From: Leucobacter sp. CX169
GTDB taxonomy: Bacteria > Actinomycetota > Actinomycetes > Actinomycetales > Microbacteriaceae
Assembly: GCF_017161405.1 (NCBI RefSeq)
Contig: NZ_CP071051.1
Span: 992,001 to 1,056,000, forward strand
Length of the DNA stretch: 64,000 bases
Direction: 5' to 3'
In this document: piece after piece, positions 1 through 64,000 of the stretch
How positions within the stretch are numbered: position 1 is the first letter of the stretch
How the letters are laid out: each line of letters starts with the position of its first letter
The notes under the pieces: model-generated
Database searches by the model: none
Told to the model about the DNA's origin: nothing
What the model saw: only the letters and a program-made list of their open reading frames with translations
Made by a program: the position numbers and the translations under genes

Positions 1-1
1 G

Positions 2-934
2 GGCGAGGCGCAGCGCGCGCTGCGGGCCGCCGCCGCGCAGGACGTCGTGTCGGCGGGATCGCGTTCGTGGCCGGGAGAGGTGGCGCACCTCGACGCGGCG
101 CTTACCGCGCTCGTGCCCGACGAGCGCCAGCGCTTCCGCCTCGAAGAACTACGGAGGCCCACCCTCGGCGCGGCGATCACCGCGGAGGAGTGGGCAGCGC
201 GAGTGCAGCGGCTGGTCGACGACGAGCTCGAATCGCTCGCGAGCCCCCGCACCAGCCCGCACCAGGCGGTGAGTCGAGCCATGGCAGCTCTGCGCGGACG
301 CGTCTCGCAGCTCGCGGTGCGCGGCGTGCTCACGCCCGAGTCCGAGGTGCGCGACGTGCACGGGTGGTTCAACGCGGACAGCCTGTTCCTGGCGAGCGGG
401 GCCCCGGCGTCGCGCGTTCGGGAGGTGCTGGCGCTGATCGATGCCGGGGTCGTGCAGCTCGTCGGCCCCGACACCCGCGTCAGAGTCGACGAGGCCGGGG
501 GAGTGTTTCGCGCGGCGTCGAGCATCTCGGGCATCGAGGTGACGGCGCGGGCGCTCATTGAGACGCGGATGTCGAAGGGCAAGGTCCCCTCGACGAGCGA
601 CCCGCTGCTGCGAGAGCTGATCGGCCGGGGCGATGCGCGCATCCACGCGCTGCGCGGGGCCGAACGATTTGTCGAGACCGAGAGCATCGACGCGGTGCCG
701 CGCGAGGCGCCCGCGCACCCGCTCTCGCTCGTCGACGGGGCGGGCGAGCCCGACCCGCGGGTCTTGGTGCTCGGCATTCCCGCCGGAAGCACTCAGCCGG
801 GCAGCGCGATCGGCGCGGCGCCCGGCGTCCCGTCCCCGCTGCTCGCGGGCGCGGACCGCGCGGCCGAGGTAGTTCTTCAGCTGCGTTCGTGGGCGGGCAG
901 CGTGAGCGCGCGGCTGGAGTCCTCCCGTCGGTGA
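2..934 (+). CDS. FAD/NAD(P)-binding protein, C-terminal part (cut by left edge)
   Basis: The frame is open from base 2, so this is the 3' end of a longer gene; the GTG at 47 is probably internal. The C-terminal text (a WFNADSLF segment, then a long alanine-rich region, then GIPAGSTQPGSAIGAAPG before the end) resembles the end of the large actinobacterial FAD/NAD(P)-binding proteins of the NAD_binding_9 type, whose N-terminal Rossmann domain would lie off the window. The reaction is unknown. It converges on mtnK and is separated from it by a strong bidirectional terminator, so it is probably not part of the methylthioribose operon. Family assignment is moderate because the diagnostic N-terminus is missing. 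Confidence 0.6.
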   Translation, partial: GEAQRALRAAAAQDVVSAGSRSWPGEVAHLDAALTALVPDERQRFRLEELRRPTLGAAITAEEWAARVQRLVDDELESLASPRTSPHQAVSRAMAALRGRVSQLAVRGVLTPESEVRDVHGWFNADSLFLASGAPASRVREVLALIDAGVVQLVGPDTRVRVDEAGGVFRAASSISGIEVTARALIETRMSKGKVPSTSDPLLRELIGRGDARIHALRGAERFVETESIDAVPREAPAHPLSLVDGAGEPDPRVLVLGIPAGSTQPGSAIGAAPGVPSPLLAGADRAAEVVLQLRSWAGSVSARLESSRR

Positions 935-994
935 GGGGCACCTGTTTCCAGCGGGCGGTCCGGATCCTGCCCGGTTATCCGCCGCTCAACGAAA

Positions 995-1045
995 GGTGCC
1001 GCCGATCGAACGCGAACTCTTGAGTTCGATCCGATCGGCGGCACC
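995..1045. terminator. bidirectional stem-loop terminator
   Basis: Perfect 14-bp arms GGTGCCGCCGATCG (995-1008) and CGATCGGCGGCACC (1032-1045), with a second short inverted repeat AACTC/GAGTT in the loop. It sits between the convergent ends of the FAD/NAD(P) protein and mtnK. There is no clear T-run, as is usual in this genome. Confidence 0.75.
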
Positions 1046-1069
1046 CCGGGGGCTGCGCTGGCAGGCGCC

Positions 1070-2284
1070 CTACGCGAGGACGCGCGCCCCCACGATCTCC
1101 ACGAACTCGTTGATGTCGGTGTTCGTCTCCCACGTCCCTGCGAGGTCGCGCGCGGCGAGCAGCACCGCACGCGCGGCCGGGGCGCGAAGCGCGGGCTCGA
1201 GCGTCTCGATGTCGCGCACCTTCGCGGCGCCGACGATACGGCGGGCCATCTTGGCGGACGCGAACAGCAGCGCCTCTTGGCGGATGTGGTCGAGGCGGCG
1301 GCGTGCGAACGCCTCGCCGAACAGGCGAGTCTCGTGCCAGCCGGCGGCGAGGCGCAGGAACTCGGCCTCGAACGCGACCCACGTCTCGGAGACGAGCGAC
1401 AGCGCCCAGGCGGCACGCTCGGCATCGCCCAGCGCGTTGGCGCGGGCGGCCGCGAAGCTGTAGTTCGCGAACAGCGCGCCGAGGTCGAACGCGATCGGGC
1501 CGTAGAACGCGAACTCCGAGTCGAACGCCTTGACCGACTCAGCAGTCTCGCCGTCGGCGCCGCGCACCATGACCGAACCGGTGTGCAGATCGCCGTGAAT
1601 GAGCGCCTCAGCCTGGGTCATGAAGCGCCACTTCGCCTCGCCCATGGCCAGCGCGAACACCGGGTCGGCCGCGAGCGCGAGCGCGTCGTCGGCGTTCTCG
1701 GGCAGCACCTCGTTGCGCCCAATGTCGAACACGGGCTCCGTGAACACGAGGTCCTCGGTGATGACGCAGAGATCCGGGTTCTGGGTCGAGGCGATGCGCT
1801 GCGACACCTCGGTGCGATCGAGCCCGAGCATCGAGGTGCCGACGGCGACCGCCGCGACGTAGCGGCCGAGCTCGGCGGCCACCCCGTCGTGCCGCTCGCC
1901 GCGGTTCAGCGCGTCGCGCCACACCGAGTGGTCCGAGAGGTCCTCGATCACGATGATGAAGCGCTCGGGGTCGTACGAGATGACCTCGGCGACGAGCTCG
2001 GGCACGAGCGCGTGGTGGGTCTGCATCGACACGGCCTCGCGCGTCGCGCGCTCGGGCGTCATCGGCCAACCCTCGCCCGTCATCCGCACGTACGGCAGCG
2101 ACTGCTTCAGAATGATGCTGCCGCCCTCGCTGTCCGCGACGTGGAAGACGAGGTTGAGGTTTCCGTCGCCGATCTCGCGGATCGCGGTGATCCTGCCGGC
2201 GTCAATGATCGAGTGGGTCTCGTCGCGCGAGCGGAGGTAGTCCGCGATGTTGTTCGCGTCGAGGAATTCGTAATCGTAAGACAT
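1070..2284 (-). CDS. mtnK: S-methyl-5-thioribose kinase
   Basis: Phosphorylates S-methyl-5-thioribose (MTR) to MTR-1-phosphate in the methionine salvage route, in the cytoplasm. The 404-aa length is typical for MtnK. Kinase-like fold features are visible: glycine-rich GDGNLN near residue 39, an ATP-site lysine near 60, the catalytic-loop motif HGDLHTG at 230-236 and metal-binding DSEFAFYGP at about 255-263. It is the last gene of the minus-strand operon mtnA - lipoprotein - ATPase - permease - mtnK, 37 bp after the permease. Pairing with mtnA supports MTR as substrate; related kinases can act on 5-deoxyribose, which is a lesser alternative. ATG start at 2284. Confidence 0.9.
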   Translation of the reverse strand: MSYDYEFLDANNIADYLRSRDETHSIIDAGRITAIREIGDGNLNLVFHVADSEGGSIILKQSLPYVRMTGEGWPMTPERATREAVSMQTHHALVPELVAEVISYDPERFIIVIEDLSDHSVWRDALNRGERHDGVAAELGRYVAAVAVGTSMLGLDRTEVSQRIASTQNPDLCVITEDLVFTEPVFDIGRNEVLPENADDALALAADPVFALAMGEAKWRFMTQAEALIHGDLHTGSVMVRGADGETAESVKAFDSEFAFYGPIAFDLGALFANYSFAAARANALGDAERAAWALSLVSETWVAFEAEFLRLAAGWHETRLFGEAFARRRLDHIRQEALLFASAKMARRIVGAAKVRDIETLEPALRAPAARAVLLAARDLAGTWETNTDINEFVEIVGARVLA

Positions 2285-2321
2285 GCTCGTCCTTTCAGGG
2301 ACAGTGACCGAGGGCGCGGGC

Positions 2322-3365
2322 TTAAGTGGCGGGGGTGTATCTCACCTTTTTGCGCGACAGGGTGAACGAGAACAGCAGGGCGAGGATCACGACGAGGCCC
2401 TTGGCGGTGTCCTGATAGAAGTACTCGAAGCCCATCATGGTCATGCCAGTGAGCACGATAACGACGAGCACCGCGCCAAGCAGCGTGCCCCACGCGTTCG
2501 GCTTGTTCAGCCCGAGCACCGAGGTGCCCACGAGCGCGACGGCGACGGCCTCGAGCAGGCTCGAGGCGCCCGCGTTGACGTCGCCCTGGCCGATCCGGGC
2601 CACCAGAATGATGCCGGCGATCGAAGCGAACAGCGACGACATGACGTAGGCGGCGCCGCGGTGGAAGCCGACGCGGATGCCCGACAGGCGCGCGGCCTCG
2701 GGGTTCGCGCCGATTGCGTAGAGGATGCGGCCCCAGGAGGTCTTGGTGAGGATGAACCAGCACGCGGTGACGAGCACGAGCATGATGATGACCGGGATCG
2801 GCACGGGGCCGACGGTCCCGCGGTCAATCAGCAGGAAGGCAGGATCGAACTTGCCGGGGGCGACCGTGCCGTCGGGCATCGTCATGCCGGAGGACACCGA
2901 CTGGCCCGAGACGGGGATCATCTTCGCGCCCTGGATGACGAACATCATGCCCAGCGTCGCGAGCAGATCGGGGATCTTGCAGACGACGATGAGGAACGCG
3001 TTGATGAGGCCGACCGCGAGGCCCGCGACGAGGACGAACGTGATCGCCATGCCGGCGGTCAGGTTGTAGAACACCATCGACATGGCGGCGAGCTGCACGC
3101 TCAGCCCCGCGATCGAGCCGATCGAGAGATCGAGGCCGCCCACGATCATGCTGAACATGACGCCGAGGCCGAGAATCGCGGTGACCGAGGCGAACTTCAG
3201 CATTGAGAACAGCGAGTTGGACGTGGCGAAGGCCGGCTCGGTGAACGCGAAGAACGCGAACGCGACCACGGTGACCGCGAGGAACCCGTACTTGACCACA
3301 ATGTCTCGTACGCGATCCAGCGTGTTCAGCCGCACCTGGGCGGGAATTGCTGATGTATCGGCCAC
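2322..3365 (-). CDS. RbsC-type ABC transporter permease (probable methylthioribose importer)
   Basis: A 347-aa polytopic membrane protein of the branched-chain amino acid/ribose permease family, with about 8-10 hydrophobic segments and the family loop around residues 200-215. It would form the membrane channel of a sugar ABC importer with the ATPase encoded 1 bp upstream and the lipoprotein before that. Start is GTG at 3365, directly after the ATPase stop. Its place between mtnA and mtnK points to methylthioribose, or a similar 5-substituted ribose, as cargo; this is inference from context. A single permease gene suggests a homodimeric channel. Confidence 0.8.
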   Translation of the reverse strand: MADTSAIPAQVRLNTLDRVRDIVVKYGFLAVTVVAFAFFAFTEPAFATSNSLFSMLKFASVTAILGLGVMFSMIVGGLDLSIGSIAGLSVQLAAMSMVFYNLTAGMAITFVLVAGLAVGLINAFLIVVCKIPDLLATLGMMFVIQGAKMIPVSGQSVSSGMTMPDGTVAPGKFDPAFLLIDRGTVGPVPIPVIIMLVLVTACWFILTKTSWGRILYAIGANPEAARLSGIRVGFHRGAAYVMSSLFASIAGIILVARIGQGDVNAGASSLLEAVAVALVGTSVLGLNKPNAWGTLLGAVLVVIVLTGMTMMGFEYFYQDTAKGLVVILALLFSFTLSRKKVRYTPAT

Positions 3366-3366
3366 T

Positions 3367-4887
3367 TTAGGCCACCTCCGTCATGCTCTGAACGATCTGT
3401 TCGTTTGTAATTTCTTGGGCGCGCGCGTCGAGGGTGATGGTGCCCTCGACCATGACGATGATGCGGTCCGCCATCTCGCGAATCTCTTCCACGTCGCTGC
3501 AAATCATGACGACCGCGCTGCCGTTCGCCGCCTGCTCGCGGGCGCGCGTGGAGATCACGCGACGCGCGCCGATGTCGACGCCGCGGAACGGCTCGTCGAG
3601 CACGAGGACCTTGGGGGAACGCTGCATCCAGCGCGCGACCATGACCTTCTGCTGGTTACCGCCCGAGAGGGCGTCGACCGCCTGCTCGGGGCCGGTCGTG
3701 ACGACCGCAAACTGGTCGATCGCGTGCTGCGCGCGCGAGCTCTCCTTCGCGGTGCTGAGGGTCAGGCCCTTGAGAACGTCGCTGAGGAAGGGGAGCGAGA
3801 GCGTGCGCGCCACCGACCAGCCCGGCAGCATGCCTTGCGCGGCGCGGTCCTCGGGAACGAGGTACACGCCCTGCGCGATCGCCGCCTTTGGGGAGGTGGG
3901 CGCGAAGGGGGCGCCCTGCAGCGTCATGGTGCCGCTCGTGTTTTTGCCGGCGCCAAAGATGCGCTCGGCGAGCTCGGTCTTGCCTGCGCCGATGAGGCCG
4001 ATCACGCCGGTGACCTCACCGCCGCGGATCTCGAGGTCGATCGGGCGACTGGACTCGAAGATCTGGTGGCCCTCGATGCGCAGCACGGCCTCGGTGCCGC
4101 GCAGCTCGTCGAGCTGGGCGGCGTCGCTCAAGACGCCCTCGCCGAGCATCGCGGTGACTGCGGCACCCAGGTTAAAGGGGAGGGTCTGCGTGTCGACGAT
4201 GCGTCCGTCGCGCAGCACCGCGAGCTCATCTGCGAGCGAGTTGATCTCGCTGAGCCGGTGCGAAACATACAGGATCGCGACGCCGCGATCGCGCAGCTTC
4301 CGCACGATCGCGAAGAGGCGCTCCGACTCGCTCTGCGAGAGGGTCGAGGTGGGCTCGTCCAAGATGAGCACCTCGGGGGTGGTGGACAGGGCGCGCGCCA
4401 GCAGGAGCATCTGGCAGTCGGCGATGCCGAGCTCGTAGACGTCCTGGCGCAGAAATGCGTCGTCCCAGTCGAGGTCGAGAGTCGCGGCGATTTCCCGCGC
4501 CCGCGGCAACAGGCTCCGCAGCGAGGCGATGCGGGCGGTCTCGCCGAGCGCGATCTCTTCGAACAGGAGGTTCTCGGCGACGCTGAGGCCGGGCACGATC
4601 GCGTCGTCGATGCGCTGGTGCACGGTGCGAATGCCGAGGCGAACGGCCCCCATGGGGGTGTCGTACTCGACCGTCTTGCCGCCCACCTGCACCTGACCAG
4701 CGGTCTGGTCGTGCACGCCCGCGAGCACCTTGATGAGCGTCGACTTGCCGGCGCCATTCGCGCCGAGCAGCGCCGTCACCTTGCCCGGAAAGAGCTGCAG
4801 GTCCACCCCTTTCAGTACTCGGTTGGGGCCGAAGTTCTTCATGAGGTCGACGAGCGCGAGCGCCGGGGTGGTTCCTGTGGGGTCCAT
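3367..4887 (-). CDS. sugar ABC transporter ATP-binding protein (probable methylthioribose importer)
   Basis: About 506 aa with two tandem ABC domains (RbsA/MglA type). Walker A GANGAGKST lies at about residues 42-50; the second half carries GLIGAGKTEL and the signature LSGGNQQK. It energises sugar import at the inner face of the membrane. I chose ATG at 4887 over 4935 because GAGGA lies about 8 nt upstream of 4887 and the extra 16 residues look non-coding and overlap the intercistronic hairpin. In operon with the lipoprotein upstream and the permease downstream (1 bp gap). Substrate by context is methylthioribose. Confidence 0.82.
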   Translation of the reverse strand: MDPTGTTPALALVDLMKNFGPNRVLKGVDLQLFPGKVTALLGANGAGKSTLIKVLAGVHDQTAGQVQVGGKTVEYDTPMGAVRLGIRTVHQRIDDAIVPGLSVAENLLFEEIALGETARIASLRSLLPRAREIAATLDLDWDDAFLRQDVYELGIADCQMLLLARALSTTPEVLILDEPTSTLSQSESERLFAIVRKLRDRGVAILYVSHRLSEINSLADELAVLRDGRIVDTQTLPFNLGAAVTAMLGEGVLSDAAQLDELRGTEAVLRIEGHQIFESSRPIDLEIRGGEVTGVIGLIGAGKTELAERIFGAGKNTSGTMTLQGAPFAPTSPKAAIAQGVYLVPEDRAAQGMLPGWSVARTLSLPFLSDVLKGLTLSTAKESSRAQHAIDQFAVVTTGPEQAVDALSGGNQQKVMVARWMQRSPKVLVLDEPFRGVDIGARRVISTRAREQAANGSAVVMICSDVEEIREMADRIIVMVEGTITLDARAQEITNEQIVQSMTEVA

Positions 4888-4911
4888 GTGCTGAGTCCTC
4901 GAGGGGTTTGA

Positions 4912-4939
4912 CGGGGTGCCCGCACTCGCGGGCACCCCG
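4912..4939 (-). terminator. intercistronic stem-loop after the binding-protein gene
   Basis: Perfect 12-bp arms CGGGGTGCCCGC / GCGGGCACCCCG around the loop ACTC, immediately after the lipoprotein stop and before the ATPase start. A partial terminator or mRNA-stabilising hairpin at this place would give more binding protein than transporter. The rhamnose operon has a hairpin at the same relative position. Confidence 0.6.
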
Positions 4940-4945
4940 TTCGGT

Positions 4946-6046
4946 TTAGAAGGAGACGACCGGGATCCAGTCCGCGGCCGAAACTTCCGAGATGTTCAGC
5001 GACGGCTCGGCCGCGCGGAGGTCATCCATGTTCTTGATCTTCTTCTCGAGCAGCATGTCCTGGGTGACCAGGATCGGCGGGAAGTCGACCGTGTCAACGT
5101 CGAGCTCGCCGGCCATGTGCAGCGCGAGCGTGCGCATGACGGCAGCGCCGATGGCGTTCGGGTCGGTCGCGCCGGTGGCGACCCAGCGGCTGCCCTCGGC
5201 GGTCATGAGCTCGATGTCGGCGTTCGAGATGTCGGCGCCGTAGACGAGGATGTCCTCGGTGCCGGGAACCTGGTCGAGGCCGGTGAGCGTGCCCTTGGTG
5301 AACTCGTCGTACGGCGCGTAGATCGCCTTGACGCCCGGGTTCGCCTGCACCGAGGCGGTCACCATGGGGGCCGTGTCGGTCGCGGAAGAGTTGGTGAAGT
5401 TGCCCGTCTTGAACAGCTGCTTCCAGCCGTTCGCGGTGAGGGCTTCCTGCCACACGACGTCGCGGCGGTCGAGCGGGGCGATGCCGTCGTAGTTGACGTA
5501 GCCGACGTCGACGCCCTCGCCGATGTCGGCCTTCATCTGGTCGAGCACGAGCGAGGCCATGAGCGCATCGGACTGCTGCGTCTGGATGGCGTCGGGCGCG
5601 CAGGCCTGGATCTCGACGTCGTAGATGATGACGAAGATGCCCTTGTCGATGGCCTTGTTGACGCCCTCGCAGAGCGTGTCGGGGAGGCCGTGGCGCACAA
5701 TGATGCCCTCGGCGCCGGACGAGATCGCCTGGTCAAGTTGCGACGCCTGCTTGGCGTTGTCGCCCTGCGCGTCGAACACCTGCAGGTCGATACCGATGGC
5801 CTCGGCCTGCTGGCGCGTGCCGTTCAGGTACTGCTGGAAGTAGTCGCCCTGGCCCGACTGCTGCACGATGGCAATCTTGGTGCCCTCGGTGTCAAACGGA
5901 GCGGGGGCGTCGGCGGTCGCTGCCGCGACGCTCGCGCCCTCGCCCGCGGCCTTCGGGGCGGCGGTGTCGCCCTGCGTGCAGCCCGCGAGGGTGAGCGCCA
6001 GGACGGCTGCGGCGCTGAGCGCACCAGCTGTTTTCATCATTCGCAT
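4946..6046 (-). CDS. sugar ABC transporter substrate-binding lipoprotein (probable methylthioribose)
   Basis: About 366 aa. It has a signal peptide with lipobox LAGC (lipid-modified Cys near residue 23), then a small Ala/Gly linker and a periplasmic-binding-protein type 1 (ribose/galactose-like) fold with motifs such as GIDLQVFDAQGD and EGIIVRHGLPD. It would be tethered outside the membrane and deliver sugar to the permease. I prefer ATG at 6046 over 6070: AAAGGA lies about 8 nt before it and the signal peptide then begins MRMMKTAG. It lies 47 bp after mtnA in the same operon, which suggests methylthioribose as ligand. Confidence 0.8.
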   Translation of the reverse strand: MRMMKTAGALSAAAVLALTLAGCTQGDTAAPKAAGEGASVAAATADAPAPFDTEGTKIAIVQQSGQGDYFQQYLNGTRQQAEAIGIDLQVFDAQGDNAKQASQLDQAISSGAEGIIVRHGLPDTLCEGVNKAIDKGIFVIIYDVEIQACAPDAIQTQQSDALMASLVLDQMKADIGEGVDVGYVNYDGIAPLDRRDVVWQEALTANGWKQLFKTGNFTNSSATDTAPMVTASVQANPGVKAIYAPYDEFTKGTLTGLDQVPGTEDILVYGADISNADIELMTAEGSRWVATGATDPNAIGAAVMRTLALHMAGELDVDTVDFPPILVTQDMLLEKKIKNMDDLRAAEPSLNISEVSAADWIPVVSF

Positions 6047-6093
6047 CGTTGCGTTCCTTTCAATCTTCATGGTGTGTTCGGTCCTGCGGTGAT

Positions 6094-7134
6094 CTAGCCG
6101 TTGCTCGTGGCGGGGTAGAGCGGTTGAGGCGCGCGATCGGCCTCGACTACTCCGTGCTCGGTCACGATGGCAGAGATCAGATCATGGGGGGTGACGTCGA
6201 AGGCGGGGTTGAACGCCCGAACGCCCTCGGCGGCGGCGCGGACGCCAGCGAACGAGAGCACCTCGTCGTCCGAGCGCTCTTCGATCTCGATGGCGTCGCC
6301 CGTGAGCGTCGACTCGTCGACGGTTGAGTAGGGCGCGGCGACGACGAAGGGGATTCCGGCGCGCGCGCAGGCGAGGGCGAGCGCGACGCTGCCGACCTTG
6401 TTCGCGGTGTCACCGTTGGCAGTAATGCGGTCGGCGCCGATGACGGCGAAGTCGACGAGTCCGCGGAGGATGGTCGAGGCCGCAGCGCCGTCCACCTCGA
6501 CGACGTGGTTGATGCCGTCGTTCTTCAATTCCCAGCTGGTCAGGCGCGTGCCCTGCAGGAGGGGGCGCGTCTCATCGACATAGACGAGCTCGAGCTTGCC
6601 TCGGTTGTGCAGTTCGTGCAGGATCCCGTATGCCGTGCCCCACGCAGTGGTGGCGAGCGCGCCGGTGTTGCAGTGGGTCACTGCGCGCAGGGGGCGGTCC
6701 CCGACGCGGGCGAGCAGCCAGTCGGCGCCGAGCGACGAGAGCTTGCGGTTTGCCGCCTCGTCCTCAACGGCAATCGCGTGCGCCTCGGCGAGGGCGCGGT
6801 CGAAATCCCCGCCGGCGACCGACTCGACTCGGCGCGCACCCCAGGCGAGATTGACCGCGGTCGGACGGGCGAGGGCGATCGCGTCGATCGCCGCGGTCGT
6901 CTCGGCCGCGCTCCAGCCCTTGCGTGATCCCTCGAGCAGCGCGAGTGCCACGCCGTACCCGCCCGCGGCGCCGAGTGCCGGGGCACCGCGCACGGCGAGG
7001 CGGTTGATCGCGTCGATGAGCACATCGCTTGAGTCGACCTCGAGGTAGGTCTCTTCGCTCGGGAGGAGCGTCTGATCGAGCAACCGGATGTGAGACTCGG
7101 TTCCCGCGTTGACCCATTCAATTGCGCGCACCAT
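6094..7134 (-). CDS. mtnA: S-methyl-5-thioribose-1-phosphate isomerase
   Basis: Converts MTR-1-phosphate to methylthioribulose-1-phosphate in methionine salvage. The 346-aa protein shows the family hallmarks: RGAPALG at about 49-55, THCNTGALAT with the catalytic Cys near 155, DETRP near 187, GADRITANGDTANKVG with the catalytic Asp near 235, and FNPAFDVTP near the C-terminus. It is the first gene of the minus-strand transporter/kinase operon and is read from the operator-containing promoter shared with the divergent GntR gene. The later salvage genes (mtnB, mtnC, mtnD) are not in this window. ATG start at 7134. Confidence 0.92.
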   Translation of the reverse strand: MVRAIEWVNAGTESHIRLLDQTLLPSEETYLEVDSSDVLIDAINRLAVRGAPALGAAGGYGVALALLEGSRKGWSAAETTAAIDAIALARPTAVNLAWGARRVESVAGGDFDRALAEAHAIAVEDEAANRKLSSLGADWLLARVGDRPLRAVTHCNTGALATTAWGTAYGILHELHNRGKLELVYVDETRPLLQGTRLTSWELKNDGINHVVEVDGAAASTILRGLVDFAVIGADRITANGDTANKVGSVALALACARAGIPFVVAAPYSTVDESTLTGDAIEIEERSDDEVLSFAGVRAAAEGVRAFNPAFDVTPHDLISAIVTEHGVVEADRAPQPLYPATSNG

Positions 7135-7199
7135 GCGTGGTGAATCCTTTCGACGTCGCTGTCGTCCCGCAGCGAAGCGCGAGAAGATCTGTTGAGGAA

Positions 7200-7229
7200 A
7201 AGCTATTGGTTGTCTTACAACCTTGTCAA
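7200..7229 (-). promoter_or_regulatory. mtnA operon promoter
   Basis: On the minus strand a perfect -35 TTGACA (7229-7224) is followed by an 18-bp spacer and TAGCTT (7205-7200), which fits TANNNT. The putative GntR operator fills the spacer. Transcription would start near 7193, about 60 nt before mtnA. The -35 overlaps TTGTCA of the opposite promoter. Confidence 0.6.
7208..7222. promoter_or_regulatory. putative GntR operator GGTTGTCTTACAACC
   Basis: A perfect inverted repeat GGTTGT-CTT-ACAACC sits between the -35 and -10 boxes of the mtnA promoter, a classic repressor position. A second partner half-site GTTGTAG follows at 7232-7238, pairing with CTTACAAC at 7214-7221. Both lie between the divergent gntR and mtnA genes, so the neighbouring GntR/UTRA protein is the natural binder. 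Confidence 0.6.
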
Positions 7230-7253
7230 ACGTTGTAGGGTTCTCTGTACATT
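7223..7253 (+). promoter_or_regulatory. possible gntR promoter
   Basis: TTGTCA at 7223-7228 and TACATT at 7248-7253 with a 19-bp spacer, which is long. It overlaps the mtnA -35 on the other strand, so repressor binding could control both directions. Weak evidence. Confidence 0.35.
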
Positions 7254-7319
7254 AGGGCGGGTCAAGGAATCCACGAAAATGGGGCGCAATGTTGCGCAAT
7301 CTTGCGGAAGGAATCAGAC

Positions 7320-8036
7320 GTGGCAAAGCCAGGATCCCGGGTAGCGCTGGTGGGCGACGGAGTGCGGGCATCGATCCGTTCGGGGGAGTACGGTGCGGGC
7401 GATCGCCTCCCGACCGAAGCGACGCTCGCCGAGCTCTACGGCGTCTCTCGCCCGACGGTGCGGGCAGCGCTGCGCGAACTTGAGGTCGGCGGTCTCGTAA
7501 ACACCCGGCACGGAGTGGGGTCGTTCGTTGTTGAACGCCCTGCGGTGCACGTGGGGCTCGAACGCCTCGATTCCATTTCCGAGTCGATTCGCGCGACCGG
7601 CAAAGAGCCGGGGATGGTGTTCAAGGCCAGGAACCTCCGGCCGCTGCTGCCCGACGAGGCCGAGAAACTCGGGGTTCCCGGGGACACGCTGGCGCTCGAA
7701 CTGCGCCGAACGATCCTGGCCGACAACGTGGTGGTCGCCTTTTCGTACGACCTCATGCCGGTCGGCGTGTTCCCTGAGGGCGGCGACCCGGAATCGGTGC
7801 GGGGCTCGCTGTTCGAGTACCTCCGGGTCGACCGTGGCATGCACCCGCACCATGCCGTCGCCGAGATCCATGCCGTGCAGTCGGACCACATCGCGTGGGA
7901 GACCCCGCCCGGCCAGTCCGCCCTGTACGTCCTGCTCGATCAGGTGCACTTCGATCACGCGGACCGGGCGCTCCTGTACTCGCGCACGTACTTCCTCGAG
8001 GGGCGTTATGTCTTCTCGATCCAGCGGACGACGTAG
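7320..8036 (+). CDS. GntR/UTRA (HutC-type) transcriptional regulator of the mtn operon
   Basis: A 238-aa DNA-binding regulator with an N-terminal GntR winged helix (about residues 5-75, including RLPTEATLAELYGVSRPTVR) and a C-terminal UTRA ligand domain (about 90-235) that binds small effectors, often sugar phosphates or amines. I chose GTG at 7320 because GGAAGGA lies 7 nt upstream; the TTG at 7302 would include this Shine-Dalgarno in the protein. It is divergent from mtnA with a perfect dyad in the shared promoter, so it probably represses the mtn transporter operon and itself. The effector could be methylthioribose or its phosphate (inference). Confidence 0.85.
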   Translation: MAKPGSRVALVGDGVRASIRSGEYGAGDRLPTEATLAELYGVSRPTVRAALRELEVGGLVNTRHGVGSFVVERPAVHVGLERLDSISESIRATGKEPGMVFKARNLRPLLPDEAEKLGVPGDTLALELRRTILADNVVVAFSYDLMPVGVFPEGGDPESVRGSLFEYLRVDRGMHPHHAVAEIHAVQSDHIAWETPPGQSALYVLLDQVHFDHADRALLYSRTYFLEGRYVFSIQRTT

Positions 8037-8164
8037 CTGCTCGGCGTAAGAAGCTGACAACGGCGCCTCAGATGTATGACAACTGTGGCCCTGCCGCAGG
8101 GTGATGATCCGAGGCAGACCGGGCCTCGCCCCGGCCCGGATCCTGCGAGAGCACACGCACAAAA

Positions 8165-8228
8165 GAGTAGATCTGCAGCAGATCGAACGAAAAGGGGCTT
8201 TTCGGTCATATCTGCTGCAGATCTACTC
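8165..8228. terminator. nested perfect inverted repeat between convergent genes
   Basis: Nineteen-bp arms GAGTAGATCTGCAGCAGAT (8165-8183) and its exact complement (8210-8228). Inside lies a second hairpin CGAAAAG-GGG-CTTTTCG (8188-8204). Each long arm is itself nearly palindromic (ATCTGC-A-GCAGAT). It lies between the ends of gntR and the MFS gene, so a bidirectional terminator is the simplest reading. The rest of 8037-8247 holds no gene that I can support. Confidence 0.7.
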
Positions 8229-8247
8229 ACGAGTGAAAATGGCAGCG

Positions 8248-9447
8248 CTACGCCACCGTCGCCTCCAGTCGGCGCCCCAGGTTCTTCGCGAACAGCAGGA
8301 TCACGACGGCGAGCACGACCGAGATCACATAGGCGATCCGCATCGAGCTCAGGTCGGCGATCGGGCCGATGAGAGCCGCGCCGAGGAGGAACCCCACGTA
8401 GGTGAACGTGTTCGCGCGGGCGACGGCGACGCCGCTCGTGTCGAGCGTGCCAGCCGCGGCAAAGGCGAGCGGCGCGATCACGCAGAGGCCGCCGCCGGCG
8501 AGCGCGAAGCCGATGAGCGCCACCGCGGGCACCGGGGCGAACACCACGGCCACCATGCCGACGAGCGCGATCATCGAGCAGACCTGGATGACGCGGGTCG
8601 GGCCGAACTTCCGGATCAGGCGGTCGGCGCTGAGGCGGCCGATCAGCATCGCGGCGCTGTAGCCACCGTAGGCGAGGGCGGCGATGCTCTCGGGCGCGAG
8701 CAGGGTGTCGTGAAGGTAGACCGAGCCCCAACTCGACGCGGACGACTCGATGAAGTAGGCGGACGTCAGCACGACGCCGATGCCGACGACCGGCAGCCAC
8801 GGCACGCGGACCTTGAGGGCGCCGCGCTCGACCTGGTCGGTGAGAGCCGCGCCGATCCGGGCGTGCACGAGCGCCGGGCCGTAGCGCAGCACGAACGGCA
8901 TGACGAGCAGGAAGATGAGCGCGAAGAACACCCAGAGTGGCCAGCCCGCGGCGGCGGTGCCGGCGGCGGCGAGCGACGCGACGATGCCCGCGGTGCTGTA
9001 GATCGCGTAGAAGCCGACGACGATGCTCTTGCGGTACCGCTCCTGCAGCGCGACCGCCTTCATGTTCATGGTCGCGTCGACGGTGCCGAACGCGATGCCC
9101 ATCACGAGCCAGGCGGGGATGAGGACGACGAGCGAGTCGGCGAAGCCGATCGCGACGAGCGCGACCAGCTCGGCGATGAGCGCCCAGCGCAGCACAATGT
9201 CGCTGTGCACGCGCTGCACCACGCTGCCGGTGATGAGTGTCGCGGCGCCGGCGAGCAGCGGCAACGCGAGGGTGAGCAGCGCGAGGGTCGAGTCGCTGAA
9301 GTCGAAGCGGTCCTTGATGGTGGGAAGGCGGGCGAAGAGCGCGCCGAAGCCGAGCCCTTGCGCGAAGAAGACGACGAACAGGGCGGTGCGGGCGCGCCGC
9401 ATGCCGTCCGTGACGTGACTCAGATCAATCGATGGTGCGGTGGTCAT
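8248..9447 (-). CDS. MFS transporter
   Basis: A 399-aa major facilitator with about 12 hydrophobic segments and a typical length. The first segment follows a basic N-terminus (MRRARTALFVVFFAQGLGFG), and the loop-2/3 and central-loop patterns fit the YbjJ-like MFS group. The cargo cannot be read from the sequence. Start ATG at 9447 has AAAGGAG 4 nt upstream. It is the last gene of a minus-strand set with an acyl-CoA ligase (27 bp upstream) and a MaoC-like hydratase, so it may move the acid substrate or a product of those enzymes (inference). Confidence 0.8.
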   Translation of the reverse strand: MTTAPSIDLSHVTDGMRRARTALFVVFFAQGLGFGALFARLPTIKDRFDFSDSTLALLTLALPLLAGAATLITGSVVQRVHSDIVLRWALIAELVALVAIGFADSLVVLIPAWLVMGIAFGTVDATMNMKAVALQERYRKSIVVGFYAIYSTAGIVASLAAAGTAAAGWPLWVFFALIFLLVMPFVLRYGPALVHARIGAALTDQVERGALKVRVPWLPVVGIGVVLTSAYFIESSASSWGSVYLHDTLLAPESIAALAYGGYSAAMLIGRLSADRLIRKFGPTRVIQVCSMIALVGMVAVVFAPVPAVALIGFALAGGGLCVIAPLAFAAAGTLDTSGVAVARANTFTYVGFLLGAALIGPIADLSSMRIAYVISVVLAVVILLFAKNLGRRLEATVA

Positions 9448-9474
9448 GGTTCTCCTTTGAACCGAGATGCCGGA

Positions 9475-11031
9475 CTAGCTGGCGTGGGCGGCGTCGCGAG
9501 CGCGGCGCCGAAGAGCGGGTTTGTCGACCTTTCCGACGGGGAGGAGGGGGAGTTCGTCGACGATGACAAACTCCTTGGGAACCTTATAGTTGGCGAGGTG
9601 TTCGCGGCAGAACGCCCGCAGCGTCTCGTCGTCGACGTGCGCCCCCGGGTGAGCCACGATATACGCCGTGCCGACCTCGCCGAAGGTGTCGTCGGGCCGC
9701 CCGATCACGGCCGACAGCGCGATCGCGGGGTGGCGCTCGAGGCACAGCTCAATCTCGCGCGGATACACGTTGTACCCGCCCGACTTGATCATGTCCGAGA
9801 GTCGGCCGACGAGGCGCAGGTTGCCGTCGGGGCGGAACACCCCGATGTCGCCCGACTTGAACCAGCCGTCGGCGGTGAAGGCGCGCTCGGTCGCCCCGGG
9901 GTCGCCGAAGTACTCGGTGAAGAGCCCCGCGTGCTGCAGCTGGATCTCGCCCTGCTCGCCCGGCTCAACCGGCGCGTCATGCGCGTCTGCGAGGCGCACG
10001 CGAATGGCAGGATCCGGGTGCCCGACGGTCTCGGCGAGCACCTCGTCGCCCGCGCCGTGCCCGGTGAACGTGATTGACGCGATGGTCTCGGTCATGCCGT
10101 ACACGGCCATGAGCCCGACGCTGCGGGCGCGGAACAGCCGGATCACGTCGACGGGCAGCGGCGCGCCGCCCCAGACAACGAACTGGAGGCTCGAGAGGTC
10201 GCGCACCGCGAAGTCGGGGTGCAGCGTGATGTACTGCAGCACCGTCGGCACGTTCATGAGGTTGGTGAGGCGCAGCTCCTCGATGCGCTGCAGCATCTCG
10301 CCGGGGTCGAACGTCTCGAAGAGGGCGAGCATACCGCCCGCGATGAGCGTGGTCCCGGTGAGGTCGGCGAGGCAGGCGACGTGGTTGACGGGCAGGTTGC
10401 ACGGCACCCGAGGCGCGACGATGCCGAGCACGTTCGCCTCGACGCGGGAGGCGTAGACGAGGCCGCGATGGGTGAGCACCGCGCCCTTCGGTGCCCCGCT
10501 CGAGCCCGACGTATAGACGATCGTCGCGGGGGAGTCGGGATCGACTACGGCCGGGGTGAACGGCACCGGATCCGGCAGAGCGGGAAGCTTCGCCGAGGGG
10601 GAGCCAGGCCCCACCAGGAAGCGCCCGGGCACGTCGAACTCGTCGGCGAGCGCCGCGACCTCGGCCGCCAGATCGCGGTCGTCGATCGCGGCGGGCGACA
10701 GGATGACGCGGGGCCGCGCGTTGCCGATCACGTGGGCGAGCTCGCGGCTCGTATAGCGCGGGTTCAGCCCCACCCAGACCGCGCCGATGCGATTCGCGGC
10801 GAGCAGCGCGACGAGAAACTCCGGGCGCGGAGCCGAGAGCTGTGCGACGCGATCTCCAGGGCGAACGCCCGCGGCGGTCAGCGACGCGGCCATCGCGTTC
10901 ACGTCCGCATCGAGTTCGCGGTACGAGCGCACGCGGCCGTCGTGCCAGACGGCGTCGGCGTCGGGGGTCGTTCGCGCGTAGTGGCCGAGGTAGTCGGCGA
11001 AGGTACGGAGCTCGGGAAGCGTGAGCGTCAT
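9475..11031 (-). CDS. AMP-forming acyl-CoA synthetase/ligase
   Basis: Activates a carboxylic acid to its CoA thioester through an acyl-adenylate. At 518 aa it has the ANL-superfamily motifs: the P-loop-like YTSGSSGAPKG at about 173-183, YGMTE in the middle, GWFKSGDIG for adenylate binding, and a C-terminal GKVDKPALRRRA with the catalytic lysine. The substrate (fatty, aromatic or branched acid) cannot be told from motifs. Its ATG overlaps the stop of the MaoC gene by one base (TGATG), so the two are translationally coupled; the MFS gene follows. Regulation is probably by the divergent TetR. Confidence 0.85.
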   Translation of the reverse strand: MTLTLPELRTFADYLGHYARTTPDADAVWHDGRVRSYRELDADVNAMAASLTAAGVRPGDRVAQLSAPRPEFLVALLAANRIGAVWVGLNPRYTSRELAHVIGNARPRVILSPAAIDDRDLAAEVAALADEFDVPGRFLVGPGSPSAKLPALPDPVPFTPAVVDPDSPATIVYTSGSSGAPKGAVLTHRGLVYASRVEANVLGIVAPRVPCNLPVNHVACLADLTGTTLIAGGMLALFETFDPGEMLQRIEELRLTNLMNVPTVLQYITLHPDFAVRDLSSLQFVVWGGAPLPVDVIRLFRARSVGLMAVYGMTETIASITFTGHGAGDEVLAETVGHPDPAIRVRLADAHDAPVEPGEQGEIQLQHAGLFTEYFGDPGATERAFTADGWFKSGDIGVFRPDGNLRLVGRLSDMIKSGGYNVYPREIELCLERHPAIALSAVIGRPDDTFGEVGTAYIVAHPGAHVDDETLRAFCREHLANYKVPKEFVIVDELPLLPVGKVDKPALRRRARDAAHAS

Positions 11032-11528
11032 CAGCTGGCCGGGCCCGCGACGTTCGCGCCGTCTTCCCGGGTGGCGAACAGCGAGAGCCAGCGGGCGACC
11101 ATCGCGGGTTTCTCGGCGCCCTCGATCTCGATGACGTTGTCGGTCTTCACGAGCACGGTGCCGTCGGGGCGCGGCTCGACCTCTGCGAGCGTCGCGACGC
11201 AGCGGATGCGCTGGCCGAGAAAGACGGGGGAGGTGTAGCGCACGCGGTCCATGCCGTAGTTGAACCCGTAGATGCCCTCGCCCGCGACGGGGCTGTGGTT
11301 GAAGTGGAACGCCGTGAGCAGGCTCGTGAGCAGGAAGCCGTCAACGAGGGAGGAGCCGAGCGGGTTGTTGCGGCTCGCCGTGAGGTCGGTGACGCTTGGG
11401 TCGAGGTAGGTCGCGTACGCGAATTGGCTGAGGTGGTCGGCGTCGATCTCGAGCCAGTCGGAGGTGAAGAACTCCTCGCCTACGTGCTCGCTCAGGTCGG
11501 TCAGGGCAATGGCGCGGCGCTGCGGCAT
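11031..11528 (-). CDS. MaoC-like (R)-hydratase/dehydratase domain protein
   Basis: A 165-aa single hot-dog-fold protein of the MaoC family, which hydrates enoyl-CoA thioesters or acts on related acyl groups. The motif region DADHLSQFAYATYLDP near residues 30-45 and the VDGFLLTSLLTAFHFN helix fit the family. I start it at ATG 11528, which has GGAG 5-6 nt upstream; the open frame to 11612 crosses the regulatory region and is unlikely to be translated. First gene of the minus-strand set MaoC - ligase - MFS, facing the TetR gene across a 19-bp dyad. Confidence 0.78.
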   Translation of the reverse strand: MPQRRAIALTDLSEHVGEEFFTSDWLEIDADHLSQFAYATYLDPSVTDLTASRNNPLGSSLVDGFLLTSLLTAFHFNHSPVAGEGIYGFNYGMDRVRYTSPVFLGQRIRCVATLAEVEPRPDGTVLVKTDNVIEIEGAEKPAMVARWLSLFATREDGANVAGPAS

Positions 11529-11543
11529 CAGATCTCCAAAAGA

Positions 11544-11562
11544 TAAGTAATTAGTTACCTTA
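11544..11562. promoter_or_regulatory. putative TetR operator
   Basis: An AT-rich imperfect dyad TAAGTAA-TTAGT-TACCTTA stands out against the GC-rich surroundings, between the divergent MaoC and TetR genes and just upstream of the MaoC Shine-Dalgarno. Its size and symmetry suit a TetR-family dimer. Six of seven arm positions are complementary. Confidence 0.5.
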
Positions 11563-11624
11563 TTGTGTGGGTGGTGCCGGGGCGCGTCAAGAGCTGCCGG
11601 AAAAGTGGGCACTATGGTGAACTC

Positions 11625-12272
11625 ATGCAGGAAGACTCACCTGACGCGACGGCGCGTGCCGGCACTGCGGCGCTGCGCCGTGTGCCGCGGCAGGAACGCG
11701 GCCGGCGTGCCGTCGAGTCGGTGCTCGCCGCGACCAGCGAGCTGCTCGAGGAGTCGGGGTTTGACAGCCTGACCACCGCGCTCATCGCTGAGCGCGCGGG
11801 CGTCAACATCGCGACCGTCTATCGGTACTACCCGAACAAGTTCACGATCGTGCGCGAGCTTGCGGTTGAGCTTGAGGAGGAACGGTCGATCGCCGCCGTC
11901 TCGGCCCTGCGGGTGCTCGAGGACGGCGCGAACTGGCGCGAGCCCGTGCGCCACGCAATCACGGCGATGGCCGATTTGCGCACGAGTCGGCCGGGCGCGC
12001 GCGCGATCCGTCGTGCCCTCCAGTCGTCCGCCGAGCTGTGGGACCTCGACCATGAGGTGAACGCCCGCACGGCGCGGGCGATCTCGCGTTTCTTGCGGGC
12101 GGTGCAGCCGACGCTGGGTGAGGCCGAGGCGCGAAACATCGCGCTCACGGTGGTGACCACCGTCGCGAGCCTGCTCGATCTGACGATCGACGACGCCGAG
12201 CAGGAGGCGTCGGTGCAGGCCGAGCTCATCGCGATGGTCGAGGCGTACCTGGCGAGGCGACTGGAGGGGTAG
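11625..12272 (+). CDS. TetR/AcrR family transcriptional regulator
   Basis: A 215-aa regulator. The N-terminal helix-turn-helix is clear at about residues 20-70 (ALIAERAGVNIATVYRYYPNKFTI); the rest is a helical ligand-binding domain. I chose ATG 11625 over the open frame from 11565: TATGGT at 11613-11618 lies exactly 6 nt upstream, the spacing of a leaderless start, and the residues before it look untranslated. It is divergent from the MaoC-ligase-MFS genes and probably represses them, with an acyl-CoA or hydrophobic acid as effector (inference). Confidence 0.83.
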   Translation: MQEDSPDATARAGTAALRRVPRQERGRRAVESVLAATSELLEESGFDSLTTALIAERAGVNIATVYRYYPNKFTIVRELAVELEEERSIAAVSALRVLEDGANWREPVRHAITAMADLRTSRPGARAIRRALQSSAELWDLDHEVNARTARAISRFLRAVQPTLGEAEARNIALTVVTTVASLLDLTIDDAEQEASVQAELIAMVEAYLARRLEG

Positions 12273-12322
12273 CGCAGTGGCCACGCGGAATGTGGAGTGC
12301 ATCCCGCGAGAGCAGGAGACCG

Positions 12323-12445
12323 ATGTCGGTTCGGCGAGTCTTGGGTGGGGGATTCACCGCAGTGCTGGTGTTGCTCGTCGCGGCGCGGACCGCGAAGGCC
12401 GACGCGCCCGGGCTTCGCACCCGGCCTGCAGCGATGGTACGTTAG
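12323..12445 (+). CDS. possible small secreted peptide (40 aa)
   Basis: A short frame in the 425-bp stretch 12273-12697 that otherwise holds no gene. AGGAG lies 5 nt before the ATG. The product begins MSVRRVLGG, then a hydrophobic run, then AARTAKADA, which looks like a signal peptide with a cleavage site, and ends about 12 residues later. It may be a small exported peptide, the remnant of a degraded secreted protein, or chance. The rest of the stretch shows GC-rich hairpins such as CCGGGCTTCGCACCCGG near 12409 and no promoter for corA that I can defend. Confidence 0.25.
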   Translation: MSVRRVLGGGFTAVLVLLVAARTAKADAPGLRTRPAAMVR

Positions 12446-12697
12446 CCGAGGCCCAACGCGGGTCGCAACACGATGGACGAACGGTGGTGGGCAGCTATGG
12501 CTGGTGATAGAACGCGCTCTGCCCCGTTCGCGGTCGTCGTGCCTGCCCAGAGCCACTAGGCCGGGCCTCGCGCCGGGGTGGCGCGCTCTCGAACCTCCCA
12601 TGCGAGGTGGCAACCGGTGTACCGTCGGATTCTGACGGGCACTGTGCCCCTCGCTGCTGTCCCCACGCTCTCGTCACCTGAACAACGGAGCAAGCCC

Positions 12698-13756
12698 ATG
12701 GCCCTCATTGACAACGCAATCTACGTCGCAGGAGCGCGCGTCTCGAGCCCGAAGAACCTCGACGAGACATACGAACAGCTCCACCAAAGCGGCGGCATGG
12801 CCTGGATTGGACTGTACCGCCCCGATGACGCCGAGATCCTCAGCGTCGCGCAGGAGTTCGCACTGCACCCGCTCGCCGTAGAAGATGCGCTCAAGGGGCA
12901 TCAGCGGTCCAAACTCGAACGTTTCGGCGAGACGCTCTTCGTGGTGCTGCGCCCGGCTCGGTACCTCGACGCCGAGGAACAGGTGGAGTTCGGCGAGGTG
13001 AGCCTCTTCCTCGGGCCGGGCTTCGCCGTGACGGTCCGTCACGCCGAGAAGCCGGATCTCGCCAACGTGCGCCTCCGGATGGAGGCGAACCCCGAGCTGC
13101 TCGCGCTGGGGCCCGAAGCAGTGCTGTACGCCGTACTCGACGAGGTGGTTGACGCCTACGCGCCGGTGATTGCGGGACTCGAGAACGACATCGACGAGAT
13201 CGAGGACCAGCTCTTCGGGGGCGACCCCTCGGTGTCGCGGCGCATCTACGAACTGCTCGGCGAGGTGATCGAGTTCCAGCGGGCGACGGTGCCGCTGCGC
13301 GGCATGCTCGACTCGCTGCTGCGCGGGTCCGAGAAGTATCAGGTCGAGGTCGAGCTGCAGCGCTCGTTTCGTGACGTGCTCGACCACGTCCTGCGCGTCA
13401 CCGAGCGCGCCGACTCGTTCCGCGTACTGCTCGAAAACGCGCTGACCGTGCACGCGACGCTCGTGACCCAGCAGCAGAACGACGAGATGCGGCGGCTGTC
13501 CGAGGCGGGGCTGGCGCAGAACGAGGAGACCCGGCGGCTCTCGGAGGTCGGTCTCGCGCAGAACGAAGAGGTGAAGAAGATCTCGGCCTGGGCCGCGATC
13601 CTGTTCGCCCCGACGCTCGTGGGCACCATCTACGGCATGAACTTCGACCACATGCCCGAGCTGCACTGGTCATTCGGGTACCCCATGGCGGTCGCGGCGA
13701 TGGGCGTGTGTGGCTTCGTGCTCTACAAGGTCTTCAAGCGGCGGCGCTGGCTGTAA
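12698..13756 (+). CDS. corA: CorA family magnesium/cobalt channel
   Basis: A 352-aa pentameric inner-membrane divalent cation channel. The signature YGMNF at the end of the first transmembrane helix (near residue 310) and the two C-terminal membrane segments are present, with a positively charged tail FKRRRWL. I start at ATG 12698, which has GGAG 8 nt upstream; the in-frame extension to 12578 is not protein-like. Just before the first membrane helix a 12-residue unit (RRLSEAGLAQNE / RRLSEVGLAQNE) is tandemly repeated in the long stalk helix. Family CorA; Mg versus Co preference is not predictable here. Confidence 0.9.
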   Translation: MALIDNAIYVAGARVSSPKNLDETYEQLHQSGGMAWIGLYRPDDAEILSVAQEFALHPLAVEDALKGHQRSKLERFGETLFVVLRPARYLDAEEQVEFGEVSLFLGPGFAVTVRHAEKPDLANVRLRMEANPELLALGPEAVLYAVLDEVVDAYAPVIAGLENDIDEIEDQLFGGDPSVSRRIYELLGEVIEFQRATVPLRGMLDSLLRGSEKYQVEVELQRSFRDVLDHVLRVTERADSFRVLLENALTVHATLVTQQQNDEMRRLSEAGLAQNEETRRLSEVGLAQNEEVKKISAWAAILFAPTLVGTIYGMNFDHMPELHWSFGYPMAVAAMGVCGFVLYKVFKRRRWL

Positions 13757-13772
13757 CGGCAGGATCCTGCCG
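13757..13772. terminator. 16-bp palindrome after corA
   Basis: CGGCAGGATCCTGCCG starts directly after the corA stop and lies between the convergent corA and VOC genes. It is a plausible short terminator stem and also an exact instance of the recurrent word GCAGGATCCTGC. Confidence 0.5.
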
Positions 13773-13784
13773 GGTCATGTGGGG

Positions 13785-14240
13785 CTACCCCGCCGCGCAG
13801 AATTCGTTGCCCTCGGGGTCGCGCATGACCCACCAGCGGCCCGCCGGCCCCTGATCGACGTGCTCCACCCGGCTGGCGCCGAGCTGCTCGAGGCGCACGA
13901 CGAGGCCTTCGAGATCGCCCGAGTCGTCGTGCAGATCGAGGTGCAGCCGGTTCTTGACGACCTTGGCCTCGGGGACGGCCTGGAACAAGATGCGACGGCC
14001 CTGTCCGACGCCGCTCAGGCCGTCGTAAGGCTCGTCGGGGTGTCGCACCGCGGCGAGCCCGGCGAAGCGCTGGCCTCCCGCGTAGTCGACCACGGCGGCC
14101 GGGGGCAGCTGGCCGGCGGCGAGCAGCTGCGCGATCAGCGCGCTCGGGTCCTCGACCTCGTAGCCGAGCGCGGCCGCCCAAAAGTCCGCAAGCCGATTGG
14201 GGCCGGCGCAGTCAACAACGAGCTTCCAGTGCAGGGCCAT
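13785..14240 (-). CDS. VOC superfamily (glyoxalase-like) protein
   Basis: A 151-aa protein of the vicinal-oxygen-chelate fold, glyoxalase-like subtype. The beta-alpha pattern starts LHWKLVVDCAGPNRLADFW and ends with WVMRDPEGNEFC, the usual metal-ligand and hydrophobic strand of these proteins. Actual substrate unknown; such proteins include resistance proteins and dioxygenase-like enzymes. The start ATG has TACGAT exactly 6 nt upstream on the minus strand, so the mRNA is probably leaderless. Single gene between corA and the HNH gene. Confidence 0.8.
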   Translation of the reverse strand: MALHWKLVVDCAGPNRLADFWAAALGYEVEDPSALIAQLLAAGQLPPAAVVDYAGGQRFAGLAAVRHPDEPYDGLSGVGQGRRILFQAVPEAKVVKNRLHLDLHDDSGDLEGLVVRLEQLGASRVEHVDQGPAGRWWVMRDPEGNEFCAAG

Positions 14241-14301
14241 GCGGCCATCGTAGGTCGGGGGAGCGTCCGTGTGAAGTGCCCTGGCCTCGATCGAGCAGAC
14301 C

Positions 14302-15141
14302 CTAGGCGCCGCACCCCGTGAGGACCTCGGCCATGGTGTTTCGCTCAGCGTCGGTCACCCAGAGCCCGTACCTCGCCTTCACCGCGATCTGGCGGGAAAC
14401 ATACTCGCAGCGGAATGCGTGATTCGGCGGCAGCCAGCTCGCCGCGTCCGAGTCGCCCTTGGACGAGTTGGTCGGGCCGTCGACGGCGAGGAGGTTCAGC
14501 GGGTCGTTCGCGAGCGCGAGTCGCTGTTCGGCACTGATCTGCTGGGCGCCCTTCTGCCAGGCATCCGAGAGAGCGACAACGTGGTCGATCTGGACGAGGG
14601 GCGAGGTCGCCTCGCCGTGCTGGAACTGCATCGCCACACCCGTGTAGGGGTCGATAAACGAGCCGGCCAGCACGACGCAGCCGTTACTCGCGAGCTGTGT
14701 CACCGTCAGGTCGCGGGCGAGCACGTCGTTGCGCGTGTTGCAGCCGTTGCGGTCGAGGTCGTACCAAGGCTGGCCGAATTGGGACTCGCGGCCGTACCCG
14801 GTCTTGGGTGCCCGGCCCTTGACCGGGAGTGTGGCAAGCTGCGCGCTCGCGGCGGCGGCATCTACGTGTGGGCGGGTAGGATCCTGCGTTACTCCGTCGG
14901 GAACAGGAGCTTCCGGAGCCGGAACCTCGGTCGAGGGAGGCGGATCCTGCCGGGCGTCGCCGGAGGCGTCTGCGGGCGCGAGAATCGAGGTGAGCTTGCC
15001 CAGCGGGTCGTCGACGATCAGCGTGCCGACGTACACGACGCCGAGGGTGATCGCGACGGTCACGAGGGCGCGGAGCCGGCGCTCGGCCTGGCGCTTTCTG
15101 CGCTGGCGGAGGGTGCGCTGGACGGACTGGCTCGCGGTCAA
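14302..15141 (-). CDS. membrane-anchored HNH endonuclease family (DUF1524) protein
   Basis: A 279-aa protein. A very basic N-terminus (RQRRKRQAERRLR) precedes one hydrophobic helix at about residues 26-45, so the rest lies outside the cell or at the wall. After a Pro-rich linker comes a DUF1524/HNH-type domain with the core VQIDHVVALSDAWQKGA (His-His-Asp region), NLLAVDGPTNSSKGD and a Cys-containing C-terminus. It may be a secreted nuclease. The start is TTG at 15141; its TTGA overlaps the stop of a 10-codon leaderless frame, so translation may be coupled. Confidence 0.75.
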   Translation of the reverse strand: MTASQSVQRTLRQRRKRQAERRLRALVTVAITLGVVYVGTLIVDDPLGKLTSILAPADASGDARQDPPPSTEVPAPEAPVPDGVTQDPTRPHVDAAAASAQLATLPVKGRAPKTGYGRESQFGQPWYDLDRNGCNTRNDVLARDLTVTQLASNGCVVLAGSFIDPYTGVAMQFQHGEATSPLVQIDHVVALSDAWQKGAQQISAEQRLALANDPLNLLAVDGPTNSSKGDSDAASWLPPNHAFRCEYVSRQIAVKARYGLWVTDAERNTMAEVLTGCGA

Positions 15142-15170
15142 GCTGGGCCGAGGGGGTCAAATATGCGCAT
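15138..15170 (-). CDS. possible 10-aa leaderless upstream ORF of the HNH gene
   Basis: TAGGCT at 15182-15177 (minus strand) lies exactly 6 nt before ATG at 15170, the leaderless layout seen elsewhere in this window. The frame reads MRIFDPLGPA and stops in TTGA, overlapping the TTG start of the HNH gene, which has no Shine-Dalgarno of its own. Either translation is coupled through this short frame, or a one-base shift separates the true start from the gene. Confidence 0.4.
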   Translation of the reverse strand: MRIFDPLGPA

Positions 15171-15344
15171 CAGTCAAGCCTAGCCGGAGCCTCCGACGCC
15201 GGTCACCGGGCGGTATGCCGACCGTTCGCAGTTTCCCCGTTCAGTTCCGCGCGTTTTTACCGTTGAGAACGCACGCAACTGACCGCGGAACCGGCGGGGT
15301 TGGCGGCACGCGGCGGTCGGCGGCAGACAAGCGGCCTGGCCGCC

Positions 15345-16352
15345 CTACCGCCGCCCCAGCGTCGAGTCGCGCGCGATCAGCTCGGGCTGGAAGACGATCT
15401 GCTCGCGCTGTTCGGCGCCGGCTGCCTCGCGCAGCAGCAGGTGAAGCGCCGTCTTTCCGATCTCGACGGACGGCTGGCGCACCGAGGTGATGGGCACGAC
15501 CGCCGCACTCGCGAAGTCGATGTCGTCGTACCCGACGAGTGCCACATCTTCGGGGACCCGCAGCGAGCTCGTCATCACGAGGGCCTGGATCACCCCCATA
15601 GCAAGGAGGTCGTTGGCGGCGAAGATCGCGTCGGGCCGCTGCCCCTCGGGGAGTGCCGCGAGCTGCTCGGCCACGCGTCGCCCTTCGAGCACGGTGAGCG
15701 CCTCGGTCGGGTGCACGGTGAGTACCGTGTCCGCGCACTGCGCGACGACGGCCTGCGCCCCCTCGAGACGATGCGCCACCTGTTCGATGTCGAGGGGGCC
15801 GCCGATGAACGCGATCCTGCGCCGCCCGATGTCGACGAGGTGCTGGGTGGCGACCCGGCCGCCCTCGACGTCGTCGACCGAGACCGACGAGAACGAGCGG
15901 TCAGAGCTCCCTCGGTCGACGAGTACGACGGGCGTGCCGGACTCGCGCAGGCGCCAGAGCCTGCTGAGGTCCGTGCGGACGGGGGAGATGAGCACCCCCG
16001 CGACCCGCTGCTCTTCGAACAGATCGAGCAGCGCGGATTCGCGTTCGGTCGATTCGTCGCTGCCGCCGAGCAGCACGGTGTATCCCTCGCCCAGCGCCTG
16101 GTTCTGGGCGCCGTGCGCGAGATCGGTGAAGAACGGGTTGCGGGTATCGAGCACGATCAGCCCGACGGTGTGGCTGCGGCCGGCTCGGAGTTGCCTGGCG
16201 GCGTCATTGCGCACAAACCCCAGGCGCTCGATGACCGCGAGCACGCGTTCGACGGTGGCGGGCGAGACGATCTCGGGGCGATTGAGCACGTTCGACACGG
16301 TGCCCACGGAGACCCCGGCCTCGCGGGCGACATCGCGCACGTTCATGCTCAT
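15345..16352 (-). CDS. LacI family transcriptional regulator of the rhamnose operon
   Basis: A 335-aa repressor. The N-terminal helix-turn-helix MNVRDVAREAGVSVGTVSNV includes the LacI hinge helix region (LNRPEIVSPATVERVLAVIE), followed by a periplasmic-binding-protein-like sugar domain. ATG at 16352 has AGGAGGGG upstream. It is divergent from the rhamnose ABC and catabolic operon, and two LacI-type palindromes lie in the intergenic region, so it very probably represses that operon in the absence of rhamnose or a rhamnose metabolite. The gap 15142-15344 before the HNH gene shows only short inverted repeats, such as GTTCCGCG/CGCGGAAC near 15243, which may end transcription. Confidence 0.87.
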   Translation of the reverse strand: MSMNVRDVAREAGVSVGTVSNVLNRPEIVSPATVERVLAVIERLGFVRNDAARQLRAGRSHTVGLIVLDTRNPFFTDLAHGAQNQALGEGYTVLLGGSDESTERESALLDLFEEQRVAGVLISPVRTDLSRLWRLRESGTPVVLVDRGSSDRSFSSVSVDDVEGGRVATQHLVDIGRRRIAFIGGPLDIEQVAHRLEGAQAVVAQCADTVLTVHPTEALTVLEGRRVAEQLAALPEGQRPDAIFAANDLLAMGVIQALVMTSSLRVPEDVALVGYDDIDFASAAVVPITSVRQPSVEIGKTALHLLLREAAGAEQREQIVFQPELIARDSTLGRR

Positions 16353-16429
16353 ACTTTCAACCCCTCCTGCACTCGCGACAGATGAATGCCGATGTGCGGC
16401 GTCGCGACTCCGAGTCTATCCCTGGATCA

Positions 16430-16443
16430 TTGAATCGCTTCAA
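16430..16443. promoter_or_regulatory. LacI-type operator, upstream copy
   Basis: TTGAATCGCTTCAA, a 14-bp near-perfect palindrome with the central CG typical of LacI-family operators. It lies about 30 bp upstream of the rha -35 and between the two divergent genes. Confidence 0.6.
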
Positions 16444-16472
16444 TAACGATGCGGGCGTTTCTTGATCTCGAC

Positions 16473-16502
16473 TTGACGTGACCGCGGCAGCGTGCATACA
16501 CT
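16473..16502 (+). promoter_or_regulatory. rhamnose operon promoter
   Basis: TTGACG (16473-16478), 18-bp spacer, TACACT (16497-16502). Transcription would begin near 16509, so the downstream operator overlaps the first transcribed bases. Confidence 0.6.
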
Positions 16503-16519
16503 CGGCGTGACCTGCTCGT

Positions 16520-16531
16520 TGAAACGTTTCA
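16520..16531. promoter_or_regulatory. LacI-type operator, downstream copy
   Basis: TGAAACGTTTCA, a perfect 12-bp palindrome with central CG, matching the classical LacI/CcpA-class operator. It lies about 11 nt after the predicted start of transcription and would block RNA polymerase. About 90 bp separates it from the upstream copy, compatible with looping. Confidence 0.7.
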
Positions 16532-16609
16532 GAAATCACTCGGAAACGCGTTGGAAATCGTGCAGGGTACGTCAGTTTCGCAGCCCACGCGGCAGGAAGT
16601 CTGTGATCA

Positions 16610-18139
16610 ATGAAGACACAACACGCTCACGAGCCCATGCTCGAATTGCGCGGCGTCGCCAAGGCGTTCGGGCAGGTGATTGCGCTGCGCGATGGCAGCC
16701 TCACGCTGCACCCCGGCTCGATCCACGCCCTCGTCGGCGAGAACGGTGCGGGTAAATCCACCGTCGTCAAGATCATCGCCGGGCTGTATCGCCGCGACGG
16801 AGGGGAGATCCGGCTCGCAGGCGAGGTCGTCGATTTCGCGACCACCGCCGAAGCGAAGGACGCGGGCATCGCGGTCATCTACCAAGAGCCGACGCTGTTC
16901 CCCGACCTCTCGGTCACCGAGAACATCTTCATGGGGCGCCAGCCGCTTGGCCGCTTTCGCCGCATCGACCGCGGGCGCATGCGCACCGAGGTCGAAGAGC
17001 TCTTCGCCCGCCTCGGCGTCTCGATGGACCCCGAGCGCACGGCGGACGGGCTCTCCATCGCCGACCAGCAGATGATCGAGATCGCAAAGGCCATCTCGCT
17101 CGACGCACGCGTGCTCATCATGGACGAACCCACCGCCGCCCTCTCGGGCATCGAGGTGGAACGGCTCTTCCAAGTGGCACGGGCGCTGCGCGACGAGGGC
17201 CGCGCGCTGGTGTTCATCTCGCACCGCTTTGATGAAGTCTTCGCGCTCTGCGACACCATCACCGTCATGCGCGACGGCAGCTATGTCTCAACCACGGCCA
17301 TCGCCGACACTGACCCCGACACGGTCGTCGCCGAGATGGTCGGCCGCGAAATCACCGAGCTCTTCCCCAAGACGGTCGCCGAGATCGGCGCCCCGGTGCT
17401 AGAGGTGAGTGGGCTCACGAGCCCCGGCGTCTTCACCGACATCAGCTTCACGGTGCACGCGGGCGAGATTGTCGGCTTGGCCGGTCTCGTCGGCGCAGGC
17501 CGCAGCGAAGTCGCCCGCGCGATCTTTGGCGTCGACGGCTACCGCAGCGGCAGCGTCCGCGTCGCGGGTGAGGTCGTGCCCAAGAAGCAGCCGACCGCGG
17601 CAATGCGCGCGGGCCTCGCGCTCGTCCCCGAGGATCGCCGCAAGCAGGGTCTCGTGCTTGACGAGAGCGTGGCGCGCAACACGGCCTCTGCCGTTCTGGG
17701 CTCGATTTCGAAGCTCGGCTTGGTGACGAACGGCGCCGAGATGCGGGCCGCTCGCCCCTGGTCCGAGAAGCTCGAGGTCAAGGCGAACGCGATGACCACC
17801 CTCACTGGCACGCTGTCGGGTGGCAACCAGCAGAAGGTCGTGCTGGGCAAGTGGCTCGCCACTGACCCGCGCGTGCTCATCATCGACGAGCCCACTCGCG
17901 GCATCGACGTGGGTACGAAATCAGAGGTGCACCGGCTGCTCTCGGCGCTCGCCGGGCAGGGCTTGGCGATCCTGATGATCTCGAGCGAGCTTCCCGAGGT
18001 ACTCGGCATGGCCGACCGCGTCGTGGTCATGCGCGAGGGGCACATCACCGCGACGATCGACCGTTCGAACGCCACTCAAGAGAACGTCATGCGCGCGGCA
18101 ACTCAGGGCGCGAACGACGAGATGGAGCCTTCCGCATGA
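16610..18139 (+). CDS. rhaT: rhamnose ABC transporter ATP-binding protein
   Basis: A 509-aa RbsA-type protein with two ABC domains. Walker [10 protein letters not shown] near residue 43, a first signature, Walker [13 protein letters not shown], a second-half [13 protein letters not shown] and signature LSGGNQQK with Walker [13 protein letters not shown]. It powers sugar import with the two permeases and the lipoprotein encoded downstream. Start ATG 16610 has GGAAG about 10 nt upstream. Its stop overlaps the next gene's start (ATGA). Rhamnose specificity is from the complete rha operon, not from the ATPase itself. Confidence 0.87.
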
Positions 18140-19182
18140 GCCTCGTGACCGCCACCCCCGTGCAGACGGGCCCGAAGCAGAGCGGCTTGGTGACCGCGCT
18201 CGGCAAGCTGACGCGCGCCCGCGAGGCGAGCATTGTTTTGGCCGTACTCGTCGTCGTGTTCGCGGCGACGCTCAAGAACCCGAACTTCCTCTTCTCCGCT
18301 GACGGCTACCGCGACCTGTGGCTGACGCCCTCGCTGCTCGCGCTTGTCGCCGTCGGCCAGGCCGTAGTGCTCATCACTCGCAACGTTGACCTGTCGGTCG
18401 GTTCGGTGCTGGGCCTCAGCGCGTACCTGACCGGTCGGCTCTTCATTGACCTCCCGGGCCTGCCGGTCATTGTCGTGATCGCGATCGCTGTGATTTTCGG
18501 CGGTGTGCTGGGCCTCATCAACGGCGCGCTGGTCGCCTTCGCGCGAGTGCCGGCACTCGTCATCACCCTCGGCACAATGTATGTCTATCGCGGCATCAAT
18601 GTCTGGTGGACGGGCTCCGACCGCATTAACGCCTCGGACATGCCGAAGTCCTTCCTGGCCCTCGGCACCGCACAGTTCCTGACGATCCCGGTGCTGACGA
18701 TTATCGCGCTCGTCGTGCTGATCGCCGTCGCCTGGTGGATGAAGAACACCCGTGGCGGGCGCGAAAGCTACGCAATCGGATCTGACCCCGGCGCGGCCGA
18801 GCTCTACGGCTTGCCGGTGACGCGGCGCATCCTCACCGCGTTCGTCCTCTCGGGCGCGCTTGCCGGGTTCGCCGGCGTGCTCTACGCGGCACGCTACGGC
18901 ACGATCAGTTCCCAGGCAGGATCCGGCTGGGAGCTGGAGGCGGTCGGCGCCGCAGTGATTGGCGGCGTCGCGATCTTCGGCGGCGTCGGCAGCGTCTGGG
19001 GCGCGGCGATTGGCGCGATCCTGCTCCTCACTATTAACCGTGCGCTCCCGGTGCTGGGGGTCCCCGACTTCTGGCAGCGCGCGGTCGTCGGCGTCCTCAT
19101 CATTGGCGCCATTGTGCTCGACCGGTTGCTCTCGCTCCGGCAACACCGAAAGCTCATCGAAGAGCGGGAGATTCAGCGATGA
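18136..19182 (+). CDS. rhaP: rhamnose ABC transporter permease 1
   Basis: A 348-aa membrane protein of the ribose/rhamnose permease family with 8-10 hydrophobic helices; [18 protein letters not shown] near residue 80 is a characteristic conserved stretch. With the second permease it should form the heterodimeric channel typical of rhamnose importers. The start overlaps the ATPase stop (ATGA at 18136), and the stop overlaps the next start in the same way, indicating tight translational coupling. Confidence 0.86.
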
Positions 19183-20237
19183 CCACCCTCACCACCGGTC
19201 CTGTGACGACCAGCTTCAAGCCGATCGCCAATTACGATCGACCGCTCTGGCAGCGCATCTTCATGACCCGAGAGATGGCCATCATCGCCCTCTTCCTCGT
19301 GGTCGTCGTCGTCGCGGCACTCATCGTGCCCAACTTCGACAGCAAGTTGACCATGACGTACTTGCTGCTCGATATGTTCCCGATCTTGATCATCGCGCTG
19401 CCGATGACGGCGATCATCGTCACGGGCGAGATCGATCTATCGGTCGCGAGCGTCGTCGGGCTCTCGAGCGTGCTGACCGGCGTGCTCACGCAGGCGGGGG
19501 TTCCCTTCGGGCTCACCATCGTGCTGGCCATCGTCGCCGGTGTGCTCGCAGGGGCATTGAACGGGTTCCTCGTCACCGTCGTCGGTTTACCGTCGCTCGC
19601 CGTGACGATCGGCACGCTCGCGCTGTATCGCGGGCTCGCGGTCGGCCTGCTCGGCACGACCGCGGTCACGGACTTCCCGGAGTTCTGGACCTCCCTCGCG
19701 AAGGCCAAGATCGGCGATACCGGGGTTCCGGTCGTGGTGATCCTGTTCGTGGTGCTCGCGATCGCGTTCGCGGTCATGCTCCACCTGACGCGGTTCGGCC
19801 GCGGGGTGTTCGCGCTCGGGCTGTCGCCCGACGCCGCGCGCTTCTCGGGAGTGAACGTCGAGCGCACGAAGTTCCTGCTGTTCGTGTTCTGCGGCGGGGT
19901 ATCAGCCCTCGCCGGCGTGTATTACACGCTGCGCTACGGCAGCGCCCGCGGCGACAACGCCACCGGCATGGAGATGCAGGTCATCGCGGCAGTGCTGCTC
20001 GGCGGCGTCTCGATCTTCGGCGGGCGCGGCGCAATGCACGGCGTCATCGCCGGCGTGCTGCTGATCGGCGTGCTCGGCAGTGCGCTGCGCCTCGCGAACG
20101 TGACCTCCGACGTCATCAACATCATCACCGGCGTGCTGCTGATCGCCGCGGTGGTGTCGTCGAGCGTCTTTGCGGCGTTCCGCAACCGGCGACGATCCGG
20201 TCGCCCGCTGAAGCTCGCGGGCTCCACCACGCCCTAG
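19179..20237 (+). CDS. rhaQ: rhamnose ABC transporter permease 2
   Basis: A 352-aa paralogue of the preceding permease with the same family stretch (TGEIDLSVASVVGLSS near residue 83) and 8-10 membrane helices. Two permease genes in a row after one ATPase is the usual layout of the rhamnose transporter rhaSTPQ. Start ATGA overlaps the previous stop. The end is followed by about 80 bp before the binding-protein gene, which has its own Shine-Dalgarno. Confidence 0.86.
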   Translation: MTTLTTGPVTTSFKPIANYDRPLWQRIFMTREMAIIALFLVVVVVAALIVPNFDSKLTMTYLLLDMFPILIIALPMTAIIVTGEIDLSVASVVGLSSVLTGVLTQAGVPFGLTIVLAIVAGVLAGALNGFLVTVVGLPSLAVTIGTLALYRGLAVGLLGTTAVTDFPEFWTSLAKAKIGDTGVPVVVILFVVLAIAFAVMLHLTRFGRGVFALGLSPDAARFSGVNVERTKFLLFVFCGGVSALAGVYYTLRYGSARGDNATGMEMQVIAAVLLGGVSIFGGRGAMHGVIAGVLLIGVLGSALRLANVTSDVINIITGVLLIAAVVSSSVFAAFRNRRRSGRPLKLAGSTTP

Positions 20238-20315
20238 GGCACCCTCATACCAATCCGAATGATGTACCCCCAACAGCCTCGCCCGAGGGCGAGACAACGA
20301 AAGGAAACCCGAACA

Positions 20316-21353
20316 ATGTGGTTCAACACGCATAAGAAGGCCGGGGCAGTGCTCGCGCTGGCTGCAACGACCGCCCTCCTCCTCTCCGGTTGTGGTGCGA
20401 GCTCGGACTCAGGCAGCGACGCCGGCTCGGGCGACGGTGCTGGCGCAAGCGTGACCTTCCTGCCGAAGAACCTCGGCAACCCCTACTTCGACACGTCGAG
20501 CAAGGGTGGCAAGGCGGCTGTCGAAGAGTTCGGCGGCACCTTCAACGAGGTCGGTCCCGCTGAAGCAACCCCCGACGCACAGGTGAGCTTCATCAACACC
20601 GCGATGCAGCAGGGCGTGGGCGCGCTCGCCGTCTCGGCGAACGACCCGAAGGCCATCTGCGATGCCCTGAACGAGGCTCGCGACAACGACGTTAAGGTCG
20701 TCACGTTCGACTCGGATACCAACGTCGAGTGCCGCGACTTGTTCGTCAACCAGGCGGATGCCGAAGGCATCGCCAAGGTGCAGGTGGACATGATTACCGA
20801 GCAGATCGGTGACGCCGGCCAGATCGCCGTGCTGTCGGCCTCGGCCAACGCGACGAACCAGAACGCCTGGATCGACATGATGAAGGAAGAGCTTGCGGCG
20901 AACCACCCGGACGTCGAACTCGTCGAGGTTGTCTACGGCGACGACGACGACCAGACCTCGTTCGACAAGACTGCGGCGCTGCTGCAGACCTACCCGGAGC
21001 TCAAGGGCATCGTCTCGCCGACCACCGTCGGCATCGCGGCAGCGGCTCGCTACCTCTCGACCTCGGACGCGAAGGGCACAGTCGCGCTGACCGGTCTCGG
21101 CACCCCGAACCAGATGCGTGAGTTCGTTGAGGACGGCACCGTCACCGAGTTCGCACTCTGGAACCCGGAAGACCTCGGCTACCTGACCGCGTTCGCGGCG
21201 AACGCTCTGGTTGCCGGCGACATCACCGGTGCAGAGGGTGACACCTTCGAGGCGGGCAAGCTCGGCGAGTTCACGGTTGGCGCCGACGGCGTCGTCCTGC
21301 TGGGCGAGCCCTACCGCTTCAACACCGAGAACATCGGCGACTTCGACTTCTAA
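20316..21353 (+). CDS. rhaS: rhamnose-binding lipoprotein
   Basis: A 345-aa substrate-binding protein. The signal peptide ends with lipobox LSGC (Cys near residue 27); a Ser/Gly/Asp linker follows, then a type-1 periplasmic binding fold starting VTFLPKNLGNPYFDTSS, a very typical rhamnose-binding N-terminus. It captures rhamnose outside the membrane for RhaPQT. I chose ATG 20316 over 20259 because AAAGGAAA lies about 8 nt upstream and the signal peptide begins there. Followed by a strong hairpin. Confidence 0.88.
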   Translation: MWFNTHKKAGAVLALAATTALLLSGCGASSDSGSDAGSGDGAGASVTFLPKNLGNPYFDTSSKGGKAAVEEFGGTFNEVGPAEATPDAQVSFINTAMQQGVGALAVSANDPKAICDALNEARDNDVKVVTFDSDTNVECRDLFVNQADAEGIAKVQVDMITEQIGDAGQIAVLSASANATNQNAWIDMMKEELAANHPDVELVEVVYGDDDDQTSFDKTAALLQTYPELKGIVSPTTVGIAAAARYLSTSDAKGTVALTGLGTPNQMREFVEDGTVTEFALWNPEDLGYLTAFAANALVAGDITGAEGDTFEAGKLGEFTVGADGVVLLGEPYRFNTENIGDFDF

Positions 21354-21361
21354 GTCGCCAC

Positions 21362-21408
21362 GCTGGCGCAGGATCCCGGCCGGGCAGGGCCCGGGATCCT
21401 GCGCCAGC
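21362..21408 (+). terminator. intercistronic stem-loop after rhaS
   Basis: Perfect 18-bp arms GCTGGCGCAGGATCCCGG (21362-21379) and the exact complement (21391-21408), starting 8 bp after the rhaS stop. As catabolic genes continue on the same strand 60 bp later, it is probably a partial terminator or an RNA stabiliser that raises the level of binding protein. Confidence 0.65.
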
Positions 21409-21467
21409 ACCCAGCCAGCTGCACCACAGTGCGCCCCCACCGCACCACCGCCTGAACCGGAGAACCG

Positions 21468-21854
21468 ATGCGCGTCTGCTTCCAAATGCAGGTCAAGCCT
21501 GACCGCCTGGCGGAGTATGCAGAGCGGCACGCGGCCGTCTGGCCAGACATGCTGCAGGCCATCGAAGACTCGGGCCGGCACAACTATTCGCTCTTTCTCC
21601 GCGACGACGGGCTGCTCATCGGCTACTACGAGGTCGAGGACGACCAGGCTGCGCAGCGGGCCCTCGAACAGGATCCGCGAACGGCCGAATGGGAAACCCA
21701 GATGGCCGAACTCTTCGTCGCCTCATCGGGCCGCCCCGACCAAGAGGCCCCCAGACTCACCGAGGTGTTCCATCTCGAAGACCAACTCTCCGGGCATCGC
21801 TCGGCCACAGATCGCGCCGCGGGCGCGTCACCAGACAGAAAGCACACACCATGA
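21468..21854 (+). CDS. rhaM: L-rhamnose mutarotase
   Basis: Interconverts the anomers of L-rhamnose to feed the isomerase. The 128-aa protein starts MRVCFQMQVKPDRLAEYAERHAAVW, and the dimeric alpha-beta barrel core with the catalytic His near residue 21 and the YSLFLRDDGLLIGYYE strand is typical of the family (usually about 105 aa). The C-terminal 20 residues are an extra, low-complexity tail. ATG 21468 has GGAGAACCG close by. It overlaps the rhaI start by ATGA at 21851. Confidence 0.9.
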   Translation: MRVCFQMQVKPDRLAEYAERHAAVWPDMLQAIEDSGRHNYSLFLRDDGLLIGYYEVEDDQAAQRALEQDPRTAEWETQMAELFVASSGRPDQEAPRLTEVFHLEDQLSGHRSATDRAAGASPDRKHTP

Positions 21855-23023
21855 GCTCCATGCTGACTCCTGACATGCTGGCCGTTCTCGAACGCCAGGC
21901 CATCGAAGTCCCCTCCTGGGCCTACGGAAATTCGGGAACCCGCTTCAAGGTGTTCGGCACACCGGGCACCCCGCGCGACCCGTTCGAGAAGATCGCTGAC
22001 GCAGCGCAGGTCCACCGCTACACGGCGCTCGCGCCGGCCGTCGCGATTCATATCCCCTGGGACCGCACCCCCGACTACGGGGTGCTCGGTGAATTTGCCG
22101 AGGCGCAGGGCGTCGAGATCGGCACCGTGAACTCGAACACGTTCCAGGACGACGCCTATAAGTTTGGCTCGCTCACGCACGAGGACGCGGCGGTGCGACG
22201 GCAGGCCATCGATCACCACCTCGAGTGCATTGACATCATGCACCAGACGGGCTCGCGCGATCTCAAGATCTGGCTCGCCGATGGCTCGAATTACCCCGGC
22301 CAGGCGGACCTGCGCGGCCGACAGGATCGCCTCCACGAGTCGCTGCAGGAAATCTACGCCCGGCTCTCGGGCGAGCAGCGCATGGTGCTTGAGTACAAGT
22401 TCTTCGAGCCGGCTTTTTACCACACCGACGTACCCGACTGGGGTACCTCGTACGCCCAGGTGGCGGCGCTGGGGGACCGCGCAATGGTCTGCCTCGACAC
22501 GGGCCACCACGCGCCCGGCACCAACATCGAGTTCATCGTGATGCAGCTGTTGCGCCTCGGCAAGCTCGGCTCGTTCGACTTCAACTCCCGCTTCTACGCC
22601 GACGACGACCTGATTGTCGGTGCTGCCGATCCGTTCCAGCTGTTCCGCATCCTCTTCGAGGTGCTGCGCGGCGGCGGGCTCGACGTCGACACGCCGGTCG
22701 CGTTTATGCTCGACCAGTGCCACAACGTCGAGGACAAGATCCCGGGCCAGATCCGCTCGGTGCTCAACGTGCAGGAGATGACGGCTCGCGCGCTGCTCGT
22801 GGACCGCGAGGCGCTCTCCGTCGCGCAGCGCGCGGGCGACGTGCTCGGCGCTCACGCGCTGTTCATGGACGCGTTCCAGACCGACGTTCGCCCGGCGCTT
22901 GCCCAGTGGCGTGAGTCGCGCGGCATGGCCGGCGACCCGATGGCGGCGTACGCGGCCTCGGGCTACTTCGAGAAGATCTCTGCCGAGCGCGTGGGCGGCA
23001 CCCAGGCGAGCTGGGGCGCATAG
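21851..23023 (+). CDS. rhaI: L-rhamnose isomerase
   Basis: Converts L-rhamnose to L-rhamnulose in the cytoplasm using divalent metals. The 390-aa protein is of the RhaI type (xylose-isomerase-like TIM barrel) found in actinobacteria and rhizobia rather than the E. coli RhaA type. Visible marks include EYKFFEPAFYHTDVPDWG (metal-site Glu and His), CLDTGHHAPGTNIE and FNSRFYADDDLIVG. The start ATG 21851 overlaps the rhaM stop; the frame open upstream from 21689 is antisense-like extension. Followed after about 50 bp by the aldolase/dehydrogenase gene. Confidence 0.9.
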   Translation: MSSMLTPDMLAVLERQAIEVPSWAYGNSGTRFKVFGTPGTPRDPFEKIADAAQVHRYTALAPAVAIHIPWDRTPDYGVLGEFAEAQGVEIGTVNSNTFQDDAYKFGSLTHEDAAVRRQAIDHHLECIDIMHQTGSRDLKIWLADGSNYPGQADLRGRQDRLHESLQEIYARLSGEQRMVLEYKFFEPAFYHTDVPDWGTSYAQVAALGDRAMVCLDTGHHAPGTNIEFIVMQLLRLGKLGSFDFNSRFYADDDLIVGAADPFQLFRILFEVLRGGGLDVDTPVAFMLDQCHNVEDKIPGQIRSVLNVQEMTARALLVDREALSVAQRAGDVLGAHALFMDAFQTDVRPALAQWRESRGMAGDPMAAYAASGYFEKISAERVGGTQASWGA

Positions 23024-23075
23024 GGCGCTGCCCACCAAATTTGATTCAACGCATCACGCAGAAGGAACGCGACTC

Positions 23076-25112
23076 ATGACGAACAACACAGCAGCTGCAC
23101 TCATCGCTCGTTCGAACAGCCTCGGCGCCGATAAGAAGAACACGAACTTCGCTGGCGGGAACACTTCGGCAAAGGGCGTTGACCGCGACCCGGTCACCGG
23201 CGACGAGGTCGAGCTCATGTGGGTGAAGGGCTCTGGCGGAGACCTCGGCACGCTCACGGAGAGCGGACTGTCGGTGCTCCGCCTCGACCGCATGCGTGCG
23301 CTCGTGAATGTCTACCCTGGGCTCGCCCGCGAGGACGAGATGGTCGCGGCGTTCGATTACTGCCTGCACGGCAAGGGCGGTGCGACCCCCTCGATCGATA
23401 CCGCGATGCACGGGCTCGTGAACGTGGCGCACGTTGATCATCTGCACCCCGACTCGGGCATCGCGATCGCGACAGCGGCTGACGGTGAGGCGCTCACCGC
23501 GAAGATCTTCGGCGGCAAGGTCGCCTGGGTGCCGTGGCGCCGCCCCGGCTTCCAGCTGGGCCTCGACATGCGCGCGATCCAGGAGGCGAACCCCGGCGCG
23601 GTCGGCTGCATCCTGGGCGGCCACGGCATCACCGCCTGGGGCGAGACGAGCGAGGAGTGCGAGCGCAACTCTCGCTGGATCATCGACACCGCAGCGGCGT
23701 ACATCGCTGAGCACGGCTCGAAAGCGCCCTTCGGGGGCACGGTGGCCGGCTTCGAGGCGCTGCCCGAGGCCGAGCGCCGCGCGCGTGCCGCGGCCCTCGC
23801 GCCCGCCATCCGCGGCCTCGCCTCGCGCGACAAGCCCATGGTCGGCCACTTCACCGACAGCGACGCCGTCCTCGACTTCCTCGCCAGCGAGAAGCTGCTG
23901 CCGCTCGCGGCCCTCGGCACGAGCTGCCCCGACCACTTCCTGCGCACCAAGGTGCGCCCCATGGTGCTCGACCTGCCGACGACCGCGACGCTCGACGAGC
24001 AGCTCGCCCGCTTGCGCGAGGTGCACGAGGCCTACCGTGCCGACTACCGCGCCTACTATGAGGCGCACGCCGACGATGCGAGCCCCGCGATGCGCGGCGC
24101 AGACCCGCTGATTGTGCTCGTCCCCGGCGTCGGTATGTTCAGCTACGGCGTCAATAAGCAGACCGCCCGCGTCGCCGGCGAGTTCTACGTCAACGCGATC
24201 AACGTGATGCGCGGCGCCGAGTCGCTCTCGACGTACGCCCCGATTAGCGACGCCGACAAGTTCAGCATCGAGTACTGGGCGCTCGAAGAGGCGAAGCTGC
24301 AGCGGCTGCCGAAGCCGAAGTCGCACCAGGGACGCATCGCGTTCGTCACGGGCGCGGCCTCGGGCATCGGCAAGGCCATCGCCACGCGCCTTGCGGCCGA
24401 GGGCGCGTGCGTCGTCGTCGCCGACCTCGACCTCGAAAAAGCACAGGCTGCCGCGGCTGAGCTCGGAGGCACCGACGTGGCGATCGGCGTCGCCGCAAAC
24501 GTGGCCGATGGGGTCGCGGTGCAGGCCGCGGTTGACGCGGCGGTGCTCGCCTTCGGCGGCATCGACCTCGTCGTGAACAACGCCGGCCTGTCGCTCTCCA
24601 AGCCCCTGCTCGAGACCACCGAGAAGGATTGGGAGCTGCAGCACGACGTGATGGCGAAGGGCTCGTTCCTGGTCTCGCAGGCCGCCGCCCGTGCGCTGAT
24701 CGCGCAGGAGATGGGCGGTGACATCGTCTATATCTCGTCCAAGAACAGTGTGTTCGCCGGCCCCAACAACATCGCCTACTCGGCGACGAAGGCTGACCAG
24801 GCACACCAGGTGCGCCTGCTCGCGGTTGAGCTCGGCGAGTATGGGGTGCGCGTCAACGGCATTAACCCCGACGGCGTCGTGCGTGGATCCGGCATCTTCG
24901 CCTCGGGCTGGGGCGCGAACCGCGCCGCGACCTACGGCGTCGACGAGCAGGATCTCGGCCAGTTCTACGCGAACCGCACCATCCTCAAGCGCGAGGTTGT
25001 CCCCGAGAATGTCGCCGACGCGGTGTACGTGCTGACCGGGTCGGAGCTCTCGCGTACGACCGGGCTGCACATCCCCGTCGACTCCGGCGTTGCGGCGGCA
25101 TTCCTGCGATGA
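23076..25112 (+). CDS. rhaD: bifunctional rhamnulose-1-phosphate aldolase/L-lactaldehyde dehydrogenase
   Basis: A 678-aa two-domain enzyme. The N-terminal part (to about residue 400) is a class II aldolase domain with GGNTSAKG and the metal-site HVDHLHPDS region; it splits L-rhamnulose-1-phosphate into DHAP and L-lactaldehyde. The C-terminal part (about 420-678) is a short-chain dehydrogenase with the NAD motif TGAASGIGKA, NNAG, and the catalytic YSATK; it would oxidise lactaldehyde to L-lactate. ATG 23076 has AAGGA upstream. The family is known as RhaEW in bacilli. Its stop overlaps the kinase start (ATGA at 25109). Confidence 0.88.
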   Translation: MTNNTAAALIARSNSLGADKKNTNFAGGNTSAKGVDRDPVTGDEVELMWVKGSGGDLGTLTESGLSVLRLDRMRALVNVYPGLAREDEMVAAFDYCLHGKGGATPSIDTAMHGLVNVAHVDHLHPDSGIAIATAADGEALTAKIFGGKVAWVPWRRPGFQLGLDMRAIQEANPGAVGCILGGHGITAWGETSEECERNSRWIIDTAAAYIAEHGSKAPFGGTVAGFEALPEAERRARAAALAPAIRGLASRDKPMVGHFTDSDAVLDFLASEKLLPLAALGTSCPDHFLRTKVRPMVLDLPTTATLDEQLARLREVHEAYRADYRAYYEAHADDASPAMRGADPLIVLVPGVGMFSYGVNKQTARVAGEFYVNAINVMRGAESLSTYAPISDADKFSIEYWALEEAKLQRLPKPKSHQGRIAFVTGAASGIGKAIATRLAAEGACVVVADLDLEKAQAAAAELGGTDVAIGVAANVADGVAVQAAVDAAVLAFGGIDLVVNNAGLSLSKPLLETTEKDWELQHDVMAKGSFLVSQAAARALIAQEMGGDIVYISSKNSVFAGPNNIAYSATKADQAHQVRLLAVELGEYGVRVNGINPDGVVRGSGIFASGWGANRAATYGVDEQDLGQFYANRTILKREVVPENVADAVYVLTGSELSRTTGLHIPVDSGVAAAFLR

Positions 25113-26545
25113 CGAAGCGGGCGAAGACCGCTGGGGCGGTCGCAGCGGTAGACCTGGGAGCGACGAGCGGCCGGGTCATTGTCGGGCGGGTCTTGGACGG
25201 CACGCTTGACATGCGGCACGTCTCGCGGTTCGCAAACGACCCCGTGCGCACGCGCGACGGGCTGCACTGGAACCTGCTCGAGCTCTACCGGCAGGTCGTC
25301 CTCGGGCTTTCGGCCGCCGAGCGCGAAGAGCCCGGCGAGATCGCGAGCGTGGGCATCGACTCGTGGGCGGTCGACTACGGGCTCATGCGTGGCGGACGGC
25401 TGCTCGGCATGCCGTTCCACTACCGGGACGAGCGTAACGACACGGGGGTTGCCTCCGTCCACTCGCGCATCGGCGCCCCCGAGCTCTACGCGCGCAACGG
25501 CCTCCAGCACCTGCCCTTCAACACGGTGTTTCAGCTCGCCACCGAGGGTGAACTGCTGGGCTTTGCCGACCAGATGCTGCTCGTGCCTGACCTGCTCAAC
25601 TTCTGGCTCACTGGCCAGGTGGCGGCCGAGCGCACAAACGCGTCTACAACGGGCCTGCTCGACGCGCGCACGGGCGAGTGGGACCTGGAGCTCGCGCGCC
25701 GACTGGACATTCCCGAGCGCCTGCTGCCGCGGCTCATCGATGCCGGGGCGCCGGTCGGCAGGCTCATCCCAGAGGTCGCGCGAGAGGTCGGGCGCACGCT
25801 CGAGGTCGTCGCCGTGGGCTCGCACGACACCGCCTCAGCGGTCGTCGCCATCCCGAACACGGGGACCGATTTCGCCTACATCTCGTGCGGTACCTGGGGC
25901 CTCGTCGGCCTCGAGCTTGAGGCCCCCGTGCTCACCGAGGCGGCGCGCGCCGCCAACTTCACGAACGAGGGCGGCGTGGACGGTCGCACCCGCTTCCTGC
26001 ACAACGTTATGGGTCTGTGGCTCGTGTCCGAATCACTGCGCCACTGGGAGCCGACGGCGACCGATGCTCAGCGCGCGAGCCTGCTCGGTGAGCTGCTCGC
26101 CGAGGCGGCGCGCGTGTCACCCGAGGTGCCGGTGTTCGACGTCAACGACCCGGCCTTCATGCCCACGGGGGACATCCCCGAGCGCATTCGCGGCTGGTAT
26201 CGGGCGCACGGCGAGCGCGTTCCCGAGACTCGGGGCGAGATCGTGCGCTGCATCATCGAGAGCCTCGCCCAGGCGTTCGCCGAGGCGGTCGTCACGGCCG
26301 GGGAACTCGCTGATCACGACGTCAGCGTGATCCACCTGGTGGGCGGGGGTTCGCAGAACGCTCTGCTCTGCCAGGCGACCGCCAATCGATCGGGCAAGCG
26401 CGTCGTCGCGGGCCCGATCGAGGCCACCGCGATGGGTAACCTGCTCGTCCAGGCCCGTGCCATCGGGCAGGTGGGATCCGGCCTCGAGGCCATCCGCGAG
26501 GTTGTCCGCCGTTCCACACACGTCTCTGAATATCTGCCTGAATAG
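25109..26545 (+). CDS. rhaB: rhamnulokinase
   Basis: Phosphorylates L-rhamnulose to L-rhamnulose-1-phosphate. A 478-aa FGGY-family sugar kinase with the N-terminal ATPase strand VAAVDLGATSGRVIVG, GIDSWAVDYGL near residue 88, SCGTWGLVG in the middle and the second ATP-binding strand IHLVGGGSQNALLCQ near residue 410. Overlaps the upstream stop by ATGA and is followed 9 bp later by the lactate dehydrogenase gene. The order mutarotase-isomerase-aldolase/DH-kinase gives every step from rhamnose to lactate and DHAP. Confidence 0.93.
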   Translation: MTKRAKTAGAVAAVDLGATSGRVIVGRVLDGTLDMRHVSRFANDPVRTRDGLHWNLLELYRQVVLGLSAAEREEPGEIASVGIDSWAVDYGLMRGGRLLGMPFHYRDERNDTGVASVHSRIGAPELYARNGLQHLPFNTVFQLATEGELLGFADQMLLVPDLLNFWLTGQVAAERTNASTTGLLDARTGEWDLELARRLDIPERLLPRLIDAGAPVGRLIPEVAREVGRTLEVVAVGSHDTASAVVAIPNTGTDFAYISCGTWGLVGLELEAPVLTEAARAANFTNEGGVDGRTRFLHNVMGLWLVSESLRHWEPTATDAQRASLLGELLAEAARVSPEVPVFDVNDPAFMPTGDIPERIRGWYRAHGERVPETRGEIVRCIIESLAQAFAEAVVTAGELADHDVSVIHLVGGGSQNALLCQATANRSGKRVVAGPIEATAMGNLLVQARAIGQVGSGLEAIREVVRRSTHVSEYLPE

Positions 26546-26554
26546 GGGTCACCC

Positions 26555-27817
26555 ATGGTGAAACGTCAAGTACCCAACCCCAGTGAGCTTCTCGACCTGA
26601 TGAAGTTCAAGAAGCCCGAGATGAATGGGCGAAAGCGTAGGCTCGACCGCGCGCTCACGATCTACGATCTGCGCACGATCGCGAAGCGCCGCACCCCCAC
26701 AGCAGCCTTTGACTACACCGACGGTTCGGCCGAGGGAGAGTTGTCGCTCAGCCGTGCACGCCAGGCCTTCGAAGACATTGAGTTCCACCCCTCGATCCTG
26801 CGCGACGTGTCGAGGGTCGACACCAGCACGACCATCTTCGGCGGCCCGTCGGCGATGCCGTTTGGTATCGCGCCCACCGGCTTCACTCGCCTCATGCAGA
26901 CCGAGGGTGAGATTGCCGGGGCCGGGGCGGCCGCGGCCGCGGGCATCCCGTTCACCCTCTCGACGCTCGGCACCAGCTCGATCGAAGACGTGAAAGCGGC
27001 CAACCCGAACGGTCGCAACTGGTTTCAGCTGTACGTCATGCGCCAGCGTGAGATCAGCTACGGGCTCGTCGAGCGCGCGGCCGCTGCCGGCTTCGACACC
27101 CTCATGTTCACGGTCGACACGCCAGTGGCCGGCGCGCGGCTGCGCGACAAGCGCAACGGCTTCGCGATCCCGCCGCAGCTCACCGCGAAGACCATTCTCG
27201 ACGCGCTGCCGCGGCCGTGGTGGTGGTGGGACTTCCTGACGACCCCGAAGCTGGAGTTCGCCTCTCTCGCAACGACCGGCGGCACCGTCGGCGAACTGCT
27301 CGACTCGGCCATGGACCCGTCCATCTCGTTCGCTGACCTCGAGATCATCCGGGGCATGTGGCCCGGCAAGCTGGTCGTGAAGGGTGTGCAAAACGTCGCG
27401 GACGCGAAGAAACTCGTCGATCTTGGCGTCGACGGGATCATTCTCTCCAACCACGGCGGGCGTCAGCTCGACCGCGCTCCGATCCCGTTCCACCTGCTGC
27501 CCGAGGTGGTACGTGAGGTCGGCCGCGATACCGACATCGTGGTCGACACCGGAATCATGAACGGCGCCGACGTCGTCGCGTCAATCGCGCTCGGAGCAAA
27601 GTTCACGCTGATCGGCCGCGCCTACCTCTATGGACTCATGGCGGGCGGACGGGAGGGGGTCGACAAGACGATCGAGATCCTGTCGGATCAGGTCGTGCGC
27701 ACCATGAAGCTGCTCGAGGTGTCGTCGCTCGAGGAACTCACCCCGGCGCACGTCACGCAGCTGCAGCGCCTGGCGCCACGGGCGAGGGTCGCGTCGGGGT
27801 TGCCGGTCGGCGAGTAG
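26555..27817 (+). CDS. lldD: FMN-dependent L-lactate dehydrogenase
   Basis: A 420-aa alpha-hydroxy-acid dehydrogenase of the LldD family, oxidising L-lactate to pyruvate with FMN and passing electrons to quinone. The FMN-barrel signature SNHGGRQLD with the catalytic His near residue 296 and the [10 protein letters not shown]-terminal stretch near residue 51 are present. It is slightly longer than usual (about 380-400 aa) because of an N-terminal extension. As the last gene of the rha operon it would consume lactate made by the preceding dehydrogenase; broader hydroxy-acid use is possible. Confidence 0.85.
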
Positions 27818-27844
27818 TCGGCGCCCCACCACCTACGGCAAGTG

Positions 27845-27892
27845 CGCAGAACCGGCCGGCTGATCCCCTCTGGATCGCCGGCCGGTTCTGCG
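27845..27892. terminator. rha operon terminator
   Basis: Perfect 16-bp arms CGCAGAACCGGCCGGC (27845-27860) and the complement (27877-27892), 28 bp after the lldD stop and before the convergent amino-acid permease. Strong bidirectional terminator. Confidence 0.85.
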
Positions 27893-27940
27893 TGTACGGA
27901 CGCGGTCTGCGGCTTCGGGCGCGATCCGCGATTCCTCGGC

Positions 27941-29461
27941 CTACTCGTCCGGCACCAGCACCGGGGTGTCGCGGTTCAGTGACTCGCCGCGGAAGAACGC
28001 GCGCGAGCCGGGGCGCAGCGCCCACAGCCCCATGAAGACGAAGCCAATCAAGATCGCGCCGATGCCGATCACGAACGCGCCACCCACGCCGAACAGCACC
28101 GTGTAGCTGTAGTCGACGCTGATCATGTCGATTGCGGACTGCACGAAGGCGTAGCTGAGCATCAGGCCGCCGAGTGCGGGCAGGATGCCGCGCATCCAGA
28201 GGTTGCGTGCGCTGTCGCGCAGCGTGCTGCGGAAGTACCAGACGCAGGCGAAGCTGGTGATGGCGTAGTACAGCGCGACGGCGAGCCCCATCGAGGTGAG
28301 CGAGTCGGCAAGCATGTCTTCCGACAGGATCGACATGCCCACGTAGTACACGATCGCGGCGACGCCCATGATGGTGGTGGAGAACCACGGCGTCTTGAAC
28401 TGGGGGTGCAGGTCGGCGAACTTCGCCGGAAGCGCGCGGTACACCGCCATCGAGAGGGTGCCGCGGGCGGTCGGCAGGATGGTGGTCTGCGTCGAGGACG
28501 CTGCCGAGAGCAGCACACCGAGCAGCAAGAACCAGCCCCACGGGCCGAAGAGGGTGCCGCCGAGGACGCTGAAGACGTCGTCGAGGTTCGTCTCGTTGGT
28601 GAGACCGAAGCCGGAATCGCCGAAGCCGGCGAACATCATGACGGCTACCGAAACGCCGACGTACAGAATGATGAGGACGGCGATGCTCGACAGCGCGGCA
28701 CGGCCGGGAGTCTTGCGGGGGTTCTTCGTCTCTTCGTTCAGCGCGAGGCAGGTGTCCCAGCCCCAGTAGATAAAGAGGGCGAGCAGCACGGCTTCCATGA
28801 AGCCGGACCACGAGGTGAGCTCCGCCGGGTTGAACCAGCTCCAATCGAACGCCACCGAACCCTCGTAGCTGCCGTTGCTGGCATTGACGAGGGCGAGCAC
28901 GGCGAACAGCACCATGGCAACGATCTGCACGCTGACGAGCACCATTTGGAGCCGCTCGCCGATCTGTACGCCGATGGTGCTGACAAACGTCATGATGGCC
29001 ATGAAGACGACCGAGGTGGCGATCACGATGGCACGGTTGTCCGCGAACTCCTGATTGCCGAGCAGCAGCCAGAAGTACTGTCCTGAGATTTCGCCAACGT
29101 TGGCGAGCACCATGATTGAGGCGACCGCGACGGCCCAGCCGCCGATCCACCCGGTGATCGGGCCGAAGGCCTTGGTGCTCCAGACAAACGTGGTGCCGCA
29201 GTCGGGCATCTCGCGATTGAGCTCCTGATAGGCGAAGGCCGCGAACACCATCGGAATGCACGCGATGATGAACACGAGGGGCGCTTGCGCTCCGACGGCG
29301 AGAATCACGTAGCCGAGCGTTGCCGCCAGCGAGTAGAGCGGTGCGGTGGACGCAAGGCCGATGACGGTCGACCCGACCACGCCGAGCGTTCCCTGGTTCA
29401 GGCCCTTGCCGACCTTAATGTGGCCAGTTTCGGTGGCGTTGCTGAGGGTGTGTTTCGTCAT
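27941..29461 (-). CDS. APC family amino acid permease
   Basis: A 506-aa permease with about 12 membrane helices. The N-terminal stretch GTLGVVGSTVIGLASTAPLYSL contains the small-residue unwound helix 1 typical of APC transporters, and the loop SWSGFMEAVLLALFIYWGWD fits helix 6. Substrate (an amino acid or amine) is unknown. ATG 29461 has GGAG 7 nt upstream. Transcribed alone on the minus strand; the divergent partner is the UPF0114 gene. It is not linked to the GABA genes further along. Confidence 0.83.
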   Translation of the reverse strand: MTKHTLSNATETGHIKVGKGLNQGTLGVVGSTVIGLASTAPLYSLAATLGYVILAVGAQAPLVFIIACIPMVFAAFAYQELNREMPDCGTTFVWSTKAFGPITGWIGGWAVAVASIMVLANVGEISGQYFWLLLGNQEFADNRAIVIATSVVFMAIMTFVSTIGVQIGERLQMVLVSVQIVAMVLFAVLALVNASNGSYEGSVAFDWSWFNPAELTSWSGFMEAVLLALFIYWGWDTCLALNEETKNPRKTPGRAALSSIAVLIILYVGVSVAVMMFAGFGDSGFGLTNETNLDDVFSVLGGTLFGPWGWFLLLGVLLSAASSTQTTILPTARGTLSMAVYRALPAKFADLHPQFKTPWFSTTIMGVAAIVYYVGMSILSEDMLADSLTSMGLAVALYYAITSFACVWYFRSTLRDSARNLWMRGILPALGGLMLSYAFVQSAIDMISVDYSYTVLFGVGGAFVIGIGAILIGFVFMGLWALRPGSRAFFRGESLNRDTPVLVPDE

Positions 29462-29686
29462 GCGGCTGCTCCATCACAGTTCTTCGTTGAAGAGAGGACT
29501 CCACGAGCCTAGCCGCAATTGTCAGGGTCGTTGACATGGCGCAACGATCGCGATCGTGCGCTGGGCATCGTTAGAGGATTTCACAGTGGCGTGCGGGGCC
29601 GAATCGGCATACAGCTTCGGCAATTGTGGTACTCAGTACTATTTGAGAACATCAGGATCCGGGCCCTGCCCGTACGAAAGGCACCA

Positions 29687-30421
29687 GTGAGCGACTTGAC
29701 GAACCACGCACCCGGCAAGAGGGGTCCCGGCCTCGCTTCCCGCACCCTCGCGGGCTTTATCTTTGCAAGCCGGTGGCTGCAGGCGCCGCTGTACCTCGGC
29801 CTGATCGTCGCCCAGTTCGTCTATGTTGTCCTCTTCTTCATCGAGCTATGGCACCTCATTGAGCGCTCGTTTATCGAGGGGCACATCAACGAGACCGACG
29901 TCATGCTCAGCGTCCTCGCGCTGATCGACGTCGTGATGATCGCGAACCTGCTCATCATGGTGATCATCGGCGGGTATGAGACGTTCGTCTCGAAGATTCG
30001 TGTGAGCGGCCACCACGACGAGCCGGACTGGCTCTCGCATGTCAACGCGAACCTGCTCAAGATCAAGCTGTCGATCTCGATCATCTCGATTTCCTCGATT
30101 CACCTCCTCAAGACCTTCATCGAGGTGGGCCGGATGGACGGCGGCATCGTCAGGGACGCGAACGGCACCGTGATCTATTCGACCGAGGGCGTCATGTGGG
30201 AGGTCGGCATTCACCTCGCCTTCATCATTTCGGCCCTCGCGCTCGCCTGGATCGACCAGATGAGCAAGAACGGCTCGGGAGCGAAACTGCACGGACTCGA
30301 CGAGACGCCCATTGCCCCCGCCCCGACCAGAGCCGCGCCGGTCGCCGCAGCCGCCGTCGCGCCCGCCGCAACGTGCAACTGCGCCCACGCGCAGCCGTCG
30401 GAACCTGCCGTCAGCCGCTAG
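29687..30421 (+). CDS. UPF0114 (YqhA) family membrane protein
   Basis: A 244-aa protein with three or four hydrophobic helices and the conserved stretch IVAQFVYVVLFFIELWHLI and VIIGGYETFVSKI of the UPF0114/YqhA family, whose function is not known. An Ala/Pro-rich tail at the C-terminus with two Cys (CNC) is not usual for the family. I chose GTG 29687 over 29519: GAAAGG lies 5 nt before it, and the earlier frame runs through the promoter region. The gap 29462-29686 carries a small dyad GTACT-C-AGTAC near 29631 and a possible -10 TACTAT; nothing else is clear. Confidence 0.78.
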   Translation: MSDLTNHAPGKRGPGLASRTLAGFIFASRWLQAPLYLGLIVAQFVYVVLFFIELWHLIERSFIEGHINETDVMLSVLALIDVVMIANLLIMVIIGGYETFVSKIRVSGHHDEPDWLSHVNANLLKIKLSISIISISSIHLLKTFIEVGRMDGGIVRDANGTVIYSTEGVMWEVGIHLAFIISALALAWIDQMSKNGSGAKLHGLDETPIAPAPTRAAPVAAAAVAPAATCNCAHAQPSEPAVSR

Positions 30422-30424
30422 CGC

Positions 30425-30898
30425 CTACCAGGACCGGGACAGCCGTTTGATGCGCGCCTCGCGCATCTTCCACGTACTGAAGAGTGCGGGCCAGAACAAC
30501 CAAGCGAACGGCCCGCTCGCCTCGAGGGTGTCGGACCACCCCGCTCCCGGCGCCGAGCCCGGAAGCGGCGTGACCGACATCTGGTGGTGCCAGCCATGCA
30601 GCACCGCGAGTGGGCCGGAGAGCGGGCCGCCGCGGTCGTGCATCGTGCGGGTCTCGGTGTCGCCGCGAAGGACCCGGGTGTCGGCGACCACGATGGCCTG
30701 GCGGCCCAGGGGCAGGATCCCGAGCGCGTTCAGCCCGACCACCATGCGGGTGCCGTTCTCGAGCTGAGTGGGCACTTTCCCCTCCGGGATGAGCCGGAGT
30801 AGCGAGCCGTAAACGTTCGCGATGGTGACGGGGTCGTGCATTGCCCGCCAGGCCGAATCGGCGTCGCAGGCGATCTCGAACGAGCGTGTAATTTTCAC
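30425..30898 (-). CDS. SRPBCC family protein
   Basis: A 157-aa START/Bet v1-like fold protein: VKITRSFEIACDADSAWRAMHDPVTIANV is the typical first strand, then helix and grip. Such proteins bind hydrophobic ligands; the ligand here is unknown. I start at GTG 30898, which has GGAGG 7 nt upstream; the longer frame to 31144 overlaps the divergent photolyase gene and is spurious. The gene ends against the UPF0114 stop (3-bp gap). Confidence 0.75.
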   Translation of the reverse strand: MKITRSFEIACDADSAWRAMHDPVTIANVYGSLLRLIPEGKVPTQLENGTRMVVGLNALGILPLGRQAIVVADTRVLRGDTETRTMHDRGGPLSGPLAVLHGWHHQMSVTPLPGSAPGAGWSDTLEASGPFAWLFWPALFSTWKMREARIKRLSRSW

Positions 30899-30979
30899 CG
30901 CAGAGCCTCCACCCGCCGGCGTCGCCCTCTCGGCAGACGCTGCCCCCATCATGGCGCATCCGGGCAGTAGCATGAGGGG

Positions 30980-32332
30980 ATGGCGACAATTGTGTGGTTC
31001 CGCGACGATCTGCGCGTCGCCGACCACCCGGCGCTCGCGGACGCCGCGAACGACCCCGAGGGCGTCGTGTGCGTCTACGTCTGGGACGAGCAGTCGCCGG
31101 AGATCCGCCCGCTCGGCGGGGCGGCGAAGTGGTGGCTGCACCACTCGCTGAGCGCACTGCAGCGTTCACTTGCCGAGCTGGGGGTCCCGCTCGTGCTGCG
31201 TCGAGGCGCGGCGGAGCAGGTCATTCCGGCCCTGGTGCGTGAGGCCGGCGCGACTCGGGTGCTCTGGAATCGACGATATGGGCCGGAACGCGAGATCGAT
31301 GCCCGGCTGAAGTTGGCGTTGCGCGAAGAGGGTGTTGCCGCCAAGTCGCATATCGGGGGACTGCTGCACGAACCGTGGACAGTGCTGACGGGGGAAGGAA
31401 CACCCTTTCGCGTGTACTCGCCATTCTGGCGCGCGTCGCTTCGCCTGCCCGAACCCGCAGTTCCGATCGCCGCGCCGAGCTCGCTCACCCCTGCGGTGCG
31501 CCGTCCCGAGAGTGACCTCCTGGACCACTGGCGGCTGACGCCATCCGCCCCCGACTGGGCGACGGGGTTCGCTAGGCGGTGGGCGCCCGGGGAAGCGGCG
31601 GCGGACGAGGCGCTCGAAACGTTCCTCGACGAACGAGTGCCCGCGTACGAGTCAGGGCGGGACATTCCCGCGCTCGACGTTACCTCGACCCTGTCACCCC
31701 ACTTGCGCTGGGGTGAAATCAGCCCCCGCACGGTCTGGCATCGCGCGCTGGCGTCGGGGCAGGACGTTGGCATGTTCCTCTCGGAGCTGGGCTGGCGGGA
31801 ATTTGCCCACCACACCCGCTTCCATTGGGGAGATCTCGACCGGGAGAACCTGAACCCTCGCTTCAATCAGTTTCCCTGGAGTACCCCCGACCCTGACGAT
31901 CTTGCGGCGTGGCAGCGCGGACGGACCGGAATTGCCTTGGTCGATGCCGGCATGCGCGAACTGTGGGAGACCGGGTTCATGCACAATCGCGTGCGCATGG
32001 TCGCTGCCTCCTTCCTCTCCAAGCACCTCCTGACCGACTGGCGTGTTGGCGAGGCCTGGTTCTGGGACACCCTGGTCGACGCCGACGCCGCCAGCAATCC
32101 GTTCAACTGGCAGTGGGTCGCGGGCAGCGGCCTCGATGCGGCGCCGTACTTCCGCGTCTTTAACCCGGTGTTGCAGCAGCACAAGTTCGACGCCGACGAG
32201 AGATACGTCCAGCGGTGGGCTCCGGACAGTGTGCTCATTCCGCCGATCGTCGATCTCGCAGCGGGGCGCAAGCGCGCCTTGGAGGCCTACGAGCGGGTGC
32301 GCTCAGGCCCCTCTCAAGTGGTCTCCAGATAG
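30980..32332 (+). CDS. phrB: deoxyribodipyrimidine photolyase
   Basis: A 450-aa light-driven repair enzyme for UV pyrimidine dimers, using FAD. The N-terminal Rossmann antenna domain starts IVWFRDDLRVADHP; the FAD/DNA domain carries FLSELGWREFAHH, FMHNRVRMVAASFLSKHLL and FNWQWVAGSGLDAAPYFRVF, the class I photolyase hallmarks. ATG 30980 has TAGCAT 6 nt upstream, so the mRNA is probably leaderless. The next gene starts 63 bp later. Class I photolyase is sure; CPD versus (6-4) cannot be fixed, but CPD is the common type. Confidence 0.93.
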   Translation: MATIVWFRDDLRVADHPALADAANDPEGVVCVYVWDEQSPEIRPLGGAAKWWLHHSLSALQRSLAELGVPLVLRRGAAEQVIPALVREAGATRVLWNRRYGPEREIDARLKLALREEGVAAKSHIGGLLHEPWTVLTGEGTPFRVYSPFWRASLRLPEPAVPIAAPSSLTPAVRRPESDLLDHWRLTPSAPDWATGFARRWAPGEAAADEALETFLDERVPAYESGRDIPALDVTSTLSPHLRWGEISPRTVWHRALASGQDVGMFLSELGWREFAHHTRFHWGDLDRENLNPRFNQFPWSTPDPDDLAAWQRGRTGIALVDAGMRELWETGFMHNRVRMVAASFLSKHLLTDWRVGEAWFWDTLVDADAASNPFNWQWVAGSGLDAAPYFRVFNPVLQQHKFDADERYVQRWAPDSVLIPPIVDLAAGRKRALEAYERVRSGPSQVVSR

Positions 32333-32395
32333 GGTCGAACCTATCGGCAGTTCTGAGTCATCCCGCTCTGGCCGCCCCATGCTCCCCGCACCTCG

Positions 32396-33148
32396 ATGCC
32401 GTCACGGAGGCCCGTTCTGTCTGCAGCATCCACCCGGCGTCGCGAGCGCCGGTTGCTCCTCCCACTCTTGGTCATCATCGGCGCGGTACTCCTCATCGTG
32501 TTGGCCATCGCCGCGCAGGGCGGCTCCCGGTCCGCTGAAGTGGGGCTCGGCGGCGACGCCGGCGAGATCGTCGAGGGCGAGACCGAAGGTCCAGACCTCA
32601 CCGAATTCGAGCGGCGCGACCCGGCTGACCCGCTCGCCGCCGGCCCTGTCGACGCACCCGTCGGCCTGATTGTCTTTTCGGACTACCAGTGCCGTTTCTG
32701 TGCGCAGTGGAACCTGCAGACGCTGCCCGCGATGATGGAGCTCGCCGACGCCGGCGAGCTGCGCATCGAGTGGCGTGACATCAACGTGTTCGGAGAGGCG
32801 TCCGAGCGGGCTGCCCGTGCGTCGCACGCAGCGGCCAAGCAGGGCCAGTTCTGGGAGTACCACGAGTTGCTGTTTGCGAACGGCGAGAGGCGTTCCGACG
32901 CGGGCCTCACGGACCAGGGGCTCACCGAGCTTGCTACTTCGCTCGGCTTGGATACCGCGCAGTTCACGACGGACATGAACTCCGCCGAGACCGCGGCAGA
33001 GGTCGCCCGCAACGCCGAGCTCGGCATCAACCTGGGCGCCACATCCACGCCGGTGTTCCTGTTCGGCGGGCAACCGATCTCCGGCGCCCAGCCCACCGAG
33101 GTCTTCCTCGAGGCCTACGAGACCGCCCGCGCGGCGGCGAAGAGCTAG
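32396..33148 (+). CDS. DsbA-like thiol-disulfide oxidoreductase (membrane-anchored)
   Basis: A 250-aa protein: a basic N-terminus, one hydrophobic anchor at about 20-40, then a thioredoxin fold of the DsbA/Thioredoxin_4 type with the active site CRFC (in FSDYQCRFCAQWN near residue 101) and the cis-Pro loop ATSTPVF. It would make or isomerise disulfides outside the membrane. ATG 32396 has no good Shine-Dalgarno; ACGGAGG 6 nt before a CTG at 32417 is an alternative. Two bases separate it from ccdA, so the pair is one operon. Confidence 0.83.
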   Translation: MPSRRPVLSAASTRRRERRLLLPLLVIIGAVLLIVLAIAAQGGSRSAEVGLGGDAGEIVEGETEGPDLTEFERRDPADPLAAGPVDAPVGLIVFSDYQCRFCAQWNLQTLPAMMELADAGELRIEWRDINVFGEASERAARASHAAAKQGQFWEYHELLFANGERRSDAGLTDQGLTELATSLGLDTAQFTTDMNSAETAAEVARNAELGINLGATSTPVFLFGGQPISGAQPTEVFLEAYETARAAAKS

Positions 33149-33150
33149 CC

Positions 33151-33984
33151 GTGGAGGTCGGCCTCGTCACCGCCTTCCTGGGGGGAGTACTGGCGATCCT
33201 CAGCCCGTGCGGGGCGCTCCTGCTCCCAGCCTTCTTCGCCTCAGTGGCGGGCACCGGCCCGCGCCTCATGCTGCACGGCGGAGTCTTCTTCGCGGGCCTG
33301 CTCGTGGTGCTCGTGCCGCTCGGCGTCGGCGTCGGCGCGATCGGCACCCTCTTCGTGACCCATCGCGACGTCATCATCGGGGTCGCGGCCCTCATCCTGG
33401 TGGTGCTGGGCATCCTGCAGATCTTCGGCGTCGGCTTCGATCCCAGCAGGATCCTGCCCGGCGGTCGCGAACTGCAGCAGCAGGCAGCCTCACGTGTCGG
33501 CTTCGTGAAGACCTTCCTGCTTGGGGCCGCGAGTGGCGTGGCGGGGTTCTGTACCGGGCCGATCCTGGGGGCAGTGCTCACGGTGGCCGCGACCCAGGGG
33601 AGCCCGTTGCTCGCCGGGGTGCTCCTCGCCGTCTACGGTGCCGGCATGCTCGTCCCGCTGCTCGCGATCGCCGCGGCGTGGAACCGCATCGGCGCCCGCA
33701 CCCGCACGGTGCTCCGCGGACGCAGTTTTACGGTGTTCGGCCGCGAGTTCCACACCACGTCGGTCGTGACCGGCACGCTGATTCTGGTCGTCGGTGTGCT
33801 GTTCTGGACCACGAACGGCCTGATCAGCGCGCCCGAGCTGCTGCCGACCAGCGTCTCGGCCTGGCTGCAGGGCAAGAGCTCGGTGCTCGCGAGCGCGGCG
33901 GTTGACATCGTCGCGATCGTCGCCGTGGCCGCGATCGCGCTCGTGTTGTGGTGGCGAGCCGGGAAGCGCTCGAGCGCGAACTAG
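33151..33984 (+). CDS. ccdA: CcdA family thiol-electron transfer membrane protein
   Basis: A 277-aa membrane protein with 6-8 helices. The two conserved Cys sites of CcdA are seen: LSPCGALLLP near residue 20 and GFCTGPILG near 131. It carries electrons from cytoplasmic thioredoxin to extracytoplasmic thiol proteins, here probably the DsbA-like protein encoded directly before it. GTG start 33151 lies 2 bp after the previous stop. The stop shares CTAG with the convergent rskA stop (33981-33984). Confidence 0.85.
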   Translation: MEVGLVTAFLGGVLAILSPCGALLLPAFFASVAGTGPRLMLHGGVFFAGLLVVLVPLGVGVGAIGTLFVTHRDVIIGVAALILVVLGILQIFGVGFDPSRILPGGRELQQQAASRVGFVKTFLLGAASGVAGFCTGPILGAVLTVAATQGSPLLAGVLLAVYGAGMLVPLLAIAAAWNRIGARTRTVLRGRSFTVFGREFHTTSVVTGTLILVVGVLFWTTNGLISAPELLPTSVSAWLQGKSSVLASAAVDIVAIVAVAAIALVLWWRAGKRSSAN

Positions 33985-34823
33985 GCCGTTTCGATCGCGA
34001 GGATCGGGTCGGTCGTGGGCAGGCCCGTCGGCGATCCGCCGGCATCCTCGATCGTCACCGCGACGAGATCGCCCGGCTGCATCTGCTCGCCGAACAGGGC
34101 GACGCCCGTCCCCGTGCGCGACGAGAACGTGCCCGCGGGAAGTGGCGTCTCGCCGCGGACGAACCAGAGTTCGAACTCTCGGCCCTCTTCGAGTTTGGGC
34201 AGCCCCTCGGCGACGAGGACGGTTTTCCCGAGCGCCTCGGACCAGTGCACGGTCGCGACGCCGCCCGCAAAGGTCGTCGAGGCCTGACTTGCGTCGGGGG
34301 CGGACTCGATCTGCTGCAGCGCGGTCACTTCGGCAGGCGTCGAGAGCGCCTGAATGAGCGAGCTCGTGCCCAGCGCGATCATGCTCAGCACGGCGACCGA
34401 TGCGACGAGGGCAAACATGCCGCGCTGCCACTTCCGGCGCCGTGTGTACGCCGCGTCGAGGGCCTCTTCGCGGTCGTCCTCGTCCGGTGCCCCCGGCACT
34501 GGCGTGGAGTCCGGCCGTGCAGTGGCGTGCGGCCGCGCAGCATCGGGTGTCGACGGTCGAACCGTTGCCCGCGTGTCACGCGAGGCCGGTGGCGCCTGCG
34601 GCGCCTGCGCGATCGCGCCAAGAATCTGGTCGCGCAGCATCGCGGGCGGAGCCACCGCGGGCAGCTGTGCACCGAGCGCCGCCGCGGTCTCTGCGTCGTG
34701 GTCGGCGATCTGTGACCACTCCGGGTTGCCAGCACGCGCCGCCGCGAACGCGCGCTCGTCGTCGGGGGAGAGCGCACCGAGGGCGTGCCCGGCCGAGAGT
34801 TCACGGAACTCTTGCTCGTTCAT
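33981..34823 (-). CDS. rskA: anti-sigma-K factor RskA
   Basis: A 280-aa membrane anti-sigma factor. The cytoplasmic N-terminus (about 1-75) has the RskA start FRELSAGHALGALSPDDERAF; a Pro/Ala/Asp linker follows; one membrane helix lies at about 135-158; and the extracellular RskA-C domain (FELWFVRGE, LVAVTIEDAGGS) follows. It would hold SigK at the membrane until cut by regulated proteolysis. Start overlaps the sigK stop by ATGA. No cysteine is present. Shares CTAG with the ccdA stop. Confidence 0.9.
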   Translation of the reverse strand: MNEQEFRELSAGHALGALSPDDERAFAAARAGNPEWSQIADHDAETAAALGAQLPAVAPPAMLRDQILGAIAQAPQAPPASRDTRATVRPSTPDAARPHATARPDSTPVPGAPDEDDREEALDAAYTRRRKWQRGMFALVASVAVLSMIALGTSSLIQALSTPAEVTALQQIESAPDASQASTTFAGGVATVHWSEALGKTVLVAEGLPKLEEGREFELWFVRGETPLPAGTFSSRTGTGVALFGEQMQPGDLVAVTIEDAGGSPTGLPTTDPILAIETA

Positions 34824-35419
34824 CGCCCCACCTCCATTTCCGATCGTAATTGTGACAAGCCGTCGCGCATCCGGGACTTCACGGTGCCCAGCGGTGCGCC
34901 GGTGATCGCGGCGACCTCCGACTGCGAATACCCGCCGAAGTACGCGAGCGTCAAGGCTTCCCGCTGCGCCTGCGGGAGCTGCGTGAGCAGCGTCGCGACC
35001 CGGGCGCCCTCGATTCGCATGGCGGCCTCGTCGGCCACACTTTCGGACGGGGTGTGTAGCTCGCGAAACCCGGCGAGCATGTCGCGGTCAAAGCTCGCCC
35101 GCGAGGCGCGCACCCGGTCCACGGACCTCCGGTGGGCGATGGTCAGGATCCAGGTCCGGGCCAGCCCGCGCTCGGGGTCGAACTTTGGCGCCGACTGCCA
35201 GATCTCGAGAAAGACCTCCTGCAAGACTTCTTCGCTCTGCGACCTATCCACGAGCACGCGCAGGATTAGCCCGAACACGCGAGAGGACAGCATGTCGTAC
35301 AGTTTCGCGAACGCGTCCTCATTGCCGGTGGCGACGTCGCGAAGGAGCACGGAGGCAGGGTCAGCGTCGCCGCTGTGCTCCGGTACTTCACTTCCGTCAA
35401 TAACCATCTCGATTAGCAT
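34820..35419 (-). CDS. sigK: ECF RNA polymerase sigma factor SigK
   Basis: A 199-aa ECF sigma factor: region 2 around SRVFGLILRVLVDRSQSEEV and VFLEIWQSAPKFDPERG, region 4 with LPQAQREALTLAYFGGYSQSEV and GAPLGTVKSRMRDGL. Directly before rskA (ATGA overlap) and 41 bp after dipZ on the same strand, as in the mycobacterial SigK system. GGGAGG lies about 9 nt before ATG 35419. SigK-like promoters lie upstream of dipZ and of the MPT83-like gene. No cysteine is encoded, unlike the redox-switch SigK of M. tuberculosis. Confidence 0.9.
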   Translation of the reverse strand: MLIEMVIDGSEVPEHSGDADPASVLLRDVATGNEDAFAKLYDMLSSRVFGLILRVLVDRSQSEEVLQEVFLEIWQSAPKFDPERGLARTWILTIAHRRSVDRVRASRASFDRDMLAGFRELHTPSESVADEAAMRIEGARVATLLTQLPQAQREALTLAYFGGYSQSEVAAITGAPLGTVKSRMRDGLSQLRSEMEVGR

Positions 35420-35460
35420 GCCCTACTCACCTCCCAAACTCTTCGCGACGTGCCCAGCGC

Positions 35461-37179
35461 CTAGCCAAATGTGAACGAATAGACCGCGAGGCCGGGGCTC
35501 ACCTCGACGTCAAGCACGCCCGTCGAGAATTTCCCCGGCTCAATCACCGCGTACGACCTCGGCGTTCCCGAGACCTGGATCTCGCGGACCTTGCCCGACT
35601 CGTCCTGTACCCGGAGCGTTCCCGTTCCCGCCACGACCATGCGCACTTCGCTCGCCCGGTAGGTCAGCCGGACCTCGCCTGCGCTGCCCTGCGGGGCGGC
35701 GAACTGCGTGTCGACCTTCCAGTCCCCGCGAAGGGCGAAGGTGTCGGCCGGCTGCTGCTTCGGGAACGTGTACGCGTTTTCTCCCGGGCGGTAGTCGCCC
35801 GGGCCCGCAAAGTTCTTGTCCTTCGACGAGCCGAGGAAGGTCTCGGGCGTCGTTGAGCCGACCTCGGGGGTCTGGTCGGCGACCTCGGTCGCATCGGGCA
35901 GGGTGAGCGTCGGATCCGCGTCCTTCAGGAGCTCTCGGATCATCTGCTCGGTCGCGGCGTAGTTGCCCTCGCCGAACGAGATGTGCCGGACGGTGCCCTT
36001 CGCGTCGATGAGGTAGTGCGCCGGCCAGTAGCGGTTGCGGTAGTTCGTCCAGGTGGACAGGTCGTTGTCGAGCGCCACGGGGTACTCGATCCCGAAATCG
36101 CGGATCCCGGCGGCGACGTTCTTCGGGTCCTTCTCAAACGCGTACTCGGGGGAGTGCACGCCGATCACCTCGAGCCCCGCGTCCTTATAGGCCTGGTCCC
36201 ACGCGACGACGTGCGGGATGGAGCGCTGGCAGTTGATGCAGGAGTACGCCCAGAAGTCGATCAGGACGACCTTGCCGCGCAGCTCGTCCAGGCTGACTCC
36301 CGCGCCGTCCGGGGTGTTCAGCCACGCTTCGATGCCGCGAATCTCGGGGGCCTGGCCGCACGATTCCAGGGTCTCGGCGCCGTTGGTGCACTGATCCAGC
36401 TCGCGGTTCTCGTCGGTGACGAGTCCGCCGAGCGAGAGCGCATCCTTCGCGGCGTCGCTGTCTGCGAGGTCGCGCTGCAGCCCCGCCGTGTAGTCGGGCA
36501 GAAGCCGCTGCAGCATCTGCGGAACGTTGAAGGCCAGGCCGACCGCGAGCGCGATCATGGCGACGCCGGCAGTAATGCGCAGAGCCCGCTCGCGGGAGCG
36601 GAACGCGCGGATCCGCGTGACGAGGCCGCGCCCGGCGAGCGCGAACGCAAGGAGCGGGATGGCGACGCCGACGGCGAACGAGACGGTCAGGATCACGGTG
36701 CCGAGGCCGATCGTGCCGGTCGAGCCAGCGACGATGATCGCGGCAAGCACGGGGCCGGCGCACGGAACAAAGACGGCGCCGAGCGCGAGCCCCATCCCGA
36801 AGCCGTTCCCCCGGTCGGAGACCTTGCGCTGTGGCAGCCACTGGAACGGCTTTTCGAGGAGCTGCTCGAAGCGGGGGTTGAGGAACCCGATGCCCAGGAT
36901 CACGAGCGCTACGATGCCGGCCCAGCGAATCACGTCGGTCGGCAGCCCGAGGAGCCCGAGGAGCAGGGATCCTGCCAGGGTCACAATCGTGAAGCTCACG
37001 ACGAGCCCGGCGATCACCAAATAGGGGCGACTGGGAGGGGCCGGGATGACCTCGGGTGATTTGCCGGGCAGGCCGGGCCTCGTGCCCGAGGTGAGGAAAA
37101 TGACCGGAAGCACCGGCAGAATGCACGGTGATATTCCGGTGATCAGTCCGCCGAGCAAACCGATGAGCAGCGTGTCCAT
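35461..37179 (-). CDS. dipZ: cytochrome c biogenesis/thioredoxin fusion DipZ
   Basis: A 572-aa membrane protein: an N-terminal CcdA-like part with Cys sites GISPCILPVLP and FVPCAGPVLAA and about six helices, then an extracellular TlpA-type thioredoxin domain with active site CINC (FWAYSCINCQRSIPH), then the carbohydrate-binding-like C-terminal domain of DipZ proteins. It moves electrons outward to reduce extracellular disulfides. I start at ATG 37179, which has AAGGGG 6 nt upstream; the longer frame crosses the promoter. Reads into sigK-rskA, with a SigK-type promoter upstream. Confidence 0.9.
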   Translation of the reverse strand: MDTLLIGLLGGLITGISPCILPVLPVIFLTSGTRPGLPGKSPEVIPAPPSRPYLVIAGLVVSFTIVTLAGSLLLGLLGLPTDVIRWAGIVALVILGIGFLNPRFEQLLEKPFQWLPQRKVSDRGNGFGMGLALGAVFVPCAGPVLAAIIVAGSTGTIGLGTVILTVSFAVGVAIPLLAFALAGRGLVTRIRAFRSRERALRITAGVAMIALAVGLAFNVPQMLQRLLPDYTAGLQRDLADSDAAKDALSLGGLVTDENRELDQCTNGAETLESCGQAPEIRGIEAWLNTPDGAGVSLDELRGKVVLIDFWAYSCINCQRSIPHVVAWDQAYKDAGLEVIGVHSPEYAFEKDPKNVAAGIRDFGIEYPVALDNDLSTWTNYRNRYWPAHYLIDAKGTVRHISFGEGNYAATEQMIRELLKDADPTLTLPDATEVADQTPEVGSTTPETFLGSSKDKNFAGPGDYRPGENAYTFPKQQPADTFALRGDWKVDTQFAAPQGSAGEVRLTYRASEVRMVVAGTGTLRVQDESGKVREIQVSGTPRSYAVIEPGKFSTGVLDVEVSPGLAVYSFTFG

Positions 37180-37207
37180 GTTGTTCCCCTTAATGGTGTT
37201 GCTCAGT

Positions 37208-37234
37208 ATTCGGAGCGGCCGCTGGTTCGGATTG
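37208..37234 (-). promoter_or_regulatory. SigK-type promoter of dipZ-sigK-rskA
   Basis: On the minus strand CAATCC (37234-37229), a 15-bp spacer and CCGAAT (37213-37208). This differs by one base from the M. tuberculosis SigK consensus (CCATCC / CCGAAT, published family knowledge). A start near 37200 would give a short leader before dipZ and put sigK under its own control. Confidence 0.7.
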
Positions 37235-37269
37235 ATTTCTTGCCGCTGAAAAGAAATGTGAAAAAGTTC

Positions 37270-37296
37270 CCATCCGATCTGGCGAGGCCTCCGAAT
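37270..37296 (+). promoter_or_regulatory. SigK-type promoter of the MPT83-like gene
   Basis: CCATCC (37270-37275), a 15-bp spacer and CCGAAT (37291-37296): an exact match to the mycobacterial SigK consensus hexamers, with the same spacer as the divergent dipZ promoter. Transcription would start about 45 nt before the gene. Confidence 0.75.
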
Positions 37297-37346
37297 GACC
37301 CAGTACAACCGCGGAACACCGTGGTGACATTCACCTGGAGGACATC

Positions 37347-38000
37347 ATGTTCAACACGAAGAACAAGCTCGTCGCAGCGTTTGGCCTGACCCTTGTTGGC
37401 GCGTTCACCCTCGCCGGCTGTTCCATGGGTGCCTCCGCGCCAGAGACCGAGACTCCCGCACCGACCAAGTCCGAAAGCTCATCGTCGATGGAGGCTGACG
37501 ATCCGGCCGCGAACCTCGTCGGATCGGGCTGTGCCGCTTACGCGGAAGCGGTACCGAGCGGAGCAGGCTCCGTTCAGGGTATGTCGCAGGATCCCGTCGC
37601 AGTCGCTGCGTCGAATAATCCGCTGCTGACCACGCTGGTGGCCGCCGTCAGCGGGCAGCTGAACCCGAACGTGAACCTGGTCGACACGCTGAACGGCGCC
37701 GAGTTCACGGTCTTCGCTCCGGTCGATGACGCATTTGCGAAGATTGACGCCGGCACGATCGACACGCTCAAGACCGACAGCGACCTGCTCAGTAAAATCC
37801 TGACGTACCACGTGGTCGCCGGGCAGATTGAGCCGGCCGACATCGTCGGAACCCACACCACTGTCGAGGGCAGCGACCTGACCGTCACGGGCTCGGGCGA
37901 CAACCTGATGGTGAATGACTCGAAGGTTATCTGCGGTGGCGTGCAGACCGCGAACGCTGTGGTCTACCTCGTCGACTCGGTGCTGATGCCGACGAGCTAG
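37347..38000 (+). CDS. MPT83/MPT70-like fasciclin-domain lipoprotein
   Basis: A 217-aa surface lipoprotein: signal peptide with lipobox LAGC (Cys near residue 25), a Pro/Thr/Ser linker, then one FAS1 domain. The stretches [34 protein letters not shown] and [19 protein letters not shown] follow the MPT83/MPT70 pattern closely, and the two Cys (GSGCAAY and VICGG) can form the disulfide of that family. ATG 37347 has TGGAGGAC close by. Divergent from dipZ-sigK-rskA with an exact SigK-like promoter, like the mycobacterial genes. Probably a cell-surface adhesion or wall-associated protein. Confidence 0.9.
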
Positions 38001-38018
38001 TTCCTCGCACACGCAGGT

Positions 38019-38058
38019 GAATGGGTGCCCGGTCGATTCTCCGACCGGGCACCCATTC
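38019..38058. terminator. terminator after the MPT83-like gene
   Basis: Perfect 17-bp arms GAATGGGTGCCCGGTCG (38019-38035) and the complement (38042-38058) with the 6-nt loop ATTCTC. Confidence 0.85.
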
Positions 38059-38119
38059 GTTGTGCCGCAGCCCTACGCTGGAGGCGACGAGGCACACGAA
38101 ATCGAGGAGGCCGGCAGCA

Positions 38120-38563
38120 ATGAGCACGCACACACACGGGGACGAGTCGTCCGCGGGGCAGACCGCAATCGACGAGGACTGGCTCACCGAGATCGTCAGC
38201 CAGTGGCCCGGGGCCGAGGCCGCGGTGAAGCCCGAGTGGGACACCTTCGTGCTGACGGTGGGCGGCAAGATTTTCGGCTTGTTTGGCGCAGGCAGCGGCG
38301 AGTACCTGATCACCCTGAAGGGTGACCCGCTCGAGAACGTGGGACTGCGCGAGGCGTTCGCCGAGATCATCCCGGGCTACCACGTCAATAAGAAACACTG
38401 GAACTCGGTGCGTCTCGGCATCTCGACACTCGCACCCGAACACTTGGCGGAGATGATCGAGGAGTCATACTCGCTCGTGTTCGCCTCGCTCACCAAGAGG
38501 TTGCAGGCCGAGATTGTTGACGCCGACACGATGGCGCGGCTCACCCGGGGCGACGAGGACTAG
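38120..38563 (+). CDS. MmcQ/YjbR family protein
   Basis: A 147-aa protein with the YjbR pattern: WPGAEAAVKPEWDTFVLTVGGKIFG, then LREAFAEIIPGYHVNKKHWNSVRL, ending in LVFASLTKRLQ. The family has a double-wing DNA-binding-like fold; its role is unclear. ATG 38120 has GGAGG about 9 nt upstream; the frame from 38021 runs through the terminator. Its stop shares CTAG with the convergent dehydrogenase gene (38560-38563). Confidence 0.83.
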   Translation: MSTHTHGDESSAGQTAIDEDWLTEIVSQWPGAEAAVKPEWDTFVLTVGGKIFGLFGAGSGEYLITLKGDPLENVGLREAFAEIIPGYHVNKKHWNSVRLGISTLAPEHLAEMIEESYSLVFASLTKRLQAEIVDADTMARLTRGDED

Positions 38564-40293
38564 CTCGCGGGTGTCCCGCTGGGCACGTACCCGAGCCGCG
38601 TGTCCACCACGTGGCTGAGCGGGCGCCCGGCTTTTCGGTCTCGAAACAGCTCGACGAAACGCGCGACCAGCGCCTCCTCGAACCCGTCGAAGTCCCCGGC
38701 CATGTGCGGCGAGACGAGCACGCGGGGGTCGCCCCACAGCGCGGAAGACTGTGGGAGCGGTTCCTCGGCGAACACGTCGAGACCGGCCCCGGCGAGCTGG
38801 CCCGCCGCAAGCCGCGCTTCAAGCGCCGGCTCGTCCACGAGACCCCCGCGGCCGACATTGACGAGATATGCATCGCGCGGCATGGCGGCGAGCACGTCCT
38901 CGCTCATCAGGTGCCGGGTCTCGGCGGTGAGCGGCGCGACGAGCACGACGAGCTGCGCGTCCCGCACCTCGCTCGCGAGATCGTCTGATGCGGCGATCCG
39001 ACCAAACTCCGGATCCTGAAAGACCGCTCGCCGCCCGACGAGCGTGACATGCATGCCGACCGCCCCGAGCAGGCGGGCGGTCTCGCGCCCAATTGCGCCG
39101 GTGCCGACGACGACCGCACGTGTGCCGGCCACCATGCGGGTCGTGCGGTGCCGCCAGGTGCGCTGCTGCTGCAGGACGAGCGTCTCCGCAAATCCCTTGC
39201 GGTGAGCGATAAACAGGCCGAGCACGTACTCGGCGATCGCGCGATCGAGCACTCCCCGGGAATTCGTCAACGTCACCTCGGACTGGCGCAACGTGGGTGT
39301 GATGAGCGCGTTAACCCCGGTCGACGCGGAGTGCACCCAGTTCAGGGTGGCCCCTGCGGTGATCGCCTGGTCGACGAGGCCCGGTTGGTCCTCCCACACC
39401 AAAAGCGCGTCGGCGCCGCTCGCGGCTCGGGCCATCGACTCGGCGTCGTGCACGAGCGAGAGCTCCGCCTGCTCGCGGATCGGCGCGAAGAGACCGTCGA
39501 ATCTCGGATCGGGCTCGCTGACGACCGCCAGTATGCGCAGTGGTGACTGAACGTCTTTCATAGTGAGCACGCTACCGTCTGGCGCCCGCCCGCTCATCTC
39601 GCTACCGTCTTCCGCGCGCGCCGCGTCTCGGCTCAGCTCCGCTTCGATCTCGTGGGCCACGGCCGCGAGAGCCGAATTAGTGGAATCAATCTCGTTGCGA
39701 AGGTCGGCGATCACGACGGCGACGTCGGGGACGAGCGAGGGAGTGTTTTTGGGCGCGGACTGCCGAAGGAGTGCCGCGTCGACTTCGAGTGAGGCATCGC
39801 GCACGGCCTCGAGCTGCAGGGCCACGGTCGCGATGCGGCGCATGACGCCGGCGCCGCGCTCGCTTGACGCGAGAAAGCTCGACCAGACGCCGAGGGTAGC
39901 GGCCAAGCCCTCCCGCTCGGCGGCGACGCCCTCGCGCAGGCGGTGCAGCTCGGCTGGGAGCCGCTCGGCGTTCGGGGTGCCGAGCGAGCCGACCGGCAGG
40001 CTCAGGCTGCGCGCCACAATCAGTCCGCGGCTGGGCTCGCTTCGTTCGTCGTCGGCGAGCCCGTGCAGGATCTCGGTGAGGGCCAGCCGGGTCACCGGCG
40101 CCCACCGGCGCTCATTCGACCGCTCCATGACTCGATCGATCACGAGTGCGGTGAGTAGGAAGCTCACGAGACCCGCGGCGAGTCCCGACAGCACCACGAG
40201 CTCTTGCCACAGGCTGGTGGTGACGTCGATCCAGACGATGACGCCGATGAGGACAAACGCCCCCACGATCGCCGCAATTCGGCGAGCAGACAT
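38560..40293 (-). CDS. membrane domain fused to D-2-hydroxyacid dehydrogenase
   Basis: One uninterrupted 577-aa frame. Residues 1-244 hold two hydrophobic helices (about 6-25 and 31-52), then a helical, charged region I do not recognise. From MKDVQSPLRILAV (residue 245, at 39561) a complete D-2-hydroxyacid dehydrogenase follows: NAD motif GTGAIGRETARLLG, HSASTGVNAL, NVGRGGLVDEPAL (catalytic Arg), DVFAEEPLP (Glu) and SPHMAGD (His). It would reduce 2-keto acids at the inner face of the membrane. Start by ATG 40293 just before helix 1; Shine-Dalgarno is weak. Two genes translated separately (second start 39561) is the alternative. Confidence 0.65.
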   Translation of the reverse strand: MSARRIAAIVGAFVLIGVIVWIDVTTSLWQELVVLSGLAAGLVSFLLTALVIDRVMERSNERRWAPVTRLALTEILHGLADDERSEPSRGLIVARSLSLPVGSLGTPNAERLPAELHRLREGVAAEREGLAATLGVWSSFLASSERGAGVMRRIATVALQLEAVRDASLEVDAALLRQSAPKNTPSLVPDVAVVIADLRNEIDSTNSALAAVAHEIEAELSRDAARAEDGSEMSGRAPDGSVLTMKDVQSPLRILAVVSEPDPRFDGLFAPIREQAELSLVHDAESMARAASGADALLVWEDQPGLVDQAITAGATLNWVHSASTGVNALITPTLRQSEVTLTNSRGVLDRAIAEYVLGLFIAHRKGFAETLVLQQQRTWRHRTTRMVAGTRAVVVGTGAIGRETARLLGAVGMHVTLVGRRAVFQDPEFGRIAASDDLASEVRDAQLVVLVAPLTAETRHLMSEDVLAAMPRDAYLVNVGRGGLVDEPALEARLAAGQLAGAGLDVFAEEPLPQSSALWGDPRVLVSPHMAGDFDGFEEALVARFVELFRDRKAGRPLSHVVDTRLGYVPSGTPAS

Positions 40294-40416
40294 GCGCACG
40301 CAAGGCCCCCATTGTTCTGGGCGCCAGCGTCGTGCGGGCGACCTCAACGTCACCATAATCCACAACGCGGTGCGAACCCAGCCGAACTCAGGTGGCGGTA
40401 CGCGCCGAGTGCGTCG

Positions 40417-40560
40417 CTAGCTAGAAATCTGCTGGCGTTCCTCGGCGGAAACGGGATATTCGATCCCGTCCTCGTCCATCCAGACGATCGAATCAGGCTC
40501 TTCCGCAAACGGCTTCGTCATCAGCACGAGAATTGCGCCAGTGTCCGGATCCGTCTTCAT
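40417..40560 (-). CDS. small hypothetical acidic protein (47 aa)
   Basis: A short frame ending before the dehydrogenase gene region: MKTDPDTGAILVLMTKPF, then an acidic stretch and a hydrophobic middle. GGGG lies about 6 nt before ATG 40560; an alternative ATG is at 40572. The longer frame (to 40923) overlaps the divergent deacetylase gene and is unlikely. Composition and length suggest a real small protein, but I do not recognise a family. Confidence 0.4.
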   Translation of the reverse strand: MKTDPDTGAILVLMTKPFAEEPDSIVWMDEDGIEYPVSAEERQQISS

Positions 40561-40672
40561 CGAGTGCCCCATGGGAAGCCACAATAGCCCCGGTTCTTTG
40601 ATCGTGACAAGAACAAATTCGCATCCGATCCAGCACTTCCGCTCGGTCACTGAAAATCGATAGCCTGAGCGC

Positions 40673-42334
40673 ATGGACGACGCGGGGGTCACTGCCGGGA
40701 TGGCCCGCCCCCGAGCCTCCGCGTCCCGCCTGCGGGTCGCGATGCGCCGATGCGCGGCGACATCGGTAGTCGCGCTGGTGGTGGGCCTCGCGGGGTGTGC
40801 CCCAGAGCCGATCGTGCACAGCACCCACCCCGAAATGCTGCCGCGCATCGAGCTGGCGGACATTGTTGCTCCGCCGGAGCCGCTCGACGCCGCCGCCGTT
40901 CCCGGCCTCTTTCCGCAGCGCATCGTCCCGAGCGGCGCCCCCTGGGCCTCGGCGCGCTGGTCTCAACTGCCAGGTGAAACCCCGTTGAATCTGGAGCAAC
41001 AGAGCTGGGTGCATGCGGAAATGGGGGCGTTCACCGGTCAGAGCGGCGCTCCCGCGTTCCACCCTCGTGCGTCGCCTGCGGGAAGCGGGGGAGCCTCGCG
41101 CGGGTGCTCCCGGGGCAGCACTCAGGTTGCGGCCGGGATCCTGTTGGCCGACCCGGCGCTCGCCCCGGTGGCTCCCGCGGGAGCGCCCGTGCTGGCGCTC
41201 AACTGTGACGTTATCTTCGCTTCGGGTGGGCTGCTCGGCATCCGCTCGCGATCGACGAGCGTGGACGCCGCCGGCGTGCTGAGCGACCTCGTCACTGTCG
41301 GATATTCCGTCAACGGGGCAGAGCTCGCCCCCGCTGCCGATTTCGTTGACCCGGCGCGGCTGGGGGAGTTGGGGGAACTGCTGCTCGCCTCGCTCGGCTA
41401 TCGTGACCTCCCCACAATGTTCGTTCCGGCGGCGATCGCCCGCCCCCTCACTGCGGCTGAGAGCGACCTACTCGGGCTCGCGCGCCTGATCGCCGACCCG
41501 GTTCCCGCCGCCGACGGTTCGATGGTCTTTACGATCGCGCTGGCAGATCTGCCCGGTGGTGGGGCTGGCTTCACTCGCCTGGCCGCCTGGTCGAAGTCAG
41601 GGGCACTGCGCGGAGCGCACATTGCGGTGCGTGTGGAGCGCCCCGAACGGTGGCTGAGCGAGGGCGGCCGTGCAGCCCTGGGGATCGCGGTTGCCGCGGC
41701 GCCCCCCTCCTGGCAGGCCGTGGCCGCGGGGCGGCAGTCGATTGACTGCGGATTAGTTCCCTGCGTTGCGGTGACCTTTGACGATGGGCCCGGGGCGGAT
41801 TCCGAGCGCCTCCTGCAGGTGTTGGCCGAAACGAACTCCGCGGCGTCGTTCTTCTTGATGGGATCTGCCGTGTCCGTCGCGCCGGGCATGGCCGCCGCAG
41901 AACTCGCGAACGGACACACCGTCGCGAACCACTCCTGGAGCCATCCGGATCTGACGAAGCTCTCGAAGGAGCAGGTGCGCGAGCAGGTCATGCAGGCTCA
42001 GCGGGCAATCACCGACGCGACCGGATCCGCCCCTCGCTACTTCCGCCCGCCCTATGGGGCGTTGAACCCCGAAGTGATGGCAGAGATCCCGCTGCCGATC
42101 GTCCTCTGGTCGATCGACACGAACGACTGGCGTGGCCCCGGGGTGGATGCCCTCGTCGAGCGGGTGTCCGGAGCGGGGCCCGGCGACATCATCCTGTTCC
42201 ATGACACGCACGCGTCGACCGTCGACGCCATGCCGCGCGTGATCGGCGAACTGCAAGATCGCGGGCTCGAGTTGGTCACGCTCGACGACCTGCTCGGGGA
42301 CCAGCCGACCGGGGTGCGCATCTCACGCGGATGA
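40673..42334 (+). CDS. polysaccharide deacetylase (NodB family), exported
   Basis: A 553-aa protein. An N-terminal signal with lipobox-like VGLAGC (near residue 42) suggests a lipoprotein. After a long middle part of no known family (about 60-355) comes a NodB deacetylase domain: TFDDGP at 368-373 with metal Asp371, NHSWSHP with His420 and His424, RPPYG, DTNDWRGPG and LFHDTH. It would remove acetyl groups from cell-wall or surface polysaccharide. Start ATG 40673 has TAGCCT exactly 6 nt upstream (leaderless). Ends about 150 bp before tRNA-Glu. Confidence 0.85.
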   Translation: MDDAGVTAGMARPRASASRLRVAMRRCAATSVVALVVGLAGCAPEPIVHSTHPEMLPRIELADIVAPPEPLDAAAVPGLFPQRIVPSGAPWASARWSQLPGETPLNLEQQSWVHAEMGAFTGQSGAPAFHPRASPAGSGGASRGCSRGSTQVAAGILLADPALAPVAPAGAPVLALNCDVIFASGGLLGIRSRSTSVDAAGVLSDLVTVGYSVNGAELAPAADFVDPARLGELGELLLASLGYRDLPTMFVPAAIARPLTAAESDLLGLARLIADPVPAADGSMVFTIALADLPGGGAGFTRLAAWSKSGALRGAHIAVRVERPERWLSEGGRAALGIAVAAAPPSWQAVAAGRQSIDCGLVPCVAVTFDDGPGADSERLLQVLAETNSAASFFLMGSAVSVAPGMAAAELANGHTVANHSWSHPDLTKLSKEQVREQVMQAQRAITDATGSAPRYFRPPYGALNPEVMAEIPLPIVLWSIDTNDWRGPGVDALVERVSGAGPGDIILFHDTHASTVDAMPRVIGELQDRGLELVTLDDLLGDQPTGVRISRG

Positions 42335-42482
42335 CCCCACTGGCGGGATCCCGAAACTCCGTTCCGAGCTGGGGAAACGCCCGAGTGACCCCGGCCGATT
42401 TGAATTCGCGCGAGCGCCTGTGGCAAGATTAAAGGGTTGCAGGGAACGCAGAGCGAAGAGCAAAGCGGGACAGCAGCAGAAC

Positions 42483-42555
42483 GGCCCCATCGTATAGCGG
42501 CCTAGTACGCCGCCCTCTCACGGCGGTAACACGGGTTCAAATCCCGTTGGGGTCA
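42483..42555 (+). tRNA. tRNA-Glu (anticodon CTC)
   Basis: A 73-nt cloverleaf: acceptor GGCCCCA (42483-42489) pairs with TGGGGTC (42548-42554), discriminator A; the anticodon arm CCGCC-CTCTCAC-GGCGG gives CTC at 42517-42519; the T-arm is ACGGG-TTCAAAT-CCCGT. CCA is not encoded. It reads GAG, the dominant Glu codon of this GC-rich genome. The region 42335-42482 before it holds no gene; TTGAAT near 42400 with a poor -10 is a possible promoter. Confidence 0.95.
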
Positions 42556-42561
42556 CGATGA

Positions 42562-42596
42562 CAAAACGCCCTCTCCATTGCGGAGGGGGCGTTTTG
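42562..42596 (+). terminator. terminator of tRNA-Glu
   Basis: Fifteen-bp arms from 42562-42576 (CAAAACGCCCTCTCC) to 42582-42596, one wobble pair, loop ATTGC, followed by TTTTGCG. The A/T ends of the stem make it bidirectional-looking. Confidence 0.85.
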
Positions 42597-42641
42597 CGTT
42601 GTGTGGGGGAACTCCGGCACACCAGCTAAGCTAGGAACTCG

Positions 42642-42745
42642 CGAAGGGGAGTATCCCGACTTCGCCGCATCGTCAATACGTCGGGCTCCGTTGCCTGGCC
42701 GGTGCGGCGGCGGCCAGAATATTCTTGGCCGGGGAGAGACCTTCG
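42642..42745 (+). ncRNA. yybP-ykoY manganese riboswitch
   Basis: The region between tRNA-Glu and terC carries the family's two conserved parts: GGGGAGTA at 42646-42653 and AGACCTTC at 42737-42744, and the P1 helix is fully paired, CGAAGG (42642-42647) with CCTTCG (42740-42745). The middle has two paired arms. The yybP-ykoY class binds Mn2+ and is known upstream of terC-type Mn exporters, the position here. Expression platform between 42746 and the GTG of terC at 42794 is not resolved. Confidence 0.8.
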
Positions 42746-42793
42746 GTCGTCGGCGTCCCTCGAATGGGGGCCGCCACCCGAAAGGATCCACTG

Positions 42794-43846
42794 GTGACCT
42801 CAGCTCTTCCGCTCTGGTTCGAAATTACCTCGATGGTCGTGCTTGTCGCCGTCCTCGTGTTCGACCTCTTGCTCGTCATTCGCCGTCCGCACATCCCCTC
42901 GATGCGGGAATCGAGCCTGTGGGTGGGCTTCTATGTCTTGCTCGCCCTGCTCTTCGCGGGCGCGATGTTCATCATTGGCGACGTGCAGCACGGAAGCGAG
43001 TTCCTCGCCGGCTGGCTCACTGAGTACAGCCTGTCGATCGACAACCTCTTCGTATTCGTCATCATCCTCGGACGCTTCGCCGTCCCGCCTGCCTATCAGC
43101 AGCGCGCGCTGATGATCGGCATCGTTCTCGCCCTCATCTTCCGCGGCATCTTCATCATTGCCGGTGCGGCCCTGATCGAGCGCTTCAGCTGGATCTTCTT
43201 CATTTTCGGCGCCTGGCTCATCTGGACGGCATGGCAGCAGGTGCGCCACGACGACACCGCGGAGCAGAAAGACAGCGCCTTTGTGCGCTGGATCAAGCGC
43301 GTACTGCCGTTCTCGGACGAGTTCGACGGCGGCAAGCTGAGCACGGTGAAGAACGGCAAGAAGATGTGGACGCCGATGCTGCTCGTGCTCATCGCTCTCG
43401 GCACGACCGACCTGCTGTTCGCGCTCGACTCGATTCCCGCGATCTTCGGTATCACGCAGAGCCCGTTTATCGTGTTCACGGCCAACGTCTTCGCGCTGAT
43501 GGGCCTGCGTCAGCTCTACTTCCTGCTCGGCGGCCTGCTCGAGCGCCTGAGCTACCTGCACTTCGGTATCGCCGCGATCCTGGCCTTCATCGGCGTGAAG
43601 CTCGTGCTGCACGCGCTGCACACCAACGAGCTGCCGTTCATTAACGGCGGCGAGCACGTGGACTGGGCGCCTGAGATCAGCACCTGGGCCTCGCTGGGCT
43701 TCATCGTCAGCGCGATGGCAATCGCGACCATCGCGAGCCTCATCAAGGTGCGCCGCGAGGAGAAGGCGGGCGGCGAACGGATGCACCTCGGCGCTTCCGA
43801 GCACCACACCGATTCTGCGAAGAGCGAAGCGCCGACCCAGGACTGA
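42794..43846 (+). CDS. terC: TerC family integral membrane protein (probable manganese exporter)
   Basis: A 350-aa membrane protein with eight to nine helices and the family motifs TEYSLSIDNLFVFVIIL near residue 70 and GTTDLLFALDSIPAIFG near residue 203, whose acidic residues bind the metal. TerC homologues move Mn2+ out of the cytoplasm (known for the family). I chose GTG 42794, which has AAAGGA about 7 nt upstream; the frame from 42725 overlaps the riboswitch. Controlled by the upstream yybP-ykoY element. Ends about 20 bp before the leucine leader promoter. Confidence 0.88.
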   Translation: MTSALPLWFEITSMVVLVAVLVFDLLLVIRRPHIPSMRESSLWVGFYVLLALLFAGAMFIIGDVQHGSEFLAGWLTEYSLSIDNLFVFVIILGRFAVPPAYQQRALMIGIVLALIFRGIFIIAGAALIERFSWIFFIFGAWLIWTAWQQVRHDDTAEQKDSAFVRWIKRVLPFSDEFDGGKLSTVKNGKKMWTPMLLVLIALGTTDLLFALDSIPAIFGITQSPFIVFTANVFALMGLRQLYFLLGGLLERLSYLHFGIAAILAFIGVKLVLHALHTNELPFINGGEHVDWAPEISTWASLGFIVSAMAIATIASLIKVRREEKAGGERMHLGASEHHTDSAKSEAPTQD

Positions 43847-43861
43847 CCGTCCGCTCGGTGA

Positions 43862-43867
43862 TAGAAT
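43862..43867 (+). promoter_or_regulatory. -10 box of the leucine leader
   Basis: TAGAAT (43862-43867) ends 7 nt before the leader ATG at 43875, the leaderless layout seen elsewhere here. No good -35 is visible 17 nt upstream. Confidence 0.5.
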
Positions 43868-43874
43868 CGCCGGT

Positions 43875-43919
43875 ATGCATACGCGGCGACTTCTCCTTCG
43901 ACGCCGCGACGGGGCCTAG
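43875..43919 (+). CDS. leuL: leucine operon leader peptide
   Basis: A 14-codon frame MHTRRLLLRRRDGA with three consecutive Leu codons (CTT CTC CTT at 43890-43898), directly upstream of leuCD and followed at once by a perfect 11-bp hairpin. This is the layout of a transcription-attenuation leader: low charged tRNA-Leu stalls the ribosome at the three codons and changes the folding of the RNA. The ATG lies 7 nt after TAGAAT, so the mRNA is probably leaderless. Confidence 0.8.
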   Translation: MHTRRLLLRRRDGA

Positions 43920-43941
43920 CCTGCAGCCGACCCCGTCGCGG
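43904..43941 (+). terminator. leuCD attenuator hairpin
   Basis: Perfect 11-bp arms CCGCGACGGGG (43904-43914) and CCCCGTCGCGG (43931-43941). The 5' arm lies inside the leader coding region, so a ribosome stalled on the Leu codons would cover it. A competing hairpin GCGGCG (43883-43888) with CGCCGC (43902-43907) uses the same bases. No T-run follows. Confidence 0.65.
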
Positions 43942-43991
43942 AGTGTCGCTATGGGCTGACCCCTTTCGAAGAAGAATTGAGACGCACACGC

Positions 43992-45479
43992 ATGACTGAG
44001 CACGTACAGACCCGCCCCCGCACCCTGGCCGAAAAGGTCTGGGACGACCACGTAGTGGTGAAGGGCACGGACGGGCAGCCTGACCTCATCTACATCGACC
44101 TGCACCTCGTGCACGAGGTCACGAGCCCGCAGGCGTTCGACGGCCTGCGCCTCGCCGACCGGCCGTTGCGCCGCGTCGACCTGACGATCGCGACCGAGGA
44201 TCACAACACCCCGACGCTGAACATCACGCGGGAGATCGCTGACCCGACGAGCCGCATCCAGATCGAGACGCTGCGCACCAACGCCGCCGAGTTCGGCGTG
44301 CGCCTGCACTCCCTCGGCGACAAGGAGCAGGGCATCGTCCACGTCGTGGGCCCGCAGCTCGGCTTGACCATGCCCGGCGTGACCGTCGTGTGTGGCGACA
44401 GCCACACCTCGACGCACGGCGCATTCGGTGCGATGGCCTTCGGCATCGGCACGAGCGAGGTCGAGCACGTCATGGCGACGCAGACTCTGCCGCTCAAGCC
44501 GTTCAAGACCATGGCGATCAACGTCGAGGGCGAGCTGCGCCCGGGGGTCACGGCGAAGGACATCATCCTCGCGGTGATCGCGAAGATCGGCACCGGCGGG
44601 GGACAGGGCTACGTGCTCGAGTACCGTGGCTCGGCGATCCGCGGACTGTCGATGGACGGCCGCATGACGATCTGCAACATGTCGATCGAGGCCGGCGCCC
44701 GCGCCGGCATGGTCGCCCCCGACGAGACCACGTACGCGTTTCTGAAGGGGCGCGACCACGCTCCCAAGGGCGCCGAGTGGGACGCGGCGGTCGAGTATTG
44801 GAACACCCTCCCGACCGACGAGGACGCGGTCTTCGACGCCGAGGTGTCGATTGATGCGAGCGCACTCGAGCCCTTCGTGACCTGGGGCACGAACCCTGGC
44901 CAGGGCGTTCTGCTCAGCGAGAACGTGCCGAACCCGGCCGACATCGCCGATCCGAACGAGCGCGCCGCGGCCGAGCGCGCGCTCGAGTACATGGACATCG
45001 AAGCCGGTACGCCGATGAAGGAGATCCCGGTCGACGCGGTCTTCATGGGCTCTTGCACGAACAGCCGCATGGACGACCTGCGCGCGTTCACTAGCCTGAT
45101 TGCCGGCAAGCAGAAGGCCGAGGGCGTGCGCGTCATGGTCGTGCCCGGCTCGGCCCGCGTGCGCCTCGAGGCCGAGGCCGAAGGCCTCGACAAGATCGTT
45201 GAGGCGTTCGGCGCCGAGTGGCGCTTCGCCGGTTGCTCGATGTGCCTCGGCATGAACCCCGATCAGTTGGCGCCCGGCGAGCGCTGCGCGTCGACCTCCA
45301 ACCGCAACTTCGAGGGTCGCCAGGGCAAGGGCGGGCGCACACACCTCGTGTCGCCGCTCGTCGCCGCCGCGACCGCGATTCGCGGCACCCTGTCGAGCCC
45401 GTGGGATCTCGCCGCGGACGAGGCCAACGGCATCACTCACGACGCAGTGGCCTCGGCCGCCGCAACGCAGGAGGCGTAA
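43992..45479 (+). CDS. leuC: 3-isopropylmalate dehydratase large subunit
   Basis: A 495-aa aconitase-family protein that, with LeuD, isomerises 2- to 3-isopropylmalate in leucine synthesis. Three Fe-S cysteines are seen: SCTNSR with Cys355, and FAGCSMC further on; the substrate loop [20 protein letters not shown] near residue 135 is complete. ATG 43992 is preferred; a TTG at 43977 with GAAGAAG before it would add five residues. Cotranscribed with leuD (5 bp gap) behind the attenuator. No leuA or leuB is in the window. Confidence 0.95.
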
Positions 45480-45484
45480 GGATC

Positions 45485-46087
45485 ATGGACAAGTTCACCA
45501 CCCTGACCGGCATCGCCGCTCCGCTCAAGCGCGGCAACGTCGACACGGACCAGATCATCCCCGCGGTGTACCTCAAGCGCGTCACGAAGACGGGCTTCGA
45601 GGACGCCCTGTTCGCCGGCTGGCGCCAGGACCCGGAGTTCGTGCTCAACCAGCCCGCCTTTCAGGGCGCGCAGGTGCTCGTGGCGGGCCCCGACTTCGGC
45701 ACCGGATCCTCGCGCGAGCACGCCGTGTGGGCGCTGCGCGACTTCGGCTTCAAGGTCGTCATCTCGCCCCGCTTCGGCGACATCTTCCGCGGCAATTCGG
45801 GCAAGCAGGGCCTCCTCGCCGCGCAGGTCGAGGAAGACGATGTGAAGGAGATCTGGGCCGCCCTTGAGGCGAACCCGGGACTCGAGATCACCGTCAGCCT
45901 CGAGGACCGTGAGGTGCGTTTCGGGGACCGCAAGGTTTCTTTCCAGATCGACGACTACACTCGGTGGCGCTTGATGGAGGGACTCGACGATATCTCGTTG
46001 ACGCTCCAGAACGAACAGGCGATTACCGACTTTGAAGCGCGTCGGGCGGCCTGGCTGCCCACCACTCTTCCGGTACAGACCGCGTAA
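45485..46087 (+). CDS. leuD: 3-isopropylmalate dehydratase small subunit
   Basis: A 200-aa partner of LeuC carrying the swivelling domain: [26 protein letters not shown] is the typical N-terminus and [17 protein letters not shown] near residue 78 the substrate-binding loop. ATG 45485 has AAGGATC close upstream. Same operon as leuC; the murA gene follows 12 bp later, so read-through from the leucine promoter into murA is likely. Confidence 0.95.
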
Positions 46088-46099
46088 TTTAAGGATCCA

Positions 46100-47482
46100 G
46101 TGACCAAGAACGAATCGGCAGCCCTCCCGGAGGACGCCCAGCAGGAAGTGTCCCGAATCGGCTTGACCTCCGACGAGATTCTGATCAACGGCGGGCGTCC
46201 CCTTCAGGGTCGCATCGAGGTGCGCGGGGCGAAGAACCTCGTCCCCAAGGCGATGGTGGCGGCGCTGCTCGGCAAGACCCCGAGCGTGCTGCGCAACGTC
46301 CCGAACATTTCGGACGTTCGCGTCGTCGCGGGGCTGCTCGCCCTGCACGGCGTACTGATTACTCGCGGTGAAGCAGGAGAGTGGCGTCTCGACCCGTCGA
46401 ACGTCGAGATGGCTCACAAGGCCGACATCGACGCGCACGCCGGGTCCTCGCGCATCCCGATCCTGTTCTGCGGACCGCTGCTGCACCGTCTCGGCGAGGC
46501 GTTCATCCCCGACCTCGGCGGCTGCCGCATCGGTGACCGCCCGATCGACTTCCACCTCGACGCGCTGCGCGCATTCGGTGCGGTCATCGAGAAGCTGCCG
46601 AGCGGGATCCTGCTGAAGGCGCCGAAGCGTCTCAAGGGCACGAACATCGAGCTGCCCTACCCGTCGGTCGGCGCGACCGAGCAGGTGCTGCTCACGGCGG
46701 TGCTCGCCGAGGGCCAGACCGAGCTGCGCAATGCGGCGATCGAGCCCGAGATCATCGACCTCATCTGCATCCTGCAGAAGATGGGCGCGATCATCACGGT
46801 CGAGCCCAACCGGGTCATCTTCATCGAGGGTGTCGACGAGCTTCGCGGCTACCAGCACCGCGCGATCTTCGACCGCAACGAGGCCGCGAGCTGGGCCTCG
46901 GCCGCGCTCGCGACCAAGGGCGACGTGTTTGTCGGCGGCGCGAAGCAGGAAGAGCTTATGACCTTCCTGAACGTCTTCCGCAAGGTCGGCGGCGACTTCG
47001 ACGTGCACGACGACGGCATCCGGTTCTTCCACCCGGGTGGCGAGCTCAAGCCGGTCACGATCGAGACCGACGTGCACCCGGGGTTCATGACGGACTGGCA
47101 GCAGCCGCTCGTCGTCGCGCTGACCCAGGCGCAGGGCACCTCGACCATTCACGAGACCGTGTACGAGAACCGCTTCGGCTTCACGCGCGCGCTCAACCAG
47201 ATGGGCGCCGAGATCGCCGTCTACGAGGACGGGCTGCACGACAAGAACCGCCGCGTGAAGCGTCGCGACTTCGAGCAGGCCGCCGTCATTACTGGTCCGA
47301 CGCACCTCACGGGTGCTGAGATTGAGGTGCCCGACCTGCGTGGGGGCTTCAGCTACCTCATCGCCGCGCTGACCGCCGAGGGGCAGACCAAGGTCACGAA
47401 TCTCGGCATCATCTCGCGCGGCTACGAGGACTTCATCACGAAGCTGCGCCAGCTCGGCGCTGACTTCGTGTTCGAAGCCTAG
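46100..47482 (+). CDS. murA: UDP-N-acetylglucosamine 1-carboxyvinyltransferase
   Basis: First committed enzyme of peptidoglycan synthesis, adding enolpyruvate to UDP-GlcNAc. A 460-aa inside-out barrel with the catalytic Cys in DLGGCRIGDRPIDFHLD (near residue 139); so the fosfomycin-sensitive Cys form is present, unlike the Asp form of mycobacteria. The N-terminus has a 25-residue extension with low complexity before INGGRPLQGRIEVRGAKN. GTG 46100 has AAGGATC upstream. Ends at a hairpin; plsC follows. Confidence 0.93.
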   Translation: MTKNESAALPEDAQQEVSRIGLTSDEILINGGRPLQGRIEVRGAKNLVPKAMVAALLGKTPSVLRNVPNISDVRVVAGLLALHGVLITRGEAGEWRLDPSNVEMAHKADIDAHAGSSRIPILFCGPLLHRLGEAFIPDLGGCRIGDRPIDFHLDALRAFGAVIEKLPSGILLKAPKRLKGTNIELPYPSVGATEQVLLTAVLAEGQTELRNAAIEPEIIDLICILQKMGAIITVEPNRVIFIEGVDELRGYQHRAIFDRNEAASWASAALATKGDVFVGGAKQEELMTFLNVFRKVGGDFDVHDDGIRFFHPGGELKPVTIETDVHPGFMTDWQQPLVVALTQAQGTSTIHETVYENRFGFTRALNQMGAEIAVYEDGLHDKNRRVKRRDFEQAAVITGPTHLTGAEIEVPDLRGGFSYLIAALTAEGQTKVTNLGIISRGYEDFITKLRQLGADFVFEA

Positions 47483-47494
47483 GCCGAACAATCT

Positions 47495-47529
47495 GCATGC
47501 CGTGTCGCGTTCGTCGCGGTGCGGCATGC
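47495..47529 (+). terminator. stem-loop after murA
   Basis: Imperfect 15-bp arms GCATGCCGTGTCGCG (47495-47509) and the near-complement at 47515-47529 with loop TTCGT; 12 of 15 positions pair. It ends the leuCD-murA transcript, and plsC starts 21 nt later. Confidence 0.65.
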
Positions 47530-47550
47530 GATGTGCGGGATACTTGAAAC

Positions 47551-48321
47551 ATGCGTGAAACCGTGAAGCTCAAGAGCCGCCGTTCGGCGGAAATGCGCAA
47601 GCCGTCGGCTTTCTGGGTGCTGGCGGGTTTGATCCTGCCCATCTGGTCGGCCATGGTGCGCTATCGGTTTACGCCGGAGTCGAAACTGCCTCAGTCGGGC
47701 CCCTTCATCTTGGCTCCGAACCACTTCAGCGAGATTGACCCGATCACGATGGGCGCCGCCGTCTGGCACCTCGGTCGCCTGCCCCGCTTTATGGCGAAGG
47801 CGAGCCTGTTCAAGGTTCCCGTGCTCGGCTTTCTCATGCGGGCGACCGGTCAGATTCCGGTCGAGCGTGCCGGATCGCGGCCCGAGCCCGGAAAGAACCC
47901 GCTGAGCGCAGCCAACACCCTGATTGAGAACCAGTCCTCTGTGATCGTGTACCCCGAGGGAACACTCACGCGTGACCCCGACCTCTGGCCTATGCGCGGC
48001 AAGGCGGGCGCGGTGCGTCTCGCGCTCGAATCGGGCATCCCGCTCATTCCGGCGGCGCACTGGGGCAGTCAACGCTTGATGCCGCGCTACGGCAAGAAGA
48101 TCAAGCCGTTTCCGCGCAAGACCGTTGAGGTAATCATCGGCGAGCCGCTGGACCTGTCGCGGTTCACCGGGCGCCCCATTGACGCCCGCCTCCTCAACGA
48201 GGCGACCGACGTGCTGATGCAGGAGATTGCCCGCCTGCTCGGAGAGCTCCGGGGCGAGACCCCGCCGCCCGAGCGCTGGGATCCTGCGAGCCACCACCAG
48301 TCCGAAACGGGCCGGTTTTGA
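47551..48321 (+). CDS. plsC: 1-acyl-sn-glycerol-3-phosphate acyltransferase
   Basis: A 256-aa membrane-associated acyltransferase of phospholipid synthesis, making phosphatidic acid. The catalytic HX4D motif is NHFSEID near residue 57, the glycerol-phosphate site is YPEGTLT near residue 134, and a hydrophobic segment lies at about 20-36. Its stop overlaps the TTG start of gpsA (TTGA), so plsC-gpsA-ddl is one coupled set joining lipid and wall precursors, as in other actinobacteria. Confidence 0.9.
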   Translation: MRETVKLKSRRSAEMRKPSAFWVLAGLILPIWSAMVRYRFTPESKLPQSGPFILAPNHFSEIDPITMGAAVWHLGRLPRFMAKASLFKVPVLGFLMRATGQIPVERAGSRPEPGKNPLSAANTLIENQSSVIVYPEGTLTRDPDLWPMRGKAGAVRLALESGIPLIPAAHWGSQRLMPRYGKKIKPFPRKTVEVIIGEPLDLSRFTGRPIDARLLNEATDVLMQEIARLLGELRGETPPPERWDPASHHQSETGRF

Positions 48322-49445
48322 GTGCGGTAGCCGGGGCAAACCCGGCTGACGGCGCCGCACGTCGCAACAAGGGCCGCAAGGTCGCCGTCATCGGCTCGGG
48401 CAGCTGGGGCACGACGTTCGCCAAGATCCTGGCCGACGCCGGCTGCGACGTCACGATCTGGGCGCGACGCCCCGAGGTGGCCCAGGAGATCCAGGTCGCA
48501 AAGCGCAACAGTCAGTACCTGCCGGGAATCAACCTGCCCAAGACGCTGCAGGCGACCTCGTCGCTCGCGCAGGCCGTGACCGGCGCCTCGCTCGTGTTCC
48601 TCGCCGTGCCGAGCCAGACAATCCGCGAGAACCTCGGTGAGATCGAACCGTTCCTTGGGCGTCGAGCGATCGTGGTCAGCCTCGTGAAGGGGCTCGAGCG
48701 CACGACGACCATGCGGATCTCCGAGGTCATCGCCGATGTGCTCGACCTTGAGCCGGAGCGCATCGCGGTCGTGTCGGGCCCGAACCTCGCGCTCGAGATC
48801 GCGAAGGAGCAGCCCACCGGGGCGGTCGCCTCGTGCGTCGACCTGCAGGTGGCCCAGGAAGTCGCGACGGCGGCCTCGGCCCCGTACTTCCGCACGTTCG
48901 TGAACTCGGACGTCATCGGCACCGAGCTGGGCGGCGTGCTCAAGAACCTCATTGCGCTCGCCATCGGCATCGTCGACGGGGTCGGTTACGGCGAAAACAC
49001 CAAGGCCGCGATCATCACGCGCGGTCTCGTCGAGATGACCGACTTCTCGGTGGCACAGGGGGCCGACCCGTCGACCCTCACCGGCCTCGCGGGGCTCGGC
49101 GACCTCATCGCGACCTGCCAGTCCCCGCTCTCGCGCAACAACACGGCGGGGCGCCTGATCGGCCAGGGGTACACGCAGGAAGAGACCCGCGAGCAGATGC
49201 AGCAGGTCGCCGAGGGCATCACCTCGGTGAAGCCGGTGCTCGAGCTCGCGCAGGAACGCGGCGTCACGATGCCGATCGTCGAGCAGGTGCAAATGGTGCT
49301 GAACGGCACGATGGCGCCGAAGGACCTCGGCCCACACCTCGCGACCTCCGACACCGTGCCGCAGCCCGAGTCGGGCCTCGGCGGGAACGAACACACGAGC
49401 GTCTGGCAGCGGCTGTCGCGACGATGGAAGGGAACTCAGGCATGA
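48318..49445 (+). CDS. gpsA: NAD(P)-dependent glycerol-3-phosphate dehydrogenase
   Basis: Reduces DHAP to sn-glycerol-3-phosphate for phospholipids. The 375-aa protein has the Rossmann motif GSGSWGTTFAKIL near residue 27, GPNLALEIA and the catalytic-Lys region LKNLIALAIGIVDGVGYGEN. The start is TTG at 48318, overlapping the plsC stop; no other in-frame start lies before the NAD motif. Its stop overlaps ddl by ATGA. Confidence 0.93.
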   Translation: MSAVAGANPADGAARRNKGRKVAVIGSGSWGTTFAKILADAGCDVTIWARRPEVAQEIQVAKRNSQYLPGINLPKTLQATSSLAQAVTGASLVFLAVPSQTIRENLGEIEPFLGRRAIVVSLVKGLERTTTMRISEVIADVLDLEPERIAVVSGPNLALEIAKEQPTGAVASCVDLQVAQEVATAASAPYFRTFVNSDVIGTELGGVLKNLIALAIGIVDGVGYGENTKAAIITRGLVEMTDFSVAQGADPSTLTGLAGLGDLIATCQSPLSRNNTAGRLIGQGYTQEETREQMQQVAEGITSVKPVLELAQERGVTMPIVEQVQMVLNGTMAPKDLGPHLATSDTVPQPESGLGGNEHTSVWQRLSRRWKGTQA

Positions 49446-50560
49446 GCGGGACCGAGGCAATGACGGCGGTGCGACAGACGGTCGTGCTGCTGCACGGCGG
49501 GCGCTCGAGCGAGCACGAGATCAGCTGCGTCACCGCCGCCGGGATCCTCGCCGCCATCGATCGGTCGCGGTTCGACGTGATCTCGGTCGGCATCACCGGG
49601 GAGGGCGCGATGGTGCTCGTTCCCGAGGAACTCATGGTCTACGCGATCGACGCCGAGGCGATGCCGCGCGTCGTCGACAACGGCTCGCGCGTGCTCTGGC
49701 CCGAGTCGACCCAGTCGCGCGAGCTGCGCGTGATCGAGGCGGACGGCACGCTGCGCTCGTTGGGAGACGTCGACGTCGTGATCCCGATGCTGCACGGCCC
49801 CTTCGGCGAGGACGGCACCGTGCAGGGCCTCTGCGAGCTGGTCGACCTGCCCTATGTGGGTTCGGGCGTGCTCGGCTCGGCGCTCTGCATGGACAAGCAC
49901 CTCGCGAAGACAGTGCTCGCCGCGGCCGGCATCGCCGTGGCGCCCTGGCGCACCGTCACCCGGGCGCAGCTCGACCGCGACCCGTCGCTCGCCGCGCGCC
50001 TCGACGAGGGCCTGCACTACCCGCTGTTCGTCAAGCCCGCCCGCGCCGGCTCCTCGGTCGGGGTCAGCCGGGTCACTGAGCCCGAGCAGCTGCCCGCGGC
50101 GCTCGAGGTCGCCTTCGCGGAGGACCGCTCGGTGCTCATCGAGTCGGGCGTGACGGGCCGGGAGGTCGAAATCGGCGTGCTCGCCGGCCGCGACGGCGGC
50201 AGCCCGCGCACGAGCTCGGTGATCGGGGAGATCGTGTTCTCCGGCCGAGACTTCTATGACTACGAGGCGAAGTACCTCGGCGCCGCCGGCGTTTCGCTTG
50301 CGCTGCCGGCGGAGGTCACGGAGGCCGAGTTCGCGTCGATCCAGGATGCGGCGATCCGTTCGTTTGAGGCGACGCAGTGCGCCGGCTACGCCCGCATCGA
50401 CTTCTTCCTCACCGATCGCGGACCAGTGATCAACGAGATCAACACGCTGCCAGGGTTCACTCCGGTCTCGATGTTCCCTTCGCTGTGGGAGGCCTCCGGC
50501 CTCGCGTACCGCGACCTCATCACCGAGCTCATCGAGCTGGCGCTCGAGACGGAGCGGTAG
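49442..50560 (+). CDS. ddl: D-alanine--D-alanine ligase
   Basis: A 372-aa ATP-grasp enzyme that makes the D-Ala-D-Ala end of peptidoglycan stems. Motifs: LLHGGRSSEHEIS near residue 15, HGPFGEDGTVQG near 117, FVKPARAGSSVGVS for ATP, YDYEAKY for D-Ala specificity and INEINTLPGFTPVSMFP at the end. ATG 49442 overlaps the gpsA stop; ATG 49460 is an alternative. Third gene of the plsC-gpsA-ddl set. Confidence 0.95.
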   Translation: MSGTEAMTAVRQTVVLLHGGRSSEHEISCVTAAGILAAIDRSRFDVISVGITGEGAMVLVPEELMVYAIDAEAMPRVVDNGSRVLWPESTQSRELRVIEADGTLRSLGDVDVVIPMLHGPFGEDGTVQGLCELVDLPYVGSGVLGSALCMDKHLAKTVLAAAGIAVAPWRTVTRAQLDRDPSLAARLDEGLHYPLFVKPARAGSSVGVSRVTEPEQLPAALEVAFAEDRSVLIESGVTGREVEIGVLAGRDGGSPRTSSVIGEIVFSGRDFYDYEAKYLGAAGVSLALPAEVTEAEFASIQDAAIRSFEATQCAGYARIDFFLTDRGPVINEINTLPGFTPVSMFPSLWEASGLAYRDLITELIELALETER

Positions 50561-50645
50561 GGGTTTTCCCGCGAGTCTCGCTGTCGGGCGGGGCGTCGTC
50601 GCCCGCCTCGACTGCCCGCCCCCTCGGCCGCGCGGTGAATCATTC

Positions 50646-50707
50646 CGGAAATGACAATCATGCTGCAGCGTTTGGGCTCAAGTGGTGCAGCATGATTGTC
50701 ATTTCCG
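50646..50707. terminator. 22-bp perfect inverted repeat between ddl and DUF3515 gene
   Basis: Arms at 50646-50667 and 50686-50707 are exact complements (22 bp, inner end ATCATGCTGCA) around an 18-nt loop. The stem is AT-richer than its surroundings. It lies between convergent genes and probably ends both transcripts. The rest of 50561-50744 shows only a short GC-rich hairpin near 50590-50625. Confidence 0.75.
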
Positions 50708-50744
50708 ACATGTATGACTGGGCGAGCGAGCACCGTCCGAGGGA

Positions 50745-51239
50745 TTACTCCGGGTTGCCGGGGATGTCGTCGTTGTCGGTGACGGCCGAGCACTGACGCG
50801 TCTGCGGCAGCAACTGCGCGACGGCGGAGAGCTCGGTGACCACCGTCGTCCCGCTCACCTTCTCCGAGTCGACAATGACCTCGAGCCCGGGCTCGCGGCC
50901 GTAGGCCTCGAAGCGGAAGAGGGGCTCCCGCGAGCGGTCGATGATCCAGTCGATGCCGTCGACCGACACGCACTGGTCGGTCGTGGGCCCGCTTGGCTCG
51001 ATGCCGCACTTCAGCAGCACCGCGGCGGGATCGCCCCAGGCGCCCGTAGCCTGCGCGTTCGTGTGGCGAAGCGGCAGTTCGCCGATCGTCTCGGGCAGGC
51101 GCACGATGACATCGGCGCAGGCCGGGTCGTTCGCGTTTGCCGCGGGCTCCATGGGGACGTCGCCCGCGCAGCCCGTGAGGACGGCGACGGCGGCCGTCGC
51201 GATGATGAGCGCGGGGGCAAGGGCACGTCGATTCAGCAC
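50745..51239 (-). CDS. DUF3515 family lipoprotein
   Basis: A 164-aa exported protein: signal peptide with lipobox LTGC (Cys near residue 22), then a DUF3515 domain (DPACADVIVRLPETIGELPLR, ATGAWGDPAAVLLKCG, WIIDRSREPLFRFEAYG). Four further Cys may form two disulfides. Function unknown; the gene is commonly found next to ddl and thiL in actinobacteria. GTG 51239 is the only start that gives the signal peptide; the longer frame is antisense to thiL. Confidence 0.85.
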   Translation of the reverse strand: MLNRRALAPALIIATAAVAVLTGCAGDVPMEPAANANDPACADVIVRLPETIGELPLRHTNAQATGAWGDPAAVLLKCGIEPSGPTTDQCVSVDGIDWIIDRSREPLFRFEAYGREPGLEVIVDSEKVSGTTVVTELSAVAQLLPQTRQCSAVTDNDDIPGNPE

Positions 51240-51357
51240 GCATCCAGCGTAGCGGGCGCGGCTGGGCAGGCTCCTGACTGCGGCGCAGGATCCGCCCGGC
51301 GGGGCTCGACGGGAGCGAACGGCGCGCGGCTCGGGGTGGGACGGTAGCGTTGAGGGC

Positions 51358-52377
51358 ATGAATGAAGCGCACGCGGCGGGGCTCACGATCGGCGAGCTCG
51401 GAGAGGCCGGCGTGCTCACGCGCGTGCTCGCGCGGCTCGGCGAGGCTGCGGCTGCGACGGTCGGCCCAGGCGACGACGCGGCCGTGCTGACGAGCGCGGG
51501 GGACCTCGTCGTCACGAGCGACGCGATGATCGAGGGCCCCGACTTCCGCCTGTCCTGGTCGAGCGGGTACGAGCTCGGCTGGAAGCTCGCAGCGACCAAT
51601 CTGTCCGACGTCGCGGCTATGGGGGCAATGCCCATCGGGCTGACCGTCATTATCGCGGCCCCCGCGTCGACTCCGGTCGCGCTGCTCGAGGCGATCGCCT
51701 CCGGGCTCGACGACGCGTGCCGCGATCTCGCGCCAGGATGCGGCGTCGTCGGGGGCGACCTCTCGAACGCCCCGGTGCTCAGCTGCGCGGTGACGGCGCT
51801 TGGTGACCTCGGGGGGCGTCGTCCGGTACTGCGCTCGGGCGCCCGCGTGGGCGACGTGGTGGCGTATGCGGGGGACCTCGGGCTCGCTGGGCGCGGCCTG
51901 TCGCTGCTGTTCGAGCGCTGCGGCGATGAACAGGAGGACGACGGGCAGCCCGTCGAGGAGCGCCTTACCCTACTGCGCGCCGCGCACCCGATCGTGCTCG
52001 CGGCGCAGCTCGCCCCCGCCCCGCCGATCGCGGCCGGAGTGCGCGCCGCCGACGGCGGGGCGACCGCGATGATGGACGTCTCCGACTCGCTGAGCCTCGA
52101 CTCGGCGCGGCTCGGCAAGGCGAGCGGCGTCACGCTCGACCTAGATCCTGCGCTGCTTGCGGCCGGATTTGGCTGGCAACGCGGGGAAGCCGTGTCGGTG
52201 GAGGACATGCTCACGGGCGGCGAGGATCACGGCATGCTCGCGACGTTCCCGGCCGGGGCCCCGCTGCCCGAGGGCTTTGCGCCCATCGGTCGCGCGGTCG
52301 CGCGCGGGGCCACCCTGCTGCTGGGCGGCGAGGCCACCGAGCCCCGCGGCTGGGACCCGTACCGCTCGGGGCGCTGA
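51358..52377 (+). CDS. thiL: thiamine-monophosphate kinase
   Basis: Makes thiamine pyrophosphate from the monophosphate. A 339-aa AIR-synthase-like kinase with VGPGDDAAVL near residue 36, SDAMIEGPDF, NLSDVAAMGA near residue 81, GGDLSNA and MDVSDSLSLD near residue 236. ATG 51358 has TAGCGT 7 nt before it, so it is probably leaderless. Divergent from the DUF3515 gene and converging on the PucR gene with a 4-bp gap. Confidence 0.93.
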   Translation: MNEAHAAGLTIGELGEAGVLTRVLARLGEAAAATVGPGDDAAVLTSAGDLVVTSDAMIEGPDFRLSWSSGYELGWKLAATNLSDVAAMGAMPIGLTVIIAAPASTPVALLEAIASGLDDACRDLAPGCGVVGGDLSNAPVLSCAVTALGDLGGRRPVLRSGARVGDVVAYAGDLGLAGRGLSLLFERCGDEQEDDGQPVEERLTLLRAAHPIVLAAQLAPAPPIAAGVRAADGGATAMMDVSDSLSLDSARLGKASGVTLDLDPALLAAGFGWQRGEAVSVEDMLTGGEDHGMLATFPAGAPLPEGFAPIGRAVARGATLLLGGEATEPRGWDPYRSGR

Positions 52378-52381
52378 CGCG

Positions 52382-53959
52382 CTAACCCACCAACCGCAGC
52401 GCCGTCCAGAGCTCAGCGCGCACGTCGGGGTCGTCGAGATCACGCTGCAGTAGACCGGCCGCAGTCTGCACCCGTGTGCGCAGCGTGTGGCGATGCACAC
52501 CGAGCTCAGTCGCGGCAGGGCTCGTCTGCCCGTGGTGGCGCAGCCAGATCTCGAGGCTCTCGGCGATGCGGTCGCTGTGCCGGGCGTCGTGCGTGCGGAT
52601 CGGCGCCAGCAGGGCTTTCGCGCGCGTTGCGGCTTCGGGCTGCCGGTCGAGCAGGCCGAGCACGCTCGAGGCCATCGAAGTCCGAAACTCCACGGGCCCC
52701 TGGCCCGAGGCGTCTGCGATGTCGTAGGCGAGGCGAGCCTGGGCGATGGCCTCGGCGAGCGCGTCGACCGATGCGCGGCCCGAGACGCCGGCGGATACTC
52801 CGCGCGCTGCGAGATGCTCGGTGACTGGGCGCAGCAGACGCTGCTCGATCACGAGGGTCGGCGCGCCGTCAAAGCGGGCGAGCAGCGCGCCCGGGCGGCT
52901 CGCGGTGAGCGAGCGCAGGTCCTCGATCACGGGGCTGCCGTCGGGCTCGTTCGGGTCGAGCACCAGCACGCGCACCGGGTCACTGGGCAGCGAGGGGAGT
53001 GAGTGCTCTGCGACGCGCTCGGCGAGCGGCCGCTGCTCCTCGACGAGCAGGCGCAGCACGGCGGCGCGCAGCTCGGTATCGGCGGTCGCGATCCCGCTGC
53101 GGTACTCGAGCGAAAGCGTCGCGAGCGCGGCGACGAGGCTGACGGCGGTCTGCTCGGCATGGTCGAGGGCCGCGGACCCGCCGACGACAAGGACGCCGCG
53201 TAGTTTTCCGCCGCGGCCGAGCGTCTGCAGCTGCGCCCCGGCGTCCCCGTCGGCGAGCACGCGGCCCGAGCGCACCCCGCGATCGACGAGCGTCGCAGAC
53301 TCCCGCCGGATCCACTCGGCGCCGGCCTCCGAGCGCGCCGTCTTGGGGGAGACCTGGGCAACGCGTCCGGTGCGGTCGGTGATGGCGACCCATCGTCCGA
53401 GCCGGGCGGCGAGCTCGCGCACGACGGCCGAGATGCCGTCCGCGTGGAGCGCCGCGCCCGCGATGGCGCGCTGGGCCTCGAGGCTCCAGGTGTCTCGCGC
53501 GTGTGTCTCGGCGTCGAGCAGTCGCGCCGCGGTCTGAATGATCGCGAGAAACGGCGTCTGGTACGGCACGCGGAAGAGGGGGAGCCCGAGCGCCTCGCAC
53601 GCGGCGACGATGGTCCCGGGGGTGCGCACCCAGCGCACCTCGGCCGCGAAGCCGAGGGCGCAGACGCCGGCGTCGATCAGCTGTTCGACGTACTCGGCGG
53701 CCGAGGTCGCCGACGGTTCCTGCGCGAACTGCGCGCCCGTCGTGAGCAGGACGGTGCGCGGGGTGAGGAAGGGCGTGGGATCGGAAAGGTCTGAGCTGTG
53801 CACCCACTGCACGGGACGTTCGGCGGTGTCTTCGGCGTGTCCGGCGATGAGCACGAGACCGAGCGGAAACTGGCGCAGCAGCGCGCCGAGTGGGATCGTC
53901 GCATGCGGGATCGCGGCCGGGGGAGCGGCGGCGGCCGAGGCCAGGTCACTGCGTGCCAC
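52382..53959 (-). CDS. PucR family transcriptional regulator
   Basis: A 525-aa regulator: an N-terminal PucR/purine-catabolism-like domain (GALLRQFPLGLVLIAG to LGFAAEVRW), a central GGDEF-like region, and a C-terminal PucR helix-turn-helix (LGVHRHTLRTRVQTAAGLL). I start at GTG 53959, which has GGAG 5 nt upstream; a TTG at 54016 is an alternative. Divergent from gabT-gabD, so it probably activates GABA breakdown in response to GABA or a derivative (inference; PucR members do control gab genes in other actinobacteria). Confidence 0.82.
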   Translation of the reverse strand: MARSDLASAAAAPPAAIPHATIPLGALLRQFPLGLVLIAGHAEDTAERPVQWVHSSDLSDPTPFLTPRTVLLTTGAQFAQEPSATSAAEYVEQLIDAGVCALGFAAEVRWVRTPGTIVAACEALGLPLFRVPYQTPFLAIIQTAARLLDAETHARDTWSLEAQRAIAGAALHADGISAVVRELAARLGRWVAITDRTGRVAQVSPKTARSEAGAEWIRRESATLVDRGVRSGRVLADGDAGAQLQTLGRGGKLRGVLVVGGSAALDHAEQTAVSLVAALATLSLEYRSGIATADTELRAAVLRLLVEEQRPLAERVAEHSLPSLPSDPVRVLVLDPNEPDGSPVIEDLRSLTASRPGALLARFDGAPTLVIEQRLLRPVTEHLAARGVSAGVSGRASVDALAEAIAQARLAYDIADASGQGPVEFRTSMASSVLGLLDRQPEAATRAKALLAPIRTHDARHSDRIAESLEIWLRHHGQTSPAATELGVHRHTLRTRVQTAAGLLQRDLDDPDVRAELWTALRLVG

Positions 53960-54069
53960 GAGTACTCCGATCAGGGGGGGGACTGGGTCCGATGAGCAAT
54001 TTGCCACTGTGGACAATTCTTCCCCAAGTATTCACCATGTTGTCGTGCGTGCGGTGTGCGTCTCGGACG

Positions 54070-54075
54070 TATTCT
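54070..54075 (+). promoter_or_regulatory. possible -10 of gabTD
   Basis: TATTCT about 50 nt before gabT, without a recognisable -35 at the usual distance, which suits an activator-dependent promoter. The AT-rich stretch 54001-54040 between the divergent genes is the most likely place for PucR binding. Confidence 0.35.
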
Positions 54076-54126
54076 GGGGTCAGCCACTTTCTCGGCACGC
54101 ATCCGCGATTTCAAGGAGGAACCGTT

Positions 54127-55470
54127 ATGTCTAACGTCACCATTCAGGGTGGACCCGCTCTGGCGCAGGAGCGCAAGCTCGTCACCAGCATCCCCGGCCC
54201 GAAGTCGCAGGAACTGCTTGCCCGCAAGAACTCCGCCGTCGCCGCAGGCGTCGGCGTCGCGCTCCCCATCTTCACCGTTGCTGCCGGCAACGGCGTCATG
54301 CTCGACGCCGACGGTAACTCGCTGATCGACCTCGGCTCGGGCATCGCCGTGACCGGTGTCGGCAACTCGTCGCCCCGCGTCGTCAAGGCTGTTCAGGATC
54401 AGGTCGAGCTCTTCACGCACACCTGCTTCACCGTGACCCCCTACGAGGGCTACGTCGCCGTCGCTGAGAAGCTCAACGCGCTCACCCCCGGTGACCACGA
54501 GAAGCGCTCCGCTCTCTTCAACTCGGGCGCCGAGGCCGTCGAGAACGCGATCAAGATCGCTCGCCACGCCACGGGCCGCGACGCAGTCGTCGTGTTCGAT
54601 CACGCGTACCACGGCCGCACCAACCTCACCATGGGCATGACCGCGAAGAACATGCCCTACAAGGACGGCTTTGGCCCGTTCGCGCCCGAGGTCTACCGCG
54701 CTCCCACCTCTTACCCCTTCCGTGACGGCCTCACCGGCCCGGAGGCCGCAGAGGTCGCGATCCTGCAGATCGAGAAGCAGGTCGGCGGCAAGAACGTCGC
54801 TGCGATCATCATCGAGCCCATCCAGGGCGAGGGTGGTTTCATCGAGCCCGCACTCGGCTTCCTCCCCGCGATCCAGGAGTGGGCGACCGCCAACGGCGTC
54901 GTCTTCATCCTCGATGAGGTCCAGACCGGCTTCGCGCGCACCGGCCAGATGTTCGCGGCGAACCTCGAGGGCGTCGTCCCCGACCTCATCACGACCGCGA
55001 AGGGCATCGCTGGCGGCCTCCCGCTGTCGGCCGTGACCGGCCGCGCCGAGATCATGGACACCGCACACGCAGGCGGCCTCGGCGGCACCTACGCTGGTAG
55101 CCCCATCGCCTGCGCCGCTGCGCTCGCGACGATCGAGACGTACGAAGAGGACGGGCTCGTCGAGCGTGCCGCCCACATCGGCACCCTCATCTCGGACTTC
55201 TTCACGAAGCTCCAGGCGACCGATGACCGCATCGGCGAGGTCCGTGGCCGTGGCGCCATGGCCGCACTCGAGCTCGTCGAGTCGGGCTCGAAGAAGCCCG
55301 CAGCGGCGCTCACCAGCGCGATCGCCAAGGCTGCAGGTGAGCAGGGCGTCATCGTCCTGACCTGCGGTACCTACGGCAACGTGATCCGTTTCCTCCCCGC
55401 ACTCACCATCTCGGACGAGCTGCTGCTCGAGGGCCTCCAGGTCGTCGCAGACGCGCTGGCCGCGAACTAG
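54127..55470 (+). CDS. gabT: 4-aminobutyrate--2-oxoglutarate aminotransferase
   Basis: PLP enzyme that turns GABA and 2-oxoglutarate into succinate semialdehyde and glutamate. The 447-aa class III aminotransferase shows NSGAEAVENAIKIAR, DHAYHGRTNLTMGMT, EPIQGEGGFIEP, DEVQTGFARTG and the PLP-Lys in TTAKGIAGGLP. ATG 54127 has a strong AAGGAGG 7 nt upstream; the frame from 53890 crosses the promoter. Followed after 28 bp by gabD. Regulated with the divergent PucR gene. Confidence 0.93.
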   Translation: MSNVTIQGGPALAQERKLVTSIPGPKSQELLARKNSAVAAGVGVALPIFTVAAGNGVMLDADGNSLIDLGSGIAVTGVGNSSPRVVKAVQDQVELFTHTCFTVTPYEGYVAVAEKLNALTPGDHEKRSALFNSGAEAVENAIKIARHATGRDAVVVFDHAYHGRTNLTMGMTAKNMPYKDGFGPFAPEVYRAPTSYPFRDGLTGPEAAEVAILQIEKQVGGKNVAAIIIEPIQGEGGFIEPALGFLPAIQEWATANGVVFILDEVQTGFARTGQMFAANLEGVVPDLITTAKGIAGGLPLSAVTGRAEIMDTAHAGGLGGTYAGSPIACAAALATIETYEEDGLVERAAHIGTLISDFFTKLQATDDRIGEVRGRGAMAALELVESGSKKPAAALTSAIAKAAGEQGVIVLTCGTYGNVIRFLPALTISDELLLEGLQVVADALAAN

Positions 55471-55498
55471 TCCCGATTACCGAAAAGGACATCGAATT

Positions 55499-56968
55499 AT
55501 GGCACTGAAGACCCACGAGCAGGATCTGCTCGACCGCGTTCAGACCGGCCTCGGCATCGGCGGCACCTGGCAGCCCTCTTCGTCGGGGGCCACCCTCGAC
55601 GTGCAGGATCCTGCCACCGGCGAGACCATCAAGACGATCGCCGACGCGACCGTTGAGGACGCCGTGCGCGCCCTCGACGCCGCCGTCGCCGCCCAGGATT
55701 CGTGGGCAGCGACGTCGAGCCGCGCGCGCTCGAACATCCTGCGCCGCGCCTTCGACCTCCTCATGGAGCGCAAGGAAGAGTTCGCCCTGCTGATGAGCAT
55801 GGAGATGGGCAAGCCCATCGCCGAGGCTCGCGGCGAGGTCGTCTACGGCGGCGAATTCCTGCGCTGGTTCTCGGAGGAAGCCGTCCGCGTTCGCGGCGAT
55901 TTCCGCCAGAACCCCGAGGGTACCGGCAACATGATCGTCACCCACCTCCCCGTGGGCCCGACGTACTTCATCACGCCGTGGAACTTCCCCCTCGCGATGG
56001 CGACCCGCAAGATCGCTCCGGCACTCGCTGCCGGGTGCACCGTCGTCATCAAGCCCGCAGCGCTCACCCCGCTGACCACCATCTTCTTCGTGCAGCTGCT
56101 CGAAGAGGCTGGCCTCCCCGCCGGCGTGGTCAATGTGGTCCCGACCTCCAAGTCGAGCGCACAGTCGAGCGCGATCCTGTCGGATACGCGCCTGCGCAAG
56201 CTCAGCTTCACGGGCTCGACCCCCGTGGGTGTCAAGCTGCTCGAGGCCGCGGCACAGAACGTGCTGCGCACCTCGATGGAGCTCGGCGGCAACGCGCCGT
56301 TCGTCGTGTTCGAGGACGCCGACCTGGACCGCGCGGTCGAGGGCGTCATGCTCGCGAAGTTCCGCAACATCGGCCAGGCCTGCACCGCGGCCAACCGCAT
56401 CATCGTGCACGAGTCGGTCGCTGACGAGTTCGCTCGTCGCGTCGGCGAGCGCGTCGCGAAGTTCACGATCGGCCGCGGCGCCGAGGAGGGCAACGACATC
56501 GGCGCCCTCGTCGACGCGAAGGCTGTCGCGAACACGGCTCGCCTGGTTGCGGACGCCGTCGACATGGGTGCAAACATCGTCACCGGTGGCGAGGCAATCG
56601 ACGGGCCGGGTCACTTCTTCCAGCCCACCGTCGTCGACAACCTCAGCCCGCAGGCGGCGATCATGCGCGAGGAGATCTTCGGACCGCTCCTCGGCATCAT
56701 CCGCTTCTCGACCGAGGAAGAGGCGGTCGAGATTGCCAACAACACCGAGTACGGCCTGATCAGCTATGTCTTCACGGAGAACATCCACCGTGGACACCGC
56801 ATGATCGAGAAGCTCGAGACCGGCATGATGGGCCTGAACACCGGCCTCGTCTCGAACGCCGCGGCTCCCTTCGGTGGCCTGAAGCAGTCGGGCCTCGGCC
56901 GCGAGGGCGGCTTCGAGGGCATCCAGGAGTTCCTCTCCTCGAAGTACACTCTGTTGCCGCGGAGCTAG
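55499..56968 (+). CDS. gabD: succinate-semialdehyde dehydrogenase
   Basis: Oxidises succinate semialdehyde to succinate. A 489-aa aldehyde dehydrogenase with TPWNFPLAMATRKIAPALAA near residue 160, the cofactor loop FTGSTPVG, catalytic Glu in ELGGNAPF and catalytic Cys in GQACTAANRI near residue 298. It directly follows gabT, so the pair sends GABA carbon into the TCA cycle. NAD versus NADP use is not decided by what I can see. Confidence 0.92.
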   Translation: MALKTHEQDLLDRVQTGLGIGGTWQPSSSGATLDVQDPATGETIKTIADATVEDAVRALDAAVAAQDSWAATSSRARSNILRRAFDLLMERKEEFALLMSMEMGKPIAEARGEVVYGGEFLRWFSEEAVRVRGDFRQNPEGTGNMIVTHLPVGPTYFITPWNFPLAMATRKIAPALAAGCTVVIKPAALTPLTTIFFVQLLEEAGLPAGVVNVVPTSKSSAQSSAILSDTRLRKLSFTGSTPVGVKLLEAAAQNVLRTSMELGGNAPFVVFEDADLDRAVEGVMLAKFRNIGQACTAANRIIVHESVADEFARRVGERVAKFTIGRGAEEGNDIGALVDAKAVANTARLVADAVDMGANIVTGGEAIDGPGHFFQPTVVDNLSPQAAIMREEIFGPLLGIIRFSTEEEAVEIANNTEYGLISYVFTENIHRGHRMIEKLETGMMGLNTGLVSNAAAPFGGLKQSGLGREGGFEGIQEFLSSKYTLLPRS

Positions 56969-57441
56969 TCTCTCGCAGCGTCACGCCCGGGGCGTCGCCT
57001 CACCGGTTTCCGGTGGGTCGGCGCCCTTCGGCGTTCCTAGAGCAGGTCAGCCAGGTGGCGGCTGGTCGTGCTGGTGCCCTGGCGGCCTGATGGCCTCGTG
57101 CCCTGGCGGCCTGCCAGGATCCTGCCTTCAGATACATCGAGGGTTCACACAATGCGGGTATTGGCGCCCTCACACCCGGAGTTCGTGAACCCTCGATCAT
57201 TCGAGCTACTGGCCGCAGGCCCCGTCGACCTTGCCCACCCGTCGACCTTGCGCAAAGGGCTGCTTCCCGCGACCTGAATCAGCACATCGCGCAAGGTCGG
57301 CGGGGAGGGGCAGGGAGGGGCAGGGGCGGGCAGGGGCGGGCAGGGCGGGGCAGCGTTCCGCGGCAGAAATAGCGCAACGCGATGCGTTGCTACTCAGCTA
57401 TCCGCCTGTCGGCGGCAGAGCTGGCGCGAAGCGATGCTTCG
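56969..57441. repeat. gene-free, repeat-rich stretch between gabD and rsmD
   Basis: No supported gene in 473 bp. It holds a direct repeat GTGCCCTGGCGGCCTG (57074-57089 and 57098-57113), a 13-bp inverted repeat ATCGAGGGTTCAC / GTGAACCCTCGAT (57136-57148 and 57185-57197), a direct repeat CCCGTCGACCTTGC (57221-57234 and 57238-57251) whose second copy pairs with GCGCAAGGTCG (57289-57299), a G-rich tract, and two tandem hairpins. The first inverted repeat may end gabD transcripts. Confidence 0.75.
57302..57352 (+). repeat. G-rich tract with G-quadruplex potential
   Basis: About 50 bp of nearly pure G with units GGGGAGGGGCAG and GGGGCGGGCAG, at least eight runs of three or more G on the plus strand and no complementary C-runs. 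It is a simple repeat that could form quadruplexes; function unknown. Confidence 0.7.
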
Positions 57442-57460
57442 CTACTCAGCCAGCTCTGCC
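57369..57460 (-). terminator. two tandem hairpins at the rsmD end
   Basis: Copy B (57414-57460): outer stem GGCAGAGCTGGC / GCCAGCTCTGCC, inner stem GCGAAGC-GAT-GCTTCGC. Copy A (57369-57401): outer ATAGC / GCTAT, inner GCAACGC-GAT-GCGTTGC. Both keep the loop GAT and the string GCTACTCAGC or GCTACTCAGCTA while paired bases changed together. Copy B includes the last codons and stop of rsmD. Probable rsmD terminator, duplicated. Confidence 0.65.
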
Positions 57461-58014
57461 CACCACAGCAGGGTTTCGCCGTAGGACTTCTTGCGCACGA
57501 GCGCCAGGCCGTCCGGCCAGGTCGGCTCGGGGCTGCGCGACGAGCGCTCCACGAGCACCATCGCATCCTCCGTCAGCTGCGGGATGAGGGACTTCAGGTT
57601 TGCCGTGAGCTCTGCCTCACCCAATTCATAGGGCGGGTCGATCAGGGCGACGTCGAAGTTCCCGGTGCCCGGGCGATCGAGGTACGTCTGCACCGATGCC
57701 TTTTCGACCCGGATCACCGGAGCTGCGCCGCCCGAGAACGCCTTCGTCACTATGCGCGCGTTGCGCTCGGCGACCTGCGCCGCCTGGGGGTGCTTCTCGA
57801 CCAGGGTGACCGCGGAGGCCCCGCGGCTCGCGGCCTCAAGCCCGAGTGCGCCCGATCCGGCGTACAAGTCGAGCACGTTCGCGCCGTCGACCAGGCCCCA
57901 CGACTCGAGCGCCGAGAAGATGGCCTCGCGCACCCGGTCACTCGTGGGGCGGGTGCCCGCCTTGGGCACCTCCAAGCGAAGTGAACCGGCTGCCCCGGAG
58001 ATGATGCGCGTCAT
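57442..58014 (-). CDS. rsmD: 16S rRNA (guanine966-N2)-methyltransferase
   Basis: A 190-aa SAM-dependent methyltransferase that modifies 16S rRNA. RIISGAAGSLRLEVPKAGTRPTSDRVREAIFSAL is split here: the N-terminal RNA-binding stretch, then SAM motif LDLYAGSGALGLEA near residue 55 and catalytic DPPYE near residue 125. ATG 58014 has TACCCT 7 nt upstream (leaderless); the frame open to 58110 overlaps recG. Divergent from recG. Its last codons form part of the terminator hairpin. Confidence 0.92.
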   Translation of the reverse strand: MTRIISGAAGSLRLEVPKAGTRPTSDRVREAIFSALESWGLVDGANVLDLYAGSGALGLEAASRGASAVTLVEKHPQAAQVAERNARIVTKAFSGGAAPVIRVEKASVQTYLDRPGTGNFDVALIDPPYELGEAELTANLKSLIPQLTEDAMVLVERSSRSPEPTWPDGLALVRKKSYGETLLWWAELAE

Positions 58015-58099
58015 ACATTCGAGGGTACCGGTCGTCGGGCGGACGGAGCGCAGGGAGCGCCCGCAGGGCGCCGTCGGTGGCCCTCGGTAGGCTTGGCGC

Positions 58100-60304
58100 G
58101 TGGACAGCATGGACAGCCTTGACTTTGAGACGAGCCTGTCGCGCGCCCTCGGCCCGAAGACCGCGAAGGCGTTCGAGTCGGCGTTCAGCTACGAGACCGT
58201 GGGAGACCTGCTCTGGCACCTGCCCCGCCGCATCGCACGCCGGGGCGACCTGACCCCGCTTTCGGGCCTGCCGCAGGGCGAGCACGCCACCGTCGTCGCC
58301 CAGGTGCTCGACGTCCGCGAGCGCAAGATGCAGTCGCGGCGCGGCGGCGTCCTCGAGGTCCGCATCACGGACGGCACCGGCATCATGTCCCTCACCTTTT
58401 TCAACCAGGGCTGGCGCGCGAACGAGCTCGTCGCCGGCAAGCGCGGGGTGTTCGCAGGCAAGGTCGGCGAGTACCGCGGCATGCAGCAGCTCACCCACCC
58501 CGAGTACGAACTGTTCGAGGATGACGACGTGCCCGAGGGCGTCGACGCCGACGCGCTCGCGAGCATCCGGGCGAAGGACTGGGCCGATACCCTCGTGCCC
58601 ATCTACCCGGCGACATCGAAGCTGCCGAGCTGGACGATCCAGAAGAGCATCCAGATGATCCTCGACGTGCTCGAGCCCGTGTCAGATCCCGTGCCGCGCG
58701 ACGTACTGCGCGACGAGGGCGTCTGCAAAATGGACCAGGCGATCCGCTGGGCGCACCAGCCGTCGACCATGGGCGAGTGGAAGCAGGCGCTTGAGAGCCT
58801 GCGCTTCCGAGAGGCCCTGCACCTACAGCTGGCATTGCTCGATCGCCGCCGCCGCGAGGCCGCCCTGCCGACGAGCCCGTGGCCGCGCGTCGGGGGAGGC
58901 CTCCGCAACGCGTTCGACGCCACGATCCCGTTTACTCTGACCGGTGACCAGGTCGAGGTGGGTGAGACCCTCGAGCGCGAGCTGGCCTCCGAGGTTCCGA
59001 TGCACCGCCTGCTCCAGGGCGAGGTCGGTTCGGGGAAGACGCTCGTAGCGCTCCGGGCCATGCTGCAGGTGGCCGACGGCGGTGGCCAATCGGCGCTCTT
59101 GGCCCCGACCGAGGTGCTCGCCACGCAGCACTTCCGTTCGATCCGAGATCTGCTGGGTGACGAGCTCGGCGCGAAGGTGCGCCCGGTGCTGCTCACCGGG
59201 CAGATGCCACTCGCTGAGCGAAAGAAGGCCCTGCTGTCGGCCGCCGTGGGGGAGGCCCTGATCATCGTCGGGACCCATGCGCTCATGAGCGACAAGACCG
59301 GCTTCCACGATCTCGGCTTCGTCGTCGTCGACGAGCAGCACCGCTTCGGCGTCGAACAGCGCGACACGCTGCGACGCAAAGGAAAGACGCCGCCGCACCT
59401 GCTCGTGATGACAGCGACCCCCATCCCGCGCACCGTCGCGCTCACCGCGTTCGGCGACCTCGAGGTGTCCACCATCCGCGAACTGCCGCCCGGCCGCCAG
59501 GGCATCGTCACGCACGCCGTCAGCCTCACCGACCATCCCTCTTGGGGAGACCGGGCCTGGGAGCGCGCGGCAGAAGAGGTGCGCTCGGGCCGGCAGGTCT
59601 ACGTCGTCTGCCCATCGATCGAACCGGCGGAGGTCGCGGTCGAAAGCGAGCTCTCTGCGAGCGACCCCGCAGGATCCGCACCGCCCCGTGTGCTCCAGAG
59701 CGTGCTGGCGACCGTCGCCGAGCTGCGGGCCCGGCCCTCGCTCGCGGGGGTCCGCATTGAGGCCCTCACCGGCGCGATGCCCGGCTCCGAGAAGGAGGCC
59801 GTGATGATGGCCTTCGCCGCGGGCGAGATCGGCGTGCTGGTCGCCACCACGGTGATCGAGGTGGGTGTGAACGTGCCAAACGCGACGCTCATGATCGTCC
59901 GCGACGCCGACCGCTTCGGCATCTCCCAATTGCACCAGCTGCGTGGGCGTGTGGGGCGGGGTCAGCACCCGGGGCTCTGCCTGCTGCTCAGCCCGGCTGA
60001 AGAAGGCAGCGTCGCGCGTGAGCGAGTCGATGCGGTGGCAGCGACCACCGATGGCTTTGACCTCGCCGAGGTCGACCTGCAGCTGCGCCGCGAGGGCGAC
60101 ATCCTCGGCGTCGCGCAATCGGGCGGGCGTTCATCGCTGAGGCTGCTCCGCGTGGCCGAGCACGGCGACCTCATCGCGCACTCTCGAGAGGTTGCAGGCG
60201 CGCTGCTCGACGCCGATCCTGACCTGCAGCACGCGCCGGGGCTTCGCGAGATCATCGAGCAAGAGAATCGCTCGGGCCTCCTCGAAAACCTCGGCAAGTC
60301 CTAG
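58100..60304 (+). CDS. recG: ATP-dependent DNA helicase RecG
   Basis: A 734-aa branch-migration helicase that rescues stalled replication forks. An N-terminal wedge/OB domain (DLLWHLPRRIARRGDLT near residue 36, then GEHATVVAQVLDV) is followed by helicase motifs: I LQGEVGSGKTLVALRA near residue 304, Ia LAPTEVLATQH, II DEQHRFG, III MTATPIPRT and VI QLRGRVGRGQHPG near residue 615. GTG 58100 has TAGGCT exactly 6 nt upstream (leaderless). Next to rsmD as in many actinobacteria. The 165 bp after it hold no gene. Confidence 0.95.
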   Translation: MDSMDSLDFETSLSRALGPKTAKAFESAFSYETVGDLLWHLPRRIARRGDLTPLSGLPQGEHATVVAQVLDVRERKMQSRRGGVLEVRITDGTGIMSLTFFNQGWRANELVAGKRGVFAGKVGEYRGMQQLTHPEYELFEDDDVPEGVDADALASIRAKDWADTLVPIYPATSKLPSWTIQKSIQMILDVLEPVSDPVPRDVLRDEGVCKMDQAIRWAHQPSTMGEWKQALESLRFREALHLQLALLDRRRREAALPTSPWPRVGGGLRNAFDATIPFTLTGDQVEVGETLERELASEVPMHRLLQGEVGSGKTLVALRAMLQVADGGGQSALLAPTEVLATQHFRSIRDLLGDELGAKVRPVLLTGQMPLAERKKALLSAAVGEALIIVGTHALMSDKTGFHDLGFVVVDEQHRFGVEQRDTLRRKGKTPPHLLVMTATPIPRTVALTAFGDLEVSTIRELPPGRQGIVTHAVSLTDHPSWGDRAWERAAEEVRSGRQVYVVCPSIEPAEVAVESELSASDPAGSAPPRVLQSVLATVAELRARPSLAGVRIEALTGAMPGSEKEAVMMAFAAGEIGVLVATTVIEVGVNVPNATLMIVRDADRFGISQLHQLRGRVGRGQHPGLCLLLSPAEEGSVARERVDAVAATTDGFDLAEVDLQLRREGDILGVAQSGGRSSLRLLRVAEHGDLIAHSREVAGALLDADPDLQHAPGLREIIEQENRSGLLENLGKS

Positions 60305-60469
60305 CACCCCGGCCCAGCCCGTCTCGTCCTCAAGGACTGCTCTGGCGGTGAGAACCCGGTACTCAGGGGTGATGCTCCCGGCACCAGGGGCCGACGCGCG
60401 TACCTGCGGGTCTTTCCTACTGTGAAGTGAACGCTGAAACTCGGCGTTTTGCGACACGAAGGAGATACC

Positions 60470-61390
60470 TTGATCGAGGCACGCGGCCTGAGCAAGAGTT
60501 ACGGTGCAACGCACGCAGTCGACAACATCAGCTTCTCGGTTCAGCCCGGTCAGGTCACGGGCTTCCTCGGACCGAACGGGGCTGGGAAGTCGACGAGCAT
60601 GCGACTCATGGTGGGGCTCGACCGCCCGACCTCGGGGACGGTGACGATCGGCGGGAAGTTCTATTCCGATCTCGAGGCCCCCCTCGCCACAGTTGGCGCC
60701 CTGCTTGACGCGAAGGGTGTGCACCCGGGCCGCAGCGCTCGCAGCCACCTGCGTGCGCTCGCCGCCACTCATGGCATCGACGACCGCCGCGTGGACGCGG
60801 TGCTCGCGCAGACGGGCCTGACAGACGTTGCGAACAAGCGCGTCGGCGGGTTCTCGCTCGGCATGGGTCAGCGCCTCGGCATCGCCGCAGCGTTGCTGGG
60901 GGACCCGCAGGTCCTCATCCTCGACGAGCCGGTGAACGGACTTGACCCCGACGGCGTGCTCTGGGTGCGTCAGCTCCTGCGGCACCTGGCGAGCGAGGGC
61001 CGCACGGTCCTGCTTTCGAGCCACCTGATGAGCGAGATGGCGCAGACCGCCGATCACGTGATCGTGCTCGGACGCGGCCGCGTCGTCGCTGACGCGCCGA
61101 TCGGCGAGTTCGTCGCCCGCGGCGGTGAGCAGATTTCGGTGCGCAGCCCGGAGGCGGCGAAGCTCGCGGCCCTCCTCATGGCGCACCACGCGTCACCCGA
61201 GCTGCACATCGAGCCGTTGGGTGACGATCGCTTCACCGCTCGTGGCGTCAGCGCTGCGATTGTTGGTCGCGCTGCTGCGCAGAGTGGCGTCGAGCTGCAC
61301 GAGCTCAGCACGGCGGTTTCCAGCCTCGAGGACGCCTACCTCGCCCTCACCCGCGACGAGATCGAGTACGCGACGCACGCCGTCGCCTAG
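60470..61390 (+). CDS. ABC transporter ATP-binding protein (DrrA-like exporter)
   Basis: A 306-aa ATPase with Walker A GPNGAGKST near residue 37, the signature FSLGMGQRLG, Walker B VLILDEPVNGLDPDG and the H-loop SSHLMSE; the C-terminal 80 residues form the small accessory domain of antibiotic and lipid exporters. The start is TTG 60470 with AAGGAGA 5 nt upstream; the frame from 60449 adds residues before the Shine-Dalgarno. Pairs with the membrane gene downstream. Cargo unknown; the adjacent two-component genes may control it, as for bacteriocin-resistance exporters (inference). Confidence 0.87.
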   Translation: MIEARGLSKSYGATHAVDNISFSVQPGQVTGFLGPNGAGKSTSMRLMVGLDRPTSGTVTIGGKFYSDLEAPLATVGALLDAKGVHPGRSARSHLRALAATHGIDDRRVDAVLAQTGLTDVANKRVGGFSLGMGQRLGIAAALLGDPQVLILDEPVNGLDPDGVLWVRQLLRHLASEGRTVLLSSHLMSEMAQTADHVIVLGRGRVVADAPIGEFVARGGEQISVRSPEAAKLAALLMAHHASPELHIEPLGDDRFTARGVSAAIVGRAAAQSGVELHELSTAVSSLEDAYLALTRDEIEYATHAVA

Positions 61391-61429
61391 CCGATCACCC
61401 ACCCGAGACGTTCAAAGGACTGCAGACCC

Positions 61430-62341
61430 ATGACCACTTCAATTGTGATTGACACGAACGCGGCGCTCGCCGCCAGCAACCCCGGATCCGGAGCCACCAG
61501 CGCGACCGGCCGCACCAAGCCCCCCGCTTCCCGGGTGAACGCCCGGCAGACGTTCGGCGGCGTCGTCCGCTCAGAGCGGATCAAGTTCAGCTCGCTGCGC
61601 AGCATCCGCATCACCCTGGCACTCACGGTGTTGTCTGGCCTCGGCCTCAGTGGCCTGATCGCGTTCATCCTCGCCGAAAACCCGCCGAGTTCGGGCGCCC
61701 TCTCCGTGGTTGACCTCCAGAACCACCTGCTCATGACCGCGGCATTCCCCGCGCCGTTCCTCGCCCTCGTGTTCGGCGTGCTTGGGGTCTTCGCGATCTC
61801 GAGCGAGTACACGAGCGGCATGATCCTGTCGACGCTCGCGGCCGTCCCGCGCCGCGGACGGGTGTTCGCCGCGAAGACCCTCGTGCTGGTGATGATCGGG
61901 GGACTCACCTCGCTCGTGCTCGTTGCCGGTGGGCTCGCGCTGGCAATCGCGATGGAACCGGCGTCGTTCGCGCAGCTCACCTCCGTCCCGGTCATCACGG
62001 GTGCGCTGGGAACCGTCGCCTACCTGCTCTGCATCGCGTTGTTTGCGTTCGGCGTCGCAGGGATCCTGCGCTCGACCGCCGGCGGGATCGCGGTCGTTGC
62101 CGGCGTCACCTTTGTGCTGCCGGTCGCCCTCCAGGTGCTCAGCATCTCGGGCTGGGAGTGGGTCGGCACGGTGCTGAACTACACGCCGATGGCGATCGGC
62201 AACGTCCTAGCGCAGGGCCTCACCGACGTGACGGCCGAACTGTCTCCGAACTTCTGGCAGTCACTCATCGCGATGGTCGTCTGGGCCGCGGTCACCGTCA
62301 TTCCGGCGGCGATCCTCTTCAACCGTCGCGACGCGAGGTAG
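61430..62341 (+). CDS. ABC-2 type exporter membrane protein
   Basis: A 303-aa protein. A cytoplasmic N-terminal stretch of about 45 residues is followed by six hydrophobic helices, the first starting near residue 60 (SIRITLALTVLSGLGLSGLIAF), with EYTSGMILSTLAAVPRRGRVF as the usual coupling stretch. It forms the exporter channel with the ATPase 40 bp upstream. A function such as resistance to a cell-envelope-acting peptide is only a guess from the class. Confidence 0.83.
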   Translation: MTTSIVIDTNAALAASNPGSGATSATGRTKPPASRVNARQTFGGVVRSERIKFSSLRSIRITLALTVLSGLGLSGLIAFILAENPPSSGALSVVDLQNHLLMTAAFPAPFLALVFGVLGVFAISSEYTSGMILSTLAAVPRRGRVFAAKTLVLVMIGGLTSLVLVAGGLALAIAMEPASFAQLTSVPVITGALGTVAYLLCIALFAFGVAGILRSTAGGIAVVAGVTFVLPVALQVLSISGWEWVGTVLNYTPMAIGNVLAQGLTDVTAELSPNFWQSLIAMVVWAAVTVIPAAILFNRRDAR

Positions 62342-62400
62342 CGAGGCCACAGGCGCAGGATCCTCGCCACGGCGAGAGCGCTTACAACTAGGCTGAAATG

Positions 62401-63804
62401 ATGAGTCCACACGCTTCGCTCGAGGCACGCTTGCCGCGCCCGCCGGGGGTCCTCCGGCGGGCGCTCGCCGCGCACCCCCTGGCGCTCGACGTCACGATCG
62501 TCGTGTTCTATTTCCTGGGGTGCGCCCTGTTTGGCACGGTCGACCTCTTCAGCGGTTCGACCGCCGGTGCGGCCGGTCCATCTGACGCCCCGCCAGGGAC
62601 GCCGAGCTATCTCACCTGGCCGCTGCTGCTGGTCACGATCCTGCGCTTTCTGCTCGTCGCGGCCGCGCTGCTGTTCCGCAGGCGGTTCCCGCTGCTGGGA
62701 CTCATCGCGGTGCTCGTTGCGAGCACCGGTGACCTCACCATCCAAGGCTTCCCCAATGCGGTCGCGCTCTGCTTCCTGCTCTATGCAGTCCCGGTGTACC
62801 GGAGCGTGCAGGTGGGCTGGTTCGGGTACGGGCTGGCGGTGGTGGGTTCCGGGATCCAGATGTTGATGCCCGGTGCGGCCGAGTCGCTCGTCTTCGATAC
62901 CGAATCGGGTGTGGTGAGCAGCGAGCCGGCCACCCTTTCCTCCTTCCTCGGCCCGTTCATCGTGAGCGCGATCTGGATGCTCGCGATCCTGATGCTCGGC
63001 ATCAACATCGGCAACCGGCGCCGCTACCTGGAGGCCATCATTGGCCGTGCTCACCAGCTCGCCCGGGAGCGCGATCAGCTCGCCCAGCTCGCGGTGGCTG
63101 AGGAACGCTCGCGCATCGCCCGGGAGATGCACGACATTGTCGCCCACTCGGTCTCCGTAATGATCGCGCTCTCCGAGGGCGCCGCCCGGGCTGCGACCGT
63201 CGCGCCGGAGGCCGCCGCCGACGCGATGCAACGCAGCGCCGAGACTGGGCGCACGGCGCTGGCCGAGATGCGCCGCCTGCTGGGCGCGCTGCACTCGCCG
63301 GACGAGACGTCTATTGAGCTCGTTCCGCAGCCGGGAGTGCAGGATCTCGAGACGTTGGTACGCGGATTCACCGACGCGGGCCTGCAGGTCTCGCTGCGCA
63401 TCGAAGGCGAGGCCGCCGGCGACCGCGGGCAGGAGCTCGCGGTGTATCGCATCGCCCAGGAGGGGCTCACGAATGTGTTGCGCTACGCGGGGACCGGGGC
63501 GTGCGCCGAGGTCACGGTGGCGCTGTTGCAGGACCTCACCGTGGTCGAGGTGCGCGATCACGGCCGCGCCCACGGGGACGCGGACACCGTGTCGGGGGTG
63601 GGATCGGGCCGCGGTCTCGCGGGCCTTGCCGAGCGCGTGCGCATGTTCGGGGGCACGATCGAGTCCGGTCCCGTTCCGGCGCACGAGGGGAGCGGGTGGC
63701 GGGTACGGGCCGTGCTGCCCGTCAACGCCGACGCCCGCGAAACCGGGCGACTTGCCAGGAACACGCTTCCAACGATTGACGATGAGGGACAACGCAATGA
63801 CTGA
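62401..63804 (+). CDS. sensor histidine kinase (HisKA_3 type)
   Basis: A 467-aa membrane sensor kinase: five or six hydrophobic helices in the first 200 residues, then a HisKA_3 dimerisation helix with the phospho-His in ERSRIAREMHDIVAHSVSVM near residue 239, and a HATPase domain ending GSGRGLAGLAERVRMFGG. I prefer ATG 62401 to 62398: TAGGCT (62389-62394) lies exactly 6 nt upstream of 62401, as in the other leaderless genes. Overlaps the response regulator start by 8 bp. The signal is unknown. Confidence 0.88.
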   Translation: MSPHASLEARLPRPPGVLRRALAAHPLALDVTIVVFYFLGCALFGTVDLFSGSTAGAAGPSDAPPGTPSYLTWPLLLVTILRFLLVAAALLFRRRFPLLGLIAVLVASTGDLTIQGFPNAVALCFLLYAVPVYRSVQVGWFGYGLAVVGSGIQMLMPGAAESLVFDTESGVVSSEPATLSSFLGPFIVSAIWMLAILMLGINIGNRRRYLEAIIGRAHQLARERDQLAQLAVAEERSRIAREMHDIVAHSVSVMIALSEGAARAATVAPEAAADAMQRSAETGRTALAEMRRLLGALHSPDETSIELVPQPGVQDLETLVRGFTDAGLQVSLRIEGEAAGDRGQELAVYRIAQEGLTNVLRYAGTGACAEVTVALLQDLTVVEVRDHGRAHGDADTVSGVGSGRGLAGLAERVRMFGGTIESGPVPAHEGSGWRVRAVLPVNADARETGRLARNTLPTIDDEGQRND

Positions 63805-64000
63805 GCCCACTATTCGGGTCATGCTGGTGGACGACCAAGAGCTGCTGCGCACCGGGTTCCGCCTCATCCTGCTCTCCGAGCCGGGTATCGAGGTCGTGGC
63901 CGAGGCCGCGGATGGAGCCGAGGCGCTCGCCGCCATGGAGAAACTCGCAGGCGCGGGCGGCTGTGACGTCGTGCTCATGGACGTCCGCATGCCCGGCATG
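63797..64000 (+). CDS. response regulator, N-terminal part (cut by right edge)
   Basis: 68 codons to the edge. The receiver domain begins IRVMLVDDQELLRTGFRL with the acidic pocket DD near residue 11 and the phospho-acceptor Asp in VVLMDVRMPGM near residue 62. Its partner kinase is of the HisKA_3 type, so the missing C-terminus is very likely a LuxR/NarL helix-turn-helix. ATG 63797 overlaps the kinase stop, indicating coupled translation. Confidence 0.9.
   Translation, partial: MTEPTIRVMLVDDQELLRTGFRLILLSEPGIEVVAEAADGAEALAAMEKLAGAGGCDVVLMDVRMPGM

Follow-up and report, generated by a model that had tools for sequence, protein, structure and literature searches.

A LEU-type leader element upstream of leuCD in Leucobacter sp. 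CX169 and its relatives, with a candidate role in coupling leucyl-tRNA supply to leuCD translation

In the classic leader attenuators of Escherichia coli, such as those of leu, trp and his, the ribosome stalls on codons for the end product of the pathway. Upstream of leuA, Seliverstov et al. described in 2005 the LEU element, which, in the available text of their paper, consists of an open reading frame (ORF) with Leu codons, a hairpin P2, a pseudoknot P3, and a base stem P1 formed by the Leu codons with the ribosome-binding region (PMC1262725). The same text records that mutations in the leuA leader of Streptomyces coelicolor did not fit classical attenuation, and argues for a binding protein (PMC1262725). 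According to the accessible parts of the respective papers, leucine leaders before leuA have also been reported in Corynebacterium glutamicum (PMC4046766) and C. diphtheriae (PMC5784534), the leuL leader of C. glutamicum being MTSRANLLLLRRGGSQRS (PMC8709942), and the leader of S. lividans leuA, MRFGLLLLSCRGEGL, is leaderless and devoid of a typical terminator (PMC8079986). As to leuCD, orthologues of NdgR/LtbR are described, in the sections available, as adjoining and regulating these genes (PMC4340878) and are listed for Actinobacteria (PMC8222616).

The window, namely the whole stretch of 64,000 nucleotides of Leucobacter sp. CX169 analyzed here, harbors leuC and leuD preceded by a leader (43862-43991) that, judging from its sequence, is a LEU element of the kind described in 2005 upstream of leuA (PMC1262725), here situated before leuCD (Table 1). 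It resembles the published element, as far as the available text describes the latter, in the ORF with a Leu run, the pseudoknot, a base stem that across the family joins the Leu codons to the ribosome-binding region, and the lack of an obvious terminator. In contrast, the genes named in that text are leuA and one transposase gene of B. longum, with protein binding preferred, whereas the window copy precedes leuC and not leuA; this position belongs to the way in which the LEU element was described and is not part of its structure. The likeness to the leuL leaders of S. lividans and C. glutamicum lies in four Leu in a row with an Arg within three residues and, for S. lividans, in the leaderless mRNA (predicted for the window) and the lack of a typical terminator, and the difference is that those leaders are located upstream of leuA and are treated as transcription attenuators in the portions of the papers at hand. 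Rfam covariance models gave no match up to an E-value of 1 within 43600-44200. The gene upstream of the leader encodes a TerC domain and has its stop codon at 43844-43846. In the same genome, a second LEU element with the leader MLHALLLLSCRDEA (followed by a stop codon) precedes leuA.

Table 1. Coordinates of the leader features and downstream genes in the window.
Feature	Position	Strand	Basis and remarks
Extended -10 TGA-TAGAAT (TGATAGAAT)	43859..43867	+	Read from sequence; 45 of 47 motif-bearing family elements (of 54) allow a 6-7 nt gap
TAGAAT	43862-43867	+	TGA directly before; 7 nt, then leader ATG 43875
Leader ORF MHTRRLLLRRRDGA with stop codon	43875..43919	+	Read from sequence
Three Leu codons CTT CTC CTT, also core of P1 5' strand	43890..43898	+	Sequence; CTT bias
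P1 (base stem) 5' strand	43891..43900	+	Fold, partner-swap tests
P1 3' strand, purine tract CGAAGAAGAA upstream of leuC	43967..43976	+	Sequence, fold
P2 5' arm CCGCGACGGGG	43904..43914	+	Covariation
P2 3' arm CCCCGTCGCGG	43931..43941	+	Covariation
P3 (pseudoknot) 5' strand CAGCC, within P2 loop	43924..43928	+	Sequence, partner-swap tests
P3 3' strand GGCTG	43954..43958	+	Sequence
leuC (3-isopropylmalate dehydratase large subunit), first gene presumed controlled	43992..45479	+	Start taken as ATG 43992; in-frame alternative TTG 43977
leuD, next gene after leuC	45485..46087	+	Aconitase_C domain

A LeuC search of 59 related genomes, in which the window's family was taken as Microbacteriaceae, yielded 30 loci, the upstream regions of which gave 21 leuC elements. 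These and the leuA element of the window's genome were aligned (A1) and used to build model R1. A search with R1 covered the same 59 genomes, and 80 regions were taken best first down to an E-value of 0.0019, with three passed over; the model thereby recovered leuA copies across the order, having been built from 21 leuC copies and a single leuA copy. Among the 82 regions (the 80 plus the genome's two copies), 21 precede leuC, 54 precede leuA, and 7 precede neither, the last comprising two before leuB (L140 and L144), one that runs off its contig (L125), and four that look like chance. The weak matches L142, L143, L146, and L148, tried as elements, lacked a leader ORF and were discarded as chance matches.

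Several further leaders were observed in the course of this collection. LEU-like leaders carrying Val/Ile/Leu codons (MARQLVILSSRGEFR, MRHALILRCRGGA, MRSVFVLIDCRGEA, and closely similar ones) lie upstream of leuB in other families (L140, L144, L155-L159), and the leader MQWSVRILSCRGGAR of L162 has leuB further downstream. A small ORF with a similar end (...QALQESMDLREQG, ...AVQRSLDLRDGGG, ...QALQEALDRRDNGG), possibly an overlooked small protein, occurs between leader and leuB in L140, L144, L155, L157, and L162. In some genomes of the family, one more leuA-like gene is preceded by an element of its own, with LLLRRHGGA-like leaders in L126 and L128 and close variants in L135, L145, and L165. 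In L150-L153, which precede leuA, the Leu codons and P2 are conserved, and a search for an ATG, GTG, or TTG start close to the Leu codons was negative.

The leader frame with three consecutive Leu codons and the 7-nt distance between the -10 and the leader ATG, both noted in a preliminary description of this locus, were read directly from the sequence, and the promoter spacing is consistent with its proposal that the mRNA is leaderless. The same leader was present in relatives, where that description had proposed to look for it, and these have kept the Leu codons, the hairpin, and the distance from the promoter. Of the 54 family elements, 47 (19/21 leuC, 28/33 leuA) have the extended -10 (TGNTANNNT) at 3-10 nt upstream of a leader start that is in frame, versus a mean of 0.44 and a maximum of 3 of 54 when the upstream sequences were shuffled, and a gap of 6-7 nt is possible in 45 of the 47. 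The leuCD transcript would accordingly start at or next to the leader ATG 43875. Within the 47 motif-bearing elements, CTT accounted for 89 of 190 leader Leu codons as opposed to 39 of 934 in downstream coding stretches, and for 7 of 151 Leu codons in four genes of the window. Runs of CTT/CTC are sequences that pair with AAGGAG-type sites, and the rarity of CTT may also sharpen sensing.

The perfect 11-bp hairpin with its 5' arm inside the leader was confirmed (P2; 11/11 pairs, 16-nt loop). Since single-sequence folding of the window leader alone was ordinary (z -1.63, with 12 of 200 shuffles folding at least as well), the case against chance rests on comparison and conservation. Over 78 elements in an alignment fitted to the model, 96.4% of the P2 cells were paired, and 53 cells had changed on both sides against 18.9 in shuffles, a value matched by 0 of 500 shuffles; an unfitted alignment of 22 elements gave 16 both-side changes against 6.7. 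P2 is nearly invariant in sequence, 8 of its 11 pairs never varying in the 22 elements. The alternative hairpin of overlapping bases that had been proposed alongside P2 appeared in the predicted fold at about 43867-43889, where part of it lies before the start codon and would be missing from a leaderless transcript, precluding its full formation; of the alternative pairings, P1 and P3 are the relevant ones. With a pseudoknot and a base stem, as in the known LEU element, the arrangement is not just the switch, simpler than the classic four-arm type, that had been envisaged.

The P1 stem of the window contains 9 of 10 pairs with one C.A mismatch (43895/43972), and the predicted fold adds pairing of leader positions 43875-43878 with 43990-43993, over the leuC start codon. 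It covers the purine tract, which ends 15 nt before the ATG 43992, a distance far for an SD sequence, and not the closer TTGAGA (43977-43982). For P3, a second possible, G-U-rich register exists at about 43917-43923/43952-43958 and is preferred by helix scoring. Both pairings were assessed by swapping the partners among genomes, the score being the number of permutations of 20,000 that reached the true pairing. The first set comprised 67 of the 75 leuA/leuC elements (L086, L131, L135, L138, and L139 lacked an ungapped P2; L114, L145, and L149 scored under the cut), and the n = 37 leuC set was obtained by adding 17 of 19 named loci with a match (L176 came from a contig already represented, and L193 lacked an ungapped P2).

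Between the Leu run and the segment from -22 to -4 (19 nt) relative to the next gene, P1 gave 1/20,000 for leuC (n = 37), 0/20,000 for family leuA (n = 32), and 0/20,000 for the pooled elements (n = 69). This repeat restricted to the Leu run was clearer than the version with wider stretches (leuC 125/20,000 with n = 20 and 62/20,000 with n = 37; leuA 0, pooled 0), which exceeded the Leu run plus SD and in which the best helix was situated elsewhere in at least 6 of 37 leuC elements (L078, L082, L102, L177, L179, and L194). The corresponding values for P3 were 383/20,000 (n = 20) and 18/20,000 (n = 37) for leuC, 416/20,000 for the pooled 52 elements, and 0/20,000 for all 67; the signal was weaker by duplex energies with interior loops than by ungapped helices, and was not significant for family leuA alone (4288/20,000). 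In order-level leuA (n = 13), neither P1 (4255/20,000) nor P3 (2295/20,000) was significant. A control pairing of loop and SD was flat (leuC 13005/20,000; n = 37, 15151/20,000), and one of the Leu run with the sequence after P2 was somewhat better than swapped (leuC 1339, leuA 2066, pooled 52 463, and n = 37 718 of 20,000), indicating that kinship inflates the partner-swap tests. Telling cases among leuC copies are UCCUUCUUCG/CGAAGAAGGA (L100) and CUUCUGUG/CACAGGAG (L106) for P1, and CCCCGGC/GCCGGGG (L111) and ACCGACC/GGUCGGU (L119) for P3, and poor ones for P1 are L102 and L179 with four pairs only and L082 with five. By comparison of the sequences, P1, P2, and P3 covary, and a base stem between the Leu codons and the downstream SD region appears across the family, the ribosome-binding-site geometry in the window being the weakest point.

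The effect of a ribosome on the leader was then predicted by masking, with P3 left out. When the leader was masked up to the Leu codons in the window, the unpaired fraction of AAGAAG (43970-43975) rose from 0.21 to 0.76-0.86 and that of the leuC ATG from 0.35 to 0.83-0.93, and with the ribosome at the leader stop codon both were virtually unchanged (0.22 and 0.35). The SD chosen automatically for the window, TTGAGA, moved in the opposite direction (0.68 free, 0.38-0.41 stalled), and by this automatic choice the window itself showed no sequestration; it was after this result that the purine tract and start codon were examined by hand. Across the family elements, the predicted cost of opening the SD fell when a ribosome was placed at the first Leu codon, in leuA from 5.91 to 2.46 kcal/mol (by more than 1 kcal/mol in 27 of 32 elements) and in leuC from 4.75 to 3.11 kcal/mol (by more than 1 kcal/mol in 11 of 20); the other 9 leuC elements showed no drop of that size, and in some the cost rose (in L100 from 6.8 to 11.8). 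In a control with the mask confined to the part of the leader preceding the Leu run, a drop of this size was seen in 5/20 leuC and 12/32 leuA elements, with medians of 0.15.

Taken together, we propose, with a probability of roughly 0.6, that this LEU-type element lets the supply of leucyl-tRNA set the translation of leuCD, i.e., by translational attenuation. Transcription would start at or next to the leader ATG, so that ribosomes would load at the RNA's 5' end. When leucine is plentiful, the ribosome would pass CTT CTC CTT, terminate, and depart, upon which P2 and P3 would fold and the freed Leu-codon strand would pair with the purine tract near the leuC start, turning leuC initiation off. 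With leucyl-tRNA scarce, the ribosome would stall on the Leu codons and sit on the P1 strand, leaving the leuC initiation region open, and the Leu codons would in this manner be both sensor and blocking strand. The preliminary description had the stalled ribosome cover the 5' arm of P2 directly; this arm begins 5 nt past the last Leu codon. If the 3' edge of the ribosome lies some 12 nt from the A site, stalling on the first Leu codon would place the ribosome over the P1 strand, with P2 barely reached. In contrast to the E. coli leu, trp, and his attenuators, no U-tract terminator was seen here, and the output would be translation.

The main rival, which we hold to be unlikely, is transcription attenuation, in which P2, or P2 with P3, would end transcription in leucine-rich cells, either intrinsically or via Rho, unless prevented by a stalled ribosome. 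Leucine transcription attenuation is what the accessible text describes for C. glutamicum leuA (PMC8709942), U is enriched after P2 (means of 3.45 of 10 in leuC and 3.66 in leuA), and the untranslated stretch from the leader stop to leuC could admit Rho. However, the attenuator terminating near 43941 that had been suggested was not borne out: a GC-rich hairpin followed by a U tract was not found, as the window has 3 T among the 10 nt that follow P2 and all 52 family elements counted have T runs of 4 or fewer there, and, of the additional pairings, the one with the best support is between the Leu codons and the ribosome-binding region of the gene downstream. A consensus promoter/terminator scan also found none, a weak negative given that its rules exclude loops longer than 8 (here 16 nt) and extended -10 sites without a -35 match. 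Moreover, the leuA leader of S. lividans is said, in the part of the source available, to lack a typical Rho-independent terminator (PMC8079986), and transcription attenuation would leave the P1 pairing of the Leu codons with the initiation region unexplained.

Binding of the LEU structure by a regulatory protein (ML1624-type, with a helicase domain), to which the leader peptide would be secondary, was proposed in PMC1262725, the available text of which also cites the mutants not fitting attenuation. The near-invariance of P2 in the 22 elements, exceeding what pairing alone needs, would suit such a protein, yet the invariant bases also encode the C-terminus of the leader, and in the leuC copies the Leu run is kept, as are the preference for CTT and the spacing of a leaderless start; we rate this explanation as quite improbable. 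Hardly any credence is given to a third view, that the leader is translated while leuCD is controlled mainly at transcription initiation, the element being a relic of duplication from leuA. The family genomes that have leuC and no detectable element (13 of 34) are in its favor, as is an apparently degenerate element before leuC in one of them (L014); a relic, however, would not keep the fit of P1 and P3 to their own partners that is seen in the leuC copies alone.

The element was present before leuC in 21 of the 34 window-family genomes with a strong LeuC match, and in the remaining 13 neither a leuC element nor a regulator of the NdgR/LtbR type was found, "not found" for leuC meaning no R1 match of E 0.0019 or better. 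Upstream of leuC in L014 (about 1386-1475), P2-like arms are still recognizable, and a leader ORF rich in Leu was not found. Of the 80 closest LeuC loci in named genomes, 27 are from Microbacteriaceae, 19 of them with the element before leuC, and 53 are not, none of these having it; the Microbacteriaceae with it include Leucobacter, Microbacterium, Agromyces, Leifsonia, Cryobacterium, Terrimesophilobacter, and Rathayibacter. A class-wide sample contained some element at E 5e-4 or better in at least 188 of 196 genomes; among the matches listed, a leuC-adjacent element occurred in all 11 family genomes and in none outside the family. In a LeuC tree built by a quick method, the window LeuC grouped with Leucobacter (98*), one ground for taking the family as Microbacteriaceae, and with an open backbone the tree required at least 6 changes of element presence, leaving a single gain with losses unsupported. 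Identity between leuC and leuA copies was 0.658 within versus 0.628 between genomes, which does not date the duplication.

The regulator side was surveyed with the Pseudarthrobacter IclR protein that is encoded divergently from leuC (Pfam IclR_C and HTH_IclR), its NdgR/LtbR-type label being given by position and family and not by a tree. Strong matches (58-100% identity) were obtained in 23 of 23 genomes of other families of the order, and by coordinates the regulator lies next to leuC in all 22 of these having a strong LeuC match. In contrast, none of the 36 family genomes gave a strong match, a single weak one being detected (G034, 36%, E 3e-22). NdgR/LtbR, according to the accessible text of PMC4340878 and PMC8222616, regulates leuCD and other leucine genes, and differs from the leader element in being a DNA-binding protein and in not being found in the 36 family genomes. 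As the regulator was not found in the family genomes and lies beside leuC in the other families examined, RNA control seems to replace the regulator protein; this swap is a correlation, because 13 of 34 family genomes show neither. What is new here is that an IclR regulator is apparently missing from a family in which leuCD bears an RNA element in many genomes. We consider it an even chance that, in an ancestor of the Microbacteriaceae, the LEU element of leuA was copied before leuCD, that the ribosome-sensing RNA took over and the NdgR/LtbR-type regulator was lost, the sensing codons themselves blocking the ribosome-binding site on a leaderless mRNA.

A search that did not cover most subscription journals found no published report of the leuCD-copy evidence or of this RNA-for-regulator case. 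In 2005 the mechanism of the LEU element was left open, with mutant data that, in the text available, fitted no classical model (PMC1262725). The leuCD copies provide a second set of sequences, in which it is the Leu codons that appear to act as the strand blocking the ribosome-binding region. The distribution of the element would in turn present a case of an RNA device standing where the sister families have a DNA-binding regulator.
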